The notes under the pieces: generated by a model
The model's database searches: none
What the model was told of the DNA's origin: nothing
The model's input: only the letters and a program-made list of their open reading frames with translations
Position numbers and translations under genes: made by a program
Assembly: GCF_000377985.1 (NCBI RefSeq)
Contig: NZ_KB899043.1
Span: 124,001-188,000, forward strand
Origin: Sporolactobacillus vineae DSM 21990 = SL153
Lineage (GTDB): Bacteria > Bacillota > Bacilli > Bacillales > Sporolactobacillaceae
Length of the DNA stretch: 64,000 bases
Direction: 5' to 3'
Part shown: positions 1 to 64,000 of the stretch, piece after piece
Layout of the letters: every line of letters begins with the position of its first letter
How positions within the stretch are numbered: the first letter of the stretch is position 1

Positions 1-177
1 GAGCAGAACGTGATCCAGCGGTTCCTTGCGCTCTTTTGCCGCTGCAATAAAGATTCTTAGATTGTTTTTAATCTCTTCCTGCCCGATGTAATGTTCCAGA
101 TCATCGGGACGGATCGCCTGTTCCAGTCCCTGATCTTCCTGAATCGATTCACTGGAAAGCAGCCGGTCATCTGTCAA
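1..177 (-). CDS. ruvB: Holliday junction helicase RuvB, N-terminal part (cut by window edge)
   Basis: The RuvB ATPase drives branch migration of Holliday junctions together with RuvA. Only the first 59 codons are inside the window. The translation begins with TTG and reads [10 protein letters not shown], then the conserved RuvB entry [20 protein letters not shown]. The TTG start is chosen because a GGAGG ribosome site lies about 8 bases upstream and the family begins here. The gene follows ruvA after a 16-base gap, so the two form one operon. The Walker motifs lie beyond the window. Confidence 0.93.
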
Positions 178-193
178 TTCCGCCGCCTCCTTA

Positions 194-784
194 TCATGCA
201 TGTGTCAGCAGGCGAAGCGCGTCCTTCACATACAGCTCCGCTGTCAGATTCTTCTTTTTCAGTTCAGGCACGACCCGGTTGATTTCTTTTTCAGAATAGC
301 CCAGCATCTTCAGTGCATCCACAGCCTCATCAAGTGTCGCATTTCCTGCAACTGTATCTGCAGAGGCCCGGCCGTCAACCGAAAAGTCTGCCATTTTTCC
401 TTTCAGATCCAGGATAATCTGTCCTGCCGTTTTCTTGCCGATGCCGGGAAAGCGCGTCAGATACTTGCTGTCCTCCGACTCGATCGCCTGAATGACTTCA
501 TCCGGCTCTCCGGAAGCCAGAACAGCGAGCGCATTTTTGGGGCCGATTCCCGAAACGGATAGCAGGCGGATGAAAAGTTCCCGCTCTTCCCGCGTTTTAA
601 AGCCGTACAGGATGATTGCATCCTCACGGACATATTGATACAGATAGATTTTTGTCTCCCGGTGAAGCAGCGGCTGATAACTGAACGGATTGGCGCAGAC
701 AATACTGTAGCCGACCCCCCCTAGTTCCACAACGATACCGTTCCCGGAAAGATAGGTCAGTTCCCCACGCAGATAATCGTACAC
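194..784 (-). CDS. ruvA: Holliday junction DNA-binding protein RuvA
   Basis: RuvA binds four-way junctions as a tetramer and loads RuvB. The 196-residue protein has the N-terminal OB-fold ([20 protein letters not shown]), two helix-hairpin-helix segments ([16 protein letters not shown] and [20 protein letters not shown]) and the small C-terminal RuvB-binding domain ([16 protein letters not shown]). The reading frame is open further upstream, but GTG at 784 matches the family start and has GGAG and AGGA upstream. bofC, which separates ruvA from yebC in B. subtilis, is absent here. No LexA-type box is visible upstream although ruvA is SOS-induced in B. subtilis. Confidence 0.93.
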
Positions 785-833
785 GATCCTGACTCCATTT
801 CGGACAAACCGATATTTCAAGGATTCTCTTCAC

Positions 834-863
834 ATCATAGCACAAGCCTGATGGACTTCACAA
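834..863 (-). promoter_or_regulatory. Sigma-A-like promoter of ruvAB
   Basis: On the minus strand TTGTGA (858-863) and TATGAT (834-839) are separated by 18 bases, about 50 bases upstream of the ruvA start. No CGAAC-N4-GTTCG operator is visible nearby. Confidence 0.55.
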
Positions 864-896
864 AATTTGCCTGTTACCTGCCGGATAGCCGTGCAA

Positions 897-926
897 TAGA
901 AAAGGGACATTATTTTCATGTCCCTG
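897..926 (-). terminator. Intrinsic terminator after yebC
   Basis: An 8-base perfect inverted repeat (AGGGACAT / ATGTCCCT) with a 7-base loop is followed on the minus strand by TTTTC. It lies about 75 bases after the yebC stop and ahead of the ruvA promoter. Confidence 0.7.
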
Positions 927-1000
927 GTTGGTTCAGATCTACTTGTTGTCGGGCGCACCTGGTCATGTGTCCACTTTCTGAAACGGTATCAAAGCTTGGT

Positions 1001-1726
1001 TCAGGCTTCTTCCAGGTTGCTGTAAACGTCCTGGACATCATCATTATTTTCCAGTGTGTCCATCAGATTCTCCATTTTTTCCAGATCGTCACCGCTCAGT
1101 GACGTTTTCGTCTTCGGCACCATGGCGACTTCACCCCGGTCGATCTCATAGCCCTTTTTCTCCAGTGCATCCTTCACAGCGTCAAACGAATCCGGATCTG
1201 TAGTAATGATAAAGCGGTCCTCCCCGGTGCGGAGATCATCAGCACCGGCGTCAATGGCGTCCATCATCACCTGGTCTTCGTCAAGACCGTCTTTTTTCTC
1301 GATTTCGATCAGGCCCTGTTTATCAAACATAAAGGCAACACTGCCGGATTCGCCGAGATTGCCGCCGCTTTTGGTGAACGCATGCCGGATTTCCGATGCC
1401 GACCGGTTTCTGTTATCCGTCAGAACATCGACCATCACGGCAACACCGCCGGGGCCGTAGCCTTCATAAGTAATTTCATCATAAGTGACCCCGTCAAGAT
1501 CGCCTGTTGCCTTCTTGATTGCCCGGGAAATATTGTCATTGGGCATATTGGCTGATTTCGCTTTCTCAATGGCGTGGCGCAGACCCGCGTTCATATCCGG
1601 ATCTCCGCCGCCATGTCTCGCCTCAAGAAAAATATCCTTGGAGAGCTTCATGAAGATCTTTCCACGGATGGCGTCCATTGCATTTTTTTTATGTTGTATG
1701 TTGTTCCATTTAGAATGTCCTGACAT
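1001..1726 (-). CDS. yebC: YebC/PmpR-family protein
   Basis: YebC-family proteins bind RNA or DNA. Some members act as transcription factors and others help ribosomes through proline-rich stretches. The 241-residue sequence has the family entry MSGHSKWNNIQHKKNAMDA, the central GGNLGESGSVAFMFDKQG segment and the acidic C-terminal end, at full length. Two adjacent ATG codons exist; the second (1726) gives the canonical MSGHSKW start and lies 7 bases after AGGAG. In B. subtilis the homologue (yrbC) occupies the same neighbourhood. A TATAAT at 1838-1843 (minus) could be its -10 box, but no convincing -35 accompanies it. Confidence 0.93.
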   Translation of the reverse strand: MSGHSKWNNIQHKKNAMDAIRGKIFMKLSKDIFLEARHGGGDPDMNAGLRHAIEKAKSANMPNDNISRAIKKATGDLDGVTYDEITYEGYGPGGVAVMVDVLTDNRNRSASEIRHAFTKSGGNLGESGSVAFMFDKQGLIEIEKKDGLDEDQVMMDAIDAGADDLRTGEDRFIITTDPDSFDAVKDALEKKGYEIDRGEVAMVPKTKTSLSGDDLEKMENLMDTLENNDDVQDVYSNLEEA

Positions 1727-1860
1727 CATTCTTCTCCTCTCTTCAAGAACCGTTACGGCTGCCGGGGTTCCGCGTCCGGCTGAATGCCTGCTCTTGGCAG
1801 ATGAACCGCAGACGGTCCAAAACGGAATACCGTTTTTATTATACCTATTTTCACCATTGA

Positions 1861-1894
1861 AAAAAAGAGCAGAAAATTGAATTTCTGCTCTTTT
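1861..1894 (-). terminator. Terminator after the CoxA/YhcN-like gene
   Basis: The stem AAAGAGCAGAAA / TTTCTGCTCTTT has a short loop and runs into seven T residues on the minus strand, directly after the stop of the upstream lipoprotein gene. Confidence 0.8.
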
Positions 1895-1917
1895 ACCGTT
1901 CTTTAAAAAAGTTTGGA

Positions 1918-2481
1918 TTACTTACTGTTATTCTGGAACGGACGCTTCAAAGCATTCGCCAGATCATCAATAATCCCGGTAATATCTGTACGAACTTCTC
2001 TCAGACCCTTACCGGCATTAAAGTTTGCGGCTGCCGTCTGCACCCTTCCGAGATACCGTCTGTCTGTGGTCACGTAGACGGTCCGGTTACCGGCTTCAGG
2101 TTTAACCGTATCGGTCACCTTTTTCCTCAAAGTCTGCAAGTTCTTCTGTCCTTTTTCCGGAACAACGCCGACAGCGACATTATTTGCATTGACGACCGTA
2201 TAGGCCCGGCTGACCCCGGGAACGCCATTCGCCAGATCAGCAATTTTCTTTACCAGACGCCGGTCGCTGCGATAGTTGTTCTGACCGGCCACCCGGTAAT
2301 TCTCGTTGGTGACGTTGTTCGGTACATACGGATTACCCGGATTGGTCATGTTCGGATTAGGCTGATACGAAACATTGCGCGGCGGGTTCGGATTGTTATA
2401 GGCCGCATTTCCATACCCGCAGCCGGGAAGAATACTCCCGAATGTCAGGACAGCACTTAGTGCAAGCACAGCTCTTTTCAA
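1918..2481 (-). CDS. coxA: YhcN/YlaJ-family sporulation lipoprotein, CoxA-like
   Basis: This is a predicted spore-associated lipoprotein of 187 residues. It has a signal peptide with the lipobox L18-P19-G20-C21, an Asn/Pro/Tyr-rich linker (about 25-65) and a YhcN/YlaJ domain (about 70-180, SDRRLVKKIADLANGVPGV). It starts with TTG, 8 bases after GGGGG. Its position beside safA equals that of B. subtilis coxA (yrbB), which encodes a spore cortex protein of this family, and the symbol rests on that synteny. A hairpin terminator follows. Timing under a mother-cell sigma factor is inferred; no clear promoter was found. Confidence 0.75.
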   Translation of the reverse strand: MKRAVLALSAVLTFGSILPGCGYGNAAYNNPNPPRNVSYQPNPNMTNPGNPYVPNNVTNENYRVAGQNNYRSDRRLVKKIADLANGVPGVSRAYTVVNANNVAVGVVPEKGQKNLQTLRKKVTDTVKPEAGNRTVYVTTDRRYLGRVQTAAANFNAGKGLREVRTDITGIIDDLANALKRPFQNNSK

Positions 2482-2580
2482 TGAAAATCCCCCTTTCGCC
2501 TTTATTCTTTGTGCGAAAAAGGGATTTTACCCTTGTTAATATTTTGTTTCCGCCAGTAAATATTAGCAAAAATGGTCCAC

Positions 2581-3909
2581 TTAACGACCTGCCTGATTGT
2601 TTCTCCCTGCCGGTTGATAAATAGGCGGCGTCGCCGGTGAAAGCGCCGAGTACGGAATTTCTTCCGGCGGCCGGTTGCCGCCATAGTAGCCGATCTGCGG
2701 CGATGTACCGAAGGGCGAGTAGGGATACGAATAAGGCGCCGGTCCCCCGCATCCGCATGGTTTTCCCGCCTGCTTTTCCGGGATGAAAGGTTGCGGATAA
2801 CCGCCGATATTTTCGGGTGCGACGGCGCTCCCTTTATTCGCCGCCGGCTTCATCCCCGGCATCGCCGCCGCCTTGTTCGCCGGTTTCACCGGAGCATTGG
2901 CTGCTGGTTTCACCGGAACATTGGCTGCCGGAGAAGTTGCGGACTGCGGCCACGGAGAAACTGGCGCGGCCGGGGCGTTGCCCTGTGCACCCACTGGCGC
3001 GTTGAGATGAATCGACCCTGCGGGAAGAAACGGATAGGATGCCTTCTTGGCAGGTTTAACGGCCGATTCATTCTTCTTACCGGTTTTTCCGGTTGCGGCC
3101 GGCGACACCGGTGCTGCCGGGGCAGGATTTGCGGCCGCAGCACCGGAAACCGGGGCCTGAGCAGGACTGACTGCAGCCGGTGGATGATTCACCGCTGCTG
3201 CCGGCGCCATCTGGGCTGGACTATAGGCCGGATAAGGATTCACATGAACGGGAGCCTGCGGAAAATAGTGCTGAGCCGGCGGCATCGGCGTAAAGCCTGA
3301 CGGCGCGTAGAATCCCGGATTGTTCGGATAATTGACTTTTGCCGGAGCCGCCGGATGCCCGGAGTAATTGGCGTAAGGATTTATTGTCTGAGTCGGATGC
3401 ATCGCCGGTGCGGGCGAATAACCTGGCGCCGGCCACTGTGGTGCCGAAGCTGCAGGACTGTGGAACTGCGCCCCGTAAGGCTGCGGCTGAGGCGGTTTGG
3501 CAGCACCCGCCAGATTGGGCAACGTACTGACGGCAGGGTAGAAAATAGTGTTATACTCGCCTGCTTTTTCCTGCGGCGCGGGTTCCTGAAGCGCGGGCTG
3601 TTTGGTTTCAGCAGCTGCCGGCTGCGGATTGGGTATCTGCGGTTTCGGCATCTTAACTTCAGGAGCCTTTACCTCCGGAACTTTCACCTCGGTCACAGGT
3701 GCTGCCGCTTCAGGCGCCTGCTGTTTGATCTTTTCCGAACGCTGCACTTTCAGAGGCTGAGCTGCTGCGGACACCCTGACTTTCATTCCCTGAACCAGCT
3801 TTTCATCAAGAATCCCGTCGTTCAGTGCTCTGAATTCAGGAACTGACATATGATGCTTTCCGGCAATTCCGGCGACTGAATCGCCGCTTTGAACCACATA
3901 TAATTTCAC
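2581..3909 (-). CDS. safA: SafA-like spore coat assembly protein with LysM domain
   Basis: SafA is the inner-coat morphogenetic protein that anchors coat to cortex. The 442-residue product starts with a LysM peptidoglycan-binding domain (about 1-47, KLYVVQSGDSVAGIAGKHHM). A long low-complexity region rich in Pro, Ala, Gln, Tyr and Asn follows, and a Cys-Gly-Cys-Gly-Gly cluster lies near the C-terminus. GTG at 3909 is preferred over ATG at 3918 because AGGAGG lies 10 bases before the GTG but only 1 base before the ATG, and because SafA proteins begin directly with the LysM strand. The neighbours yebC, coxA-like and niaR reproduce the B. subtilis order. Confidence 0.85.
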   Translation of the reverse strand: MKLYVVQSGDSVAGIAGKHHMSVPEFRALNDGILDEKLVQGMKVRVSAAAQPLKVQRSEKIKQQAPEAAAPVTEVKVPEVKAPEVKMPKPQIPNPQPAAAETKQPALQEPAPQEKAGEYNTIFYPAVSTLPNLAGAAKPPQPQPYGAQFHSPAASAPQWPAPGYSPAPAMHPTQTINPYANYSGHPAAPAKVNYPNNPGFYAPSGFTPMPPAQHYFPQAPVHVNPYPAYSPAQMAPAAAVNHPPAAVSPAQAPVSGAAAANPAPAAPVSPAATGKTGKKNESAVKPAKKASYPFLPAGSIHLNAPVGAQGNAPAAPVSPWPQSATSPAANVPVKPAANAPVKPANKAAAMPGMKPAANKGSAVAPENIGGYPQPFIPEKQAGKPCGCGGPAPYSYPYSPFGTSPQIGYYGGNRPPEEIPYSALSPATPPIYQPAGRNNQAGR

Positions 3910-4131
3910 GGTATCCATCCCTCCTGTGAATGTCGTTAATATATATATGGCTGTTCTGGGCGTTTTGTCACTGAAGATGGAAACAGGGACAGTTTTTACC
4001 CGGGCGGAACGGTGCATCCGCATCGCCGGATTCGCGGCATACGTGCAACATCGCCAGGATTTGACTATAATAAAAACAAAATCAAGCGGGTCCGATTCGT
4101 TCGGAACACAAAAATTGTCGGAGTGTCGTCA

Positions 4132-4668
4132 ATGGAAAAAAACGGAGTAAAACCTATTCGCGCAAAGGACCGGCGCCGGCTGATTCTGGAGCATCTGCAG
4201 GGAGCCAGCGATCCGATTACCGGAAGTGAGCTGGCCGAACAGATGCATGTCAGCCGCCAGGTCATCGTTCAGGACATTTCACTGATCAAAGCGAAGAATG
4301 TTCCGATCATCGCGACGTCTCGGGGCTATCTGTTCATTGGTAAGAACAGCCCTGAATGGAAAACACGGACGATCGCATGCCGCCATACGATCGAAGAAAC
4401 AGAACATGAGCTGAATCTGATTGTCGACTGCGGTGTGACAGTCGTTAACGTCACCGTCGAACATCCGCTCTATGGGGAGATGACCGGTTCACTGATGATC
4501 CGCAGCCGTTCCGATGTCGCTCATTTTATCACCCGGCTGAAAACAACCGGTGCCGCACTGCTTTCGTCGCTGACCGGCGGGATCCATCTGCATCTGCTTG
4601 AGGCACCTTCTGAAGTACAGATTGACAATGCCATGAAGGCATTAAAAAGAGCAGGCTATTTACTCTGA
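4132..4668 (+). CDS. niaR: Transcription repressor NiaR (YrxA) of NAD biosynthesis
   Basis: NiaR represses de novo NAD synthesis and niacin uptake genes in response to niacin. The 178-residue protein has an N-terminal HTH_11 winged helix (about 10-65, GSELAEQMHVSRQVIVQDIS) and a C-terminal 3H domain. The domain's histidines are visible in CRHTIEETEHEL, VEHPLYGEM and GGIHLHLLEA. The start is set at ATG 4132, 9 bases after GGAG; length matches B. subtilis YrxA. A TATAAT at 4066-4071 with a poor -35 may be its promoter. The regulated nadABC genes that adjoin it in B. subtilis are not present here. Confidence 0.9.
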   Translation: MEKNGVKPIRAKDRRRLILEHLQGASDPITGSELAEQMHVSRQVIVQDISLIKAKNVPIIATSRGYLFIGKNSPEWKTRTIACRHTIEETEHELNLIVDCGVTVVNVTVEHPLYGEMTGSLMIRSRSDVAHFITRLKTTGAALLSSLTGGIHLHLLEAPSEVQIDNAMKALKRAGYLL

Positions 4669-4692
4669 CCTGCTCTTTTCTCAATTTTTTAA
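4645..4692 (+). terminator. Terminator of niaR
   Basis: The 11-base stem AAAAGAGCAGG / CCTGCTCTTTT embraces the niaR stop codon and is followed by a T-rich run. A-rich sequence on the other side could let it also act for obg from the opposite strand. Confidence 0.8.
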
Positions 4693-4731
4693 ACCTGAAA
4701 ATACTTGCATTTCTTTTTTGTTATGATGCGC

Positions 4732-6018
4732 TCAGGTGGTGTATTCAAATTCAAAGTCCATGACTCTTACCGTGTCACCGTCGGCAACGCCGCGTTTCCG
4801 AAGCGCCTCATCGACGCCCATGCTGCGCAGCTGGCGGGCAAAGCGCCGGACGGCTTCATCATGATGGAAGTTGGTCATTTTAAACAGCAGCTCAACCTTC
4901 GGACCGGAAACTTCAAACACGCCGTCGCTTCCCCGGGTAATGTGGAAGGTTTCCTCTGCATCTTCAAAACGATACACTGCTTTGTCGTCTGAACGCTCTT
5001 CAACCGGATCGAGCGGAAAATACGGTGTGTTTTTTAGTCGCTCATTAATCTGAGCGACCAGCGGTTTCAGTCCTTCATGGGTGACTGCCGACACCGGAAA
5101 GACCGGAACATCCGCACCCGCTTTTTTCCGGAACACGTCGAGGTTTTCCTGTGCCCCGGGCAAATCCATTTTACTCGCGACCACGATCTGCGGCCGCTCG
5201 CTCAGCCGAAGCTGATAATTCTTCAGTTCCTCATTAATTTTCAGGTAGTCTTCATAAGGGTCGCGGCCTTCGCTTCCCGACATATCCACGATGTGAACGA
5301 TCACCCGTGTCCGTTCGATGTGCCTGAGGAACTGGTAACCCAGACCCGCACCCTGGCTTGCCCCCTCGATCAGGCCGGGAAGATCGGCGAGAACAAAACT
5401 TTCACCCTCATCAACCGCAACCACGCCAAGATTCGGGACGAGCGTTGTGAAGTGATAGGCCGCAATTTTCGGCTTTGCCGAAGTCACGGCGGCAAGCAGA
5501 GTCGATTTACCGACACTTGGGAACCCGACCATGCCGGCATCGGCAAGCAGCTTCAGTTCCAGCTGAATTTCGCGTTCCTGGCCCGGTTCTCCATTTTCGG
5601 AGATATAAGGTGCCGGATTGGCAGCCGTCGAAAAACGTGAATTTCCTCTGCCGCCGCGTCCCCCGGCAGCGATTACCGCGCGCTGGCCGTTTTGGGTCAG
5701 GTCGGCAATCACTTTGCCGGTTTCCGCTTCTTTAACCAGCGTACCCGGCGGAACCTGAACGACCAGCGGAGAGGCATTTTTGCCGTGCTGGTTCTTTGGC
5801 CGGCCGTTTTCACCTTTGTCTCCCTTAAAGTGACGTTTATAGCGGAAGTCCATCAGCGTTCTGAGTCCTTCATTGACTTGAAAGATCACATCGCCGCCCT
5901 TCCCGCCGTCGCCGCCTGCAGGGCCGCCGTCGGGTACGTATTTTTCGCGCCGGAAAGCAACCATGCCGTTGCCGCCGTCACCGCCTTTAACATAGATCTT
6001 TACTAAATCGACAAACAA
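4732..6018 (-). CDS. obg: Obg-family GTPase
   Basis: Obg is an essential ribosome-associated GTPase in 50S assembly and the stress and sporulation response. The 428-residue product has the glycine-rich OBG fold (1-160, [18 protein letters not shown]), the G domain with G1 [10 protein letters not shown]3 DLPGLIEGA and G4 SKMDL, and the C-terminal OCT domain. TTG at 6018 is preferred to GTG 6027: it gives the family start [15 protein letters not shown] and has GAGGTGG 5 bases upstream, whereas the GTG falls inside that ribosome site. It overlaps the spo0B stop by 16 bases, as expected for the spo0B-obg operon. Confidence 0.95.
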
Positions 6019-6551
6019 TATTGCCACCTCACTTTATTGGGCACTGAGTCATCTGCTTCATAGTGTTCGACACAGGGGAGCGTTCGATACGAGGCAGCCA
6101 TCCGTTCACGAGCCTGTTTCGCATCTGTCAGCGTCCCTTCGAACCGTTCCGTCACGCTAAACGCAGGAGTATTCAGATGAAATGTGACCATTGCTCTGTT
6201 TGTTCCTGTGTCTGACGCAAATTTCTCCAGAATATCAAAGAAGTGTTCAAAGAATCGGACAAGCTGATGATCTCTTGCTGAGAGATCTGTCTCCCCGCCA
6301 TCGACACCGACTGAAAATCGGAACGGATGTGCCGCCCAACTATAGGTGATCAGATAGAAAGCGCACTCCGGTATCTGCAAATGAGACAATTGTGCCTGTA
6401 CTCTCAGCCTGTCCGTCAGTTGATCCATCAGTTCATTTGCTTTTTCAGTCCGCTTCAGAAAAAGGTAGCCCTTGATCAGCTGCAAATCATTGAGCAGGGC
6501 ATGTCTTGCCGAACTGATCAGTTTCAGCCCGTCCGCTTCATTGAATGACAT
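6003..6551 (-). CDS. spo0B: Spo0B sporulation initiation phosphotransferase
   Basis: Spo0B passes phosphate from Spo0F to Spo0A in the sporulation phosphorelay. The 182-residue protein carries the four-helix-bundle motif [20 protein letters not shown], with the phospho-accepting residue predicted as His17, followed by a degenerate ATPase-like domain. It starts at ATG, 7 bases after GGGAGG. It is upstream of and overlaps obg, the same operon as in B. subtilis. Sequence outside the His helix is poorly conserved, as is normal for Spo0B. Confidence 0.88.
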
Positions 6552-6640
6552 TGATGACCCTCCCGCTTATGGCATTGGGTACATTCAGTATATCAGAAAG
6601 CGTTACCCGATTAGTGATCCGTCTCTCATCACTGATCGTC

Positions 6641-6694
6641 AAAACAAAAAAACAGCCGGGGTCTCCTGCATCTGCAAAAAACCACTGGCTGTTC
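6641..6694 (-). terminator. Terminator after rpmA
   Basis: On the minus strand AACAGCC pairs with GGCTGTT across a long loop and is followed by seven T residues. It separates the rplU-prp-rpmA operon from spo0B-obg. Confidence 0.7.
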
Positions 6695-6746
6695 TCTTCG
6701 AAAAAGCATCTGAAAAAGCCGTTAAGGCTTCGCCGGAATCAGCGAA

Positions 6747-7043
6747 TCAGGCTTCCTGTGCAGCTTCGACCGGATAAACACTGACTCTTTTACGGTCATG
6801 GCCGAATTTTTCAAACTTGACAACACCGTCTGTCGTTGCGAACAGTGTATCATCGCCGCCGCGGCCGACATTCGTTCCGGGATAAATCTTCGTGCCGCGC
6901 TGACGGTACAGAATCGAACCGCCAGTTACCAGCTGTCCGTCTGCTCTCTTCGCGCCGAGACGCTTGGAAATGGAATCACGGCCGTTCTTTGTACTGCCGA
7001 CACCTTTTTTGGATGAGAAATACTGAAGATCAAGCTTCAACAT
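6747..7043 (-). CDS. rpmA: 50S ribosomal protein L27
   Basis: L27 reaches the peptidyl transferase centre of the ribosome. The 98-residue sequence has the Firmicute N-terminal extension LKLDLQYF ahead of [15 protein letters not shown]. The bond after Phe9 is the expected Prp cleavage site, exposing the mature N-terminus. The ATG at 7043 lies 8 bases after GGGGG. It overlaps the 3' end of prp by 14 bases. Confidence 0.97.
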
Positions 7044-7386
7044 GTCCGGTACCCCCTTCATCATAAATATGAATATATTGACCATATGACTGTTCGATTG
7101 TTTGCATCGATACAAGCATAGCTTCCAGAATCAGCCGGGCCCTACCGAGATCACCGGCACTGTCCTTTTTCGGCAGGCGGCAGCTGAGCCGCCCACCGTC
7201 AGGTGACTGCCGGACTTCAGGCGCCACAGCGGTCAGCTGTTCAATCGCATTCAGTGCGCCGAATGATACGGCTGACGCTCCGGCACAGACAAGGTCTGAT
7301 CCGTAGGGTCCGCTGTTTGCATGGCCCTTCATTTCAAACCCGCAGATATTCCCGTCCGGACACCGTGCCACCCTTAAGGAGATCAT
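7030..7386 (-). CDS. prp: Ribosomal-processing cysteine protease Prp
   Basis: Prp removes the N-terminal extension of L27, a step required for ribosome function in Firmicutes that carry the extension. The 118-residue protein shows the catalytic pair His22 and Cys34 in [19 protein letters not shown]. It lies between rplU and rpmA as in B. subtilis (ysxB) and S. aureus and overlaps its substrate gene rpmA, implying coupled synthesis. Confidence 0.95.
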
Positions 7387-7397
7387 AACCGATCCCC

Positions 7398-7706
7398 TCA
7401 GGCGTTGATTTTTTCAATGGTGACCTTTGTGAACGGCTGTCTGTGACCCTGCTTCCGGCGATAGTTCTTTCTTCTCTTGAACTTGAACACGATGATCTTC
7501 TTTGCGCGTCCCTGTTCAACGACCTTGCCGGTTACCGTAGCACCGTCAACAGTCGGTGTGCCGACCTTTGCGTCGTCACCGCCAACGAAGAGAACTTTGT
7601 CAAAAGTGACCGTTTCACCGGCTTCAGCAGCAAGCTTTTCGACAAAGATCGTCTTTCCTTCCTCAACCTTCAGCTGTTTGCCGCCTGTTTCGATAATAGC
7701 ATACAT
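7398..7706 (-). CDS. rplU: 50S ribosomal protein L21
   Basis: L21 is a 23S rRNA binding protein of the large subunit. It is 102 residues long, starts [17 protein letters not shown] and contains the conserved basic [19 protein letters not shown] near the C-terminus. A strong AGGAGGTG ribosome site precedes the ATG. It is the first gene of rplU-prp-rpmA and is preceded by a structured leader. Confidence 0.97.
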
Positions 7707-7719
7707 TCTGATGCACCTC

Positions 7720-7850
7720 CTTAATAGAACTCAGACTCGCCAGTACGGGCAGCCCTCCGGCATTTTCGGAAACGGATAAGTGTCTGTTTCCGCCCTGTTC
7801 TGAGCGGTTGGAGCGAGAGGCTCCATGTCTGTATCTGTTCATACAATAAC
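7720..7850 (-). promoter_or_regulatory. Candidate L21 leader RNA
   Basis: Between the promoter and rplU the minus strand contains two hairpins, GGAGC-ctctc-GCTCC and GGAAAC-N11-GTTTCC, plus further GC-rich pairing. An autoregulatory L21 leader is known upstream of rplU in Bacillus and relatives. Assignment is by position and stem-loops; a covariance-model search was not possible. Confidence 0.5.
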
Positions 7851-7857
7851 GAGTTTT

Positions 7858-7887
7858 ATTTTACCGCATTATGCTGTTTTCTGTCAA
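7858..7887 (-). promoter_or_regulatory. Promoter of the rplU operon
   Basis: On the minus strand TTGACA (7882-7887) and TAAAAT (7858-7863) are separated by 18 bases. The -35 box overlaps the last codons of the upstream RNase gene (stop at 7884). Confidence 0.75.
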
Positions 7888-9026
7888 TACCCGGATCGAT
7901 AACCCGCCGACAATCTGTTCAGCCCTGTCCGTTGCCGCTTTCGCGTCAGTTCAACGAGTCCCATCGGAGAAAAGCCATAAAGACGGATGGCAGACGGATC
8001 CTCGGCAAAAGCTGCTTTCAGCGCGTCCAGAATCGTTTCCCTGTCTTCAAGATTTTTCAGCCGGATGAAATCAATGACGATCATGCCTCCGGTTCCCCTG
8101 AGTCGGATTTGTCGGGCAATTTCCCCGGCTGCTTCCCGGTTGATCTTCAGAGCGGTCTTTTCCCAATCGCTGCCGGATGCCGCCGAGCCTGAGTTCACAT
8201 CGATGGCGGTCAGCGTTTCCATGTGTTCGATATTAAGGTAGCCGCCGCCCCGGACGGGGACTCTGGCGCCTTGTGCTTCCTTAAACGCGGCATCCAGGTT
8301 CCAGCTTGAGAAGAGCGCTTCACCGGGCCGGCAGATAAAACGGACATCTGCGGGGAGCGGGGGGCCGTCAACCGGGATATTACTATAAACCGTGCATCCG
8401 CAAGGGAAGTGATTTTCATTAAGGATGGATTCAATAAACGAAAATTGCCGCCAGAGCCGTCCCGGTCCGGCCGCCCGCAGCGCACATTCCTGTATTTTTT
8501 TCCACTGATCCCGGCATGTCTTCAGTTCACGTTCCAGACGCGCCGCCGTCATTTTAACGGCCGACGTGCGGATGATCACACCTTCCGCACCGGTGCACCA
8601 GTCTGATGCCAGCCGGCGCAGCGTCTCCCGCGTCCCCGCGTCAATCCGACGGGAAACGGCGGTATAGCCGCCGTTAGGGAGATAGATCAGTCCGCGGCCG
8701 ACGATCTGGATCTGTCTGGTTACCTGTGCCGGTTTTCCGGCCCGCGCTTCCTTCTGAATCTGAACGAGGCAATCGTTCCCGGAGGCAGGCACATTTTCAG
8801 AGAGACGCTCACTTTTCGGTAAGAATCCCGTCTCATGGTCACCAAGTTTCAAAAACCAGCCGATCCCGCGCATTCGGTCGCTGCCGATTCGTGCTTTATA
8901 GATATCGCCGATCCGGTGCACACCTGCCGACAGATAAAAAGACTTTACTTCCCCGTCCTCAAGGTAGGCAGCGCGCGTGCTGTTCCCTTTGCCGTCCACC
9001 ACAATGACCGGTCCCTGATCCTGCAT
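7884..9026 (-). CDS. rng: Ribonuclease E/G-family protein without Zn-link
   Basis: This is a homologue of RNase E/G, a 5'-end-sensing single-strand endoribonuclease. The 380-residue sequence has an S1-like region (about 30-110), the RNase H-like and 5'-sensor parts, and the two metal-binding aspartates Asp276 (TAIDVNSG) and Asp319 (IVIDFI), spaced 43 residues apart as in E. coli RNase E (303/346). It stops soon after ELTRKRQR and lacks the cysteine Zn-link that normally follows, so tetramerisation would differ. The gene lies between spoIVFB and rplU; B. subtilis has no RNase G here. It starts at ATG after GGGTGG. Confidence 0.85.
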   Translation of the reverse strand: MQDQGPVIVVDGKGNSTRAAYLEDGEVKSFYLSAGVHRIGDIYKARIGSDRMRGIGWFLKLGDHETGFLPKSERLSENVPASGNDCLVQIQKEARAGKPAQVTRQIQIVGRGLIYLPNGGYTAVSRRIDAGTRETLRRLASDWCTGAEGVIIRTSAVKMTAARLERELKTCRDQWKKIQECALRAAGPGRLWRQFSFIESILNENHFPCGCTVYSNIPVDGPPLPADVRFICRPGEALFSSWNLDAAFKEAQGARVPVRGGGYLNIEHMETLTAIDVNSGSAASGSDWEKTALKINREAAGEIARQIRLRGTGGMIVIDFIRLKNLEDRETILDALKAAFAEDPSAIRLYGFSPMGLVELTRKRQRTGLNRLSAGYRSGY

Positions 9027-9084
9027 CTGACCACCCCGCCCTTTACACTGAGACCATTATCGCAAACCAGGCCGGGCGGTGCAA

Positions 9085-9951
9085 TCAGATGAATCGGTCG
9101 GCCGGACGATCCCGGCAGTCTCCCAGCAGCGGTCCCGGATGGCGTCCCAGAAGATAGTCTGTGACCAGGCGCCGGCCCTCGAGCGGCCCGTCCCGGCTTC
9201 CTGTAATAAAAATGTGATGCTCACTGTTCCGGTAAAACATGGAAAAAACAGTGACGAGACGCGTCTCCGGACGAAGATACAGATTACGGATCCTTGCCGC
9301 CGGATGCGTCCTGCGGCTCAGCGCGAGCAGGAAGCGAATAAAGTGCAGCGGAATGGCCCGCCATTCTTTAAAGATGACAACTGTGAGAAACAGTGCAACG
9401 ACAACAAAACTTGCCGAAAAGGAAAAGAGCCAGAGCATCAGCGCACTGAAGAGAATTAACACAACCCAGGAAAAAATGAGAATATATCGATAGGCCTGTC
9501 TAAATGGATAGAACTGCTGAAGAACCAGATGGAGCAGCCTCCCGCCGTCGAGCGGCCAGGCGGGGAGCAGATTGAACAGCAGAATTGCCAGATTCTGATT
9601 GCGAAAAATCTCCTGCTGCGCCGTTCCCCAGAAAGGAAGCAGAACCAGAAACGGACCGATCAGTGCCAGGACAACGTTCATCAGTGGTCCGGCAAGAATC
9701 ACTGCGCTCTCCCGCCGGAACGAGTCATCTCCGTTTTCATCTAATTCTGCCACACCGCCGAAGGGAAGCAGCTCAATTTTCTTCACGATCCATCCGAAAT
9801 GCAGTGCCATGGCGGCATGTCCGCATTCATGGATCAGTACAATGAAAAAAGCGATCGCTGCTTCCCAAAGATGGCCGGTCGCCATACCTGCCGCAATGAT
9901 CAGCCAGAATAAGGGATGGATACGAAACTTCGTAAACAGAAGGCTAATCAA
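9085..9951 (-). CDS. spoIVFB: SpoIVFB, intramembrane metalloprotease for pro-sigma-K
   Basis: SpoIVFB is the site-2-protease-family enzyme that processes pro-sigma-K in the mother cell. The 288-residue polytopic protein has the zinc motif HECGH (41-45) and the third ligand in LLPAWPLDGGR (Asp135), near the B. subtilis positions 43-47 and 137. A cytosolic CBS-like tail follows at about 220-288. The start is TTG after AGGTGA, overlapping the spoIVFA stop by 8 bases, so the protease and its regulator are co-translated. Confidence 0.95.
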   Translation of the reverse strand: MISLLFTKFRIHPLFWLIIAAGMATGHLWEAAIAFFIVLIHECGHAAMALHFGWIVKKIELLPFGGVAELDENGDDSFRRESAVILAGPLMNVVLALIGPFLVLLPFWGTAQQEIFRNQNLAILLFNLLPAWPLDGGRLLHLVLQQFYPFRQAYRYILIFSWVVLILFSALMLWLFSFSASFVVVALFLTVVIFKEWRAIPLHFIRFLLALSRRTHPAARIRNLYLRPETRLVTVFSMFYRNSEHHIFITGSRDGPLEGRRLVTDYLLGRHPGPLLGDCRDRPADRFI

Positions 9952-10729
9952 AGGACATCACCTGAATAGGGTCAATAAATTTCTGCCCTTTTTTCAGTGC
10001 AAAGTAGAATGTGCCTCCCTTTCCAGCTGAAGTGGTGCCTATTTTCTGTCCCTGTTTCACTTCATCATAAATTTTCACATCCACCTGATCCAGCTTCCCG
10101 TACCAGGATTCATCGTTTCCCTTGTGCTGGATAATCACCGTGCGGCCTGTCCCTTTTTTGTTCCCGACAAACACGACCAGCCCGTCCCTGAAGGCCTTAA
10201 CTTCCGAGTGGGAAGGTGCTTTGACCGTAACGCCGCGTGTCCGGCTGCTGTAAGGTGTGGCTACCTGCCCGCTGACCGGCGCGGCAAAACTGGAAGAGCC
10301 GGTTCCTGACGTATTCCGGGTGCCGGAAGTACTGTTCCCGGTATTGCCGAGCCCCGGTAAAAAGGCCATCGGGTTGCCGAAATGTTGCTCATACCAGGAA
10401 GAAACCGCTGTGAATTGAAATTCCTGTGTCATGGCCGTGACCAGTGACTGGCGAACCGGCTGCATTGCCGGACTATGGCCGTTCTCTGCCCAGAAAGCGG
10501 CCCCGAACAGAATGATTGCCAGTGTCAGGCGAATAGCCAGGCTGCGCATCGGTCGATTTTTCTCCGGCTGTTTCGGTTGGCCGGCATCCCGATATTCCGG
10601 ACCGAACGGACGGTTGTACGTCTGTGAATACCTGTCCGGTTCCTGAAAAGGGCGAGGCTGTCCGGCAGATTCAATCATCTTGCTTTTCCTTTCTTTGTGC
10701 CTTTGCCGCAATGCTTCCAGTTTATTCAT
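9944..10729 (-). CDS. spoIVFA: SpoIVFA, regulator of SpoIVFB
   Basis: SpoIVFA anchors and inhibits SpoIVFB in the outer forespore membrane until SpoIVB cleaves it. The 261-residue protein has a basic N-terminal region, one membrane segment (about 66-82, SLAIRLTLAIILFGAAFW), a Gly/Ser/Thr linker and a C-terminal M23-like fold (about 150-261, TVIIQHKGNDESWYGKLDQV) in which the catalytic histidines of LytM peptidases are not evident. A sigma-E-like promoter lies just upstream. Confidence 0.9.
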   Translation of the reverse strand: MNKLEALRQRHKERKSKMIESAGQPRPFQEPDRYSQTYNRPFGPEYRDAGQPKQPEKNRPMRSLAIRLTLAIILFGAAFWAENGHSPAMQPVRQSLVTAMTQEFQFTAVSSWYEQHFGNPMAFLPGLGNTGNSTSGTRNTSGTGSSSFAAPVSGQVATPYSSRTRGVTVKAPSHSEVKAFRDGLVVFVGNKKGTGRTVIIQHKGNDESWYGKLDQVDVKIYDEVKQGQKIGTTSAGKGGTFYFALKKGQKFIDPIQVMSFD

Positions 10730-10762
10730 CGCGCACCTCCGTCCGCTTGTCCTTTTATAAGG

Positions 10763-10790
10763 ATCTTATGCGGATGAGCCGCAAATATGA
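10763..10790 (-). promoter_or_regulatory. Sigma-E-like promoter of spoIVFAB
   Basis: On the minus strand TCATATT (10784-10790) and CATAAGAT (10763-10770) are separated by 13 bases. These fit the sigma-E consensus (ATATT-type -35, CATACA-type -10). spoIVF is sigma-E dependent in B. subtilis. Confidence 0.62.
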
Positions 10791-10825
10791 AATCGGCAGC
10801 AAAGGCGGAATAACGTAAAAAAGCG

Positions 10826-10864
10826 TAAAAAAAAACGCCGGAAGGCCTGTCCCTTCTGCGACGT
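10826..10864 (-). terminator. Terminator after minD
   Basis: An imperfect GC-rich stem (AGAAGG / CCTTCCGGCG) is followed by nine T residues on the minus strand, just beyond the minD stop. It ends the mreBCD-minCD transcript. Confidence 0.78.
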
Positions 10865-10876
10865 TCCTGATTTCGC

Positions 10877-11674
10877 TTACCGCATGCGAAGCAATGTTTT
10901 TATTTTTTGAATCAAACCGGGCTTTTCTTCAATCGCCATCAGCGGTACGGTTTCTCCGAGAATCCGCCGTCCGATATTACGATACGCCTGTGCCGCTTTG
11001 GAATTAGGATCCATCGCCACCGGCTGACCTTTATTTGACGAAGAAATGACCTCATCATCATCGAGCACGATGCCAAGAAGGTCAATGGCCAGAATATTCA
11101 TGATTTCATCGATTTCCAGCATACCGCCGTTTTTCATCATATGCTGACGGATCCGGTTAATAATCAGACGCGGCGGGGTCAGCTGCTTCTCCTGTTCGAG
11201 CAGTCCGATAATTCGGTCGGCATCACGAACAGAGGAGATTTCCGGTGTGGTCACGACAATGGCGTGATCCGCACCGGCCACGGCATTTCTGAAACCGCGT
11301 TCAATACCGGCCGGACAATCAATGATCACGTAATCATAGTCTTCTTTAAGTGCATCAACCATTTTTTTCATCTGTTCCGGTTTCACAGCCATTTTATCGG
11401 TCGTTTGTGCAGCGGGCAGCAGAGTGAGGGAATCAAAACGCTTGTCTTTTACGAGCGCCTGATTCAGTTTGCATCGTCCTTCAGCCACATCGACCAGGTC
11501 ATAGATGATCCGGTTTTCCAGTCCCATGACGACATCCAGATTACGCAATCCGATATCCGTATCGACCAGGCAGACCTTTTTTCCCTGAAGCGCCAGAACT
11601 GTACCGATATTCGCCGACGTTGTCGTTTTACCGACACCGCCCTTGCCAGAAGTTACGACGATAGCTTCCCCCAT
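10877..11674 (-). CDS. minD: Septum-site determining ATPase MinD
   Basis: MinD binds membrane in its ATP form and recruits MinC to block polar septation. The 265-residue protein has the deviant Walker A KGGVGKTT, Walker B-type IIDCPAG and a C-terminal amphipathic membrane-targeting helix (PGLIQKIKTLLRMR). The start is ATG at 11674, 8 bases after AGGGG, giving MGEAIVVTSGKGG. It lies 27 bases after minC. Confidence 0.96.
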   Translation of the reverse strand: MGEAIVVTSGKGGVGKTTTSANIGTVLALQGKKVCLVDTDIGLRNLDVVMGLENRIIYDLVDVAEGRCKLNQALVKDKRFDSLTLLPAAQTTDKMAVKPEQMKKMVDALKEDYDYVIIDCPAGIERGFRNAVAGADHAIVVTTPEISSVRDADRIIGLLEQEKQLTPPRLIINRIRQHMMKNGGMLEIDEIMNILAIDLLGIVLDDDEVISSSNKGQPVAMDPNSKAAQAYRNIGRRILGETVPLMAIEEKPGLIQKIKTLLRMR

Positions 11675-11701
11675 AGATGACACCCCTCTGATCAATAGAA
11701 T

Positions 11702-12394
11702 TTACATATCTGCATTCATGACCGGTATAATCTGTTTCTGCTGGATCTGGTGCAGCTTATCAATAACAATTTTATCAACATCAGGATCGACATAGGCACA
11801 TTCCAGAAAATGATCGTTTCTTAACTCATCCAGCTGGCTTTCATCGGTCCTGCTGATCCGGTCGCCGATCCGGAGCTGGGTAGGCTCCATGATCGATGCG
11901 GCGATCACAGCCTGCGGATTGCTGTCTCCGGTACCGGCACAGGCGATGCCGCGCAGTGCGCCAAAAACATAAATATTCCCGGTTGCCGTAACGGTACCGC
12001 CGGGATTCACGTCGCCAATCAGGAGCAGGTTCCCTTGAATGGACAGGACCTGACCGGACCGGATCACCCGGTTGACCGACACGAGCTGCTCCCGGACGCG
12101 TTTTTCTTCAAATTCTTTCTGTGTCATGACATTTGATTCAATTGCCGCCACCTTAAGATGGTGAAAAGAAGAGATCACACGTGTCAGCTCATCACGCTGT
12201 TCCGGTTTAAGGTAACGGTCACCTGCCTGAACTTTAACCGTAATGGTCGGACCTTCACGATACCGTGTCTGATTTTGCGACAGCTTTTGCTTCAGTTCTT
12301 CGAGCAGTGCATCAAAAGCGCACGTATCGTCAAGAACCAGAACAAAGCCATCTTTTTTTCCCATCAATGTGACGAGCGGCCGGTTGAGAGACAT
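11702..12394 (-). CDS. minC: Septum-site determining protein MinC
   Basis: MinC inhibits FtsZ polymerisation. The 230-residue protein has an N-terminal FtsZ-inhibiting domain (about 1-105) and the C-terminal beta-helix (about 115-220, GQVLSIQGNLLLIGDVNPGG) that binds MinD and dimerises. ATG follows GAGGTGA. A perfect inverted repeat lies in the 119-base gap before it. Confidence 0.93.
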   Translation of the reverse strand: MSLNRPLVTLMGKKDGFVLVLDDTCAFDALLEELKQKLSQNQTRYREGPTITVKVQAGDRYLKPEQRDELTRVISSFHHLKVAAIESNVMTQKEFEEKRVREQLVSVNRVIRSGQVLSIQGNLLLIGDVNPGGTVTATGNIYVFGALRGIACAGTGDSNPQAVIAASIMEPTQLRIGDRISRTDESQLDELRNDHFLECAYVDPDVDKIVIDKLHQIQQKQIIPVMNADM

Positions 12395-12454
12395 GGAAAT
12401 GATTCACCTCAATCACTTTTATTCAATAAGCGACGCGCTAAATCCTGCTCCGAA

Positions 12455-12491
12455 CCGGCAGATTTGAAAAGAAATAAAATAAATCTGCCGG
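12455..12491. repeat. Perfect 11-base inverted repeat between mreD and minC
   Basis: CCGGCAGATTT and AAATCTGCCGG flank a 15-base AT-rich loop. It has no T run on either side and so does not look like a normal terminator. It lies inside the mreBCD-minCD operon and may be a processing or stability element. Confidence 0.7.
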
Positions 12492-12513
12492 AGAACGCCA
12501 CAGGAAGTTGCCG

Positions 12514-13029
12514 TTACCGGACGTCCTCTTCATCCATACCGGACAGAAAATGCCAGAACGGAAAATAGAAGATCAATGTGAATATGATGTTCAGTACAAG
12601 TGTCGGCGGTAACCGCCAGATCAGGAATGCCGTCACCGGCTGGGTCGTCACGCCGATCATCAGGTAAATCAGATACACCTCGATCTGGCAGAGCAGAACG
12701 CCGAAAGCAGAAAGCGCGAGAGCTGTCATCAGGTTCAGATTGACCCATTTAGACAACAGATAGGTTAGATACAGAGACAGCCCCATGCTAAACGCATAGA
12801 CACCAATCACCGAGGTGTTGACAATATCGTTGAGCAGGCCAAAAAGAATGGCATACCGCATGCCCCAGCGGACATTGGCAAAAAAAGCGATCAGCAGCAC
12901 GGCAACCATCACAAATGCCGGGACAATTTCAAAATGGTCACCGGTCTGCAGGGGAAGCACATGCGGCAGGACCGTCCCTTCGATAAGAAAAAGAAGAAAC
13001 AGAATAAAAAACAGCTTCACCTGTTTCAA
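12514..13029 (-). CDS. mreD: Rod shape-determining membrane protein MreD
   Basis: MreD is a membrane partner of MreC in the elongasome. The 171-residue sequence is almost entirely hydrophobic with about five membrane segments (for example KLFFILFLLFLIEGTVLPHV). It starts with TTG after GGGGG and lies 4 bases downstream of mreC. Confidence 0.9.
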   Translation of the reverse strand: MKQVKLFFILFLLFLIEGTVLPHVLPLQTGDHFEIVPAFVMVAVLLIAFFANVRWGMRYAILFGLLNDIVNTSVIGVYAFSMGLSLYLTYLLSKWVNLNLMTALALSAFGVLLCQIEVYLIYLMIGVTTQPVTAFLIWRLPPTLVLNIIFTLIFYFPFWHFLSGMDEEDVR

Positions 13030-13033
13030 TCGC

Positions 13034-13897
13034 TCAGCCCCCGTTTCCGGCAGCCGTACTGCTTTTCTGGATGATCATCACATAGTTGATGTCGTTCAGA
13101 CTGACAAAAGGTTTGACTTCGGCAGCCTTAGTCAAGCCGTAGGGATCCGTCGATACCGAAGTAATCTTTCCAATCAGGAGACCCGGGGGATACATTCCGC
13201 TAAGTCCGGAAGTTGTCACAACCTGGCCGTTTTTCAGATTGGCCTTAATCGGGATTTTCTGAAAGAGCAATACGCCCTTATGTGCGTTGTAGCCCTCGAT
13301 CATACCGTAGATTTTCGACTTTTTAGTCAGAATCATCGCCGAAATCTGATTGACATTCTGTTGGTTGGAGATCAGGGACACCTGGCTGGTGAAATTACCG
13401 GTTTTTGAGATGCTTCCGATCAGTCCCGAAGAAGTGATCACCGGCATCCCTGCTTTTATTCCGTTAATGCGTCCCTTATTCACGGTCAGCTGCTGATTCC
13501 ACTGATCGGCTGAACGGCTGATTACGGACGCCGGATACTTTTTGTATGATGCAAGCACCGGATCCTTTCCGATGTTCAGCATCTGCCGCAGCTGATTATT
13601 CCGCTGTGTCAGATCCTCATTCTGCTGCTGGACCCGGGCATAGTCTTCAAGATTGGCTTTCAGCTTCTTATTTTCCGAATAGGCGTTCCTGATATCACTG
13701 ACGTTCTGAAAGAAACCCGCCGTATACTGGGCGGGAACATTAACGATATTCTGAAACAGGCCGACAGTGTCGCCGGTGAACTGCTGAATCCAGCTGGAAC
13801 GGTCTCCCTGTCTCAATGAATAGCTGATCAGAGCGATCAGGATAATCAGACTTGAAAGCAGTACAATTAACTTTTTATTTGAAAAAAATGAAGGCAT
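13034..13897 (-). CDS. mreC: Rod shape-determining protein MreC
   Basis: MreC links MreB to cell wall synthases. The roughly 287-residue protein has one N-terminal membrane anchor (about 6-26), a coiled coil (about 65-105, NKKLKANLEDYARVQQQNED) and a beta-domain (about 115-280, ITSSGLIGSISKTG). ATG at 13897 with AGGTG 5 bases upstream is preferred to the in-frame GTG two codons earlier. Confidence 0.94.
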   Translation of the reverse strand: MPSFFSNKKLIVLLSSLIILIALISYSLRQGDRSSWIQQFTGDTVGLFQNIVNVPAQYTAGFFQNVSDIRNAYSENKKLKANLEDYARVQQQNEDLTQRNNQLRQMLNIGKDPVLASYKKYPASVISRSADQWNQQLTVNKGRINGIKAGMPVITSSGLIGSISKTGNFTSQVSLISNQQNVNQISAMILTKKSKIYGMIEGYNAHKGVLLFQKIPIKANLKNGQVVTTSGLSGMYPPGLLIGKITSVSTDPYGLTKAAEVKPFVSLNDINYVMIIQKSSTAAGNGG

Positions 13898-13936
13898 AAA
13901 CACACCTGCTTAATCCGTCACAATTTCTTTATTTAG

Positions 13937-14980
13937 TTACTTCCGGTTCGCAGCGGCGCTTAAACGCGATTTTGAGCGAAACAGATGGATATTTTCCAGT
14001 GACCGGCCTGTCCCGATCGCCACACAGTCAAGCGGATTTTCGGCGACGATGACCGGCATCTTTGTCTCATCGCTCAGTAAGTGGTCAAGATTATTCAGCA
14101 GCGCACCGCCGCCGGTCAGAACGATACCGCGGTCCATGATATCGGCAGCCAGTTCCGGAGGCGTCTGTTCCAGCGTTACTTTAACGGCTTCAACAATCTG
14201 CCCGACCGTATCCTTCAGGGACGTGGCGACCTCCTTGCCGGTGACTTCAATCGTTTTCGGCAGTCCGGTCAGTAAATCACGGCCGCGAATGTCCATTGTC
14301 TTGCTCTGAACCGTTTCGTCTTCGCCGGCAGAACCAATTTCGATTTTCAGTGTCTCCGCGGTTCGTTCGCCGATCATCAGATTATAGTTTTTCTTAATAT
14401 ATTGTACAATAGCTTCGTCCATATCGTCACCGGCAATCCGGATCGACTGGCTGGTGACAATTCCGCCCAGTGAAATGATGGCGACTTCGGTTGTCCCGCC
14501 GCCGATATCGACAACCATGCTGCCTGTCGGTTCCCATACAGGAAGATTGGCTCCGACTGCTGCGGCAAATGGTTCCTCGATCGTGTAGGCTTCACGGGCA
14601 CCGGCCTGTTTGGTTGCATCCTCAACGGCCCTCTTCTCAACGGCGGTAATGCCTGAAGGCACACAAACCATGATATTTGGTTTCCGTGAGAAAATAGAGC
14701 GCTGTTTCTGCGCTTCATTAATAAAATATTTCATCATCGTCGCAGTTGTATCGAAATCGGCGATCACACCGTCTTTCATCGGACGAACGGCGACGATGTT
14801 GCCCGGTGTTCTGCCGATCATATCCTTTGCAGGGGTGCCCACCGCTTCAACCAGACCTGAATCTGTGTGCAGGGCGACAACAGACGGCTCCCGGAGCACA
14901 ACACCTTTTCCTTTTACATATACCAGCGTGTTCGCTGTTCCGAGGTCAATCCCCATATCTCTTGAAAATCCGCCAAACAT
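13937..14980 (-). CDS. mreB: Actin-like cell shape protein MreB
   Basis: MreB filaments direct lateral wall synthesis. The 347-residue protein has the actin-fold motifs [19 protein letters not shown] (phosphate 1), [21 protein letters not shown] (partial; phosphate 2) and [14 protein letters not shown] (adenosine). It is the first gene of mreBCD-minCD. GGGAG precedes the ATG by 9 bases. Confidence 0.97.
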
Positions 14981-15043
14981 CTATGTAATCTCCCTTCAGT
15001 TCTCAGAACTCATAAAATTAATTATATCTTACTTAGGATAAAA

Positions 15044-15073
15044 ATTATAGACCTAACCCTAACCAGAAGACAA
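15044..15073 (-). promoter_or_regulatory. Candidate promoter of mreBCD-minCD
   Basis: On the minus strand TTGTCT (15068-15073) and TATAAT (15044-15049) are 18 bases apart. A second TATAAT at 15021-15026 lies nearer to mreB but has no recognisable -35. Confidence 0.45.
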
Positions 15074-15090
15074 ACCTCTGGTTCAGATCG

Positions 15091-15777
15091 CTACATCAAT
15101 CCTTTTTGCTTCAGACTGACGAATTTTCGGTCACCGATCACAATATGGTCCAGTACATCCACTCCGATCATTTTCCCGCAGGCCACCAGCCGCTTCGTTA
15201 CATCAATATCTTCCTGACTCGGCGAAGGATCGCCGCTCGGATGATTATGAAAGCAGATCATGGATGCTGCCGACCGGCGCACGGCTTCCTTAAAGACCTC
15301 ACGCGGGTGGACAATCGACGCATTAAGGCTGCCGATGAAAATTGTTGACTTATGGATCACCTGGTTCTTCGTATTCAGGAAAACAGCGACAAAGTGCTCC
15401 TGATGTAACAGACGCATTTCCTCCATTACAAAATCAGCACCGTCTTCCGGTGAACGGACCGTGTAGCGATGATCGCGACGCTGACCGGCCACCCGGCTGC
15501 CGAATTCGATACACGCCTGAATCCGGACTGCTTTGGCGGTGCCGATGCCCTTAATTTTTCTGAGTTCCTCTATGCTGGCCTCCCTGAGGAACTCAAAGCC
15601 CTCAAAATGGCTGAGCAGCCGTCCGGACAGCTCAAGCACGGATTCATTGCGACTCCCGGAGCCAAGAATAACAGCCACCAGTTCACGGTCGGACAATGCC
15701 TGTCTGCCGTAACGGAGCAGTCTTTCCCTCGGTCTGTCTTCTTGCGGTACATCCCTCATCATGATTTGATCGCCCAT
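15091..15777 (-). CDS. radC: RadC/JAB-domain protein
   Basis: RadC-family proteins carry a JAB1/MPN metalloprotease-like domain; the proposed DNA repair role is not established. The 228-residue product has an N-terminal HhH-like part (about 30-95, LRKIKGIGTAKAVRIQ) and the JAB domain with the metal motif HNHPSGDPSPSQED. The ATG at 15777 is selected because GGAGGG lies 7 bases upstream; an upstream in-frame codon has none. It is directly upstream of mreB as in B. subtilis, but maf, its usual other neighbour, is missing. Confidence 0.92.
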   Translation of the reverse strand: MGDQIMMRDVPQEDRPRERLLRYGRQALSDRELVAVILGSGSRNESVLELSGRLLSHFEGFEFLREASIEELRKIKGIGTAKAVRIQACIEFGSRVAGQRRDHRYTVRSPEDGADFVMEEMRLLHQEHFVAVFLNTKNQVIHKSTIFIGSLNASIVHPREVFKEAVRRSAASMICFHNHPSGDPSPSQEDIDVTKRLVACGKMIGVDVLDHIVIGDRKFVSLKQKGLM

Positions 15778-15978
15778 TTTGATTCCCTCCATCAGGAACT
15801 CAGTCACGCTCCGCAGTCCGGATAAATACGTGCATCTTAACCATAACTGCCGGGAAATTGTTCTGCATCAGGAGAAAATTGCAAAAAAAAGCACGAATCA
15901 CGAGTCATCTATTATTTTCGACGATATTTCAGCATTTATGACAATATAAAAGATGAAAGCAGATGAAATATTTTCATT

Positions 15979-17007
15979 TCAGAGATGGAGCACCAGATCC
16001 TGATAAGCGGCGATAAGTTCCAGAAGAGATTGCTGAAGCGCCGTGAAATCTGTCTCTCTGCCGTTTTTCAATGTCGATTCCAGGATTCGGACCGCATGAT
16101 CGGCATCCTGATCAAATAAGGTCAGCCGGTTCAAGTCTGCCGTTTTCAGTCCGGAGACATTAATCTGTCTCAGAGCCGCACGGCTGCCCTGAACCTGACT
16201 GAAAAGATTCTGTTGTGCGTTCCTGTTCCCCGATGCCAGCCGGTCGGACGCCTGGTAAAGATCTTTGAGCAGAAGGTTCGCTTTCTCGGCATATGCAGCA
16301 GACGGTCCCTTCAGGAGTTTCTTGCCTGACTTCGGTCCGATCCGGATCTGCTTTTTATAGACAGGAAGGTGGCGGCTCCGGTATTTGTTCAGCAAATCAT
16401 CCGCGCTCTGCGCTGATACAGAAGTACCGATCAGGACAGAAACCGGTTTTTCCCCTGCTGCAACGGCCGCAAAGCCCTGTTGTTTCAGACCTGTTACAGC
16501 AACGTCTGCCAGCTTTCGGGTAGAGAAAACGCCGGTCTGAATGACGGTGAACGTCTGAGACAGGCTGCCCGCCTGAATCGCAATGCTTCCGGCAGAAACG
16601 GGGGAAGCAGCAGGGCTCCTGGGCCAGACAGAACCGGCAACGCTATTTGTTCCTGAAAAGACACTGAGCAGACTCAGCCCGATAGCCAGACCGACAACCA
16701 GGGCAGCTGCGCCGGGCAGCCAGTACCTTTTGAAACGCCGGACGGCCCCTGTAAAACCGGCATTTCGTCCGGCAGTCTGCTTCAGCTTGCCCATTGTTGG
16801 CTGTGCCTTTTTTCTTCGGTCCGGCAGGGATGGATCGATTCGCTCCGTGCTCCTTTTTTCCTCACCATGATCGGAAAAGGCATGCTGCCAGTCCAGCTGA
16901 CGCTCCTTCTCGGCGGCTTCCTCACGTGCCGTCCATTCGTCCAGATTATATTTCGCACCATTAAAGCGAATGATCGTGCCCGTCTTATGGCTCTTCTTGT
17001 TATCCAT
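15979..17007 (-). CDS. spoIIB: SpoIIB-like SPOR-domain sporulation protein
   Basis: SpoIIB promotes septal peptidoglycan thinning during engulfment. The 342-residue protein has a basic cytosolic region beginning MDNKKSHKTGTIIRFNGAKY, a membrane segment (about 97-117, WLPGAAALVVGLAIGLSLLS), then an extracellular SPOR domain (about 150-225, FTVIQTGVFSTRKLADVAVT) and a helical tail. Its position between radC and folC equals that of B. subtilis spoIIB. GGGAGG precedes ATG. Confidence 0.82.
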   Translation of the reverse strand: MDNKKSHKTGTIIRFNGAKYNLDEWTAREEAAEKERQLDWQHAFSDHGEEKRSTERIDPSLPDRRKKAQPTMGKLKQTAGRNAGFTGAVRRFKRYWLPGAAALVVGLAIGLSLLSVFSGTNSVAGSVWPRSPAASPVSAGSIAIQAGSLSQTFTVIQTGVFSTRKLADVAVTGLKQQGFAAVAAGEKPVSVLIGTSVSAQSADDLLNKYRSRHLPVYKKQIRIGPKSGKKLLKGPSAAYAEKANLLLKDLYQASDRLASGNRNAQQNLFSQVQGSRAALRQINVSGLKTADLNRLTLFDQDADHAVRILESTLKNGRETDFTALQQSLLELIAAYQDLVLHL

Positions 17008-17065
17008 GACGGCCCTCCCGTTTTCATTGCAGGACTCTTTCGTTGCAGGATAACATAACCCTACT

Positions 17066-17100
17066 GAAAAGGGACAAGACTTCTGTCGTCCTGTCCCAAC
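17066..17100 (-). terminator. Terminator after the GGDEF gene
   Basis: GGGACA and TGTCCC flank a partly paired loop; A-rich sequence precedes and TTTTC follows on the minus strand. The plus strand also has a T run, so it may be bidirectional. Confidence 0.6.
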
Positions 17101-17131
17101 TTTTTTTCGTGTTTATTTTCAGTTGTATCAC

Positions 17132-18832
17132 TCAGATATAACGGGCAACTTTGTTTTTTCCTTTTCTCTTGGCACCGATATACATGGCATGATCGGCATT
17201 CGTGAGCAGTTCCGACGGGCTCGACCCGTCCAACCGTGCCGTGGAGACGCCAATACTGATGGTAATATGAATCTGCCTGTATCTGCGTTCTTCCTCGATA
17301 TAAACGAGAAAGGGATCATCTGCCACAGCCTGGCGGATCGACTCGGCAACAGCAAATCCGACATTTCTGTTGATTTTCGGCAAAACTACCGTAAACTCTT
17401 CACCGCCGAACCGGGAAATAATGCCAAGATCTTTAACCGTGCTGCGCAGTCGGTTTGCCACACCGACCAGTACGGCATTACCGTTCTGATGGCCAAAAGA
17501 GTCGTTGATCAGTTTGAAGTCATCGATATCCATCATGATTACACTGAATACATCAACGGACAGGTCGTCATACAATTGATCGAGCGTTTTCATCAAAAAA
17601 CGGTAATTGTACAGATCCGTCAGCGGGTCATGTTCGCTCTGTTTTTTTCGGATTTCAAAGTTTCTGGCGTTTTCGAGGGCAATCGCCAGAAAATCGCCGA
17701 CAATTTCCATGCCGATCCGATTTGATTTGGCATAGGCCTTGGATTGGTGAGAAGCAACGGTTAGGACGCCTGTCACCTGCCCGTGATACATCATCGGCAC
17801 GGACAGGAAGGATTTGGCCTGACCGTCGGAGATCGCCTGCAGGAATGGATAGCTCTCCTTACTTCTCAGACCGATGACCGACTTGCCTTCTCTATATACA
17901 GACGGACTGATATCCGCCTCCTGCTGAAAAGGAATAAAATTGTCGGACTCCGATTTTCGATAAAGATGAATGACTTTTGGTTTATCCGGTAACCGGTAAC
18001 TGACGATATAAAGATAATCTACCGGGAGCATCTCCGGTACTTTTCTGGTGAGCAGATCAACGACATGATTACGTGACAGTTCTTCCGTCAGTTTCTGGCC
18101 CAGATGGTTGACTTTCTGCAAAAACTGGACAAGATCCTGACTCGTATTAATCAGCCGGATAATAATCGACAATGCGACCATCGGCACGGCGATCATAAAC
18201 ATACCGGTCAGCCCTCTTGTCGCATACATCGTATAGAAAGCGATCCCAAGCGGCATCATCATGATCGTGATGACTGCTTCCCAGATCATATCCTTGTCAA
18301 ACCATTTATTGCTTACCGGTTCCTGAAACAGCCAGCGGCGGATGGAAAAAATGAAAATCTCATTCACCAGATAGGCGGCAAGATAAAAGCCGAATACCTG
18401 TACAAGGTTGAGCGAGAAGAGGTGCGAACCCATCATTTCTGTCTTGCCGCCAAGGCCATAATAAACCCCGGCAGCCGATGCCGAAACCGCAAGAAACATC
18501 ACTGAATTTAACGGAATCCGGTAAAGATCGCTTTTCCCGAGGCGCTGGGAAGCCAGATAAACCATGATGCCGAACTGTGTCATCAGGGCTTCGACAAACA
18601 ACCCGAAAATGAGAAAGGCAGCCAGGCCGATTCCCTGAAGAACGATGATATCTGTGCCCTTGACACGGAAATTGAACAGGGCTGTAATCATAAAGACCGC
18701 GCAGACGGCAACAATTGTGGAGAACGAGTCACTTTTCGGCGGATCGGCCAGATACATCAGTGGCAGTGAAATCGACACAATAACCAGCCACACGAGCCAG
18801 ACCGCTCTTTTTCTGGTTTTGCTCAATCTCAC
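17132..18832 (-). CDS. Membrane-bound diguanylate cyclase (7 or so TM, GAF, GGDEF)
   Basis: This is predicted to make cyclic di-GMP. The 566-residue protein has an N-terminal membrane module (about 10-230, MASE-like, several hydrophobic helices), a GAF-like sensor (about 255-395) and a GGDEF domain (about 405-566). The active-site GGEEF is at 476-480 (SRFGGEEFTVVLP) with the metal Asp in IMMDIDDFKLIN. The RxxD product-inhibition site is not conserved; the aligned residues are Lys and Gly. It starts with GTG after GGAGG. It stands where comC (prepilin peptidase) lies in B. subtilis, so the signal sensed is unknown. Confidence 0.9.
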   Translation of the reverse strand: MRLSKTRKRAVWLVWLVIVSISLPLMYLADPPKSDSFSTIVAVCAVFMITALFNFRVKGTDIIVLQGIGLAAFLIFGLFVEALMTQFGIMVYLASQRLGKSDLYRIPLNSVMFLAVSASAAGVYYGLGGKTEMMGSHLFSLNLVQVFGFYLAAYLVNEIFIFSIRRWLFQEPVSNKWFDKDMIWEAVITIMMMPLGIAFYTMYATRGLTGMFMIAVPMVALSIIIRLINTSQDLVQFLQKVNHLGQKLTEELSRNHVVDLLTRKVPEMLPVDYLYIVSYRLPDKPKVIHLYRKSESDNFIPFQQEADISPSVYREGKSVIGLRSKESYPFLQAISDGQAKSFLSVPMMYHGQVTGVLTVASHQSKAYAKSNRIGMEIVGDFLAIALENARNFEIRKKQSEHDPLTDLYNYRFLMKTLDQLYDDLSVDVFSVIMMDIDDFKLINDSFGHQNGNAVLVGVANRLRSTVKDLGIISRFGGEEFTVVLPKINRNVGFAVAESIRQAVADDPFLVYIEEERRYRQIHITISIGVSTARLDGSSPSELLTNADHAMYIGAKRKGKNKVARYI

Positions 18833-18867
18833 ACCCCCTCCTCCGCCGCACCGGATTTGTTGTAAAA

Positions 18868-18896
18868 ATCATACTATTTGACTAGTTTCATTGTAA
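18868..18896 (-). promoter_or_regulatory. Candidate promoter of the diguanylate cyclase gene
   Basis: On the minus strand TTACAA (18891-18896) and TATGAT (18868-18873) are 17 bases apart, about 35 bases upstream of the GTG start. Confidence 0.45.
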
Positions 18897-19022
18897 CAAG
18901 AACCCTATATGAAGAAAAGCATTTTTCAAAATTTCAAAAAAGTCTCAGGCAGGCCGGACGGTGCAGCCCAGCCTTCCCGCGCTGCAGAACCGCCCGATCA
19001 TAGTTTCCCTCTTACGTTCCTG

Positions 19023-20345
19023 TCAATGGCTCTGTGCTGCTTTTCTCCGGCTGAGCAGTTCGGCGCGAACCAGTGAAATGAAGTAAAGCGACCCGCAGAT
19101 CAGCAAAACTTCCTGATCGCCTGTGCCGTTAATCATCACGTTCAGCGCATGCTTCCAGTCCGGATCCTCTCTTTTAAGCGGGTGGCGGGATGCATCATAC
19201 AGCAGACGGCTGCCGGCCGCACGCGGAAATGGAATCGTCGTCAGTGTAATTTCAGAGGCAACGGTCTCGATCAGCTGCACCATCTTCTCATACTGTTTGT
19301 CTTTCAGCGCAGCATACAGAACATGAATGGCCCGGCCGGGATAATAGCGATGCACGGTCTCCACGAGCGCTTCAGTGCCCTGGACATTGTGTGCACCATC
19401 AATAATAATTCTCGGTTTGTCCGACATTTGTTCAAATCTGCCCGGCCAGGCGGTGTCCCTCAGACCGTTACGGATTTCCTGATCTTCAGCGTGAATGCCG
19501 AAGAAGGTGTCCAGATAGTCAACGGTCATCAGTGCGGCCGCGGCATTCTTCAGCTGATGCACCCCTCTCATCTGTAGGATCAGATCTTTTTCATGCAGAT
19601 AGGTGGCATCAAAATTAAAATGCTCGCCATCGGCATCATGACCTGTCGCCGTCACGGTGAACTCACTGCCGAAAACGTACAGATTGGACTGTTTTGCTTT
19701 TGCCTGTTCACGGATCACCTTAAGCGCGTCAGGATGTTCGGCCGTCGTGATGATGCCGACGCCGTTTTTAATGATTCCCGCCTTCTCGCGGGCAATGCTG
19801 GTAATCGTATTCCCGAGCTGTTTCATGTGATCCATCGCGACGTTGGTAATCACCGATACCAGCGGGTGAATGACATTTGTTGAATCCAGACGGCCGCCGA
19901 GTCCGACCTCATAGATCACAAGGTCGCACGGATTCATTTTCCCGAAATACACAAAACTCAGCATGGTGACCGTCTCAAATTCTGCAGGAAGGCCGAGATC
20001 AGTTTCCGCTTCCACGGCTTTCGTCAGCGGATAGACGATATTCGCCGCTTTAATGAGATCTTCATCACTGATCGGCACGCCGTTGATCATGATCCGTTCA
20101 TTGAAGGAAGTAATATACGGTGAAATGAAGGTGCCGACTTTCAGCCCCGCCTGCTGATAGATATGGCGCAGATAGCTGACTGTCGAACCCTTGCCGTTCG
20201 TTCCGCCGACGTGCACGGCACGGATGCGATGTTCGGGATTGCCGATCCGGGCCAGCATCCATTCCATCCTCTGGGTGCCCGGTTTCATCCCGTGCGGAAT
20301 CAGGCCGTGAATCCACTGGAGCGTTTCGTCTATTTTTGTAAACAT
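19023..20345 (-). CDS. folC: Folylpolyglutamate synthase / dihydrofolate synthase
   Basis: FolC adds glutamate to dihydropteroate and folates. The 440-residue Mur-ligase-fold protein has the P-loop GGTNGKGST (47-55), the SPYITSFNERI segment and IIDGAHN. It follows valS after a 96-base gap, as in B. subtilis. The ribosome site is weak. Confidence 0.95.
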   Translation of the reverse strand: MFTKIDETLQWIHGLIPHGMKPGTQRMEWMLARIGNPEHRIRAVHVGGTNGKGSTVSYLRHIYQQAGLKVGTFISPYITSFNERIMINGVPISDEDLIKAANIVYPLTKAVEAETDLGLPAEFETVTMLSFVYFGKMNPCDLVIYEVGLGGRLDSTNVIHPLVSVITNVAMDHMKQLGNTITSIAREKAGIIKNGVGIITTAEHPDALKVIREQAKAKQSNLYVFGSEFTVTATGHDADGEHFNFDATYLHEKDLILQMRGVHQLKNAAAALMTVDYLDTFFGIHAEDQEIRNGLRDTAWPGRFEQMSDKPRIIIDGAHNVQGTEALVETVHRYYPGRAIHVLYAALKDKQYEKMVQLIETVASEITLTTIPFPRAAGSRLLYDASRHPLKREDPDWKHALNVMINGTGDQEVLLICGSLYFISLVRAELLSRRKAAQSH

Positions 20346-20441
20346 TTCTTCTGTTCATCCCCCGGTTCGTCAAAATAAAACGGCGGCTGATTTTAAACCA
20401 GTCACCGTTATTGTGGGTCAGCAAAACCTGTTTGTCCACAG

Positions 20442-23078
<2,637 letters not shown>

Positions 23079-23164
23079 AACTAAACGCCCCTTCATAATG
23101 GCTCTTCCGGCCCGGTCTGCCGTCCTTCGCTCCGATTCACAGAGCAATAATCGCGACATTCAGG

Positions 23165-23476
23165 CGTCACAGAGCCTTACAAATAGAAAGAGCCTTCTTC
23201 ATCGAAAGGACGAAGAAAGCTCCGTGGTACCACCTTAATTTGCGTCAATCATCAGACGCAGACTCAATCTGGATAACGGGACTCCCGTAATTTCCTACTC
23301 AGCGGCAGCTTTTCAGAAATTCTGCTTGCGGGCAACTTCTGCTCCGGCAGCCTGGGGAATCTCTCAGCGCAACAATTCCCCTCTCTTACGAAAGCGGCAG
23401 ATCATCCGCAGCTTTCTCCGGCATAAAGAGGCATACTACTCCCGGTCTTTGCATTATCTGTTTAAATAAATGGATT
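23165..23476 (-). promoter_or_regulatory. T-box riboswitch of valS
   Basis: The minus-strand leader contains the T-box core AAGGTGGTACCACGG (23222-23236), preceded by stem I and stem III-like hairpins (GGGAGTCCC). It is followed by a terminator stem in which GAGC...TCTTC pairs with GAAGAAGGCTC and then TTTC. T-boxes sense uncharged tRNA, here tRNA-Val by context. The specifier codon could not be assigned with confidence by eye. Confidence 0.88.
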
Positions 23477-23483
23477 AAATGTT

Positions 23484-23513
23484 ATTATACCCGTTGATCA
23501 GGATCGCCGTCAA
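23484..23513 (-). promoter_or_regulatory. Promoter of the valS T-box leader
   Basis: On the minus strand TTGACG (23508-23513) and TATAAT (23484-23489) are separated by 18 bases, immediately upstream of the T-box leader. Confidence 0.75.
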
Positions 23514-23633
23514 GGTCCGGTTTTCTTTTCTGTCCCCGGTGCACAGGCGGCTGAAACCCGGCATAGAGTAAAAAAAGGGCAACCCGGATCGATTGCCGAA
23601 TCAAACTTATCCGGACTGAAAGGAGCTCCTCTT

Positions 23634-23816
23634 ATGTTCAAAAAAGGAAAATTTAGCCCATTTATGAAAAAGTGCCGGGAAGGCCTGAGCATTATTGTGC
23701 TGCCGCTGGCCTGCTTTCAGCTGATCCGGACAATTTTTATTCCGACTACTTTCGATGTTCTTCTTTGTGCCCTCCTGTTCTTTGTCTATATCGCCTTTCT
23801 GAAGAAATGGTTCTGA
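23634..23816 (+). CDS. Small membrane protein of unknown function (60 aa)
   Basis: I do not recognise the family. The protein has a basic N-terminus (MFKKGKFSPFMKKCREG) and two hydrophobic stretches (about 18-32 and 41-56). An AGGAG ribosome site lies 8 bases before the ATG, which argues for a real gene. Its stop codon is only two bases from the stop codon of the convergent ysxE. No homologue is known to me at this site in B. subtilis. Confidence 0.6.
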   Translation: MFKKGKFSPFMKKCREGLSIIVLPLACFQLIRTIFIPTTFDVLLCALLFFVYIAFLKKWF

Positions 23817-23818
23817 AC

Positions 23819-24859
23819 CTAATCGGCTTTCGTCCCGGCCTTTTCACCCTGCTCTTTCGCTTCTTTTTTTCGCCTTTTTTCATTTACATAGTCACTGAGG
23901 CAGCTGAGCAGATTGCCCCGCGCTTTTGTAAACCGGTTCCATTTCCGTATAAACCATAATTCACTTTTTCCGTGATTTGTGACATATTCGCGGAACAGGT
24001 CGACCGGTACCGCCGGTGTCAGCAGATAGTGAAAAAGAAACGCATCTTCCTGGTCCGTCAGCGGACAAGCCGTGACATAAGAACGGATCAGGCTGTGCCA
24101 CAAACCTCTGTCAGCCGGCAGCATGACATTGGCCTGGTCGAACAGGGCAGCGGTTTCGATAATGAAGAAGTCTTCATGGCAATTTTCAAAATTGGTCAGA
24201 TAGCTTTGCTCTCCGGCAGCCAGCAGGTGGAGCGGGTTCAGCCGGCCATGGCACAGCGCCCGGCGCAGACCTGTGATGTGTCCAGCTTCATCTTTCTCCG
24301 GTCCGCCGAAAAAAAACACACCGCTCTGTTCCATGGGCGTGAGGTAACCCGGCGCTGTGTTCAGAACCACCTGTTCAAAGGGAGAAGGATAGACATGATG
24401 CTCCGCCCCGCTCAGAAACTGCTCCCATTCTGCCTTCCGCACGCCGGCCAGCTGACCGGCCGTCCGGAATAAAGCTGCCGGATCCTCTTTACCTTTCATC
24501 GTCTGACGGTGCAGCTGACCAGCTTTCACAAACAAGCGGCGGTAGCGTTCCGTAAGGTCGGACTCCGGAACCGTCTCCTCGATCCACGGCATCAAATAAC
24601 AGTCACTTTCACCATCATGGAGAAACAGATCACCGTATTTTGACGGGAGCGGGCATACCGCATCAATCGTCAGACTTCGGGCGAGACGATACGCCCTGGT
24701 AAGGCTTATGCGCTGCTCCTCATCGAGCTTCTTTTCTTTCAACGCGAATACACCGCCTGACGCGGTGATCCGGATCAGTCCGTTCTGATCATCGATCCGG
24801 TACGGAAAAAGATCATACTGAAAAAGAAACCGCCTGATTCGACTATTGCTGCTGTCCAT
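23819..24859 (-). CDS. ysxE: YsxE-like spore coat protein (CotS/kinase-like fold)
   Basis: YsxE is a coat-associated protein of the CotS family, made in the mother cell and dependent on SpoVID. The 346-residue sequence follows the aminoglycoside-kinase fold. The catalytic loop reads CHGRLNPLHLL, where active kinases have HGD, and the metal-loop position is TNFENC. Catalytic activity is therefore unlikely. The C-terminal tail is highly charged (NEKRRKKEAKEQGEKAGTK). It is the last gene of the spoVID operon. Confidence 0.85.
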   Translation of the reverse strand: MDSSNSRIRRFLFQYDLFPYRIDDQNGLIRITASGGVFALKEKKLDEEQRISLTRAYRLARSLTIDAVCPLPSKYGDLFLHDGESDCYLMPWIEETVPESDLTERYRRLFVKAGQLHRQTMKGKEDPAALFRTAGQLAGVRKAEWEQFLSGAEHHVYPSPFEQVVLNTAPGYLTPMEQSGVFFFGGPEKDEAGHITGLRRALCHGRLNPLHLLAAGEQSYLTNFENCHEDFFIIETAALFDQANVMLPADRGLWHSLIRSYVTACPLTDQEDAFLFHYLLTPAVPVDLFREYVTNHGKSELWFIRKWNRFTKARGNLLSCLSDYVNEKRRKKEAKEQGEKAGTKAD

Positions 24860-24882
24860 CGCCGGTCACCTGCCCTGCCGCT

Positions 24883-25800
24883 TCAGCCTGTTCCGGAAGA
24901 AACCGATTGAAAGAGGCTGATTATCCTTGTTTTTTGATCCCAGTTTTTCTTGAACACCTTAATCGCCTCCGGAGTCAGCTGGCTGCGGAGTGACGCTTCA
25001 GCAAGTGACAGCCATTCTCCGGGCTCATACCAGGCGGCTTGCAGAAGATCTGCTGTTTCCCGTTCGGCATGCGGTGATTGTATCAGATCCATAAAGAGCC
25101 GTCTGACAACAGCGTCACCTTCATTGTCCATTGATTCTATAAAAAAATCGGCCAGTTGCGGATAACCACTGACCCGTTCTGACTGTCCGAATTCGACAAA
25201 CAGCGTTTCCAGCAGTTTCTTGCTGGGATACAGCCGGAAATCTGAAGGAAGCATGAAAACTTTTCCGTGACGGCTCCGGGCAAACCGCAGTTCATCACAG
25301 CGCGCTGCACGCGCCTCCGCTTCAGGATAGCAAAGCCGGAGCAATTTTTCTCCTTCGCCCGGATTCAGAGCAGACGTCCGCTCCATCCGGCGGAGCATCG
25401 ATGCCAGCCGTTCCTGTGCCGGCTGTTCCATCGGCTGTCTGCTTTCGCCCTGGCTCTTCAGGAGCAGGGCATCGACCACTTCGCTCCAGAGCGGTTCATA
25501 ACCTTGCACCAAAGCGGGCTCCGCGGGTGCATCATGACAGGTTATTGCATACCGGCCAAAACGCACAAATGGGCTTCCCGAGACCGTCACGTACATCCGG
25601 TCAACGAAAAAGGTACCTCCGGATAATTGCTTCCGCCAGTCAATATGGTTTCTGAGAAGACGTTCATCCGACCAGAACCGAAGACGTTTCATTCCGCGGT
25701 TCGTTTCAATCAGAACGGGATCCCAGTGCGTCACCAGGATCTCACGGAAGTGATAGTTCCGGCTCAGTACCGACATCAGTAAAGCGGTTTCCTCATTCAT
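24883..25800 (-). CDS. Unknown protein encoded between spoVID and ysxE
   Basis: I cannot assign a family. The 305-residue soluble protein has an N-terminal part with alternating strands (ILVTHWDPVLIETNRGMKRL, then FFVDRMYVTVSGSPFVRFGR) that recalls the N-lobe of CotS/YsxE kinase-like proteins. A helical C-terminal half follows and no kinase catalytic motif is visible. ATG 25800 overlaps the spoVID stop by 8 bases (sharing GGGATGAATGA), so translation is coupled. In B. subtilis spoVID is followed directly by ysxE, so this gene is an addition. A role in coat assembly is inferred from context only. Confidence 0.75.
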   Translation of the reverse strand: MNEETALLMSVLSRNYHFREILVTHWDPVLIETNRGMKRLRFWSDERLLRNHIDWRKQLSGGTFFVDRMYVTVSGSPFVRFGRYAITCHDAPAEPALVQGYEPLWSEVVDALLLKSQGESRQPMEQPAQERLASMLRRMERTSALNPGEGEKLLRLCYPEAEARAARCDELRFARSRHGKVFMLPSDFRLYPSKKLLETLFVEFGQSERVSGYPQLADFFIESMDNEGDAVVRRLFMDLIQSPHAERETADLLQAAWYEPGEWLSLAEASLRSQLTPEAIKVFKKNWDQKTRIISLFQSVSSGTG

Positions 25801-27256
25801 CCCTGATGCCTTTTTTGTTCGTCCGGGGAATGTAGAGGATCTCTCCGGCAGCGATATTGGCTGAAGCAAGCTCATTTTTCCGCAGCAGGCTCGTCACCGG
25901 AACATGATAGCGTTCAGAGATGCTTTCCAGCGAATCTCCGGACTGGACGATGCAGATCTTCACCGCGGTGCGCTGTTCGGATTCCTCTCCGGACAGAACT
26001 TTTGTCAAATACTGACTGCCGGCTACTTTTTCTGTTTCTTCCGCTGCAGGTTCCGGAGACGGTTCAGAAGATTCCTGTCCGGAAACCTGTGACGCTTGTT
26101 CGCTGCGTTCCGAAAAAGCAATCAGCGGCGACGTTTCGCCTGCTTCCGGTGCTTCCGGTTTCCGGAAAGCTTCGTACTGGAACTCTGCAGGTTCGTCATC
26201 GTCGTCGTGAAACGGACGGTCGGTCGGCATTTCCGGAAATTCACCCTGGAATTGGAATGCCGGATCTTCTTCCGGTGTGTCAGACCGTTTGATTTTGGAT
26301 GCTTTCGCAGCTGCTTTTTTCCCTGCTTTCCCAACAGGAGCGGATGGCTGCGGCGCTTCCTGGGCGGGACTTGTCTGGGCTTTTTCCGCTTTGGCCGGTT
26401 TCACCGCTTCCTTACCCTTTTGTGCCGCTGTCGGTGCTTCAACCGCGGATTTGGCCGGCGGTGCCGGTTGCGCACTTTCCTGCTTTACCGCTGCTTTCTC
26501 CGCTTTTTTCACAGGCGCTTTCTTTTCTTCCTTGGCCGGTTTCAATTTTTCTGCAGGCGCCGACTTTTCTGCTTTAATCGGTTTCGGCGGTGCCGCAGGA
26601 GCAGCTTTTTCTGCTTTAACCGGTTTCGGCGGTGCCGCGGGAGCAGCTTTTTCTGCTTTAATCGGTTTCGGCGGTGCCGCGGGAGCAGCTTTTTCTGCTT
26701 TAAACGGTTTCGGCGGTGCCGCGGGAGCAGCTTTTTCTGCTTTAACCGGTTTCGGCGGTGCCGCGGGCGGGACAGCCTTCTCCGCCGGCTTTGCTTTAGC
26801 AGCCGGTTTCTCTTTACGTTCGGACACCGTATTGTCCAGTCCGGTAATGGCGATATCCGCCTGCAGCTGAATATGCCGCTGACCGGTCAGTTCGTAATCA
26901 AATGATTCGATCGTCACGTACAGATTCTCCAAATCCGGCACACGATCCGACGGAATGGTGATATCAATCGGGAAATGATGTTCCAGAACAGCGGTCCCCT
27001 CGTTTGTCTCGATAATTTCATCAATCTTCCGGAAGGGTGCCGGCTGGAATTGATCCGGTGTTTGCGAAGGTGCTCCCGGCCTGTATTCCCCGCTCAGCCG
27101 AAGATAGCCGCGGATTGTCACATCGTTCCGGTTCTCTTCCACCGTGATGTCCGGCTCCAGAGCCATTGACAGAATTTCTTCGGCCGGTGCGTCGTCCTTC
27201 AGCCACACCGATTCATTTATTGAAAACTGCAGTCGATCATCCGAAGTTTGAGACAT
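25793..27256 (-). CDS. spoVID: SpoVID spore coat morphogenetic protein
   Basis: SpoVID drives encasement of the forespore by coat proteins. The 487-residue protein has an N-terminal beta-rich domain (about 1-165, SQTSDDRLQFSINESVWLKD), a long Ala/Pro/Lys-rich region with a 14-residue repeat (about 170-280), an acidic Glu/Pro region and a C-terminal LysM domain (about 435-480, CIVQSGDSLESISERYHVPV). The start is ATG 27256 with GAGGG 8 bases upstream; an ATG seven codons earlier lacks a ribosome site. It is the first gene of a three-gene operon. Confidence 0.9.
   Translation of the reverse strand: MSQTSDDRLQFSINESVWLKDDAPAEEILSMALEPDITVEENRNDVTIRGYLRLSGEYRPGAPSQTPDQFQPAPFRKIDEIIETNEGTAVLEHHFPIDITIPSDRVPDLENLYVTIESFDYELTGQRHIQLQADIAITGLDNTVSERKEKPAAKAKPAEKAVPPAAPPKPVKAEKAAPAAPPKPFKAEKAAPAAPPKPIKAEKAAPAAPPKPVKAEKAAPAAPPKPIKAEKSAPAEKLKPAKEEKKAPVKKAEKAAVKQESAQPAPPAKSAVEAPTAAQKGKEAVKPAKAEKAQTSPAQEAPQPSAPVGKAGKKAAAKASKIKRSDTPEEDPAFQFQGEFPEMPTDRPFHDDDDEPAEFQYEAFRKPEAPEAGETSPLIAFSERSEQASQVSGQESSEPSPEPAAEETEKVAGSQYLTKVLSGEESEQRTAVKICIVQSGDSLESISERYHVPVTSLLRKNELASANIAAGEILYIPRTNKKGIRDE
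26580..26768. repeat. Tandem 42-bp repeats inside spoVID
   Basis: Four full 42-bp units begin at 26580, 26622, 26664 and 26706, with a partial fifth at 26748. They encode the 14-residue unit AAPAAPPKP(V/I/F)KAEK. Units are nearly identical at DNA level, implying recent expansion. Confidence 0.95.
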
Positions 27257-27287
27257 GCTTTCCACCCTCTCATCCATTCTTAATAAA

Positions 27288-27315
27288 GGTCTATGCGGCT
27301 GTCGCCAGTTTATGC
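27288..27315 (-). promoter_or_regulatory. Possible sigma-E-type promoter of spoVID
   Basis: On the minus strand GCATAAA (27309-27315) and CATAGACC (27288-27295) are 13 bases apart, resembling sigma-E promoters. spoVID is sigma-E dependent in B. subtilis. The -35 match is partial. Confidence 0.4.
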
Positions 27316-27338
27316 GGACACCCTGGTTTCAGAACAGA

Positions 27339-27364
27339 CAAAAAAAGAAGCTTTTCAGCTTCCG
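27339..27364 (-). terminator. Terminator after the DUF421 gene
   Basis: GAAGC / GCTTC with a short loop is followed by seven T residues on the minus strand, separating the DUF421 gene from the spoVID promoter. Confidence 0.72.
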
Positions 27365-27401
27365 GGTTTCCTTCCTGTCAAATTATAAGAACAGACACGG
27401 G

Positions 27402-28088
27402 TCAGGACGACTGATCAAGTTTTTCAAGAAATGTCCCCTCATCCGGTTTCCATTCCATGTAGAAAACATCTTCGGCCCGTTTTACGCCATGGCTTTTCAG
27501 CTCGCTTTGCAGCCAGGCTTCATTAAGACCTGCCCGTTTCAGGTTCTCCCAGTCCACTTCACCGTCGAGAATGATCGTAACCGGTAAATAAACCGGCTTT
27601 TGCGGTTGCTGTATGGCTTCATTCGTCGGCGCCGCATAACCTGACTTTTTCATCACACTGATCGTTCCGTCTGTTTCAAGTACCGCGAATGCTGCCTCCC
27701 GGATCGAAAAGCAATCCTTCTGGCGCAGAAGATTCTGAAGCATATTCAGATCAAGCTTCTCCTTCTTCATCGTCTCCCGCTCAAGATGCCCGTTGTGGAT
27801 CACAATCGCCGGTTTTCCTTCCAGAAAGCCTCGGGTCGCCTTGAACTTCTGCGTGCACCATTCCACCAAATAGATCATCAGCCCCCACAACCCAATGGCG
27901 AACAGGATCGAAGGGACACCTGTCTCCTTATCATAAAGCGCATTTCCGACGAACTCACCAAGAACGATGGCCGAAATAAAATCGAAGGCAGTGACCTGGG
28001 AAAGTGTTGCCTTTCCCAGAATTTTCGTCAGGAGAAACAGTGCGGCAAAACCGATGATCAGTTCCGTGGCGATGTGTATAAAATGCAT
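27402..28088 (-). CDS. DUF421-domain membrane protein (YetF/YrbG family)
   Basis: The 228-residue protein has three N-terminal membrane helices (about 8-28, 35-50, 60-80) followed by a cytosolic DUF421 domain (about 85-220, with GFLEGKPAIVIHNGHLERET). Bacillales have several paralogues, some found in spore membranes. The biochemical function is unknown. It has its own terminator and ribosome site (GAAGGTGA), so it is probably a single-gene unit. Confidence 0.85.
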   Translation of the reverse strand: MHFIHIATELIIGFAALFLLTKILGKATLSQVTAFDFISAIVLGEFVGNALYDKETGVPSILFAIGLWGLMIYLVEWCTQKFKATRGFLEGKPAIVIHNGHLERETMKKEKLDLNMLQNLLRQKDCFSIREAAFAVLETDGTISVMKKSGYAAPTNEAIQQPQKPVYLPVTIILDGEVDWENLKRAGLNEAWLQSELKSHGVKRAEDVFYMEWKPDEGTFLEKLDQSS

Positions 28089-28167
28089 GTTCCGTCACCT
28101 TCAGAAACCAGAATGTCAAGCCTCTTTTAGTATGACTTGCGGCCGAAAAATTATGAATCGGACAGAC

Positions 28168-28203
28168 TAAAAAACGCCCCTCTGCTGATGCAGAGAGTCG
28201 CCA
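28168..28203 (-). terminator. Terminator of hemL
   Basis: The stem CTCTGC / GCAGAG, extended by GCG / GCG, is followed by six T residues on the minus strand directly after the hemL stop. Confidence 0.78.
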
Positions 28204-28217
28204 TTATTTGAATCGTT

Positions 28218-29516
28218 TCATCTTTTTTCCGATTCGGCAATCTGCCGGAAGGCATGCTCCGCAGCCTGAATTGTCTTTTCAATATCTTCATCCGAATGTT
28301 TTGTGGATAAAAAGACACCTTCAAACTGAGACGGCGGCAGTGAAACACCTTGCTCGATCATTGCGGCAAAATATTTTCTGAAGTGGTTCAAGTCCGACGA
28401 CTTGGCCCGTTTGAAGTTTGTGACTTTCTGATCGGTGAAGAAGAAACCCATCATCGCCCCGGCCTGGTTCACCGTCAGAGGAATATGGTAGTTGCGGGCA
28501 GCATTCATGTAACCTTCAGCCAGACGGTCCGCTTTTTTCCGGAACTCCGGATAATCCTCCGGGGTCAGCTGCGACAGTGTCATATAGCCTGCCGCCATGG
28601 CCAGCGGATTGCCGGAAAGCGTACCGGCTTGATACACCGGGCCTTCAGGAGCAATCAGCTTCATGATATCCCGGCGGCCGCCGTACGCACCGACCGGAAG
28701 ACCACCGCCGATGACCTTGCCGAGCGTCGTCAGATCGGGTGTCACACCAAAGTAGCCCTGGGCACAGTGATAAGCGACACGGAAGCCGGTCATGACCTCA
28801 TCAAAAATAAACAGCGAACCATAGGCTTTGGTGATCCTGCGCAACGCTTCGAGAAAACCGGGTACAGGCGGTACAACGCCCATATTTCCGGCGACAGGTT
28901 CGACAATAATGCAGGCGATGTCGTGCCCGTACTGACGGAATACATCAGCCACTTTATCAGCATCGTTATAAGGTACCGTCAGTGTATCTTTGGCAAGCTG
29001 TGCCGGAACACCCGGGCTGTCGGGCAGTCCCAGAGTCGCCACACCGGATCCGGCTTTAATAAGAAGCGAATCCGAACTGCCGTGATAACTGCCTTCAAAC
29101 TTCAGAATTTTATCCCGGCCTGTGTAGCCGCGGGCGAGCCGGATCGCGCTCATCGTCGCTTCTGTCCCTGAATTGACAAACCGGACGACATCGACGGACG
29201 GGACACGGTCGACCACAAGTTCGGCAAGCTTTGTTTCGAGTACGTGGGAGGCGCCGAAACTGGTGCCCTTCTCTGCTGTCTCCTTGAGAAATTCGATGAC
29301 CTTTTCATCGGCGTGACCGAGAATCAGCGGTCCCCAGCTCAGCACATAGTCAATAAATTCATTGCCGTCCAGATCATAAATTTTAGAACCCTTCCCATGG
29401 TCCATATAGATCGGGTTCAGGTCGACCGACGGGAAGGCCCGGACCGGACTGCTTACGCCGCCCGGCATCACTTTTTTTGCTTCTGCAAACGCAGCAATTG
29501 ATTTGCTGAAATCCAT
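28218..29516 (-). CDS. hemL: Glutamate-1-semialdehyde 2,1-aminomutase
   Basis: HemL converts glutamate-1-semialdehyde to 5-aminolevulinate in the C5 haem pathway, using PLP. The 432-residue protein has the family start [20 protein letters not shown], the PLP-lysine motif [17 protein letters not shown] and the cofactor segment [12 protein letters not shown] 29516 follows AAGGAG; the upstream open frame has no ribosome site. In B. subtilis hemL ends the hemAXCDBL operon, but here no other hem gene is adjacent and the gene stands alone between terminators. Confidence 0.95.
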
Positions 29517-29605
29517 GTTTCTCCTTCTTCCTGTTGCTCTTTTTGATTTTTCTCTGTTAAACTCGGCGGTTGTTTTTGCTAAGGACGCCGGCTGATTCGG
29601 CACAA

Positions 29606-29640
29606 CCAAAAAAGACGGATACGCAGGTTTCCGTCTTTTC
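29606..29640 (-). terminator. Terminator of ysxC
   Basis: AAGACGGA / TCCGTCTT is followed by six T residues on the minus strand, 36 bases after the ysxC stop. Confidence 0.8.
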
Positions 29641-29675
29641 CCTGTCTGCAAATGACAAAAACTTCCGGCCGGAGA

Positions 29676-30314
29676 TTAATCGGGGTCCGCTGATCCGGAG
29701 ATGTGTTCCACTGCGGATCCTGTGCGCGATACTTTCAGATAAGGCTCAAGCGCCTTCCACGCTTCATCTTTTCCCATCCCGGTGACGGACGAAAACAGAA
29801 TCAGCGGATCGTCAGGGCTCAGTTTGAGATCACGGGCGATGATCTGCCGGTTTTTCTGATATTGGCCCTTCTTTATCTTATCCGCTTTCGTCGCGATGGT
29901 AATCACCGGATGATTGAAGTAAGCCAGGTAGTCATGCATCGTCACATCGTCTTTGGACGGCGGATGCCGCAGATCGACCACATGAACCACCGCACTCAGC
30001 ATCTCACGTTCGGAAAAATACGCCTCCAGCATACGTCCCCAGGCAGCCTTGTCCTGTTTTGAAACTTTCGCATAGCCATACCCCGGTACATCGACAAAAT
30101 AGAACGACCGGTTGATTTTGAAATAATTCAGTTTTTGCGTTTTCCCAGGCTTTTCCGATGTCCGGACAAGATTTCTTCTCCCCAGCATTTTATTGATAAA
30201 CGAAGATTTTCCGACATTGGAGCGTCCGGCCAGAGCGATTTCCGGCAGCCCGTCCTTCGGGTACTGTCCCGGGCCGACTGCACTGATGATATATTCAGCC
30301 TGATTAATTTTCAT
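29676..30314 (-). CDS. ysxC: Ribosome biogenesis GTPase YsxC/EngB
   Basis: YsxC is an essential GTPase needed for late 50S assembly. The 212-residue protein starts [20 protein letters not shown] and has G1 [11 protein letters not shown]3 DVPGYGYA and G4 ATKADK. Two adjacent ATG codons (30317, 30314) follow GGGGAG; the second matches the family. In B. subtilis lonA lies immediately upstream of ysxC; here lonB does. Confidence 0.94.
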
Positions 30315-30427
30315 CATCTGTTCTCCCCGGCGTATCTCGACACCATACGCCATTTTAACCTGCTCATGTAATCACCATTCTATCTTAAGATGCCGCCGGT
30401 GTCTAATGATATACTGCCTCCTTTCAG

Positions 30428-30460
30428 GGAAAAAAAGCAGCCGGTCTGCGCCGGCCGCTG
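30428..30460 (-). terminator. Terminator of lonB
   Basis: AGC-GGCCGG pairs with CCGG-CTGCT and is followed by six T residues on the minus strand, 20 bases past the lonB stop. Confidence 0.78.
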
Positions 30461-30478
30461 ATGAAACAGGTCTCTCTT

Positions 30479-32197
30479 TTACGATCCTTCTTTTCGTTCC
30501 GCCTGCCCGGCCGGGTGTGCGGAAAATGGCCTGTCGGCAAGTGCCGGATAAGCGCTTTGGCTGTTTTCCCGCGGGAACTTTTCTGCCGGCAATAATGCCC
30601 GGTCCAGAACTTCACGGAACGAATCCACCGGGATTATCTCGACCTTTTTCAGCTCTTTCAATGCCTCCTGCATATTCTCGCGGGGAATCATGACCCGGCC
30701 GGCACCGGCTTCCGATGCCGCCGCTACTTTAGCCATGATTCCGCCGACCGGTTTAACCTGCCCGTAGAGCCCAAGTTCTCCGGTAAGTGCCAGATCCGGG
30801 CAGACCGGGCGGCGAAGGATGGCCGAACAAATGGCAACAGCCATCGATATTCCCGCCGACGGACCATCGACGAGCGCCCCGCCGGGAAAATTGACATGGA
30901 GATGGTACCTGTAAGTGGCAAAACCGAGGCTGTTCAGCACCGTCAGCACATTTTCAACCGATCCGCGCGCCATGCTTTTTCGCGTCACCGACCGTCCGGA
31001 GGTACTCATCGTTTCCTCTTCAGCAATACCGGTAATCGTCAGGCTTCCTTCACGGCGCGTCTTTACCGCCACCGCTTCAATTTCAAGCAGCGCCCCCTGA
31101 CCCGGACCATAAACAGCCAGCCCGCTGGCTCTGCCGATCTGCGGTCTCGCCGGAACTCTCCGGACCGGTTTCGGCGTCATCCGGCTGGCCCGGATCACCC
31201 ATTCGATTTCCGCCAGACTGATCTTTCCGGCGTCGCCATGGCGGAAGACGGCCATTCCCGCGGCAATCTGCATCATGTTCACCGCCTCACGACCGTTTTT
31301 CGTATAATCGGAAATCTTTTCGAAACAGACTTCAGGCACCTTCAGATTAAGTTTCTCCGCAGCACGTGCGGCAATTTTTCGGACATCCGCCCGGCTCAGA
31401 TCGTTAAAAAAGATCTCGAGACAGCGCGAACGTATTGCCGGCGGAATCTCTTCCGGGCGCCGGGTCGTCGCTCCGATCAGCCGAAAGTCGGCCGGAAGCC
31501 CTTGCTGGAAAATTTCATGGATATAGGCCGGAATCTGACGGTTTTCTTCGTTATAGTAGGCGCTCTCCAGAAACACTTTACGATCTTCAAGTACCTTCAG
31601 CAATTTGTTCAGCTGAATCGGATGCAGTTCTCCGATTTCATCAATGAAGAGCACGCCTCCATTCGCATGCGTCACGGCACCTTCCTTCGGCTGCGGAATC
31701 CCTGCCTGGCCCATCGAACCGGCCCCCTGGTAAATCGGGTCGTGCACCGATCCGATCAGCGGATCGGCAATACCCCGCTCGTCAAAGCGTGCCGTTGCGC
31801 CGTCAATTTCGACAAACGGAGCATCTTTTCTGAACGGTGAATCAGGATTCTGTTTTGCCTCTTCAAGCACAAGCCGTGCCGCAGCGGTCTTACCGATTCC
31901 CGGTGGTCCGTAGATAATCACATGCTGCGGATTTGTTCCGCAGAGTGCTGCTTTGAGTGCCTGAATCCCTTCTTGCTGGCCAATGACATCCTCCAGTATT
32001 CTCGGACGTATCCGTTCGGAAAGGGGCTCTGTAAGCGACATGCCGCGCATTCTGGCCAGACGATCCAGTTCCTTTTTCGATTCTCTGTCGATCGACACGC
32101 GCTGCACATGCTGACCGCGCAATAAATTCCAGAAATACAAACCAATAATCGCGCCAAAAAAAATCTGAGTAATGATCAGTAGAAACATCCAGCTCAC
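30479..32197 (-). CDS. lonB: LonB-type ATP-dependent serine protease
   Basis: LonB is the sporulation-linked Lon protease of Bacillales, found at the forespore membrane in B. subtilis. The 572-residue protein has an N-terminal hydrophobic segment (about 3-23), an AAA domain (Walker [15 protein letters not shown], Walker [13 protein letters not shown]) and the Lon proteolytic domain with Ser447 (DGPSAGIS) and Lys490 ([10 protein letters not shown]), 43 residues apart as usual. It starts with GTG, or ATG three codons later. lonA, its usual neighbour, is absent from this locus. Confidence 0.94.
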
Positions 32198-32344
32198 CCG
32201 GATTACCTGCCTCTCTGCTGAGATCCGGCGCCGCAGCCTCCGGTCTCCTGTTTACTGGGCAGTATTTCCAAGCGGATCTCGGAATAAACTATACCTGCAA
32301 TGAAATAACATGAGAAAAAAATGAATGTGCTTCCAAAAAATAGA

Positions 32345-32401
32345 TTGACAATTTTATGAACACGGTCCAGAATTTTTAATTGGAAATGATTATCAATATC
32401 A
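32345..32401 (+). promoter_or_regulatory. Promoter with Fur box for the FTR1 remnant
   Basis: TTGACA (32345-32350) and CAGAAT (32368-32373) are 17 bases apart. Downstream, TGATTATCAATATCA (32387-32401) matches the 7-1-7 Fur consensus TGATAATNATTATCA at 12 of 14 defined positions. Iron repression of whatever follows is inferred. Confidence 0.68.
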
Positions 32402-32424
32402 TCATTACTGCAGGAGGTACTTTC

Positions 32425-32786
32425 ATGACCGTCCATTTATACGTTAAACGCTCACGCTGATCGTTGCGGCGCTGAACTTTGTCGCCCAGCGCAAGCTCCC
32501 TTACAAAAAGATGCTGGTGCTCACCGGAATCCTCCTGGGAATGGTCCTGATCGTCATGGTCGGCGAGGAAGTACAGGAGATGCAGCTGGCAGGATGGCTT
32601 GCAACAACGGAGATTGCCCTGCCGATTCCGGACTGGATCGGCCTGTGGTTCGCTATTTTCCCGAATGTGGAAGGCATCACGGCTCAGATTCTTGCTGTGC
32701 TGTTCGTACTGGGTTCCTACTTCGTTGCGCAGTACATGCGTTCCTGGAGACCGCGGAAACAGGCGCAGCTGAACCATGGTATTTAA
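32425..32786 (+). pseudogene. Remnant of an FTR1/EfeU-family iron permease
   Basis: A good ribosome site (GCAGGAGGT) and ATG at 32425 start an 11-codon frame (MTVHLYVKRSR) that ends in TGA. Another frame, open from 32448, encodes TLTLIVAALNFVAQRKLPYK and continues MLVLTGILLGMVLIVMVGEE to the end at 32786. That frame resembles the C-terminal third of FTR1/EfeU permeases (NVEGITAQILAVLFVLGSYF). The N-terminal two thirds, including the REGLE-type iron motifs, are missing. The arrangement fits an internal deletion with loss of frame. An internal ATG at 32511 could start a 91-residue fragment, but no function is expected. Confidence 0.72.
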
Positions 32787-32815
32787 GTAAGTGAAGCCCC
32801 CTGACGATTAACTTA

Positions 32816-32858
32816 AAAAAAGCCTCCGGTGAAGTTATTGCTTCGCCGGAGGCCTTTT
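32816..32858. terminator. Bidirectional terminator between the FTR1 remnant and clpX
   Basis: GCCTCCGG-T-GAAG and CTTC-G-CCGGAGGC form a long stem. Seven T residues follow on the minus strand (for clpX) and CCTTTT follows on the plus strand. Confidence 0.85.
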
Positions 32859-32898
32859 AATACTACATTTTATTTTCTGGTTCTGAAAATCAGGAGCG

Positions 32899-34173
32899 TT
32901 ATGCACTTTCCTTTGGCGTCTCGCCATTTTTGATGACCGTCGTGCCGTCACTCAACTGCAGCGTCGGCTGTTCCTTACCCTCAACGGTTGCCTTGGTAAT
33001 AATGCACTTTTCAATGTCGTCACGGGACGGGATCTCATACATCAGATCGAGCGTCATGCTTTCAATAATGGAACGCAGCCCGCGGGCACCGGTCTTGCGG
33101 GCAATCGCCAGCTTGGCAATGGCACGCAGTGCGTCATCCGTAAATTCCAGCGTGACGTCGTCCAGTTCCATCAGCTTTTTATACTGTTTGATCAGCGCGT
33201 TTTTCGGTTTGGTCAGAATATCCACGAGTGCATCTTCATCAAGCTGCTTCAGGGTCGTAATGACCGGAAGACGGCCGATAAATTCCGGGATCAGGCCGAA
33301 CTTCAGCAAGTCTTCCGGAAGGACATTCTTCAATGCGTTGTCCCGGTCGATTTCCTGAGATTTGATCCCAGCACCGAAACCGATCACCTGCTTGCCGAGC
33401 CGGCGCTTGATAATCTGCTCAATGCCGTCAAATGCACCGCCGCAGATAAACAGAATATTCGTCGTATCAATCTGAATGAATTCCTGATGCGGATGCTTGC
33501 GTCCCCCCTGCGGCGGAACGCTGGCTACCGTGCCTTCAAGAATTTTCAGCAGTGCCTGCTGGACACCTTCACCGGAAACATCACGGGTAATTGACGGGTT
33601 TTCCGATTTACGGGCAATCTTGTCGATTTCATCGATGTAGATAATCCCTTTTTCTGCTTTCTCAACATCGTAGTCTGCCGCCTGAATCAGCTTCAGCAGA
33701 ATGTTTTCCACATCTTCACCGACATATCCGGCTTCGGTCAGCGACGTGGCATCGGCAATGGCAAACGGCACATTCAGAATCCGTGCCAGTGTCTGGGCCA
33801 GCAAAGTTTTCCCGCTGCCTGTCGGCCCGAGCATCATAATGTTGCTCTTGGAGAGCTCGACATCATCCGGTTTCTGCTTGGTATTGATTCTTTTATAGTG
33901 ATTATAAACGGCAACGGACAGATTCTTTTTCGCTTCGTCCTGACCGATCACATAATCGTCAAGAATGGAACAGATTTCCTGAGGTTTCGGAATATCCTTA
34001 AATTCGACTTCTTCATCCGTTCCCAGTTCTTCCTCTACAATCTCTGTACATAATTCAATACATTCGTCGCAAATATAAACACCAGGTCCGGCAACGAGCT
34101 TGCGAACCTGATCCTGGGTTTTTCCGCAGAACGAACATTTAAGCTGTCCTTTTTCTTCGTTAAATTTAAACAT
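32899..34173 (-). CDS. clpX: ClpX unfoldase subunit of ClpXP
   Basis: ClpX recognises and unfolds substrates for ClpP. The 424-residue protein has the N-terminal zinc finger ([10 protein letters not shown] ... [10 protein letters not shown]), Walker [17 protein letters not shown], Walker [13 protein letters not shown], sensor and pore loops, and the IGF-type ClpP loop in [15 protein letters not shown] 34173 with AGGGGTG is the family start. It lies between lonB and tig as in B. subtilis. Confidence 0.97.
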
Positions 34174-34469
34174 GTTTTCACCCCTATTCATTCTATCGTC
34201 CGACACTTTACCGGGCAAGAACGAAGCATTTACTCATTCTCAGGCTGATCGCTGACGCGGACGGTTGCCTCAGTTCTCCATTATCTTTCCCTCAGTCAGA
34301 CAGGAACATGACACTCCTGTTTCCGTGTACGCAAATCAACAGTTACACGCCTGTCTCCATGTTTATGTAGGCATTGTAACATAAAAGAAGTCTGCCGATA
34401 AGCTATATGCCTTACTCCGTACATTTATGTATCACGGGACCGGCCATATCCGTGTCCCTTTAAACACCG
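34174..34469. other. Gene-free stretch upstream of clpX
   Basis: This stretch of about 300 bases holds a TACAAT-like -10 box at 34373-34378 (minus) with a poor -35 and a small hairpin (GACAGGA / TCCTGTT near 34300-34322). I see no open frame with a ribosome site. It is probably the clpX leader. Confidence 0.4.
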
Positions 34470-34505
34470 CAGGCGGACAGGCACTGATCGGTGTCTGCCC
34501 GCCTG
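34470..34505 (-). terminator. Hairpin after tig
   Basis: CAGGCGG-N-CAG-N-CAC pairs with GTG-N-CTG-N-CCGCCTG, a 16-position stem with two mismatches, just beyond the tig stop. The following T run is weak (GTGTTTAAA). Confidence 0.6.
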
Positions 34506-34532
34506 TACGGTTCAGTAGTCTAACACCGAACC

Positions 34533-35888
34533 TTATTTTTTATCGTCGGCAGCTGTTTCTTTCTTTTCAGAATCTGCTTTTTCTGAAGGCTTCTCTGCAG
34601 CTTTCGGCTTGCTGTTATCGACAAGGAAGTCCAGTGCCTTGCGCAGTCTCAGGTCTCCTTCGACCAGCGTGGTGCTGCCAAGCGCCTTTTTCAGCTGATC
34701 CACCTTGATCTTGTAAGAATCAGCCATTTTCTTCAGTTCTTCATTAATCTCGTCTTCCGATACTTCAATGTTCTCCGCATTGGCAACGGCCTCGAGTGTC
34801 AGGTTGGTACGAACGCGTTTCTCCGCATCGTCCTTCATCTGATCACGAAGCGCGCTCTGATCCGTACCGGTCAGCTTGCTGTACGTTTCGAGATTGAGAC
34901 CCTGCTGCTGCAGACGCTGTTCAAATTCTTTAACCATGTTGTCCTGTTCATTGGAAACCATGACTTCAGGAATATTGATTTCTGCATTCGCAGAAGCCTG
35001 CTCAACTACGCTCTCGCGCTTGCTTGATTTGGCGTCGGCTTCCTTATGTTCGATCAGACGGGCCTTGATCTTTTCTTTCAGTGCGTCAAATGTTTCAACA
35101 TCTTCGTCGGTATCCTTGGCAAACTCATCATCGAGTGCCGGAAGCTGCTTCTGCTTGATCTCATGGATCTTAACTTTAAAGGTTGCTTCTTTTCCCTTCA
35201 GGTCTTCCGCATGATAGTCCTTCGGGAAAGTGACGACAACGTCCTTTTCCTCATTGACCTTCAAGCCGATCAGCTGATCCTCAAAGCCCGGAATGAACGA
35301 GCCGGAGCCGATTTCCAGCGAATAGTTGTCGGCTTTACCGCCTTCAAACTGTTTGCCGTCGACATAGCCGTCAAAATCGAGAACAACCGTGTCGCCTTTT
35401 TCAACCTGTCCGTCGTCCTTAACGACCAGTTCGGCATAGCGTTCCTGCAGATGTTTGATTTCGTGATCGACATCGGCATCGGTGACTTCCGTACTCTTTT
35501 CTTCGACTTCAAGCCCCTTATATGCACCGAGTTTTACCTCAGGCTTAACCGTTACGTCGGCCGTCAGCACGAGCTTCTTTCCCTTGCCGATTTCCTTGAC
35601 ATCGACTTTAGGACGATCCACCGGTTCGATGCCTGTCTGATCAATGGCTTCGGAATATGCATCCGGAAGCACAAAGTCAACGGCATCCTCATACAGCGCT
35701 TCTACGCCGAAACGCTGTTCAAACAGAATACGCGGCACACGGCCCTTACGAAATCCAGGTACATTGACCTTTTTGACAACTTTCCTGAAGGCCTTGTCCA
35801 GTGCCGTATTGAAACTGTCGGCATCCACTTCAAAAGTCAGTGTGCCTTCACTGCCTTCTTTCTTTTCCCAGCTTGCTTTTACAGTCAT
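34533..35888 (-). CDS. tig: Trigger factor
   Basis: Trigger factor is the ribosome-bound chaperone and peptidyl-prolyl isomerase. The 451-residue protein has the ribosome-binding domain with GFRKGRVPR (about 44-52), the FKBP-type PPIase domain (about 160-245, [20 protein letters not shown]) and the helical C-domain. It is about 20 residues longer than B. subtilis Tig because of a Lys/Glu-rich tail. GGAGG precedes ATG by 9 bases. Confidence 0.96.
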
Positions 35889-36101
35889 TTATGCTTACCT
35901 CCAACATCTATCTTCATACTTTATAGCTGCCGGCTGCTGATAGCAGACTGCTGTGCCCTGCCTTCAGCGACCGGAATGTCTTTCTCACGTACATTAAAAT
36001 AATGCAGCTCTGTTATTATAGCATAAGAATTATACTGAAAAAACCAGTTTGCCTTAAATTGTCGGCATATCAGGCAAATCAGACACGAATCCCGGAAAAA
36101 T

Positions 36102-37124
36102 TCAGCGTATTTCGTCGTCAGTAACGGCAGCAATCTCCCGACAGGCTGCTTCGAACGCGTCGGTGCGGACATCAAAAAGTTCCGGCATGTCTTCTGCCTG
36201 TTCACTCATCTGGCCGGCATGCGCTGCCTGTGCCGAAAACGCTGCCGCCCAGACACTGACCGATGAAGGGACCATTGGTTTCGGATAGACGGTCATCATA
36301 AAGAAGCGCTCCATATCGACTGCCAGGTCGGCCAGCGTCGGGTTCTGTGAATTGAGAACCTGCCGGATCTGCCGTTCCACCCGGTCGGTAAATCCTTTAT
36401 GCAGGAACTCACTGTCGAAGACGACATGATACACTTTGCCAAACTTCCGGACATCAATCTGGCCGGCCAGTTGTTTCTCCCTGACGGCACAAAGCAGCAT
36501 CGTCTTGATTTCCGGATTCTGGCGCTCATCAAGAAGGAAAGCCTCAACCTGAGGCAGATCCCGCTTCGTCAGCCGGTCTCCGACATCATGAATGAGCAGC
36601 AGCTGCTGCTTCGGATCCGCCGCCTCCAGTCTCTTCCAGTCCGCTCTCGAAGCAGTCTGCTCCGGTTCGGCCCGGTTTCCGGTTTCCCGCGATGGTTCGC
36701 GCAGCCGCAGCTCACAGAATTTCTTCATCTGGCGCAGAAATGCCCTGGATTCAGGTGGAAGGCCCTTGCGTCCGCTCGCACGACGAATTTCACTGAGTGC
36801 CTGACGGTAATCTTTTTTCTCGATCAGAATGGTCAGATAGAGACGAAAGACATCATTGTAATAAGGCGTGTTTATTGACAGCAGCTGACGCACCGCCTCC
36901 TCGGCGAGCGAATAGTCCCCTAGTTCCACCGAACAGACTGCCCATCCATACAAACCCTTCATGTTCTCCCTGTCCAGTTCAAGCATTTTTCCAAACAGAG
37001 ACCGGGCTTCCTTATATTTTTTCTCCGTAACCAGCCCCGTTGCCTTGTCCAGCAGCCGCGCCTCCAGATCGGGGAACAAAATGATCTTGTTGCCGGGAAC
37101 CGGCTTTTTTTCTCTTTTTTTCAT
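36102..37124 (-). CDS. ysoA: YsoA-like TPR protein
   Basis: This protein of about 340 residues has tetratricopeptide-like repeats (about 25-125, EARSLFGKMLELDRENMKGL). A helical middle follows, then a C-terminal domain. It sits upstream of tig as does ysoA in B. subtilis. Function is unknown. ATG 37124 is preferred to ATG 37142 because GGGA-rich sequence precedes only the former; the choice is uncertain. Confidence 0.8.
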   Translation of the reverse strand: MKKREKKPVPGNKIILFPDLEARLLDKATGLVTEKKYKEARSLFGKMLELDRENMKGLYGWAVCSVELGDYSLAEEAVRQLLSINTPYYNDVFRLYLTILIEKKDYRQALSEIRRASGRKGLPPESRAFLRQMKKFCELRLREPSRETGNRAEPEQTASRADWKRLEAADPKQQLLLIHDVGDRLTKRDLPQVEAFLLDERQNPEIKTMLLCAVREKQLAGQIDVRKFGKVYHVVFDSEFLHKGFTDRVERQIRQVLNSQNPTLADLAVDMERFFMMTVYPKPMVPSSVSVWAAAFSAQAAHAGQMSEQAEDMPELFDVRTDAFEAACREIAAVTDDEIR

Positions 37125-37279
37125 TTTCCCATTCCCGTCCATGTGTCTTTGTGATTAGAATATCAGTTTCACCCCGCGTTCGCAATGCATCGCCGTATTC
37201 CTCCGTGCCGCAGGTTCTCCGTCTCCTGTTTCCCTGATTGAGCGGACAGAACGCATGTGTTTCCTGTTTTGATGATCAT

Positions 37280-37308
37280 GTGATATCGAACATATATTCG
37301 TGTATAAT
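37280..37308 (+). promoter_or_regulatory. LexA (SOS) box and promoter of uvrX-yolD
   Basis: CGAAC-ATAT-ATTCG (37287-37300) matches the Bacillus LexA box CGAAC-N4-GTTCG at 9 of 10 positions. It lies between a GTGATA -35-like element (37280-37285) and TATAAT (37303-37308), 17 bases apart. The operator therefore sits in the promoter spacer. Confidence 0.82.
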
Positions 37309-37339
37309 AAGATCAGAATAAGCTGAGAGGTGACGGGCG

Positions 37340-38566
37340 ATGAACCGCATGATTTTTCTTGTCGATATGGAAACCTTCTACGCATCCTGTGAGAAGGCGG
37401 ATCATCCGGAATTCAGGGACCGGCCGCTGATTGTTGCCGGCGATCCGGAACAGCGCAGCGGCATCGTGCTGGCCGCCTGCCGCATTGCCAAAAGCCAGGG
37501 TGTATCTACGGCGGAGCCGCTCGGCCGGGCACGAATCAAATGCCCGCAGGCGGTCATTATCCGGCCGCGGATGCAGCATTATATTGACGTGTCCCTGCAG
37601 ATCACCCGGATTCTGGAACACTATACAGATCAGGTGGAACCCTATTCGATCGACGAACAATTTATTGATGTGACCGGGAGCCTGCATTTCTATGCGTCAC
37701 CGGCCGCACTGGCCCGCGCTATCCAGGATGAGATCATGAATACGACACACATCCGCGCCCGGATCGGCATGGGACCGAATAAAGTCCTTGCCAAAATGGC
37801 CTGCGATCATTTTGGTAAAAAAAATATGAGTGGCATCGCCGAACTTAATCAGAAAAACATTGAAAACAAACTCTGGCCGCTGCCGGTCGGTGAATTGTTC
37901 GGTGTGGGCCACCGGATGGAGCAGCATCTGATCGGCATGGGGATCCGAAAAATCGGCCATCTGGCCCACTATCCGCCGGAACAGCTTCGCAGGCGATGGG
38001 GCATCAACGGCGAACTGCTGTGGATGACGGCACATGGAATGGATACTTCTCCGGTTTCCGGCAGTACATTCAGGACGCAGAAAGCAGTCGGCCACCACAT
38101 GACACTGCCCTATGATTTTGCCGATGCGGCCGATATCCGCGGCGTTCTGCTCGAACTGAGCGAAGAAGTCGCCGCCCGGGCACGGGCCAAAAACTATGCC
38201 GGCAGTGTCGTTTCCGTCGGCATATCCGGCAGTTTCGACCGCCACACCGGATTTCAGCGGCAGACAACACTGCCCTTTTGCACCAGCTTCGGTCTGGATA
38301 TCTACCGGGCCGCCGAACGGCTGTTTATGGAGAGCTGGGACCGGCTGCCGGTGCGCAGCGCTTCAGTAGCTCTGACGGCTCTGCAGCCTGCAGACAATTG
38401 TCAGCTCGATCTGTTCGGACGACTGGAAGAAAAGGAGAAACTGAGTGCCGCTGTTGACGCGATCTCACGCAAGTACGGGAAAACAGCCATATTCCGCGGG
38501 CCGCTGCTCCGAACCTCCAGTCAGCTCTGGACGCGGTCCGCCAAGATCGGAGGTCATTTCAAATGA
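37340..38566 (+). CDS. uvrX: Y-family DNA polymerase, UvrX/YqjW type
   Basis: This is a translesion DNA polymerase induced by DNA damage. The 408-residue protein has the catalytic Asp9 in FLVDMETFYASCE and the Asp105-Glu106 pair in PYSIDEQFID. HhH, little-finger domains and a beta-clamp motif QLDLF (355-359) follow. The YSIDEQF form and the YolD partner are typical of the UvrX/YqjW subgroup, often carried on plasmids and prophages. The stop overlaps the yolD start by four bases. A LexA box lies in the promoter. Confidence 0.94.
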   Translation: MNRMIFLVDMETFYASCEKADHPEFRDRPLIVAGDPEQRSGIVLAACRIAKSQGVSTAEPLGRARIKCPQAVIIRPRMQHYIDVSLQITRILEHYTDQVEPYSIDEQFIDVTGSLHFYASPAALARAIQDEIMNTTHIRARIGMGPNKVLAKMACDHFGKKNMSGIAELNQKNIENKLWPLPVGELFGVGHRMEQHLIGMGIRKIGHLAHYPPEQLRRRWGINGELLWMTAHGMDTSPVSGSTFRTQKAVGHHMTLPYDFADAADIRGVLLELSEEVAARARAKNYAGSVVSVGISGSFDRHTGFQRQTTLPFCTSFGLDIYRAAERLFMESWDRLPVRSASVALTALQPADNCQLDLFGRLEEKEKLSAAVDAISRKYGKTAIFRGPLLRTSSQLWTRSAKIGGHFK

Positions 38567-38910
38567 CAGCAAATAAACTGACGAAAGGGTCGAATATGCG
38601 CTGGGAGTCCAGCCGGATGATCCTTCCCGAACATGTCCAGGCGTTGCGTCAGCATCTGCACACGCTTCAGAAAACGGACCGGCCGCAGCTTGACGAACAG
38701 GAAATGGCAGAGATCAACCGGATGCTGCGCATTGCCGCAGAAGAAGGGCGGGCGGTCACAGTCCGCTATTATAAAGACGGATTCATCCGGGCGGTGCATG
38801 GACACCTTTCCCTGCCCGACATACCGGGCGAACCTCTGCGGATCTGTGACCCGCCCGGCATTTCCTGGAAGATAGCGTTCCGGGATCTCATCGCCGTACA
38901 GGCCGACTGA
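38563..38910 (+). CDS. YolD-like protein
   Basis: YolD-like proteins are encoded next to UvrX-type polymerases and are proposed UmuD-like partners or regulators. The 115-residue protein shows the family pattern KGSNMRWESSRMILPEHVQA and VRYYKDGFI. Its ATG overlaps the uvrX stop (ATGA), so the two are co-translated under the same SOS control. Confidence 0.88.
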   Translation: MTANKLTKGSNMRWESSRMILPEHVQALRQHLHTLQKTDRPQLDEQEMAEINRMLRIAAEEGRAVTVRYYKDGFIRAVHGHLSLPDIPGEPLRICDPPGISWKIAFRDLIAVQAD

Positions 38911-38920
38911 ATCCGTTCCG

Positions 38921-39415
38921 TCAGAATCTATTCTCACGGTCCGGCCGACGTATGATCCATCCGTGCAGCGGCAGGAGAAGTGTATAAACCAGGATAAATG
39001 CAATCAGTGAATAGATACTGTTCCATCCTTTATCCTTGAAATAGCCGGCCCACTCGCTGACCCAGTAGATGATCAGAGAGATCAGTGTAAACAGCGCAGT
39101 CAGCAGCCACTTGTTTCTTTTCGTCCGGAAATTCAGAAAAATGACCGACAAAGATGAAGGGATGAAAGCAAAGGCGATAAAATCCGCCAGACCAATGCTC
39201 GGTTTCCCGACATCATACAGATCCAGAAAAACGCCGGTCAGCGTATCCAGCATCCAGGCGGTAAGACCGATGATGCCATAGGTGACATAGATTTGTGTCC
39301 AATTCAGATACTTTTTCTTCATGAACAGGACGAACAGGATCAGAAAACAGGCGGCTGTAATGGGAAACCAGATGCCCCGGGAAAACAGATCGAGATTTTT
39401 GACGATGCTATTCAT
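38921..39415 (-). CDS. Five-helix membrane protein of unknown function
   Basis: The 164-residue protein has about five membrane helices (about 15-32, 41-62, 76-96, 103-122, 134-152) and a short basic tail. It resembles small CBO0543-type Firmicute membrane proteins in size and pattern, but I cannot assign it firmly. The ribosome site GAGGTG is 10-12 bases before ATG, rather far. Its stop is 10 bases from the convergent yolD stop. Confidence 0.65.
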   Translation of the reverse strand: MNSIVKNLDLFSRGIWFPITAACFLILFVLFMKKKYLNWTQIYVTYGIIGLTAWMLDTLTGVFLDLYDVGKPSIGLADFIAFAFIPSSLSVIFLNFRTKRNKWLLTALFTLISLIIYWVSEWAGYFKDKGWNSIYSLIAFILVYTLLLPLHGWIIRRPDRENRF

Positions 39416-39529
39416 GAGTTAGTGACACCTCATTCGGTTATGTTTTACTGGCTGCAACTGCCATTAGTATCCTGATTATCCGTTTTTCCATACCGAAATC
39501 AGGTATTTTTTGGATATATTTAAAAGCGG

Positions 39530-39556
39530 CCGCCCGTGATGGGCAGCCGCTTTCAT
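39530..39556 (-). terminator. Terminator on the adh side
   Basis: AAAGCGGC-N-GCCC pairs with GGGC-N-GCCGCTTT with a short loop; TTTTAAAT follows on the minus strand, about 110 bases after the dehydrogenase stop. Confidence 0.72.
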
Positions 39557-39664
39557 TGTCCTGGAAAGACATCCCGGCGCTTCCGGTCCTCGTAACGGGA
39601 AACGCCGGGTACATGTATTCTGACTCGGAATCAGGAATGATATCCCTTTTTCCCGGGCAAAAGA

Positions 39665-40828
39665 TCAGAGGGAAGCGCGGAGAATCGCCAGTGTATCCTC
39701 TTTGTTCAGTTTCTTGAACTGGCCGAATTCGCCCCGGGCCATCGCACGGTCGGCAATTAAATCCAGCTTGCTGTCGTCAATGTCATAGTCGGCCAGCCGG
39801 CTCGGTGCCCCGATGCTCGTCCAGAAACGGCGCAATGCTTCGATCCCTTCAAGGGCCGCATCACGATCCGATTTTCCTTTCGGATCGACATCAAAAACAC
39901 GGACAGCCATTTGCTTAAACCGGCCGACATTGACATCCAGATTGTGCTTCATCCAGTTTGGGAACAGGATGGCCAGACCGCCGCCGTGCGGAATATCATA
40001 GACGGCGGAAACAGCGTGCTCGATATTATGCGATGCCCAGTCGCCGTTGAAACCCATTGAAACCATACCGTTCAGCGCCATTGTCCCGCAGTAGAGAATC
40101 GTCTCACGCAGATCGTAATTATGCAGATCATTGACCAGTTTCGGTGCCGTTTCGATCACGGTTTTCAGAATCGACTCACAGAGCCGGTCCTGAAGCGGCG
40201 TATGCGGGGTCGGATGGAAATAGTGTTCAAATACATGAGCCATCATATCGACCATACCGTAGATCGTCTGATTCTTCGGCACAGAGAAAGTGAATGTCGG
40301 GTCAAGAATCGAAAAGGCCGGGTAAGAATAGGGACTGTTCCAGCCGTACTTCTCATGCGTATCCCAGTTCGTAATGACCGAGTTCGGATTCATTTCCGAA
40401 CCGGTTGCCGCCAGCGTCAGGACAACACCGAAGGGCAATGCGTCGTGCACGGGTTTCTTACGTGTCACGAGATCCCACGGATCGCCGTCAAATCTGGCGC
40501 CGACGGCGATCGCTTTCGTGCAATCGATAACACTACCGCCGCCGACAGCCAGAAGAAACTGAATGTCCTTTGTGGCCACGATGTCGATTCCGCGTTTCAC
40601 GGTGGTCAGGCGCGGATTGGGTTCTACTCCGGACAGTTCGGAAACTTCGGCATGCAGCCCGTCAAGAATCCCGCGCACCTGATCATAGAGACCGGTCCGT
40701 TTGATGCTGCCGCCGCCATAGACCAGCAGCACCCTTCGTCCATATTTCGGGATCTCATTTTTCAGCTGTTCCAGCTGTCCTTTCCCGAAAATCAGTTTTG
40801 TCGGATTATGAAACGTAAACTTGTCCAA
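39665..40828 (-). CDS. Iron-dependent alcohol dehydrogenase (YugJ/BDH type)
   Basis: This is predicted to interconvert aldehydes or ketones and alcohols with NAD(P)H. The 387-residue group III dehydrogenase has the nucleotide site [13 protein letters not shown], the motif [15 protein letters not shown], and the metal ligands in [15 protein letters not shown] and [17 protein letters not shown]. It resembles B. subtilis YugJ/YugK and clostridial butanol dehydrogenases; the substrate is unknown. It starts with TTG after GGGGTGAT. A TATAAT at 40885-40890 (minus) may be its -10 box. Confidence 0.9.
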
Positions 40829-41071
40829 AACAGATCACCCCGTTTATAGATTCCTGCTTTTGAAAGAAAGGTCTTTCCACTGCCATTATAGACTTGAGCC
40901 GTTCCGCTTTGCACGCAATCGGTCACAGCCAGGCGCCTGCAGCGGAAATCAACAGATAAGTTCAAGAGGATTCATAAAAAAGAAGGCAGTTTCCTGCCTG
41001 TTTCCCACCCTGTCTGATATGATAAATATATTGTCCTGAAGGCCAAATACCAAGCATTGGATGTGTCCTGA

Positions 41072-41728
41072 TTGAACTTTTCCCGCTATCACATCGTTCA
41101 GCTCGTCATTGCCCTGTCGCTCGCCTTGTTCGTGATTGCTCTGTCCGTCCTGCTGACGCTGCTGTTCACACCGCTTTACTATTTTGACGTTCGCTACCTG
41201 AAGCTCACGGCGCAAACCGGTCTCAGCTACTCACGGATTATTGAAAATTACAACTACATGATCCAGTACTTACTCAACCCGCTGCCCCAGACCTTTCACC
41301 TGCCATCCCTCACCTACTCCGTTCACGGGCGCATTCATTTTGAAGACGTCAAAAGGCTGTTTGTCTTCGTTGATCTTCTGTTTGCCGTGGCCGGTATCAT
41401 CAGTATCACCGGAATCATTTACAAGTTCAGGAACAAAGACTATTACTTTTTAAAAATCGCCGCGACCGCTATGGGCCTGTTCACAGCGGTACCGCTGATC
41501 GCCTTTCTGCTCGACTTTAACGATTCGTTTATTCTTTTTCATAAAATCTTTTTCCGGAATAATTACTGGATCTTCGATGCGGCAACCGATCCCGTCATCA
41601 CGATCCTGCCGGAGACCTTTTTCATGCACGCCTTTCTGCTTGCGCTGGGACTGATCATCATCGGAATGATTATCCTGATTGTTTCCTTTAAAAAGTTATC
41701 CGGACAGAGCAGGAAAACTGCTGATTAA
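41072..41728 (+). CDS. lit: Lit-type lipoprotein intramolecular transacylase (DUF1461/TIGR01906)
   Basis: Lit moves an acyl chain from the diacylglycerol of a bacterial lipoprotein to its N-terminal cysteine, giving lyso-form lipoproteins. The 218-residue membrane protein has about four to five helices. Two conserved segments face outside: HFEDVKRLF (His89) and FHKIFFRNNYWIFDAATDP (His157), followed by ILPETFF. This pattern is the DUF1461 family to which Lit belongs. It starts with TTG and the ribosome site is weak. The function is a family inference; not all DUF1461 proteins have been tested. Confidence 0.8.
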   Translation: MNFSRYHIVQLVIALSLALFVIALSVLLTLLFTPLYYFDVRYLKLTAQTGLSYSRIIENYNYMIQYLLNPLPQTFHLPSLTYSVHGRIHFEDVKRLFVFVDLLFAVAGIISITGIIYKFRNKDYYFLKIAATAMGLFTAVPLIAFLLDFNDSFILFHKIFFRNNYWIFDAATDPVITILPETFFMHAFLLALGLIIIGMIILIVSFKKLSGQSRKTAD

Positions 41729-41848
41729 GACGGTTTTTCGAAGTTTCCGCAACCGTTCCGCTTATCTTTTGCCCCTTACAGGCATTGACAGGAGAAAACT
41801 GAACCTCTAAAATATAAAGGTCGTCATTTGAGATCGATAGAATCAATT

Positions 41849-41922
<74 letters not shown>

Positions 41923-41927
41923 TAGCG

Positions 41928-41953
41928 AAAAGCCTTGGTGTTCAAGGCTTTTT
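41928..41953 (+). terminator. Terminator of tRNA-Arg
   Basis: AAAGCCTTG / CAAGGCTTT with a five-base loop is followed by a T run. Confidence 0.88.
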
Positions 41954-41996
41954 ATTATATTTACAGATTATATTAATGATAAATAAGATGATCGTG

Positions 41997-42037
41997 GAGC
42001 AGAAATGGGGCAGAATATTATTTTTCTGCTCTTTTTT
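41997..42037 (+). terminator. Second hairpin downstream of tRNA-Arg
   Basis: GAGCAGAAA and TTTCTGCTC are separated by about 16 bases and followed by six T residues. No gene lies between this and the tRNA terminator, so it may be a remnant of a lost gene. Confidence 0.55.
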
Positions 42038-42153
42038 ATAAAAAATGGATGCCCTTTTTAGCATCTGATTAAATTTTTGGCACTGTTCTAGATCGATTCC
42101 TTTTGAATATGAATTACTGTTTCAAAATCCCACGTGAAAATGAGGCGTAATAA

Positions 42154-42543
42154 ATGGATATCCCTGTTACTGGTTTCGTGTTCCAATCTGATGATTCAGA
42201 CCCACTTCATTCTCATCAACTTTTTATAACGAGTTGGGATGGCCGGCAAGTTCATGTTCACGAATTTCGCGGGGTCACCTCTTTTGAGATCGGGCACGCT
42301 CACCATTATGCCGGCACGACCGAACCGGCTCCGAGCGGGATTCCTCATACACATAGGTATTTTACTTTTACTTCTGTCGACGATGGTCACCGTCATGAGA
42401 TTAGAGGTGTAACAGGTCCAGCCATTCCAATTCCAGGCGGAGGTCATTACCACGAGTTTAGGGGTACGACTACTATTAGCGGCGCCAACCCTCACTCTCA
42501 TCACTATTCCGGAAATACCTCAAGAAATTTAAATAGGCGATGA
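42154..42543 (+). CDS. ymaF: YmaF-family histidine-rich protein
   Basis: The 129-residue protein is built of repeated His-aromatic-Gly motifs (HVHEFRGVTS, HAHHYAGTTE, HRHEIRGVTG, HYHEFRGTTT, HSHHYSGNTS) at intervals of 22-26 residues. These are typical of the YmaF family found in Bacilli. Metal binding is plausible from the histidines, but function is unknown. It has AGG before ATG and a terminator after. Confidence 0.85.
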   Translation: MDIPVTGFVFQSDDSDPLHSHQLFITSWDGRQVHVHEFRGVTSFEIGHAHHYAGTTEPAPSGIPHTHRYFTFTSVDDGHRHEIRGVTGPAIPIPGGGHYHEFRGTTTISGANPHSHHYSGNTSRNLNRR

Positions 42544-42549
42544 CATCTT

Positions 42550-42583
42550 GAAATGGGATTCTTTTTCACCATTTCTTTTCTTT
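42550..42583 (+). terminator. Terminator of ymaF
   Basis: GAAATGG / CCATTTC with a 12-base loop is followed by a TC-rich T run. Confidence 0.65.
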
Positions 42584-42606
42584 TACCTGTTCCCATCCTT
42601 CACGGA

Positions 42607-42750
42607 TTCAGGCATGGAAGTCGTGACGTTGAAGAGGCTCAAAGGGGAGGCTTGCCTGAAAAATTCAAGATATGCGGTCCTAAGCACCGCATCAGGAGAA
42701 AGCTGTGATTAAGCTTCATCCATGATACTAATCGGTCATGCTTAATTTTT
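42607..42750 (+). ncRNA. Candidate structured RNA (or decayed 23S fragment)
   Basis: Three consecutive helices are visible. P1 is TTCAGGCA (42607-42614) with TGCCTGAA (42653-42660). P2 is ATGCGGT (42672-42678) with ACCGCAT (42686-42692). P3 is ATTAAGC-N6-CATGA (42708-42725) with TCATG-CTTAAT (42736-42746), followed by TTTT. There is no open frame and no clear promoter. Inside P3 the 14-mer GATACTAATCGGTC (42724-42737) equals a conserved stretch at the 3' end of bacterial 23S rRNA, so an rRNA remnant is an alternative. Confidence 0.4.
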
Positions 42751-42802
42751 ACTTAAAAAGGCGTGTGAAACTTAGAAATGTGTATGAATGAAGTCAGAGA
42801 CT

Positions 42803-43243
42803 TTATCGATCTGTTTCGGCAACTCCGACTGAGAACCCATCAACACTGGTGAGCAGTCCTCGCCATAATTGTCTTTGGGTAGAATTCTTGCGATCCGTGT
42901 TCAGAAAGCAGCAATCTCTAAGGTGAAGATAGTGCGGCGGCCTGATCGTCTGATTCTTTCTGTCCGCTTCAATGCTCTTTTTAAAACGGTCGGCGTTCGT
43001 GTTTAATGTGCGGATTAATGTTTCAATGAATTCGGTCTGCGGTAATGAGGCAAATTGAGCCGCCAGTTCTTTAAAATAAGTCTCGCCGGAAATGAGCATA
43101 CCGGAAATCACCGTACCGCTCACATTCAGTGTGATCCCGGTCTCCATACCGCTGTTCGCCAGCATGACCAGCGAACTTAAAAATGTATCCTGTTTCAGCA
43201 CTTCCTGATGATCTTTCTTCATTTTCTGACCCATCTCTCCCAT
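42803..43243 (-). CDS. gvpU: GvpU-like gas vesicle accessory protein, orphan
   Basis: GvpU belongs to the gas vesicle cluster of B. megaterium, where it is an accessory protein. This 146-residue homologue has the family pattern MLANSGMETGITLNVSGTVI, LISGETYFKEL, PPHYLHLRDCCF and LWRGLLTSVDGFSVGV. No gvpA, gvpF, gvpL or gvpN lies nearby, so gas vesicle formation is not implied. ATG 43243 follows AAGG. It has a strong promoter preceded by phased direct repeats. Confidence 0.75.
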   Translation of the reverse strand: MGEMGQKMKKDHQEVLKQDTFLSSLVMLANSGMETGITLNVSGTVISGMLISGETYFKELAAQFASLPQTEFIETLIRTLNTNADRFKKSIEADRKNQTIRPPHYLHLRDCCFLNTDRKNSTQRQLWRGLLTSVDGFSVGVAETDR

Positions 43244-43258
43244 GTTTTTTGCCTTATT

Positions 43259-43287
43259 ATTGTAAAAGGCCGATCACACGCCGTCAA
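43259..43287 (-). promoter_or_regulatory. Promoter of gvpU
   Basis: On the minus strand TTGACG (43282-43287) and TACAAT (43259-43264) are 17 bases apart, about 15 bases upstream of the gvpU ATG, so the leader is very short. Confidence 0.65.
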
Positions 43288-43295
43288 TCCGTGAA

Positions 43296-43360
43296 TATCA
43301 GCCGATTTCAGGATTTATCAGCCGATCTGAGAATATATCAGCCAGATTCAGTATATCAGT
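43296..43360. repeat. Phased direct repeats upstream of the gvpU promoter
   Basis: On the plus strand TATCAGCCGATTTCAGGATT, TATCAGCCGATCTGAGAATA and TATCAGCCAGATTCAGTA are followed by TATCAGTCGG, with periods of 20, 20 and 18 bases. Read on the minus strand this is (A/G)CTGATA repeated about every two helical turns, starting 9 bases upstream of the gvpU -35 box. Confidence 0.85.
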
Positions 43361-43449
43361 CGGAAGGGGACATGTCTGCGGTGCAGGAACATTGGGGTCA
43401 TGGATTCACCGGACTTAATGCGGGGCTCCACACGCTGTACGTGTTCCAT

Positions 43450-43479
43450 TTGCCCTTCTTCCGGTTCCTTGCGTATAAT
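43450..43479 (+). promoter_or_regulatory. Promoter of the ABC-F leader transcript
   Basis: TTGCCC (43450-43455) and TATAAT (43474-43479) are separated by 18 bases, about 310 bases upstream of the ABC-F start codon. Confidence 0.6.
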
Positions 43480-43507
43480 GAAATCAGAATAAACGGAAGG
43501 GATGTGT

Positions 43508-43537
43508 ATGGGGTTGAAAAAAGCAAACCGTCATTAA
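43508..43537 (+). CDS. Leader peptide of the ABC-F gene (9 aa)
   Basis: ATG at 43508 lies 7 bases after GGAAGG and encodes MGLKKANRH before TAA. An in-frame ATG at 43502 would add Met-Cys but overlaps the ribosome site. The last codons (AGCAAACCGT, 43522-43531) are perfectly complementary to 43590-43599. A ribosome stalled here would change leader folding, as in known leader-peptide-controlled resistance genes. Confidence 0.6.
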   Translation: MGLKKANRH

Positions 43538-43599
43538 TTGAATACAGGCCGGAATGCAGGACAATTTCTTCTTCCGGCTGTCTTCATGAACGGTTTGCT
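43522..43599 (+). promoter_or_regulatory. Competing stems in the ABC-F leader
   Basis: A 10-base helix pairs AGCAAACCGT (43522-43531) with ACGGTTTGCT (43590-43599). It encloses a second hairpin, ACAG-G-CCGGAA with TTCCGGCTGT (about 43543-43581). A T-rich stretch (CATTTTTC) follows the outer helix, so it might itself end transcription. Confidence 0.6.
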
Positions 43600-43692
43600 G
43601 TCATTTTTCAATCCATACAAGGTTCCAGTACGGGGAGGCTGAGGTTTTGCTTCAGCATTTCTTCAGTATTGAGTCTTCCCATATGTATGGCC

Positions 43693-43722
43693 GGCAGACG
43701 CCGATTCGGTGCCTGCTTTTTT
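43693..43722 (+). terminator. Attenuator terminator before the ABC-F gene
   Basis: GGCAG-N-C-G-CCG pairs with CGG-T-G-N-CTGC and six T residues follow, 68 bases upstream of the ABC-F start. No gene ends just upstream, so it most likely attenuates the ABC-F transcript. Confidence 0.7.
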
Positions 43723-43789
43723 GTACGCTCATTACCGCTTTCATGAAGCAGCCCTTTCCGGCCTCATCAAATAAATATGAGGTGAGAAC

Positions 43790-45304
43790 ATGGGAACCAT
43801 TCAAATACGTCACTTAACTTTTCGCTATGAGACAATGGAAAAACCGCTTTTTGACGATGTCACCCTGCAGATTGATGAAAGCTGGCGGCTCGGCCTGATC
43901 GGCCGCAATGGCCGCGGGAAGACCACGCTGCTTCGACTCTTGCAGCACCAGCTGACTTATTCTGGGATGATCGAAACGAATCTGAAATTCTCCTATTTTC
44001 CGCTGCCGATTCAGGATCCGGCGCAAATGACACGGAACGTCTTAATCGATACAGGTCAGGTTGCTGAAAATGAAGTCTGGAAGGCTGAACGGGAACTGAC
44101 GCGTCTGGACATGGACGCCGGTGTACTGTACCGCCCGTTTAACGCGCTGAGCCCCGGCGAACAGACGAAGATCCTGCTGGCCGCGCTGTTTATCGATGAC
44201 CGGCACTTTCAGCTGATTGATGAACCCACAAACCATCTGGACCAGACCGGGCGTAATCGTGTGGCCGGCTATCTGCGGCAGAAGAAGGGATTCATCGTAG
44301 TCAGTCATGACCGGCACTTTCTGAATCAGATCATCGACCACGTCATCTCACTTGATCGCGCCGGCATCTCGGTCTATAACGGAAATTTTGACACATGGTT
44401 TACCGCGAAAGCCCGTCAGGACGCGCTGGAACAGCGGGAAAACGCGGAATTGAAGTCTGAAATCAAGCGTCTGGAAAAGGCGTCGCGTCAGAAGGAACAG
44501 TGGTCGAGAAACGCCGAGCGCGGAAAATACGCAGGGACCGGACGCAGCGATCACAGTGATATCGATCGCGGTTTTGTCGGACACCGGGCGGCAAAAGTCA
44601 TGAAACGCTCGGTATCGCTGGAAAAGCGCAGCCATAAAGCCATCAGCGACAAGCGAAAACTGCTGAACAATGTTGATGATAGGGCGCCGTTAACCTTGCC
44701 CTATCAACCGGCAAGAACCGGACAGACGCTGATCACCGTTGAAGATCTCGTGCTTGAGCAGAACGGGCAGGCACTGAACCGCCCTTTGAGTTTCACGTTG
44801 AAAACCGGTGAGCGGATCGCACTGACCGGGGTCAACGGTGCAGGAAAATCAACATTGATTCGCGCACTCCTTGATCACCGGCAAAGCCCGTTGATCCGCA
44901 GCGGTGTTGCCCGGGTGCACCGCGGCGTGCGGTTCTCTTATTTACCGCAGAATTTTGCCGGCCTCTCAGGGACGATTGAAAACTTCGTTGAGGAACGTCA
45001 TGTACCCTATACGCTGCTGCTGACGATCTTGAGGAAACTGGGTTTTGAACGCGATCTGTTCCATGACCGGATCGAAAAGATGAGTATGGGACAGAAGCGG
45101 AAACTGGCTCTGGCCCGATCGCTCTGTGAGCCGGCACAGCTGTATATCTGGGATGAACCGCTGAATTATCTGGACGTCATCACCCGTGAGCAGATCCGGC
45201 AGGTCATCTCTGAGGTCCGGCCGACGATGCTCATCGTCGACCATGACCTTGATTTTATTAATACCGTCGCTACGCGGAATATCGTTCTTGATCCCGTGCC
45301 GTAA
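43790..45304 (+). CDS. ABC-F ribosomal protection protein, Lsa type
   Basis: ABC-F proteins of the Lsa group displace lincosamides, pleuromutilins and streptogramin A from the 50S subunit. The 504-residue protein has no membrane segment and two ATPase domains. The first has GRNGRGKTTLL, signature LSPGEQTK and LIDEPTNHLD; the second has GVNGAGKSTL, MSMGQKRK and IWDEPLNYLD. A charged interdomain linker (about 205-305) corresponds to the antibiotic resistance domain. The N-terminus IQIRHLTFRYE and SWRLGLIGRNGRGKTTLLRL match Lsa proteins. Spectrum cannot be read from sequence. The long leader suggests antibiotic-responsive expression. Confidence 0.88.
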   Translation: MGTIQIRHLTFRYETMEKPLFDDVTLQIDESWRLGLIGRNGRGKTTLLRLLQHQLTYSGMIETNLKFSYFPLPIQDPAQMTRNVLIDTGQVAENEVWKAERELTRLDMDAGVLYRPFNALSPGEQTKILLAALFIDDRHFQLIDEPTNHLDQTGRNRVAGYLRQKKGFIVVSHDRHFLNQIIDHVISLDRAGISVYNGNFDTWFTAKARQDALEQRENAELKSEIKRLEKASRQKEQWSRNAERGKYAGTGRSDHSDIDRGFVGHRAAKVMKRSVSLEKRSHKAISDKRKLLNNVDDRAPLTLPYQPARTGQTLITVEDLVLEQNGQALNRPLSFTLKTGERIALTGVNGAGKSTLIRALLDHRQSPLIRSGVARVHRGVRFSYLPQNFAGLSGTIENFVEERHVPYTLLLTILRKLGFERDLFHDRIEKMSMGQKRKLALARSLCEPAQLYIWDEPLNYLDVITREQIRQVISEVRPTMLIVDHDLDFINTVATRNIVLDPVP

Positions 45305-45362
45305 AGCGGTTATTGTTTCACTTCATCCGGAACGCCGGTAATCAAAATTTCCATCAAAAAAC

Positions 45363-45418
45363 AATCCACGGATCAATGACCGGCGGTATCGCTGTCATTG
45401 GCTTCACGTGGATTTTTT
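45363..45418. terminator. Bidirectional terminator between the ABC-F and IDEAL genes
   Basis: AATCCACG / CGTGGATT forms the outer stem and CAATGAC / GTCATTG the inner stem. T runs lie on both outer sides. It serves two convergent genes. Confidence 0.82.
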
Positions 45419-45426
45419 ATCAGCTT

Positions 45427-45717
45427 TCAGGATCGCCCCCGGACAGAGCGCAGGACCATCAGATTCTCGAACCAGTTTCTGTCACGGGTGGCCAGCGCCA
45501 GATCGATCATGCTGTCGATCTCGCCCGGGGAGAAGCGATAGCCCTTCTCGCCGATCACATCATCATAAGAAATTTCAAGCCACTTCATACCCGGATATCG
45601 GTCACACTGCGTCACCCGCAGTTTACAGCGCTGAAAGCCGGGATACAAAGCCGTAATAAATCCGATGCAATGATGTTTCCCCAAATATTTCGTATGGACC
45701 CATTCCCCGATTTTCAT
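45427..45717 (-). CDS. IDEAL-domain protein
   Basis: The 96-residue protein has an N-terminal beta-rich part (KIGEWVHTKYLGKHHCIGFI) and a C-terminal IDEAL motif (SMIDLALATRDRNWFENLM). IDEAL motifs occur in small Bacillales proteins, including competence and sporulation regulators. Its role here is unknown. GAGG lies 9 bases before ATG. Confidence 0.7.
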   Translation of the reverse strand: MKIGEWVHTKYLGKHHCIGFITALYPGFQRCKLRVTQCDRYPGMKWLEISYDDVIGEKGYRFSPGEIDSMIDLALATRDRNWFENLMVLRSVRGRS

Positions 45718-45852
45718 GGTTCATCGCCTCACTATGAATCATGATCCATGGCCGACTGGTATGTTTCTCTCTACAGCATATTCACCGACAGCCTGACCGG
45801 CTACCTTTGGACTGCCTTTCCGCCCGGAACCTTTACGTCCGGAGAAGGGAAC

Positions 45853-45898
45853 GCATTCCTCCCTGGTTGAATACCCTGTTCTTGCAAGGGAGGAATGC
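45853..45898 (+). promoter_or_regulatory. Hairpin that covers the ribosome site of the next gene
   Basis: GCATTCCTCCCT (45853-45864) and AGGGAGGAATGC (45887-45898) form a perfect 12-base stem with a 22-base loop. The 3' arm contains the GGGAGG ribosome site (45888-45893) of the gene starting at 45903, so folding should block initiation. Confidence 0.75.
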
Positions 45899-45902
45899 AG
45901 TA

Positions 45903-46292
45903 ATGGATCAGGATGCCTATCAGTATGATAACGACGAATCGTACCGTGCGCCGAATAATGCGGCGAACCATCCGGTGAACAATGCGATGCAGGGGAACCC
46001 GGCAATGCTTCCGGATCACAGACAGCTCAAAGCATTGGCTGAAAAATACCAGAATCATTATGTTACCGGTCATTTAAAGGACGGAAGGATTATTGAGGGG
46101 ATCATTCTCGGTGCAGATCATGAAGCGGTCACTCTGCTTATTGTTGAAAAAAATGCCTTACCGAGAGATGACGACAGCCGGCAGTTTGGGCGTTTTCCCG
46201 GATTTTTTCGATTCACGCCCTTTCGGTTCCCTTTTCCTTTTTTCGCCCCGCCCTTCTTCTCACCATTTATTTTTCCGTTCTTCTGGATTTAA
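45903..46292 (+). CDS. Unknown protein with LSm-like motif and Phe/Pro-rich tail
   Basis: The 129-residue protein starts MDQDAYQYDNDESYRAPNNA (Asn/Asp-rich). It then has a segment resembling small LSm-like beta folds (about 60-85, YVTGHLKDGRIIEGIILGAD). It ends in a striking Phe/Pro-rich tail (about 98-129, RFTPFRFPFPFFAPPFFSPF). ATG 45903 has GGGAGG 9 bases upstream, within a perfect hairpin. The frame is open further upstream but without a ribosome site. No function assigned. Confidence 0.68.
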   Translation: MDQDAYQYDNDESYRAPNNAANHPVNNAMQGNPAMLPDHRQLKALAEKYQNHYVTGHLKDGRIIEGIILGADHEAVTLLIVEKNALPRDDDSRQFGRFPGFFRFTPFRFPFPFFAPPFFSPFIFPFFWI

Positions 46293-46314
46293 CCGGGTAT
46301 GGCAGCCAAATCGG

Positions 46315-46349
46315 ACGAAGCGTGTATGGACCGTTCATACACGCTTTGT
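46315..46349 (+). terminator. Strong hairpin after the Phe/Pro-rich protein gene
   Basis: ACGAAGCGTGTATG and CATACACGCTTTGT pair at 13 of 14 positions. The T run is short (TTTGTCTG), so termination may be partial. Confidence 0.55.
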
Positions 46350-46462
46350 CTGTATGCCCGGACTCAGCTGAACTTCCGGACAGTTGACATCCGGTCTGTC
46401 TCTTATACAATTTAAAGTGTAAGACGCTGCATCAATGCAGTCTGAAAGAGACGGTGAGTAAT

Positions 46463-46699
46463 GTGAACGATATATCGGTCAACCAGGCAATTCAACTGAT
46501 CGACCAGGGCAGAGAACTGGACTTCACCTATCAGGGCGAGACGTATTCGATCACCCATCTGGGCAACGCTAAAGAAATCACCCATCACGGCTTATGGATG
46601 GATTATCAATCCGGTGAAGCCCTTTTCACGCAGCACCGGATTCAAGGAAAGCGGCTCGCCGATATCTGGAAAAATGCTGAAGTGGATATCATTTTTTGA
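46463..46699 (+). CDS. Small soluble protein of unknown function (78 aa)
   Basis: I do not recognise the family. The sequence starts VNDISVNQAIQLIDQGRELD and includes the aromatic and histidine-rich stretch LGNAKEITHHGLWMDYQSG. GTG at 46463 follows GGTGAG by 4 bases; another in-frame GTG at 46454 is possible. It lies 36 bases upstream of the SRAP peptidase gene and may share its transcript. Confidence 0.55.
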   Translation: MNDISVNQAIQLIDQGRELDFTYQGETYSITHLGNAKEITHHGLWMDYQSGEALFTQHRIQGKRLADIWKNAEVDIIF

Positions 46700-46735
46700 T
46701 CATGGAAATGACTCTTGCAATCCGAGGTGAGTGCA

Positions 46736-47410
46736 GTGTGCGGCAGGTTCACAATTATCGCCCCTTATGAATACGTCATTTATCGGTTCGCTATTAAGCG
46801 CAGTGCACCGAAATTCGAATTCCGGCAGAGCTACAATGTCGCTCCCGGCCAGAAGATCATGGCCGTAGTCAGTGACGGCTCGCAGAATCGGCTCGGCGAT
46901 TTAAAATGGGGACTGATTCCGCCCTGGGCAAAAGATCCGAAAATCGGCTACAAACTGATCAATGCACGGGCCGAGTCGGTCGCCGACAAACCCAGCTTTC
47001 AAAAAGCATTCCGAAAACATCGCTGTCTGATTATCGCCGACAGTTTCTATGAATGGACCCATGACAATCCAAAAAACAAGCGGCCCTTTCGTTTTAAACT
47101 GAAAAGCGGCGACTTGTTTGCCATGGCCGGACTCTGGGAAGCATGGCGGTCCCCTGAGGGCGGAGTCACCCATTCGGCTGCGATTATCACAACGGATGCC
47201 AATGCGCTGATGGCCCCGATTCACAACCGGATGCCGGTAATACTCAGAAAAGAAGATGAACAGAAATGGATTGATCCGTCCGTTCAGCAAAGCGAGCAGC
47301 TGAGCCTCTTTCTGAAGCCGTATGCCAGTAAAGAAATGGAAGCCTATGAGGTCTCCAGGGATGTCAATTCACCGCGTCACGATGACGCCCATTTGATCGA
47401 CCGTATCTGA
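46736..47410 (+). CDS. SRAP-domain protein (HMCES/YedK family)
   Basis: SRAP proteins crosslink to abasic sites in single-stranded DNA through the N-terminal cysteine and shield them. The 224-residue protein must begin with Met-Cys. GTG 46736 gives Cys2 (CGRFT) and has GAGGTGA upstream. The other active-site residues are present: Asn76 (INARAES), Glu106 (SFYEW) and His163 (IHNRMPV), near E. coli YedK positions 75, 105 and 160. No LexA box was seen upstream. Confidence 0.93.
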   Translation: MCGRFTIIAPYEYVIYRFAIKRSAPKFEFRQSYNVAPGQKIMAVVSDGSQNRLGDLKWGLIPPWAKDPKIGYKLINARAESVADKPSFQKAFRKHRCLIIADSFYEWTHDNPKNKRPFRFKLKSGDLFAMAGLWEAWRSPEGGVTHSAAIITTDANALMAPIHNRMPVILRKEDEQKWIDPSVQQSEQLSLFLKPYASKEMEAYEVSRDVNSPRHDDAHLIDRI

Positions 47411-47521
47411 GCCTGTTACCTGCTATGTTGGCTAAGTTATGGCGAATTGAGTGATTTGTCCCGTTCATCGACCCTCTTACGGCCATATAATACCGTATCA
47501 CGCAACGAGGAGGTGTCACTT

Positions 47522-47623
47522 TTGAGCTATGATGGTGGTGGCTACAGCCACGGGAACAGCTTTGCACTGATTGTCGTTCTGTTCATTCTCCTGATTATTG
47601 TCGGTACGGCTTTCATTTATTAA
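47522..47623 (+). CDS. YjcZ-family small sporulation protein (33 aa)
   Basis: The sequence MSYDGGGYSHGNSFALIVVL then ends in FILLIIVGTAFIY, the pattern of YjcZ/SscA-like spore proteins: a Gly/Tyr-rich head and one membrane helix. It starts with TTG, 7 bases after GAGGAGGT. CATATAATA at 47484-47492 resembles a sigma-K -10 element (CATANNNTA), but the -35 is poor. A terminator follows. Confidence 0.85.
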   Translation: MSYDGGGYSHGNSFALIVVLFILLIIVGTAFIY

Positions 47624-47674
47624 GCGAACACATCCGCTCTGCCGCCTGAAACCTTCAGTACCTCCTCCAGAATC

Positions 47675-47704
47675 AAGGCACCCGCGCACCCGGGTGCCTT
47701 TTTC
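47675..47704 (+). terminator. Terminator of the YjcZ-like gene
   Basis: AAGGCACCCG / CGGGTGCCTT with a short loop is followed by TTT. Confidence 0.82.
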
Positions 47705-47774
47705 GTCCGTCCGTAATTGCTCCACGATCCGAATAACGAACTTATTTTTCTGCTAATCAATATTTATTTATCGT

Positions 47775-47820
47775 TTATCGATAATTTTATACTGTTTTTC
47801 GATATATAATATGGTATACT
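47775..47820 (+). promoter_or_regulatory. Promoter region of the DUF2975 operon
   Basis: This AT-rich stretch holds a perfect palindrome TTATCGATAA (47775-47784), TATAAT (47805-47810) and TATACT (47815-47820). The palindrome is a candidate operator for the HTH protein encoded downstream. Confidence 0.42.
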
Positions 47821-47852
47821 CTTTCTGGAATTTAATGGAGAGGTGAGTGCAG

Positions 47853-48314
47853 ATGAAGATATTGGATCAAAACGGGCTTTCCGGACTCGTCAACGGGCTG
47901 CTGCATCTGATTTTGCTCGGGGGCGCCGTCATTTTTGTCAGCCTGCCCTGGTCGGTTAAATGGTACATGAACGTACTGCCCTACGAATCGTCAGAGAACT
48001 ATGCGTTTCTGCTGGCCTTCTTTGCGATTACCGGTTTATTTGCATTGACGATTGTTTATGAACTGATCCGGATTTTCCGGACACTGAACCGACATGACCC
48101 GTTCCAGTGGGATAATGTCCATAGTCTCAGAAAAATAGCCGTGGCATCGTTCCTGATTGCCGCCGGCTATATCGTCAAGATGATTTTTTTTAATTCCTTT
48201 CTGACTGTCATTCTCGTCATGGTCTTTGTCATTGCCGGATTTTTTTCGATCATCCTTGCAGAAGTATTCCGGCAGGCGGTAATTGTTAAAGAAGAAAACG
48301 ATCTAACGATTTGA
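47853..48314 (+). CDS. DUF2975 membrane protein
   Basis: The 153-residue protein has four membrane helices (about 12-32, 48-70, 98-118, 122-142). Its relatives include B. subtilis YoaS, also encoded beside a small HTH protein. ATG 47853 has GAGGTGA 6 bases upstream; an in-frame GTG two codons earlier is less likely. Function unknown. Confidence 0.83.
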   Translation: MKILDQNGLSGLVNGLLHLILLGGAVIFVSLPWSVKWYMNVLPYESSENYAFLLAFFAITGLFALTIVYELIRIFRTLNRHDPFQWDNVHSLRKIAVASFLIAAGYIVKMIFFNSFLTVILVMVFVIAGFFSIILAEVFRQAVIVKEENDLTI

Positions 48315-48324
48315 GGGGTGCAAT

Positions 48325-48573
48325 ATGTCGATTATTGTGAATCTTGACGTGGTCATGGCACAAAAGAAAATCAGCGCCTCGGAACTTGCCGAAAGCGTCG
48401 GCATTACACCGGCCAATCTGTCGATTCTGAAAAACAACAAGGCAAAGGCAATCCGTTTTTCCACTCTGGAAGCGATCTGCCATGCTCTTGACTGCCAGCC
48501 CGGAGATCTGCTCGAATATGTTGCTCCATCGGCCCATGAGCCGGCAAAACAGTTTAAAAAGGAGCGGAGATAG
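48325..48573 (+). CDS. Small Cro/CI-type HTH regulator (YozG-like)
   Basis: The 82-residue protein is a single HTH_26-type domain: VMAQKKISASELAESVGITP, ANLSILKNNKAKAIRFSTL and LDCQPGDLLEYV. It pairs with the DUF2975 gene as YozG does with YoaS in B. subtilis, and probably regulates this operon. It is 10 bases after the DUF2975 stop. Confidence 0.9.
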   Translation: MSIIVNLDVVMAQKKISASELAESVGITPANLSILKNNKAKAIRFSTLEAICHALDCQPGDLLEYVAPSAHEPAKQFKKERR

Positions 48574-50124
48574 ATGAAAAATAATCATCCTTTTCACTCG
48601 ATGAAAAAAAGCCGTACGCTGCTGTTGAGCACCATTTTGCTTGGTGTGCTTGTCGACATCCTGTTCTATGATAGGATGCTGGGTGTCTCTTATCCGATTT
48701 TTGTCGCTGCATTCTACAGTCTGTTTTTCTGGAATTTCCGAAACCGGATTCAGGTCCGGCTCAGCTTCGGCTGGCTGCTGCTGATCCCGATTTTTCTGCT
48801 GTCGCTGACCTATTTATTTTTCTCCAACATGATTTTCTACGTGCTGAATTTTGTTGCCGTTCCCTTCCTGGTTGTGGTGCAGACCCTGCTTGTGACCGAC
48901 AGGGCCACGCGGCGCTGGCACAGCGTATCCTTTCTTAATGACCTGATTTACAGTTTCTTCTACAGGCCGTTTGCTTATGTGACGGTGCCTTTCGTTCTGT
49001 TATCAAAGGGGCTGCTCACCAAATCGCGGATTAAAAAAGACAGTACCCTGCTGAAAGTGATTATCGGTATCCTGATTACCCTTCCGCTGCTCGCGCTGAT
49101 CCTGTCCCTGCTGGCTTCGGCGGATGAAGTCTTCGGTCACTTGTTCGGCCAGATCCCCATGCTGCTGGCAAAGATCCCCTGGAACACATTCGTCGGCCGG
49201 ATTGTACTGGCAGGTATTGTCGCCGTGGTTCTGTTCAGCTATATCTGGAGTCTGATGCGGCCGAAGCCGGAAAACGAATCACGAATCCAGCGTTTTGGCG
49301 CGTCCGGGCCGAAGCCGCGGATCGACCCCGTCATCGCGGTCACTCTGCTCAGCCTCATCGATGCAATTTATGTGCTCTTTACGTTGATTCAGTTTTCCTA
49401 TCTGTTCGGCGGACCCGCAATAGCGCTCCCGGCACATTTTTCTTATGCCGGATATGCCCGGAGAGGATTCTTTGAACTGATCGTTGTGACGCTGATCAAT
49501 TTCAGCGTGCTCCTGACGCTGATCTATCTGATTAAGGAGAGCGGACGGCTGATCGGCAGGGCCGTCCGCCTGTTCGAATCGCTGCTTGTCGTCTGCACGC
49601 TGGTCATGCTGCTTTCTGCTTTCTTCAGAATGGCGCTGTATGAACAGGCCTATGGCTACACCTATCTTCGCCTGCTGACGCATGCGTTCATGATCTTTCT
49701 CTTTGTCCTGTTTATTCTGACTTTCTGGAAAATCTGGAAGAAGAAAGTGCCCCTGTATAAATATTATCTGGTCACTGCGATCGCGGCTTATGTTACGATC
49801 AACTATGTGAACATCGACCAGCTGATTACAAAATACAACATTGAGCGCTACCAGCTGACCGGAAAAATCGACGTCAGCTATCTCTCCACGCTATCTGATG
49901 ATGCCGTTGCCGGCAGCGTCCGCCTGCTGCATGTAAAGGATCTGTCTGTCTCCGGTCGCATGGAAAATATGCTCTATTTCCGGAATCAGAGCCTATCCGC
50001 TCCGGAGCCATGGCAATCCTTCAATCTGTCGCATCACCGCGCAAAGAAAATCCTGTCCGGCTATACACTGCACCATCGGCAGAACTATGATCAGCCGCCG
50101 GCCGCATCATTCAATGAGCCCTGA
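48574..50124 (+). CDS. DUF4173/DUF4153-family polytopic membrane protein
   Basis: The 516-residue protein has about 11-12 membrane helices and a soluble C-terminal part (about 420-516) with NIERYQLTGKIDVSYLSTLS and DDAVAGSVRLL. This matches DUF4173 (DUF4153-related) proteins, whose function is unknown. Its ATG directly abuts the stop of the HTH gene, with AAAGGAG upstream, so all three genes are one unit. Confidence 0.82.
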   Translation: MKNNHPFHSMKKSRTLLLSTILLGVLVDILFYDRMLGVSYPIFVAAFYSLFFWNFRNRIQVRLSFGWLLLIPIFLLSLTYLFFSNMIFYVLNFVAVPFLVVVQTLLVTDRATRRWHSVSFLNDLIYSFFYRPFAYVTVPFVLLSKGLLTKSRIKKDSTLLKVIIGILITLPLLALILSLLASADEVFGHLFGQIPMLLAKIPWNTFVGRIVLAGIVAVVLFSYIWSLMRPKPENESRIQRFGASGPKPRIDPVIAVTLLSLIDAIYVLFTLIQFSYLFGGPAIALPAHFSYAGYARRGFFELIVVTLINFSVLLTLIYLIKESGRLIGRAVRLFESLLVVCTLVMLLSAFFRMALYEQAYGYTYLRLLTHAFMIFLFVLFILTFWKIWKKKVPLYKYYLVTAIAAYVTINYVNIDQLITKYNIERYQLTGKIDVSYLSTLSDDAVAGSVRLLHVKDLSVSGRMENMLYFRNQSLSAPEPWQSFNLSHHRAKKILSGYTLHHRQNYDQPPAASFNEP

Positions 50125-50125
50125 T

Positions 50126-50227
50126 TCAGCCGGCGAATGCGAGCATGACAATGGCCGTCACAACGGTCAACGCCGGCAACAGAAAGGTCAGTGCTTTGGC
50201 AAATGTTTCACTGGATGTGCTGTTCAT
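50126..50227 (-). CDS. Predicted 33-aa single-helix membrane protein
   Basis: The sequence MNSTSSETFAKALTFLLPAL then continues TVVTAIVMLAFAG. It has a ribosome site (GGTGAG, 4 bases from ATG) and one membrane helix. Its stop lies one base from the stop of the convergent DUF4173 gene. No family recognised. Confidence 0.5.
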   Translation of the reverse strand: MNSTSSETFAKALTFLLPALTVVTAIVMLAFAG

Positions 50228-50374
50228 ATGTCTCACCCGTCTTTCCTGTTCAGTATAACCGGGCAAGTTTAAAAATTTGTGAAACCACGATTAGAAATTG
50301 ATGAGTGGCCGATGCATGATTTTCAGCCGATTGAGGAAAATTAACGATGCTTTAAAAAAGGAGGAGATTCGACG

Positions 50375-50653
50375 ATGTCTGTCATGAGCAATTGGGATCA
50401 GTGGAAAGATTTTCTGGCCGACCAGATGCACCGGGCAGAAAACATCGGCGCCAGTTCGGAGATCATCAATGATTTTGCCACGAAAATCGGCGGCTATCTC
50501 TCCGATCACGTCGACCCGAAAAATGAACAGCAGCGGATGCTTGCCGATCTTTGGCACGTTGCCGATACCGAGGAACAAAAAACCATCGCGCGCCTGATCA
50601 TGAAACTGGTCAACAATAACGGTACACTCCAGCAGCCTGAACTGCAGCGTTGA
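50375..50653 (+). CDS. DUF3243 protein (YmfJ-like)
   Basis: The 92-residue helical protein has the DUF3243 pattern NWDQWKDFLADQMHRAENIG, DFATKIGGYLSDHVDPKN and LWHVADTEEQ. B. subtilis YmfJ belongs to the same family; function unknown. GGAGGAG precedes ATG and a terminator follows. Confidence 0.88.
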   Translation: MSVMSNWDQWKDFLADQMHRAENIGASSEIINDFATKIGGYLSDHVDPKNEQQRMLADLWHVADTEEQKTIARLIMKLVNNNGTLQQPELQR

Positions 50654-50684
50654 TACGACGAATAAGTGTATGGGAAGCCATCAG

Positions 50685-50712
50685 AACCCTCCGGAAGCTC
50701 CGGAGGGTTTCG
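50685..50712 (+). terminator. Terminator of the DUF3243 gene
   Basis: AACCCTCCGG / CCGGAGGGTT with a five-base loop is followed by TTTC. Confidence 0.82.
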
Positions 50713-50796
50713 GTGCCTGCAAGCGATTTTTAATATGCTATAATGCGAATGATTCAGTAAAATTTTTTTGCCCGCGGGGCTATGGAGGAAACGTCA

Positions 50797-51357
50797 ATGA
50801 AAATTTATACCGGACACGGTGACGCCGGGAGGACACTAACCTTAAACGGTTCCCAGCCTTTGAAAAACAGCCCGCTGATTCAGTTGAACGGGAGTCTTGA
50901 CGAAGTGTCGGCATCTGCCGGTTACCTGATCACACTGATCGGCAGCCGGAACAACCGTTCAGAAGAACAAGAGGATCTGGTCTGGATACAGAACGTGCTT
51001 TACCATATCGGTATCGAAGTCAGTTCGGCTTTTTCCAGGCTTTATATTGATTCGTCCTGTGTTGCCGCACTGGAATCCCGGATCGACCGGCTTGACGGGC
51101 AGAATGATCCGCTGACGGAGTTTATTTTATACAGCGGCACGATGCCGGCCGCTTATGCGCAGGTCACACGATCGGTGACGCGGCGCTGTGAACGGGACTT
51201 TGTCACTTTTTTAAGCGAAGCCGATCAGAAGATCCCTCAAAGCTATCTGTTCATCAACCGGCTCTCCGACTATTTCTTTGTTCTCGCCCGTTATCTGAAT
51301 AAATGCAGCGGGATCAAGGAGGCAACCGTATCCAAATGGAAGCAGATTGATGGTTGA
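50797..51357 (+). CDS. PduO-type cobalamin adenosyltransferase-like protein
   Basis: PduO enzymes transfer adenosyl from ATP to cob(I)alamin. The 186-residue protein keeps MKIYTGHGDAGRT, LNGSLDEVSA, RSVTRRCERDF and FINRLSDYFFVLAR, covering the ATP loop and the C-terminal Arg/Glu cluster. The N-terminal loop differs from the usual TKTGDKG-type motif, and no cobalamin or diol-dehydratase genes are nearby, so activity is uncertain. ATG 50797 has GGAGG 8 bases upstream. A TATAAT at 50739-50744 may be its -10. Confidence 0.78.
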   Translation: MKIYTGHGDAGRTLTLNGSQPLKNSPLIQLNGSLDEVSASAGYLITLIGSRNNRSEEQEDLVWIQNVLYHIGIEVSSAFSRLYIDSSCVAALESRIDRLDGQNDPLTEFILYSGTMPAAYAQVTRSVTRRCERDFVTFLSEADQKIPQSYLFINRLSDYFFVLARYLNKCSGIKEATVSKWKQIDG

Positions 51358-51554
51358 ATTCCGGATCAAATCGGTTCTGCGGCTGATACGCGGCAAACAG
51401 TGCACCTGCAGCGGAAAACTGCAGCCGGGTTTTAACGGCATCTTAAAAATAAATCCCCGGCCGCGGCAGCGTTTCTGCATCAGTCAGGGAGGAGTCATCA
51501 TTATGTACGGCCGGTCAAAAAAGACCGGCTGAAGAACTGTTCCGATCTGCAGCA

Positions 51555-51653
51555 TCAGTAGCCCCGCTGCTTCTTGAGTTTCGTATCCCACCAAATAATC
51601 CCTACCACCGGAAGAATCATAACAATTGTGCCAAACACACCTACTGCTGTCAT
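51555..51653 (-). CDS. Small membrane protein (32 aa) under a catabolite-type promoter
   Basis: The sequence MTAVGVFGTIVMILPVVGII continues WWDTKLKKQRGY: one membrane helix and a basic cytosolic tail, in the style of small respiratory-oxidase or regulatory subunits. AGGAGTG lies 6 bases before ATG. The promoter is clear and overlaps a cre-like site. Family not assigned. Confidence 0.65.
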   Translation of the reverse strand: MTAVGVFGTIVMILPVVGIIWWDTKLKKQRGY

Positions 51654-51688
51654 CTCTGTCTCACTCCTATCGTGGAAATGAAATAAAA

Positions 51689-51739
51689 TGTAATCGCTTC
51701 CACATCTATATTATATCCTGAATCTGTTGATTGATTCAA
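51689..51739 (-). promoter_or_regulatory. Promoter with cre-like site for the 32-aa gene
   Basis: On the minus strand TTGAAT (51734-51739) and TATAAT (51710-51715) are 18 bases apart. At the predicted start of transcription lies TGGAAGCGATTACA (51689-51702), which matches the CcpA cre pattern TGNAANCGNWNNCA. Confidence 0.62.
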
Positions 51740-51797
51740 TGCTTTTGCCTGCCGGAGGAAATCTTTTTCCCTGTTCTGCATTTTCATTGATGAAATT

Positions 51798-51826
51798 AAA
51801 AAAGCAGGACCTTCTTCGGGTCCTGA
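51798..51826 (-). terminator. Hairpin terminator in the intergenic region
   Basis: CAGGACC / GGTCCTG with a seven-base loop is followed by six T residues on the minus strand. Confidence 0.72.
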
Positions 51827-51855
51827 ATTAGGGGGGTCTTGCCTGATTCGAGATT

Positions 51856-51885
51856 AAAAGGATTGTTTCAAGCTGAACAATCCCA
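51856..51885 (-). terminator. Terminator after the 30-aa gene
   Basis: GGATTGTT / AACAATCC is a perfect 8-base stem followed by TTTTAATC on the minus strand, about 60 bases after the 30-aa gene. Confidence 0.65.
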
Positions 51886-51944
51886 GCAATATATACGATG
51901 GAGCCCGCCGATTCGGTTCAGAATGCTGAAAATGAGTCGCCGAA

Positions 51945-52037
51945 TCAAAACCTCAGTATCATTGCGATAACGATCGCCCAGAACGGCAGGCAGATCGCCG
52001 TCGCCCAGGCTGCTCCCTTAAAAAAATTTCCTTCCAA
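51945..52037 (-). CDS. Predicted 30-aa membrane protein
   Basis: TTG at 52037, 5 bases after GAGGGTGG, starts MEGNFFKGAAWATAICLPFW, which ends AIVIAMILRF. The pattern (short charged head, one or two hydrophobic spans) is like many unannotated Bacillales micro-proteins. Two tandem terminators follow. The rest of 51654-52182 holds no other convincing gene. Confidence 0.5.
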   Translation of the reverse strand: MEGNFFKGAAWATAICLPFWAIVIAMILRF

Positions 52038-52182
52038 AAAAACCACCCTCGGTGACTGTGGATCGACTCAAGCCAACCCACTTTTATCAGGCAGTTTTCC
52101 CATATATTCTGAAATTCATTCCATCCATTCACCCGGCAGCGCCGTAAGCCGGGATTAGCTGCCGGAGGACCCGGTCAACCGC

Positions 52183-52704
52183 TCATTGCCCCCGGGAATA
52201 CACCTTTGAAAATTGGGGAACCGGCTCACCTTTGAAGTTATAATAACGGACAGCTGCCTGCTTCTCGTCCGCACTAAGCTCAAGGACGACATACGTCCCC
52301 TCCTGATAATTTCTCGGCAGACGCAGACTTCCCGGGTTGATGCCGATCATGCCTGCTTCTTTAAAGGAACCGGCAAAGTGCGTATGGCCGTAGCAGATGA
52401 TGTCTGCCTTCACCTCAAGTCCCCGGTAGCAAATTCTGGCCGGCGACTGCCGGACGCCAAGCAGATGACCGTGTGCCACCAGAAATTTCAGCGGCCCGGA
52501 CTGTTTCACGATCTCATCCGGAAAACGTCCGGGAAAATCGCAGTTGCCCTCAACCGTCAGATAACCCTTCAGTTCCGGACTGTCCGGTTTGAGTTCCGAA
52601 TCCCCGCAATGGATCAATGCTTCGACTTTCCCCTGATATCGTGCTCTGAGCACAGCCAGTTCGCGCTTCATTCCGTGTGTGTCACTGACAATCAGCCATT
52701 TCAT
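52183..52704 (-). CDS. ysnB: YsnB/YfcE-type metallophosphoesterase
   Basis: This is a calcineurin-like phosphoesterase of the MJ0936/YfcE group. The 173-residue protein has the metal motifs [10 protein letters not shown] (DxH), IHCGDSE (GD), GNCD and VAHGHLLG, then CYGHTHFA. ATG 52704 overlaps the rdgB stop (ATGA) and has AGGG upstream. The order rph-rdgB-ysnB is as in B. subtilis. Substrate unknown. Confidence 0.92.
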   Translation of the reverse strand: MKWLIVSDTHGMKRELAVLRARYQGKVEALIHCGDSELKPDSPELKGYLTVEGNCDFPGRFPDEIVKQSGPLKFLVAHGHLLGVRQSPARICYRGLEVKADIICYGHTHFAGSFKEAGMIGINPGSLRLPRNYQEGTYVVLELSADEKQAAVRYYNFKGEPVPQFSKVYSRGQ

Positions 52705-53306
52705 TTTCTTTTCCCTACCCATTCTGGCCATTTTCGGCGTAATTCCTGCAATGCCCGTGCACGATGGCTGATCCGGTTCTTCTTCGCTTCACCCATTTCA
52801 GCGAATGTTTCCTTCTCATCCGGAACAAGAAAGACCGGATCATAGCCGAATCCGTCGGCACCGCGCCGTTCCGTCGTAATGACACCGTCGCAGCGTCCGA
52901 CCGCAAAACGGGTCGGCGTACCGGGAATGCTGAGTGCCAGCGTACAGCTGAAATGTGCTGTACGCCGATCCGTCGGTACGCCCTTCAGGTTTCCGAGCAG
53001 TTTATCAATATTCCGTTCGCTGTCCTTTTCGGGTCCGGAATAACGTGCTGAGTAAATGCCGGGTTCCCCGTGCAGTGCGTCGACCGACAGTCCCGAGTCG
53101 TCGGCAATGGTGATCAAATGCGTCTCTTTGGACAAGGCTTCTGCTTTCAATGCTGCGTTTTCCTTAAAGGTCTTCCCTGTTTCCGGCACATCAATGACGA
53201 TGTTCAGGTCCTTCAGGGAACGGATGTTGACATCGAAGTCCTCGAGGAGTTCCTTGATTTCTTTTATCTTCCCCTGGTTATTCGACGCAATCAGTACCTG
53301 AGTCAT
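52701..53306 (-). CDS. rdgB: XTP/dITP diphosphatase (RdgB/YsnA)
   Basis: RdgB hydrolyses non-canonical purine nucleoside triphosphates to keep them out of DNA. The 201-residue protein has [43 protein letters not shown] and [11 protein letters not shown], with the basic C-terminal [11 protein letters not shown]. It overlaps rph and ysnB by four bases each. Confidence 0.95.
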
Positions 53307-54055
53307 CTGTCGATCCCCACCTTGTTTTTGGTCAGAATAGTCCCGATGACCGCCTGTTCGGCGTGAATCAGTTCACGGATGCCCTTCTTCGCGAGCCGGA
53401 GCAGTTCAGCCAGCTCTTCATCACTGAAAGTGGCCTCTTCTCCGGTCCCCTGAATCTCGACAAAACGTCCTTCGCCGTTCATGACAATGTTCATATCCAC
53501 GTCGGTTGTCGAATCCTCCTGATAGCACAGATCAAGGACCGGACCGAACTGCGGATGAATCCCGACCGATGTCGCTGCCAGGTAGGTTGAAACCGGAAGC
53601 TTGTCGATCATTTTTCTGTCCATCGCCGTATTAAAGGCCAGCACCATCGCCACGAAGGCTCCGGTAATTGAAGCGGTGCGCGTCCCGCCGTCCGCCTGAA
53701 TGACGTCGCAGTCAATCCAGATCGTCCGCTCACCGATGGCGCTCAAATCAACGACCGATCGCAGGGCGCGCCCGATCAGACGCTGGATCTCCATCGTCCG
53801 GCCGGCAACCCGCCCTCTTGAAGACTCACGCATCGTCCGTTCCGGAGTGGCCCGCGGCAGCATTGAATATTCCGCTGTAATCCAGCCCTTCTTCTGTCCG
53901 CGCATAAACGGCGGCACACGATCCTCAATACTTGCATTGCAGATGACTTTTGTCCGGCCGATCGATATCAGAACCGACCCTTCCGGATGAATAATAAAAT
54001 CCGGTTGTATTTTAACGGCGCGAAGCTCGTCACTGTTTCTTCCGTCTGGTCTCAT
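53303..54055 (-). CDS. rph: Ribonuclease PH
   Basis: RNase PH is a phosphate-dependent 3'-5' exonuclease that trims tRNA. The 250-residue protein starts [16 protein letters not shown] and has [19 protein letters not shown] and [23 protein letters not shown] 54055 has GGAGG 9 bases upstream; the frame is open further upstream without a ribosome site. A 12-base palindrome CACTTTAAAGTG lies at 54092-54103 in the presumed promoter. Confidence 0.96.
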
Positions 54056-54163
54056 TGCTCGATTCCTCCGCTGTATATCTGAAACTTGATTCACTTTAAA
54101 GTGCCTGCCTCGTCATTTATGAACTGTATTTCAGAGATGATTCGCAGCCCATGGATTGTTCCA

Positions 54164-54194
54164 TTAAAAAAGAACAGCATGCCGCTGCTCTTTT
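54164..54194 (-). terminator. Terminator of gerM
   Basis: AAGAGCAG pairs with CTGTTCTT (one G-T pair), followed by six T residues on the minus strand. Confidence 0.72.
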
Positions 54195-54219
54195 ACTATA
54201 CCATAATTTTAAAACGGTA

Positions 54220-55248
54220 TTATAAACCTGTTGCGTCCACCATTTTCCGGGATACCGGTCCGGAAATAACTTTCCCGGATTCAAGCAGGATGCGCTCCGA
54301 ATTGCCGACCTTGATAGCGACCTGACGGATTCCCGGCTCGCCGGTCAGGGTCAGAACGAGACTGCGTAGCGCCTGATCACTGATTTTTTTTGCCTTCGGG
54401 CTGTCAAAAATGGCATTATTAAAATGCAGCCGCACGACACCGTCGCTGATCGTCGGTTTTTCAACCAGCTTTGTATCCGGGTTAAACGGCGAAATGAAAT
54501 CGCTTGAAGCAGGTTCATGAATCAGCGCCGCAACCAGCCCCGACAGGATATCTCCCTGATCAGCAATTCTGACGGTGACCGGCACCTCATAGGTTTTCCC
54601 TTTATCTGCCGCAAGATAGTAGACCGTCTGCTGACTGCTCCCGGTGACATCGGCCAGTGAACCGAAGACGGGATTAATGCCATCCGCTCGGGTCAATTCG
54701 CGGCCGACCACCTGAGCAGCCCCGGCGGATCCGCCCGACGCACCTTTTCCGGCAGCAATCCGGACGGTGACTGACTTCACCTGATCAAACTGTGTGGCTG
54801 TCCAGACAATCGACTGAAGGATCTGCTGCCTGTCCGCTCCGGTGCCGATCAGTTCTTTAGAAAAATCGGCCGTCAGGTTTCCCCTTGCATCTAGCGACGT
54901 ATGTGTCACTTCCGTATCCGGCGGGAGCACCGCCTGAAATCCATTGGGCAGGAGATCGGTGACCGGACCGTCCTTGACCAGATATTGCAGGGTCTGCCGG
55001 ATGGCATCCTTCGTCTCGGGCAGTCCGACTGCCTGGGGAATCAGCACACCTGTCGCATTGGACAAGTACAGCTGCCGCTGAATATAGGTGGTCGCCTTTG
55101 ACGCTTTCTGAAGATCCGATTTGCTTTTAACATAACTCAGGCTGTCCGGTTTCTGGGTGTCCGCACCGCCGCAGCCGGCAAGCAGCGAAGCAGACAAAAG
55201 AAATACCAGAATTACGGCACTGCAGGTAAATCGACGATACCTCATCAT
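54220..55248 (-). CDS. gerM: GerM germination and sporulation lipoprotein
   Basis: GerM is a mother-cell lipoprotein needed for engulfment-stage assembly and later germination. The 342-residue protein has a signal peptide with lipobox L23-A24-G25-C26 and two tandem GERMN domains (about 75-190 and 220-330). A possible sigma-E-type promoter (GTCTATT, then about 15 bases, then CGTATACAT) lies within 80 bases upstream on the minus strand. Position between murI and rph equals B. subtilis. Confidence 0.93.
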   Translation of the reverse strand: MMRYRRFTCSAVILVFLLSASLLAGCGGADTQKPDSLSYVKSKSDLQKASKATTYIQRQLYLSNATGVLIPQAVGLPETKDAIRQTLQYLVKDGPVTDLLPNGFQAVLPPDTEVTHTSLDARGNLTADFSKELIGTGADRQQILQSIVWTATQFDQVKSVTVRIAAGKGASGGSAGAAQVVGRELTRADGINPVFGSLADVTGSSQQTVYYLAADKGKTYEVPVTVRIADQGDILSGLVAALIHEPASSDFISPFNPDTKLVEKPTISDGVVRLHFNNAIFDSPKAKKISDQALRSLVLTLTGEPGIRQVAIKVGNSERILLESGKVISGPVSRKMVDATGL

Positions 55249-55449
55249 ATTTGCCCTCCCGATTGGGTTTGTACTCTCATGTATACGAGCCCTCGGAATG
55301 AATAGACCTGCAGGCGGGCGATTTTATTCGCGTCCGCGGAATAAAAATATCGTCACGCCGGATGATGTTTAAAAACGACACGATTTTGCCGATTATGTTA
55401 TTATGAAAATAATTTTTTAATCAGTATGCTTCACCCGGAGGTTTTTACG

Positions 55450-55857
55450 ATTACATCTAAACCGATTCATTTTGTTGAAATTCCCTTTATCGAAGATCTG
55501 ACGCAAATCCATCAATACAATCAGACATTAACCGTCACTCTGCATGACTATCCGATGGATCCTGGCCGAAAACCGGTGCCGGGAACACTGGCTTTCCGTA
55601 CTGCCGGAGCAAACATCATCGATTTTGTCGGCGTACAGGCCTTTCCAGTATGGATCATCGAGCAGCGAAAAATATACGCCGACGGAGACCGGATCGTTGT
55701 CAGAATGAACGATGGCCGGATCTTTGCCGGCATCTCCCGCTTACTCACCCCACAAACGCTGATTCTGCGTGACTGCCGGGGGATTAACCGTGAAGTCATT
55801 GAGTTCTCAAACGTTGGCTTTATGGGCCGCCTGGTTTGCGGAATGAACGCCGGTTAA
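55450..55857 (+). CDS. Unknown 135-143 aa protein, possibly with ATT start
   Basis: Family not recognised. The protein has SKPIHFVEIPFIEDLTQIHQ near the start and a C-terminal part RIVVRMNDGRIFAGISRLLT resembling an LSm-like strand pair. The only good ribosome site is CGGAGG (55435-55440), 9 bases before an in-frame ATT at 55450. The upstream ATG at 55426 has no ribosome site and would itself contain the GGAGG. Start therefore uncertain (ATT 55450 or ATG 55426). It is divergent from gerM. Confidence 0.6.
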   Translation: MTSKPIHFVEIPFIEDLTQIHQYNQTLTVTLHDYPMDPGRKPVPGTLAFRTAGANIIDFVGVQAFPVWIIEQRKIYADGDRIVVRMNDGRIFAGISRLLTPQTLILRDCRGINREVIEFSNVGFMGRLVCGMNAG

Positions 55858-55907
55858 CCAGCCCGGCATGTATCCGGAACGGGCACCCGGCTTCTCCGGT
55901 CCCATCG

Positions 55908-56690
55908 TTATTTTTCCAGCCTGTCCAGTCTGTCGAGCAGGTGCTGATAGTGAACCAGCGTCTCCTGATCCGCGACCTCGACGCCCGACCGATAATAAGT
56001 CACATGGCCCGTCCCGCCGCCGGTCTGATGACGGCCGGCAAGGATGCGTTTAAGATTGCGTGCTGTGCCCGGACCGCCGTCGATAATATCCGTACCTTCA
56101 GGAAACAGTTCCCTGAAACTGTCCCTGAAAAAAGGAAAATGCGTACAGCCGAGGACGACCGTCCCATATTCTGTGACGTCGAATCCGGCGAGTTGTTCCT
56201 TAAGGTAGGGAATGACATGGTTACGGTCAAAATCAAATTTTTCAGCAAGGGTGACGAGGCCGGGAAGCGGCAGACCGTCAACCCGGTCGTTTTTGTCAAG
56301 ACGTTCGACAAGGTGGTGATATTTCGCTTCACTCAGTGTCAGTCGTGTCGCCGTCACCAAAACTTTCTTCCCTCGTTCCTCGCTCTCCCGGACAGCCGGT
56401 TTCACCGCCGGTTCGATGCCGAGGACCGGGAATGCATACTTCGCCCGCAAATCGTCAATCGCGACACTGGTCGCTGTGTTGCAGGCCACCACTAGTGCCT
56501 TAAGATGCTGCTGATTCAGAAAATCGGCTGCATCCATCACAAAGCCCCTGACTTCCTCTTTGGGCTTCTCGCCATAAGGAACATGTGCCGTATCGGCAAA
56601 AAAGATATAATCTTCGTCGGGCAGCAGTTTCATCGCCTGGTGAAGCACGGTGATGCCGCCGATCCCGGAATCAAAAACAGCTATTTTCAC
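55908..56690 (-). CDS. murI: Glutamate racemase
   Basis: MurI makes D-glutamate for peptidoglycan. The 260-residue protein has KIAVFDSGIGGITVL, the two catalytic cysteines Cys70 (VACNTATS) and Cys182 (LGCTHFPFF), and VPYGEKPKEEV. Two GTG codons (56699, 56690) can start it; the second matches the family. It occupies the racE position of B. subtilis. The MarR-type gene ysmB, next to racE there, is absent. Confidence 0.94.
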   Translation of the reverse strand: MKIAVFDSGIGGITVLHQAMKLLPDEDYIFFADTAHVPYGEKPKEEVRGFVMDAADFLNQQHLKALVVACNTATSVAIDDLRAKYAFPVLGIEPAVKPAVRESEERGKKVLVTATRLTLSEAKYHHLVERLDKNDRVDGLPLPGLVTLAEKFDFDRNHVIPYLKEQLAGFDVTEYGTVVLGCTHFPFFRDSFRELFPEGTDIIDGGPGTARNLKRILAGRHQTGGGTGHVTYYRSGVEVADQETLVHYQHLLDRLDRLEK

Positions 56691-56906
56691 GAATTCCACT
56701 CTCTTTTATTTTTTTGCCCTGTTAAACGTAATGGTATTTTTACCACTCGATCGTCCAGAGCGAAGGGTGCCGGACTCCCGCGGGGAAAACAAGCACCTGC
56801 CGCGGAAAACGACTGCCAAATTTAATAGAGCCCTTTTTTCAAATGCCATAACTCTTTCAGTATATATGTACAGCCGGCAAAATGCATCGTTGTAAATTAA
56901 ATGTCG

Positions 56907-57074
56907 TTATTCCCTGCCTGAAGGCACAGGCATGTTTACTTTCGGGGAATGGCGCCGGTTGTTCTCCATCTGACCGACGAGGTCGTTCAGAATCTGCAAC
57001 TTTTCTTTCACCCGGTCCAGATGCCGGCTTGACCTTCGAAACAAGGCGATAAAAGACTGATATTCCTGACTCAT
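56907..57074 (-). CDS. Small helical protein of unknown function (55 aa)
   Basis: The protein MSQEYQSFIALFRRSSRHLD continues as an amphipathic helix (RVKEKLQILNDLVGQME) with a short polar tail. It resembles Spo0E-like helical proteins in size, but the SQELD signature is missing. AGGAG lies 11 bases before ATG, a little far. It lies between gerE and murI. Confidence 0.5.
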   Translation of the reverse strand: MSQEYQSFIALFRRSSRHLDRVKEKLQILNDLVGQMENNRRHSPKVNMPVPSGRE

Positions 57075-57264
57075 GGTGTATAAAACTCCTTTATCCGCTG
57101 CGGGTGACTCCCACAGAGGGACTGCTGTGTGCAACAGAATCATACCATCTTATTTTTCCGGATGCATCTCTCACACCCCGGACGCCTGTCTTCCCGCGGT
57201 TCCATATCCATCAGCCGAATTTTAGAAAGAGATCCGACCGACGGGTCCCCGATGTTCCATATTA

Positions 57265-57305
57265 AGAAAAAAAACAACAGCCGGTCCTTCATCAGAACCG
57301 GCCGA
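57265..57305 (-). terminator. Terminator of gerE
   Basis: GCCGGTT pairs with GACCGGC across a short loop, followed by TGTTG and a run of eight T residues on the minus strand. Confidence 0.75.
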
Positions 57306-57307
57306 TG

Positions 57308-57535
57308 CTATAATTTGAGTTCTCCGAGCCTGAGCAATTCAACAACCGCCTGGGAGCGTCCTTTTACGCCCAGTTTTTGCATCGTATTGGAAATATGGTT
57401 GCGAACTGTTTTCTCACTGATAAAAAGTTCCCCGGCAATATCACGGGTTGTTTTGTCCTGAACGAGCAGCTCAAAGACTTCTCTTTCTCTTTTTGTCAGT
57501 AAAGGTTTCGGATGATGGTAGGCTTCCTTCAACAA
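57308..57535 (-). CDS. gerE: GerE transcription factor
   Basis: GerE is the last mother-cell regulator of coat genes. The 75-residue protein is a single LuxR-type HTH (LLTKREREVFELLVQDKTTR, then EKTVRNHISNTMQKLGVKGR), the same length as B. subtilis GerE (74). It starts with TTG after GGAGG. A sigma-K-type promoter precedes it. Confidence 0.96.
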   Translation of the reverse strand: MLKEAYHHPKPLLTKREREVFELLVQDKTTRDIAGELFISEKTVRNHISNTMQKLGVKGRSQAVVELLRLGELKL

Positions 57536-57588
57536 TTCCCCCTCCTTGCTCGGCAGAAGAGCGGGCGGGAAAGGCTTTTAGTCACTGA

Positions 57589-57617
57589 TAGTCTATGTTA
57601 CCGGGAAACGGGGTGTG
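57589..57617 (-). promoter_or_regulatory. Sigma-K-type promoter of gerE
   Basis: On the minus strand CACA (57614-57617) is followed after 16 bases by CATAGACTA (57589-57597), a full match to the sigma-K -10 CATANNNTA with an AC-type -35. gerE is sigma-K dependent in B. subtilis. Confidence 0.65.
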
Positions 57618-57644
57618 ACCCGAAAAATCTGCTCAGAGCGCCCG

Positions 57645-58415
57645 TTACATGTTATCGCTGCCGAAGAAGTCGCGGAACGACTGGCCGACTGTGGCGCGGT
57701 TCAGCACCGCAATCGACGTCGTCAGCGGAATGCCTTTAGGGCATACCTGCACGCAGTTCTGTGAATTACCGCAGCCGGCAATACCGCCGGGACCCATAAT
57801 GGCGTGCAGCCGTTCCGCTTTATTCATGGCACCGGTCGGATGGGCATTAAACAGGCGAACCTGTGACAACGGCGCAGGGCCCATGAAATCCGACTTGCTG
57901 TTCACATTCGGGCATGCTTCCAGGCAGACACCGCAGGTCATACATTTGGAGAGTTCATAGGCCCACTGCCGCTTGCTCTCTGCCATACGCGGTCCCGGTC
58001 CGAGATCATAGGTTCCGTCAATCGGGATCCATGCTTTGACCTGCTTCAGCGCATCAAACATCCGGCTCCGGTCGACGATCAGATCACGGACAATCGGGAA
58101 TGTACCCATCGGCTCCAGGCGAATGGGCTTTTCCAGCTTATCGATCAGCGCCGTGCATGCCTGACGCGGACGCCCGTTGATCACCATTGAACAGGCACCG
58201 CACACTTCCTCCAGACAGTTCATCTCCCATTGCGGGGGCGACGTCTTTTTCCCTCCTGCGGTAACCGGATTACGGCGGATCGCCATTAGCGCTGAGATGA
58301 CATTCATATTCGGGCGATAGGGCACCTCAAAGGTTTCCTTATAGGGAGGCGCATCCGGACCGTCCTGGCGAGTGATAATCAACTGAATTGACTTCGGACG
58401 ACTTTCCTCACTCAT
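57645..58415 (-). CDS. sdhB: Succinate dehydrogenase iron-sulfur subunit
   Basis: SdhB carries electrons from SdhA flavin to the membrane subunit. The 256-residue protein has the [2Fe-2S] ligands CLEEVCGACSMVINGRPRQAC (partial list: four Cys) and the C-terminal clusters CMTCGVCLEACP and CGNSQNCVQVCPKG. GGGGGAG precedes ATG. It is the last gene of sdhCAB. Confidence 0.96.
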   Translation of the reverse strand: MSEESRPKSIQLIITRQDGPDAPPYKETFEVPYRPNMNVISALMAIRRNPVTAGGKKTSPPQWEMNCLEEVCGACSMVINGRPRQACTALIDKLEKPIRLEPMGTFPIVRDLIVDRSRMFDALKQVKAWIPIDGTYDLGPGPRMAESKRQWAYELSKCMTCGVCLEACPNVNSKSDFMGPAPLSQVRLFNAHPTGAMNKAERLHAIMGPGGIAGCGNSQNCVQVCPKGIPLTTSIAVLNRATVGQSFRDFFGSDNM

Positions 58416-58429
58416 ATGTTTCTCCCCCC

Positions 58430-60181
58430 TTATTTATCGTGTGTATAATCCCGTTTCCGCGGTTTGATCAGCGAAATATCAACCGGCTCGTACTCAAAAT
58501 CCGGGCCGTTCGTGTCCGGATTATATTTGGCTTTGGTCGTTTTGAGCCAGTCTTCATCATTACGTTCAGGAAACTCCGGTTTGTAGTGAGCGCCGCGGCT
58601 TTCATTACGGTTATATGCGCCAAGGGTGATCACACGGGCCAGTTCCATCATATTCCACAGCTGACGGGTAAATGACGCGCCGCTGTTGCTCCACTTCGAA
58701 GTGTCGTTGATATTTATGTGCTTATAGCGCTCCATCAGCTCCTGAATGTGCTGATCCGTCGCAAGCAATGTTTTGTTTTCACGGACCACAGTCACATATT
58801 TTGTCATCCATTCGCCAAGTTCTTTATGGAGTACGTAGGCATTCTCATCGCCGTCCATTTCCGTGATGCGGCGGTATCTCTCCTTCTCACGTTCCCGGGC
58901 GTCGTCGAACAGCGCCGAAGATTCCTCTTCGCTTGATTTGTCCAGGCCCTTGAGATAACGGACGGCATTCGGTCCGGCGACCATGCCGCCGTAGATTGCC
59001 GACAGCAGGGAATTCGCGCCGAGCCGGTTGGCACCGTGATACTGGTAGTCGCACTCACCGCAGGCAAACAGGCCCTTGATATTGGTCATCTGGTCGAAAT
59101 CCACCCAGAGGCCGCCCATCGAATAGTGCACCGCCGGGAAGACCTTCATCGGCACTTTATGCGGATCTTCGCCGACGAATTTTTCATAGATATCGATAAT
59201 GCCGCCCAGTTTCACATCCAGCTCATGCGGATCCTTATGCGACAGATCCAGGTACACCATATTTTCACCATTGATCCCCAGATGCTGGTTGACGCAGATA
59301 TCGAAGATCGCACGAGTAGCTACATCACGGGGTACAAGGTTGCCGTAGGCCGGGTACATTTCTTCAAGAAAATACCACGGTTTGCCGTTTTTATAGGTCC
59401 ACAGCCGGCCGCCTTCACCACGTGCCGATTCGCTCATCAGCCGAAGCTTGTCCTCGCCCGGAATCGCCGTCGGATGAATCTGGATAAATTCTCCGTTGGC
59501 AAAATAGGCACCTTGCTGATAAAGCTCTCCGGCAGCCGAGCCGGTATTGATCATTGAATTGGTTGATTTCCCATAAATCATTCCGAGCCCGCCGGAAGCA
59601 ACGATCACCGCGTCTGCACGATAGACCTGAATCTCCATAGATTTCAGATCCTGGACGACAATACCGTGACAGACCTTGTCGTCATCAATGACGGCGGAGA
59701 GAAATTCCTCATATTCATGCTTGTGAACCAGGCCGTTGACTTCCTGTCGCCGGACCTGCTCATCCAGGGCGTACAGCAGCTGCTGGCCGGTCGTGGCGCC
59801 GGCATATGCGGTTCTATGGTACTTTGTCCCGCCGAACTGGCGGAAATCAAGCAGGCCCTCAGGTGTCCGGTTGAACATCACACCCATCCGGTCGAGCAGA
59901 TGAATGATACCCGGTGCGGCTTCGCACATCGCCTTGACCGGCGGCTGGTTGGCCAGAAAGTCGCCGCCGTAAATCGTGTCGTCCAGATGCTCCCAGGGAG
60001 AATCACCTTCGCCTTTTGTGTTTACAGCTCCGTTGATTCCGCCCTGCGCGCAGACAGAATGGGACCGCTTCACAGGAACCACCGAGAACAGATCAACTTC
60101 CACGCCGGCTTCTGCGGCTTTTATCGCGGACATCAGTCCGGCAAGTCCGCCGCCGACGATAATAATTTTACCTTTGCCCAA
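58430..60181 (-). CDS. sdhA: Succinate dehydrogenase flavoprotein subunit
   Basis: SdhA oxidises succinate with covalently bound FAD. The 583-residue protein has the FAD site IIVGGGLAGLMSAIKAAEAG, the flavinylation region HSVCAQGGINGA and the capping-domain motif HPTAIPGE, with the C-terminal GAHYKPEFPERND. It starts with TTG, 7 bases after GGAGTG. Confidence 0.96.
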   Translation of the reverse strand: MGKGKIIIVGGGLAGLMSAIKAAEAGVEVDLFSVVPVKRSHSVCAQGGINGAVNTKGEGDSPWEHLDDTIYGGDFLANQPPVKAMCEAAPGIIHLLDRMGVMFNRTPEGLLDFRQFGGTKYHRTAYAGATTGQQLLYALDEQVRRQEVNGLVHKHEYEEFLSAVIDDDKVCHGIVVQDLKSMEIQVYRADAVIVASGGLGMIYGKSTNSMINTGSAAGELYQQGAYFANGEFIQIHPTAIPGEDKLRLMSESARGEGGRLWTYKNGKPWYFLEEMYPAYGNLVPRDVATRAIFDICVNQHLGINGENMVYLDLSHKDPHELDVKLGGIIDIYEKFVGEDPHKVPMKVFPAVHYSMGGLWVDFDQMTNIKGLFACGECDYQYHGANRLGANSLLSAIYGGMVAGPNAVRYLKGLDKSSEEESSALFDDAREREKERYRRITEMDGDENAYVLHKELGEWMTKYVTVVRENKTLLATDQHIQELMERYKHININDTSKWSNSGASFTRQLWNMMELARVITLGAYNRNESRGAHYKPEFPERNDEDWLKTTKAKYNPDTNGPDFEYEPVDISLIKPRKRDYTHDK

Positions 60182-60252
60182 ATGGATTCACTCCTTTTCC
60201 TGCTGTCTCTGCGCTTATGATTCTTTTGAGCCTGTCTTCTTTCAGCGCTTCA

Positions 60253-60858
60253 TCAGATAAATGCAAACAGTGCACGAATGCCGACATAACTGAGCAATAC
60301 AAAAATAACGAGAGATACATAGGTTCCGATTCTCTGAGATTTCGGCGATACCAGGATGCCCCAGTGAACGCAGAAAGCCCAGAGGCCATTTGAAAAGTGG
60401 TAGACGGCACAGAGGATACCGACAAGGTAAAAGATCACGATCCCCGGATTGCTCAGTGCGTGAACCATCAGCTCATAGTTGAGCGGCGTACCAAGCGCCA
60501 TCGCGATTCGTGTCTGCCACAAATGCCAGGCCAGAAAAATAACAAGAAAAAGTCCGGAAAACCGTTGAAACACAAACATCCAGTTCCTGAAAAAGCTGAA
60601 ATTTCCGACATTGTTCTTTGCAGTAAACGCAATATACACCCCGAACACTGCATGGAACAGAATCGGCAGATAGATCATGATCAACTCCAGGAAAAGCAAA
60701 TAAGGCAGGCTCTCCATCGCGGATGCCGCATGATTGAATGCATCTGCTCCCTTTGTCGCCTGATAGTTGACCGTCAGGTGTACAATCAGGAACAATCCAA
60801 TCGGGATCACACCCAGAAGCGAGTGCAATCGGTGCAGCCCGTATTCATGATCTTCCAT
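60253..60858 (-). CDS. sdhC: Succinate dehydrogenase cytochrome b558 subunit
   Basis: SdhC is the di-haem membrane anchor of the Bacillus-type complex. The 201-residue protein has five membrane helices and histidines expected to bind haem (HRLHSLLGV, LIVHLTVNY, FHAVFGVYI, AWHLWQTR, VYHFSNGLW). ATG 60858 has AGGAG upstream. It is the first gene of sdhCAB, whose promoter is at 60965-60993. Confidence 0.94.
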   Translation of the reverse strand: MEDHEYGLHRLHSLLGVIPIGLFLIVHLTVNYQATKGADAFNHAASAMESLPYLLFLELIMIYLPILFHAVFGVYIAFTAKNNVGNFSFFRNWMFVFQRFSGLFLVIFLAWHLWQTRIAMALGTPLNYELMVHALSNPGIVIFYLVGILCAVYHFSNGLWAFCVHWGILVSPKSQRIGTYVSLVIFVLLSYVGIRALFAFI

Positions 60859-60964
60859 GGTACGTCTCCTCCTCCGGCTGAAATGACAGCGCTTTATATT
60901 TTTGATTTTAAAAAATCCGGGCAACTGTCATAAGTAATTTTATGGCTGTTATCCAACACAATCA

Positions 60965-60993
60965 ATTGTAACGCCCGATATTTTTGCCGTCAA
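60965..60993 (-). promoter_or_regulatory. Promoter of sdhCAB
   Basis: On the minus strand TTGACG (60988-60993) and TACAAT (60965-60970) are exactly 17 bases apart. A TATGAT at 61020-61025 on the plus strand may be the -10 of the divergent yslB. Confidence 0.7.
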
Positions 60994-61072
60994 TTTTACC
61001 GAATATGGCAATTTCATGTTATGATAGTGAACCGAAAGAAAAAAAGATATAATAGTCCCTGGAGGGATACAG

Positions 61073-61546
61073 ATGTCAAAAAAAGAAATCATTCCGGGAC
61101 CTGAGCAATTCGGAGATGCCAGCGTCCCGGCCTTCGGCTACGAGCTGCTCAGGAACCAGCTGCTACCGGAACTTCTGGGAAAAGAAACCGCATCAATCCT
61201 TTACTGGGCCGGCCGGAAACTGGCCAGGAATTATCCCGCCCGGAGCGAGGAAGAGATCGAGCAGTTCTTCGCCCATGCCGGCTGGGGGGAATTGAAACTG
61301 ACTGAAAGCAAAAAAACAAAAATGGTTTTTGAATGCCATTCTTCACTCATAGAATCCCGAATCAAGGATCATCCGAATACCGTTCTGTTTACGATGGAAG
61401 CTGGTTTTCTCGCTGAACAGATCCAGAAAATCCATGGCTTTATCGCCGAATCCTATACCGACATCCGCACCGGCAGGGATAAAAAAGTGATTTTCTCGGT
61501 CGAGTGGGATGCCAGGGATCCTGTTCAAACGGCTTCACGGACTTGA
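61073..61546 (+). CDS. yslB: YslB-like DUF2507 protein
   Basis: The 157-residue protein of the DUF2507 family (4-vinyl-reductase-like fold) contains SVPAFGYELLRNQLLPELLG and an LTES...FECHSSLIESR stretch. Its position divergent from sdhC is that of B. subtilis yslB. Function unknown. GGAGGG precedes ATG. Confidence 0.88.
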   Translation: MSKKEIIPGPEQFGDASVPAFGYELLRNQLLPELLGKETASILYWAGRKLARNYPARSEEEIEQFFAHAGWGELKLTESKKTKMVFECHSSLIESRIKDHPNTVLFTMEAGFLAEQIQKIHGFIAESYTDIRTGRDKKVIFSVEWDARDPVQTASRT

Positions 61547-61580
61547 TCAAAGATTTACATAGCACAATAAAGAAAATAAT

Positions 61581-61613
61581 CAGTGCCGGGCAGTTCGCTG
61601 CACCGGCACTTTG
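61581..61613. terminator. Hairpin between yslB and the ABC exporter operon
   Basis: AGTGCCGG / CCGGCACT with an inner GCAG / CTGC forms a strong stem between convergent genes; T runs are short. Confidence 0.6.
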
Positions 61614-61667
61614 ACGATCTATTGCTGATAAATGGAAGCTTGATCCGGTCCGTATCCCCTGGTGCCC

Positions 61668-62462
61668 TCAGATGCTCAGATCACGTTTCGTGTAAAAATA
61701 ATATGCGGCGGCAGCAAACAGCCCGGCAAGAGCAAGCGAGAGGATCACCGGCCAGGCACCGATCCCCTCACCGCGGACAATATCGGCCGCATCAAAGTAC
61801 TTAAACGGCGAAAGGATGTTCAGCACATTAAGATGCGTGGTGATGTCCGTAACCTTGGCAATGATATAGGCGCCGAATAAAACGGAAGTCGCCACGGCCC
61901 CTGATGCTTTTGAATGCCGCAGTACCGCGGCAAGCAGTGCCCCAAGCGAAAGAAAAACCAGCTGAACGACGAGCAGCGTGACGCAGAACAGGATAATCTC
62001 ACCGGTAATATCCTTTCCTTTATTATATGCGGCAACAAAGAAAACCGATGAGAGCAGCGTGACAAGATTAAGAAGGATCAGATTGACCAGTGCCGCCAGC
62101 AGTTTTGCCGTGATGACGCGGGCACGTGATATCGGCTTCACCATCAGGAATTCCGTCGTCTTATCACGTTCCTCTTTGGCAATAATCGTACTCCCCAGCA
62201 ATGCGGCGTGGACGGCAACCGCAAGCTCAATATAAGAAAACAGGAAAGCATAAAAGCCGCTCATCGACGCGACATCAAATGACCCCATACCGAAAACCGC
62301 CCGAATCGTATGCGGCAGCGCCATCAGTGCGGCACTGGCCGCGCCCCCGGAAGAGTACGTGGTATATTTGCTCATCCCGCTCAGCACGCCGATCACCATG
62401 CAGATACTCCAGATGATCAGCGCTTTGCGATTTGCCTTAAGTTCCCTGAAAAACAGATTCAT
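61668..62462 (-). CDS. ABC-2 type permease (second)
   Basis: The 264-residue protein has six membrane helices and the family segment LLGSTIIAKEERDKTTEFLMVKPI (between helices 2 and 3). It is a paralogue of the next permease upstream and with it probably forms the membrane pore of an exporter. Substrate unknown. Confidence 0.85.
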   Translation of the reverse strand: MNLFFRELKANRKALIIWSICMVIGVLSGMSKYTTYSSGGAASAALMALPHTIRAVFGMGSFDVASMSGFYAFLFSYIELAVAVHAALLGSTIIAKEERDKTTEFLMVKPISRARVITAKLLAALVNLILLNLVTLLSSVFFVAAYNKGKDITGEIILFCVTLLVVQLVFLSLGALLAAVLRHSKASGAVATSVLFGAYIIAKVTDITTHLNVLNILSPFKYFDAADIVRGEGIGAWPVILSLALAGLFAAAAYYFYTKRDLSI

Positions 62463-62498
62463 GTGCTCTACCTCCCTGTTATCCGGATTCCGTGGCAG

Positions 62499-63302
62499 TC
62501 AGCTTACCGCATGGATATCTTTTTTTGAATAAACAATATAAGTGACAAGAACCGCCGCTACCACAATTCCCGCCGCCGTGATCAGATAAGGTGCTTCATA
62601 GGCGGAATGACGAATAATGTAAGCCGAGTTAAAATAATTGAACGGTGAAAAATAGCGGACCGCCGGATCGTTCTTCCCCGAATTGATCAGAGCACCGATC
62701 AGATAGAAACCGATAACCACACCGAGCGAGAGCGGCAGCACGGTTTTGAGCTTGCCGAATAGAACGGACAAAGCCATGCCGACGGCAAAGAAAATCAGCT
62801 GAATGAACAGCAGCGTTAAATTGATCAGGAAAAAGACTTTTCCGTCGAAATTATCTGTTTTTACCCCATTGGCGATAAGGATTGCCGCAGCATAAAAGAT
62901 CCAGTAAGTGGCAAGAATCGCCGTCAGCGAGGCAAAGAGTTTGGCTGTGACGATCGCCGGCCGCGAAACCGGCTTGACGAGCAAAAAATCAGCCGTCTGT
63001 TCACGCGATTCCTTGGAGAGGACGGAGAGGCCAAGATTCATGCCCTGAATCGCACCGCACAGGACAATAAAGGAAAAAATCATCGAGTAGAAGCCCAGAA
63101 TGGAGGTGATGTAACTCAGGTTGATGCCCAGCATCGCCCGGATCTGCGGCGGATAATTGGCAAGAAGCCGGACGAAGTCTTTTGCGTCATGTGCCATTCC
63201 GGGATAAATGGATAAGTACATTACAGCCAGCCCGATCAGCACCACGGTCCAGAGCATCGTCGATTTTCTCAGAGCTTTCAGCTCATGCACGTACATATTC
63301 AT
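62499..63302 (-). CDS. ABC-2 type permease (first)
   Basis: The 267-residue protein has six membrane helices and LSVLSKESREQTADFLLVKP, the same architecture as the following permease gene. It starts at ATG 5 bases after the ATPase stop, so the three genes form one operon. Confidence 0.85.
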   Translation of the reverse strand: MNMYVHELKALRKSTMLWTVVLIGLAVMYLSIYPGMAHDAKDFVRLLANYPPQIRAMLGINLSYITSILGFYSMIFSFIVLCGAIQGMNLGLSVLSKESREQTADFLLVKPVSRPAIVTAKLFASLTAILATYWIFYAAAILIANGVKTDNFDGKVFFLINLTLLFIQLIFFAVGMALSVLFGKLKTVLPLSLGVVIGFYLIGALINSGKNDPAVRYFSPFNYFNSAYIIRHSAYEAPYLITAAGIVVAAVLVTYIVYSKKDIHAVS

Positions 63303-63307
63303 GACAG

Positions 63308-64000
63308 TCAGCGCTCCTTTTCATAATAGTGCAGGAAAATTTCTTCAAGATCGGGTTCGCCGACCGACAGGTTAATCAGGTCGAGCCCGGCGATTTTTCG
63401 GATCACCGCATTGATGTCTCCTCTGAAAATAAAACTTGCCTCATTGTCCCTGACTTTCAGATCGCCGACACCGTCGATCTGGAAAATGTTTTTGTCGAGT
63501 CGGTTTCTCGCTTCCACATGAATCCGCTTATAATTGTTTTCCCGAAGTGTCCGGACCTTCTCGACCTGAATAATTCTCCCTTCCTTAATGAAGGCCACGC
63601 GGTCGCACATACGCTGCACTTCGGTCAGGATGTGCGATGAGAAAAAGACGGTGGCGCCTTTCTTGTTTTCCTCACGGATCAGTTCGAAAAACTTCTGCTG
63701 CATCAGCGGATCAAGCCCGCCGGTCGGCTCATCAAGAATAATCAGTTGCGGATCATGGAGGAGTCCCTGGACAATCCCGACTTTCTTCCTGTTGCCGTAG
63801 GAGAGGTCGGCAATCTTCCTTTTCAGGTCAAGATTCATCGCATCGGCCAGTTCATGAATTCGCCTGGTACAATCCTTTTTATAAAAGCTTGCGGAATACT
63901 TCAACAGATCGATAACCCGCATTTTTTCGTAGTAAAAAACCTCTGATGGCAGATAGCCCAGTTCTTTCCGGACTTCCGGATGGTCAAAGCAGCTCTTGCC
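63308..64000 (-). CDS. ABC transporter ATPase, C-terminal part (cut by window edge)
   Basis: At least 230 residues are encoded; the N-terminus with Walker A lies outside the window. Visible motifs are the signature LSYGNRKKVGIVQGLL, Walker B LIILDEPTGGLDP and the H-loop FFSSHIL. The frame is open to the window edge (GKSCFDHPEVRKELGYLPSE), so an internal ATG at 63922 is not the start. It energises the two ABC-2 permeases downstream. Confidence 0.92.
   Translation of the reverse strand, partial: GKSCFDHPEVRKELGYLPSEVFYYEKMRVIDLLKYSASFYKKDCTRRIHELADAMNLDLKRKIADLSYGNRKKVGIVQGLLHDPQLIILDEPTGGLDPLMQQKFFELIREENKKGATVFFSSHILTEVQRMCDRVAFIKEGRIIQVEKVRTLRENNYKRIHVEARNRLDKNIFQIDGVGDLKVRDNEASFIFRGDINAVIRKIAGLDLINLSVGEPDLEEIFLHYYEKER

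Follow-up and report, generated by a model that had tools for sequence, protein, structure and literature searches.

A putative ribosome-sensing attenuator with a UUG-started micro-uORF upstream of an Lsa-type ABC-F gene in Sporolactobacillus vineae

Does the long leader preceding the ABC-F gene of Sporolactobacillus vineae DSM 21990 act as a switch and, if so, what might it sense? The whole stretch of DNA analysed (64,000 nucleotides, hereafter referred to as the window) harbors the following gene:

43790..45304, + strand: gene for an Lsa-type ABC-F ribosome protection protein (504 aa, intact frame without stops)

The comparison of the encoded protein with 192 families revealed NF000167 (the Lsa family) as the best one (619 bits, E 6e-186, residues 1-500), with a score staying under the family's own curated cutoff of 750 bits; NF000355 gave 438 bits, above its cutoff of 380, and the nearest solved structure in the PDB is that of Lsa(A) (7nhk, E 3e-138). 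Judging from the full-length match to the Lsa family, the product of 43790-45304 is an Lsa-type (ARE3) ABC-F protein. A search of Sporolactobacillaceae (E up to 1e-60) gave the gene in 3/15 genomes of the genus, the 11 genomes from the rest of the family having none; the gene was also found in 81/398 genomes of the class (E up to 1e-100) and in 125/397 genomes of the Latilactobacillus/Loigolactobacillus family (E up to 1e-130), the latter recognised from leaders shared between loci (L010/L072, L011/L073, and L012/L070). The gene of S. shoreae (locus L009) is 77% identical to that of S. vineae.

The leader folds far beyond chance: the energy calculated for 43486-43790 is -110.9 kcal/mol, a value equalled by 0/100 shuffles (z -5.5). 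A further comparison sampled the window at 610-base intervals, giving 105 other stretches of 305 bases (20 shuffles each; mean z -0.8, sd 1.3); the leader has a z of -5.2 here, and the single stretch with a better z overlaps the leader itself; by raw energy, 5/105 stretches are as low. These energies take no account of polymerase pausing or proteins. No Rfam family matches the leader in the five sources tested, i.e., the window (gathering threshold) and the leaders of the related loci L009, L026, L070, and L088 (E up to 0.1). The leader is very probably a ribosome-sensing attenuator of the vmlR kind placed upstream of the Lsa-type ABC-F gene, and its upstream parts are the following:

43450..43479, + strand: sigma-A-like promoter TTGCCC-18-TATAAT (TTGCCC 43450-43455, TATAAT 43474-43479; 10/12 matches)
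43495..43506, + strand: ribosome-binding site of the uORF, GGAAGGGATGTG (from the sequence)
43514..43537, + strand: micro-uORF with a TTG start, MKKANRH, seven codons, stop TAA (start placed by alignment, TTG conserved)
43505..43619, + strand: SL1, long stem containing the uORF, the putative anti-antiterminator (from the fold and from footprint pairing in relatives)
43626..43671, + strand: SL2, hairpin between SL1 and the terminator (from the fold and co-transcriptional snapshots)
43693..43722, + strand: intrinsic terminator (SL3), nine pairs with one A.C mismatch, followed by six T

The promoter, a perfect 10-base helix, and the terminator had been reported in an initial annotation of this DNA, and all three were confirmed at the positions given there. 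The promoter is the sole promoter-like site on the + strand in 43000-45500, a region in which four sites were found on both strands, 1.7 being expected. A promoter-like site with at least 9/12 matches lies upstream of the uORF in 26 of 45 leaders (window included) versus 16% of shuffles, and the best -10 ends 28-37 bases before the TTG in 35 of these 45; in the two congeners, S. shoreae and G014, the best score is merely 7 and 8 of 12, further upstream.

The small ORF had been annotated as a frame of nine codons (MGLKKANRH) with its own ribosome site. A frame is indeed present at 43508-43537, reading ATG GGG TTG AAA AAA GCA AAC CGT CAT TAA behind GGAAGGG; the conserved start, instead, is the in-frame TTG. 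TTG 43514, and not ATG 43508, is the most likely start of the leader ORF, which then has seven codons, since the ATG is lost in both congeners and the TTG is kept in 50 of 52 distinct leaders. In S. shoreae, ACG stands in place of the ATG and the frame is TTG AGA AAA GTA AGT CGT CTT TAA, while in G014 the ATG is replaced by TAG and the frame is TTG AAA AAA TGA (MKK only); the ribosome-site block of the uORF is shared by the window, S. shoreae, and G014 with the exception of one base, and related leaders have similar blocks. The 52 distinct leaders represent 55 loci taken for Lactobacillales and Sporolactobacillus and were not preselected for a TTG uORF. In this search for a conserved small ORF, which had been suggested as a check, 49 leaders were counted with a uORF of at most eight codons and a purine-rich site upstream, and the fiftieth (L011) has its uORF further upstream (TTG AAG AAT ACA AGT TGT CGC TAA); in L084 and L096, a TTG uORF is absent within the stretch searched. 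Some leaders hold additional TTG frames of uORF size by chance; for this reason, what counts as evidence is the aligned position and sequence of the uORF rather than its mere presence. The loci outside the Lactobacillales/Sporolactobacillus group contain mostly ATG micro-uORFs (MIN, MRK, MYNFSC, and others).

The peptides fall into several groups, that is, MKxANR (13 leaders besides the MKKANRH of the window), MKIAG, MKIT[DN], and tripeptides including MKN, MKI, MNI, and MRN. Both the length (three to seven codons) and the C-terminal residues are variable, in agreement with a drug that would act at initiation. An alignment of 11 leaders shows no variation in TTGAA and little or none in most of GCAAATCGTTAA and CGATTT. 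A different explanation is that the uORF starts at ATG 43508 and that the nine-residue MGLKKANRH matters as a sequence, through peptide-specific stalling. The ATG-GGR-TTG arrangement is kept in frame in 8/52 leaders, window included, and dual or alternative initiation, with ATG 43508 used beside TTG 43514, might take place in the window. The recurrence of ANR in the MKxANR group points in the same direction, and so does the effect of uORF identity on the induction of vmlR (PMC10201436, PMC9226507): in this system, changing the uORF MIN to MDN or MDK left full function and MRK gave reduced function (Takada et al. 2022, PMC9226507), and the identity of the uORF is called crucial for efficient induction in a discussion passage of Obana et al. 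(2023, PMC10201436). Such data fit poorly with a purely initiation-based signal. Nevertheless, the loss of the ATG in both congeners, the existence of three-codon uORFs with unrelated ends in front of the same gene, and the fact that the ANR letters sit in the SL1 helix, and hence can be kept for pairing, make peptide-specific stalling quite improbable. The loose peptide, together with the recurrent UUG start, the early stop, and the competing folds, favours initiation arrest as the signal of the putative attenuator.

The uORF is embedded in SL1. The 10-base helix consists of AGCAAACCGT (43522-43531), perfectly complementary to ACGGTTTGCT (43590-43599), and it extends past these bases, given that the predicted ribosome footprint on the uORF (43498-43530) pairs with 43586-43622 at -29.6 kcal/mol (0/2000 shuffles). 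Stems are also found in orthologous leaders, where the initial annotation had proposed to look for them: the footprint pairs downstream better than shuffles (at most 15/300) in 44 of 47 leaders, the exceptions being L064, L083, and L087, and the SL1 strands vary between leader groups while complementarity persists. These 47 leaders, which also served for the terminator, come from 89 loci and were selected for the presence of a visible TTG uORF; the other sets consisted of 46 leaders overlapping with these 47 (ribosome-site masks), 28 leaders (post-terminator pairing, tripeptide leaders excluded), and the 45 leaders of the promoter analysis. All the fold tests were limited to the Lactobacillales/Sporolactobacillus group, and the shuffle and mask tests count related sequences as separate, kinship making them non-independent. 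In the three-species alignment, RNAalifold returned 87 pairs, 11 of which have both sides changed in at least one sequence; the genus supplies just these three sequences, an alignment too small for formal covariation statistics.

In order to search for similar leaders, a model was used whose source is 11 Lactobacillaceae leaders and no Sporolactobacillus, picked for an MKxANR-like uORF and partly for resemblance to that of the window; having seven base pairs, it tests sequence more than structure. The region 43494-43632 is its top match both in the window (30.4 bits, E 4e-4; next 13.6 bits, E 0.82) and in the 2.86 Mb genome of the strain (E 0.017; next E 2.75). The model matches 14 of 29 further loci (E up to 1), none of the ten from outside the group being among them, and it misses both congeners; a search of 26 genomes of the family with the leader DNA yielded, besides the own copy, just a 3' piece in one congener. 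On the whole of these sequence comparisons, homologous leaders are widespread, and many of them belong to lactic acid bacteria. That the strong hairpin and the terminator regulate nothing and simply belong to an ordinary constitutive transcript is very hard to believe, since the uORF, the stem, the terminator, and the alternative pairings recur in front of genes that are 42-77% identical to that of the window.

The terminator is accompanied by same-place hairpins in the related leaders, a terminator-like hairpin between uORF and gene being present in 46/47 of them (five weaker than -6 kcal/mol). Co-transcriptional snapshots in which the ribosome on the uORF was masked disclosed a competing structure:

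43593..43619, + strand: antiterminator 5' strand, GTTTGCTG at 43593-43600 plus CCATACA at 43613-43619 (part of the SL1 3' strand; from masked snapshots)
43684..43699, + strand: antiterminator 3' strand, TGTATGG at 43684-43690 plus CGGCAGAC at 43692-43699 (overlaps the terminator 5' arm)

In these snapshots, 43613-43619 pairs with 43684-43690 and 43593-43600 with 43692-43699, SL2 being enclosed; the antiterminator appears before the 3' arm of the terminator is made, and the part involving the terminator arm gives way once the full terminator emerges. The antiterminator 3' strand is similar to the uORF strand. The duplex has an energy of -17.2 kcal/mol in the window (23/2000 shuffles as good) and is weak in the congeners (210/2000 in S. 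shoreae and 177/2000 in G014). In the snapshots, part of the terminator arm is captured in each of the three species, by only about four pairs in S. shoreae. According to the initial annotation, the breaking of the helix alone could prevent termination, a claim that the equilibrium folds do not support, the terminator being slightly strengthened under the masks: its pairs have probabilities of 0.74-0.85 in the free full-length fold and of 0.84-0.99 with the ribosome masked on TTG 43514, under which the antiterminator helix reaches at most 0.02, and the mask proposed there (43502-43545) leaves them at 0.87-1.00. An antiterminator is seen co-transcriptionally only. Over 46 leaders, the terminator 5' arm pairs more with upstream RNA when the uORF is masked (0.58 versus 0.43 in the free fold, p 0.008; changes exceeding 0.1 were upward in 29 leaders and downward in nine), and random masks have no such effect (0.43; uORF versus random, p 0.001); the individual values change from 0.50 to 0.71 in the window, from 0.74 to 0.45 in S. 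shoreae, and from 0.75 to 0.71 in G014.

The initial annotation missed a further layer located downstream:

43576..43594, + strand: LR1 5' strand, inside SL1 (partner 43734-43753)
43734..43753, + strand: LR1 3' strand, just past the terminator (partner 43576-43594)
43546..43554, + strand: LR2 5' strand, AGGCCGGAA, inside SL1 (partner 43756-43764)
43756..43764, + strand: LR2 3' strand, TTCCGGCCT, with a three-base overlap with SL4 (partner 43546-43554)
43762..43782, + strand: SL4, hairpin CCTCAT...ATGAGG over the ABC-F ribosome site (pair probability 0.74-0.86 in the free fold)

For LR1, shuffles as good amount to 0/2000 in the window, 0/2000 in S. shoreae, and 23/2000 in G014; for LR2, to 23/2000, 65/2000, and 45/2000, respectively. 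The region from terminator to gene pairs back to SL1 beyond shuffles (at most 25/500) in 22 of the 27 testable leaders out of 28 given. The pair probability of LR2 is 0.00 in the free fold and 0.21-0.40 with the ribosome masked on TTG 43514, and the same mask opens SL4 in part at equilibrium, from 0.74-0.86 to 0.51-0.66; with 43502-43545 masked, SL4 stays closed at equilibrium. SL4 would be opened by LR2. Another pairing seen in the free fold of the window, between the uORF ribosome site (about 43494-43501) and the CCCTTTCCG stretch past the terminator, was dropped, as it is unsupported in the congeners (shuffles as good: 73 in the window, 678 in S. shoreae, and 1770 in G014, out of 2000).

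Four linked positions change in step in both congeners, namely 43548 (G->A), 43578 (C->U), 43762 (C->U), and 43751 (G->A). Position 43548 has 43578 as its partner in SL1 and 43762 in LR2, and 43751 is the LR1 partner of 43578; as a consequence of the linked changes, pairing at these positions is preserved in SL1, LR1, and LR2 of both congeners. Such linked changes are what a switch between mutually exclusive pairings would leave, but they may have arisen in a single event shared by the two congeners.

These pairings raise the question of whether the switch could be mainly translational, with a constitutive and leaky terminator and with a uORF-stalled ribosome that lets LR1 and LR2 form and SL4 open. 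Across the three Sporolactobacillus leaders, LR1 and LR2 beat the shuffles more clearly than the antiterminator does, LR2 and the antiterminator being equal in the window itself (23/2000 each); moreover, the terminator is still formed at equilibrium when the ribosome is masked, and in S. shoreae the uORF mask increases the accessibility of the ABC-F ribosome site (0.64 versus 0.08 without it and 0.25 with random masks). However, the same accessibility goes only from 0.09 to 0.18 in the window and stays at 0.67 in G014, and the terminator arm is partly captured in the snapshots of each species, although weakly in S. shoreae. Over the 46 leaders, the ribosome site becomes slightly more accessible once the uORF is masked (from 0.28 to 0.34, p 0.0005); its release as a general rule was rejected, there being no gain over random masks (0.31, p 0.19), whereas the effect of the uORF mask on the terminator arm is specific. 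A mainly translational switch is therefore considered unlikely.

Under the favoured reading as a ribosome-sensing attenuator, the system would operate as follows. Without drug, ribosomes would start at TTG 43514, complete the seven-codon frame, and depart, after which SL1 would close, its 3' strand would be occupied, the terminator 43693-43722 would form, and transcription would end. In the presence of a peptidyl-transferase drug of the pleuromutilin/lincosamide/streptogramin A class, a ribosome arrested on the uORF at initiation or immediately afterwards would cover about 43498-43530; the freed SL1 3' strand (43593-43619) would then pair with 43684-43699, capturing the emerging 5' arm of the terminator and leading to read-through. 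In the read-through RNA, the freed inner strands of SL1 would pair past the terminator (LR1 and LR2), and LR2, competing with SL4, should expose the ABC-F ribosome site. The parts, their conservation, and the coordinated base changes are features of the sequences themselves, and drug stalling, read-through, and release of translation would be the events connecting them. The leader-peptide attenuation suggested in the initial annotation is supported by the homologous leaders, the conserved micro-uORFs, the terminators in the same place, and the pairings changing in step; the parts of it that did not stand are the nine-codon start and the breaking of the helix as the sole cause.

Sister resistance genes are known to be preceded by drug-sensing switches, and the Sporolactobacillus leader very probably adds a new, well-supported example. 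The leaders of Listeria lmo0919 (vgaL) and of staphylococcal vga(A) are ABC-F attenuators with short uORFs. Both are named in passages of PMC9226507 and PMC10201436. In the B. subtilis vmlR leader, whose induction was shown to need initiation on the uORF, the uORF lies inside SL-1, the terminator is SL-3, and SL-4 covers the ribosome site (Takada et al. 2022, PMC9226507). According to the passages used of this paper, vmlR and the window have in common a micro-uORF in the first stem, a second hairpin, an intrinsic terminator, an ABC-F gene, a hairpin over the ribosome site, and, as a prediction in the case of the window, an antiterminator carrying the second hairpin at its apex; they differ in the uORF, which is MIN in vmlR (ATG, three codons) and has a TTG start and seven codons in the window, and in the ABC-F subfamily (ARE2 in vmlR versus Lsa/ARE3). 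The Clostridioides difficile cplR leader, as described in passages of Obana et al. (2023, PMC10201436), likewise has its uORF (MRI there) within a 5' hairpin and combines transcription and translation attenuation of the ABC-F gene, as the window would; in cplR, the ribosome site is sequestered by the terminator hairpin, whereas the window has a separate hairpin, SL4, over it. The same passages report the uORFs MR[I/M], MK[L/Q], and MAGN for CplR, VmlR2, and LsaA, respectively, and consider such short uORFs as likely stalled by post-initiation drugs with little context dependence.

The leader differs from those of vmlR and cplR in the UUG start, the variable length, and the host genus, which is without a description among the literature matches listed; the top matches in the open-licence literature included neither work on the Lsa leaders of Sporolactobacillus or Lactobacillus nor work on ABC-F uORFs that start with UUG. 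In the parts used of three further papers, neither 'leader' nor 'attenuat' occurs in the one on lsaA in Leuconostoc (PMC7996808), the one on uORF4u (PMC10219788) mentions ABCF genes solely by reference to Obana et al., and the one on bacterial RNA motifs (PMC8632094), from which 'ABC-F' is absent, describes a UUG-started uORF for another gene, odc1. Drug-sensing ABC-F attenuation would in this way reach Sporolactobacillus and about fifty leaders, which belong mostly to the Latilactobacillus/Loigolactobacillus family and to further families of the same class. This suggests that many food-associated bacteria may carry a silent, inducible resistance to lincosamides and pleuromutilins, which susceptibility tests performed without induction could miss.

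A broader idea, which we put forward tentatively, is that the Lsa-type ABC-F genes of lactic acid bacteria and Sporolactobacillus might share one RNA switch with a near-invariant UUG micro-uORF (MKxANR or shorter) as its sensor, the weak start codon being part of the sensor. If this were the case, the weak start would set the frequency of ribosome loading and hence the sharpness with which initiation-blocking drugs are detected, and the published lsaA uORF consensus would need to be re-examined. Enterococcus faecalis lsaA resembles the window in the gene subfamily and in the very short uORF, with MAGN as the published consensus (PMC10201436) versus MKKANRH in the window. As for the E. faecalis lsaA leader itself, nothing near-identical to Lsa(A) was retrieved among the relatives' loci gathered or the plasmid collection; the closest relative of Lsa(A) that was fetched (L031, 71% identical over 248 residues) has the TTG frame MKN.

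Among the homologous ABC-F loci compared, the one nearest to Lsa(A) was L031 (71% over 248 residues), whose leader, i.e., the predicted attenuator RNA upstream of the gene, contains a TTG frame reading MKN. This frame differs from the micro reading frame (uORF) of lsaA, the published consensus of which is MAGN (PMC10201436). The leader of the locus L084 still shares its terminator region with the related L083, but no uORF was found in the stretch of this leader that was searched; a deletion has possibly occurred here, leaving the gene either repressed or under a different regulation. In the leaders of four homologs that are more distant (L047, L052, L054, and L055), an ATG immediately followed by a stop codon is located about 210-225 bases 5' of the gene, and this start-stop frame possibly represents the shortest form of the sensor.

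Immediately 5' of the leader promoter of S. vineae, positions 43295-43364 of the window harbor three 20-base tandem near-repeats and a partial fourth one. The unit is ATATCAGCCGATTTCAGGAT, and the other two full copies are 80% similar to it. These near-repeats could be the binding array of a regulator, or they could be due to chance. The 305-base stretch starting at 43311, which includes part of the leader, has a folding energy z-score of -6.4 relative to its shuffles.

Besides the ABC-F leader, the window contains a second regulatory leader, a T-box at 23203-23458 on the minus strand (Rfam RF00230, 94.7 bits). A piece of a group II intron (Rfam RF00029) lies near the S. shoreae gene, at positions 6997-7065 of its locus (L009), minus strand.
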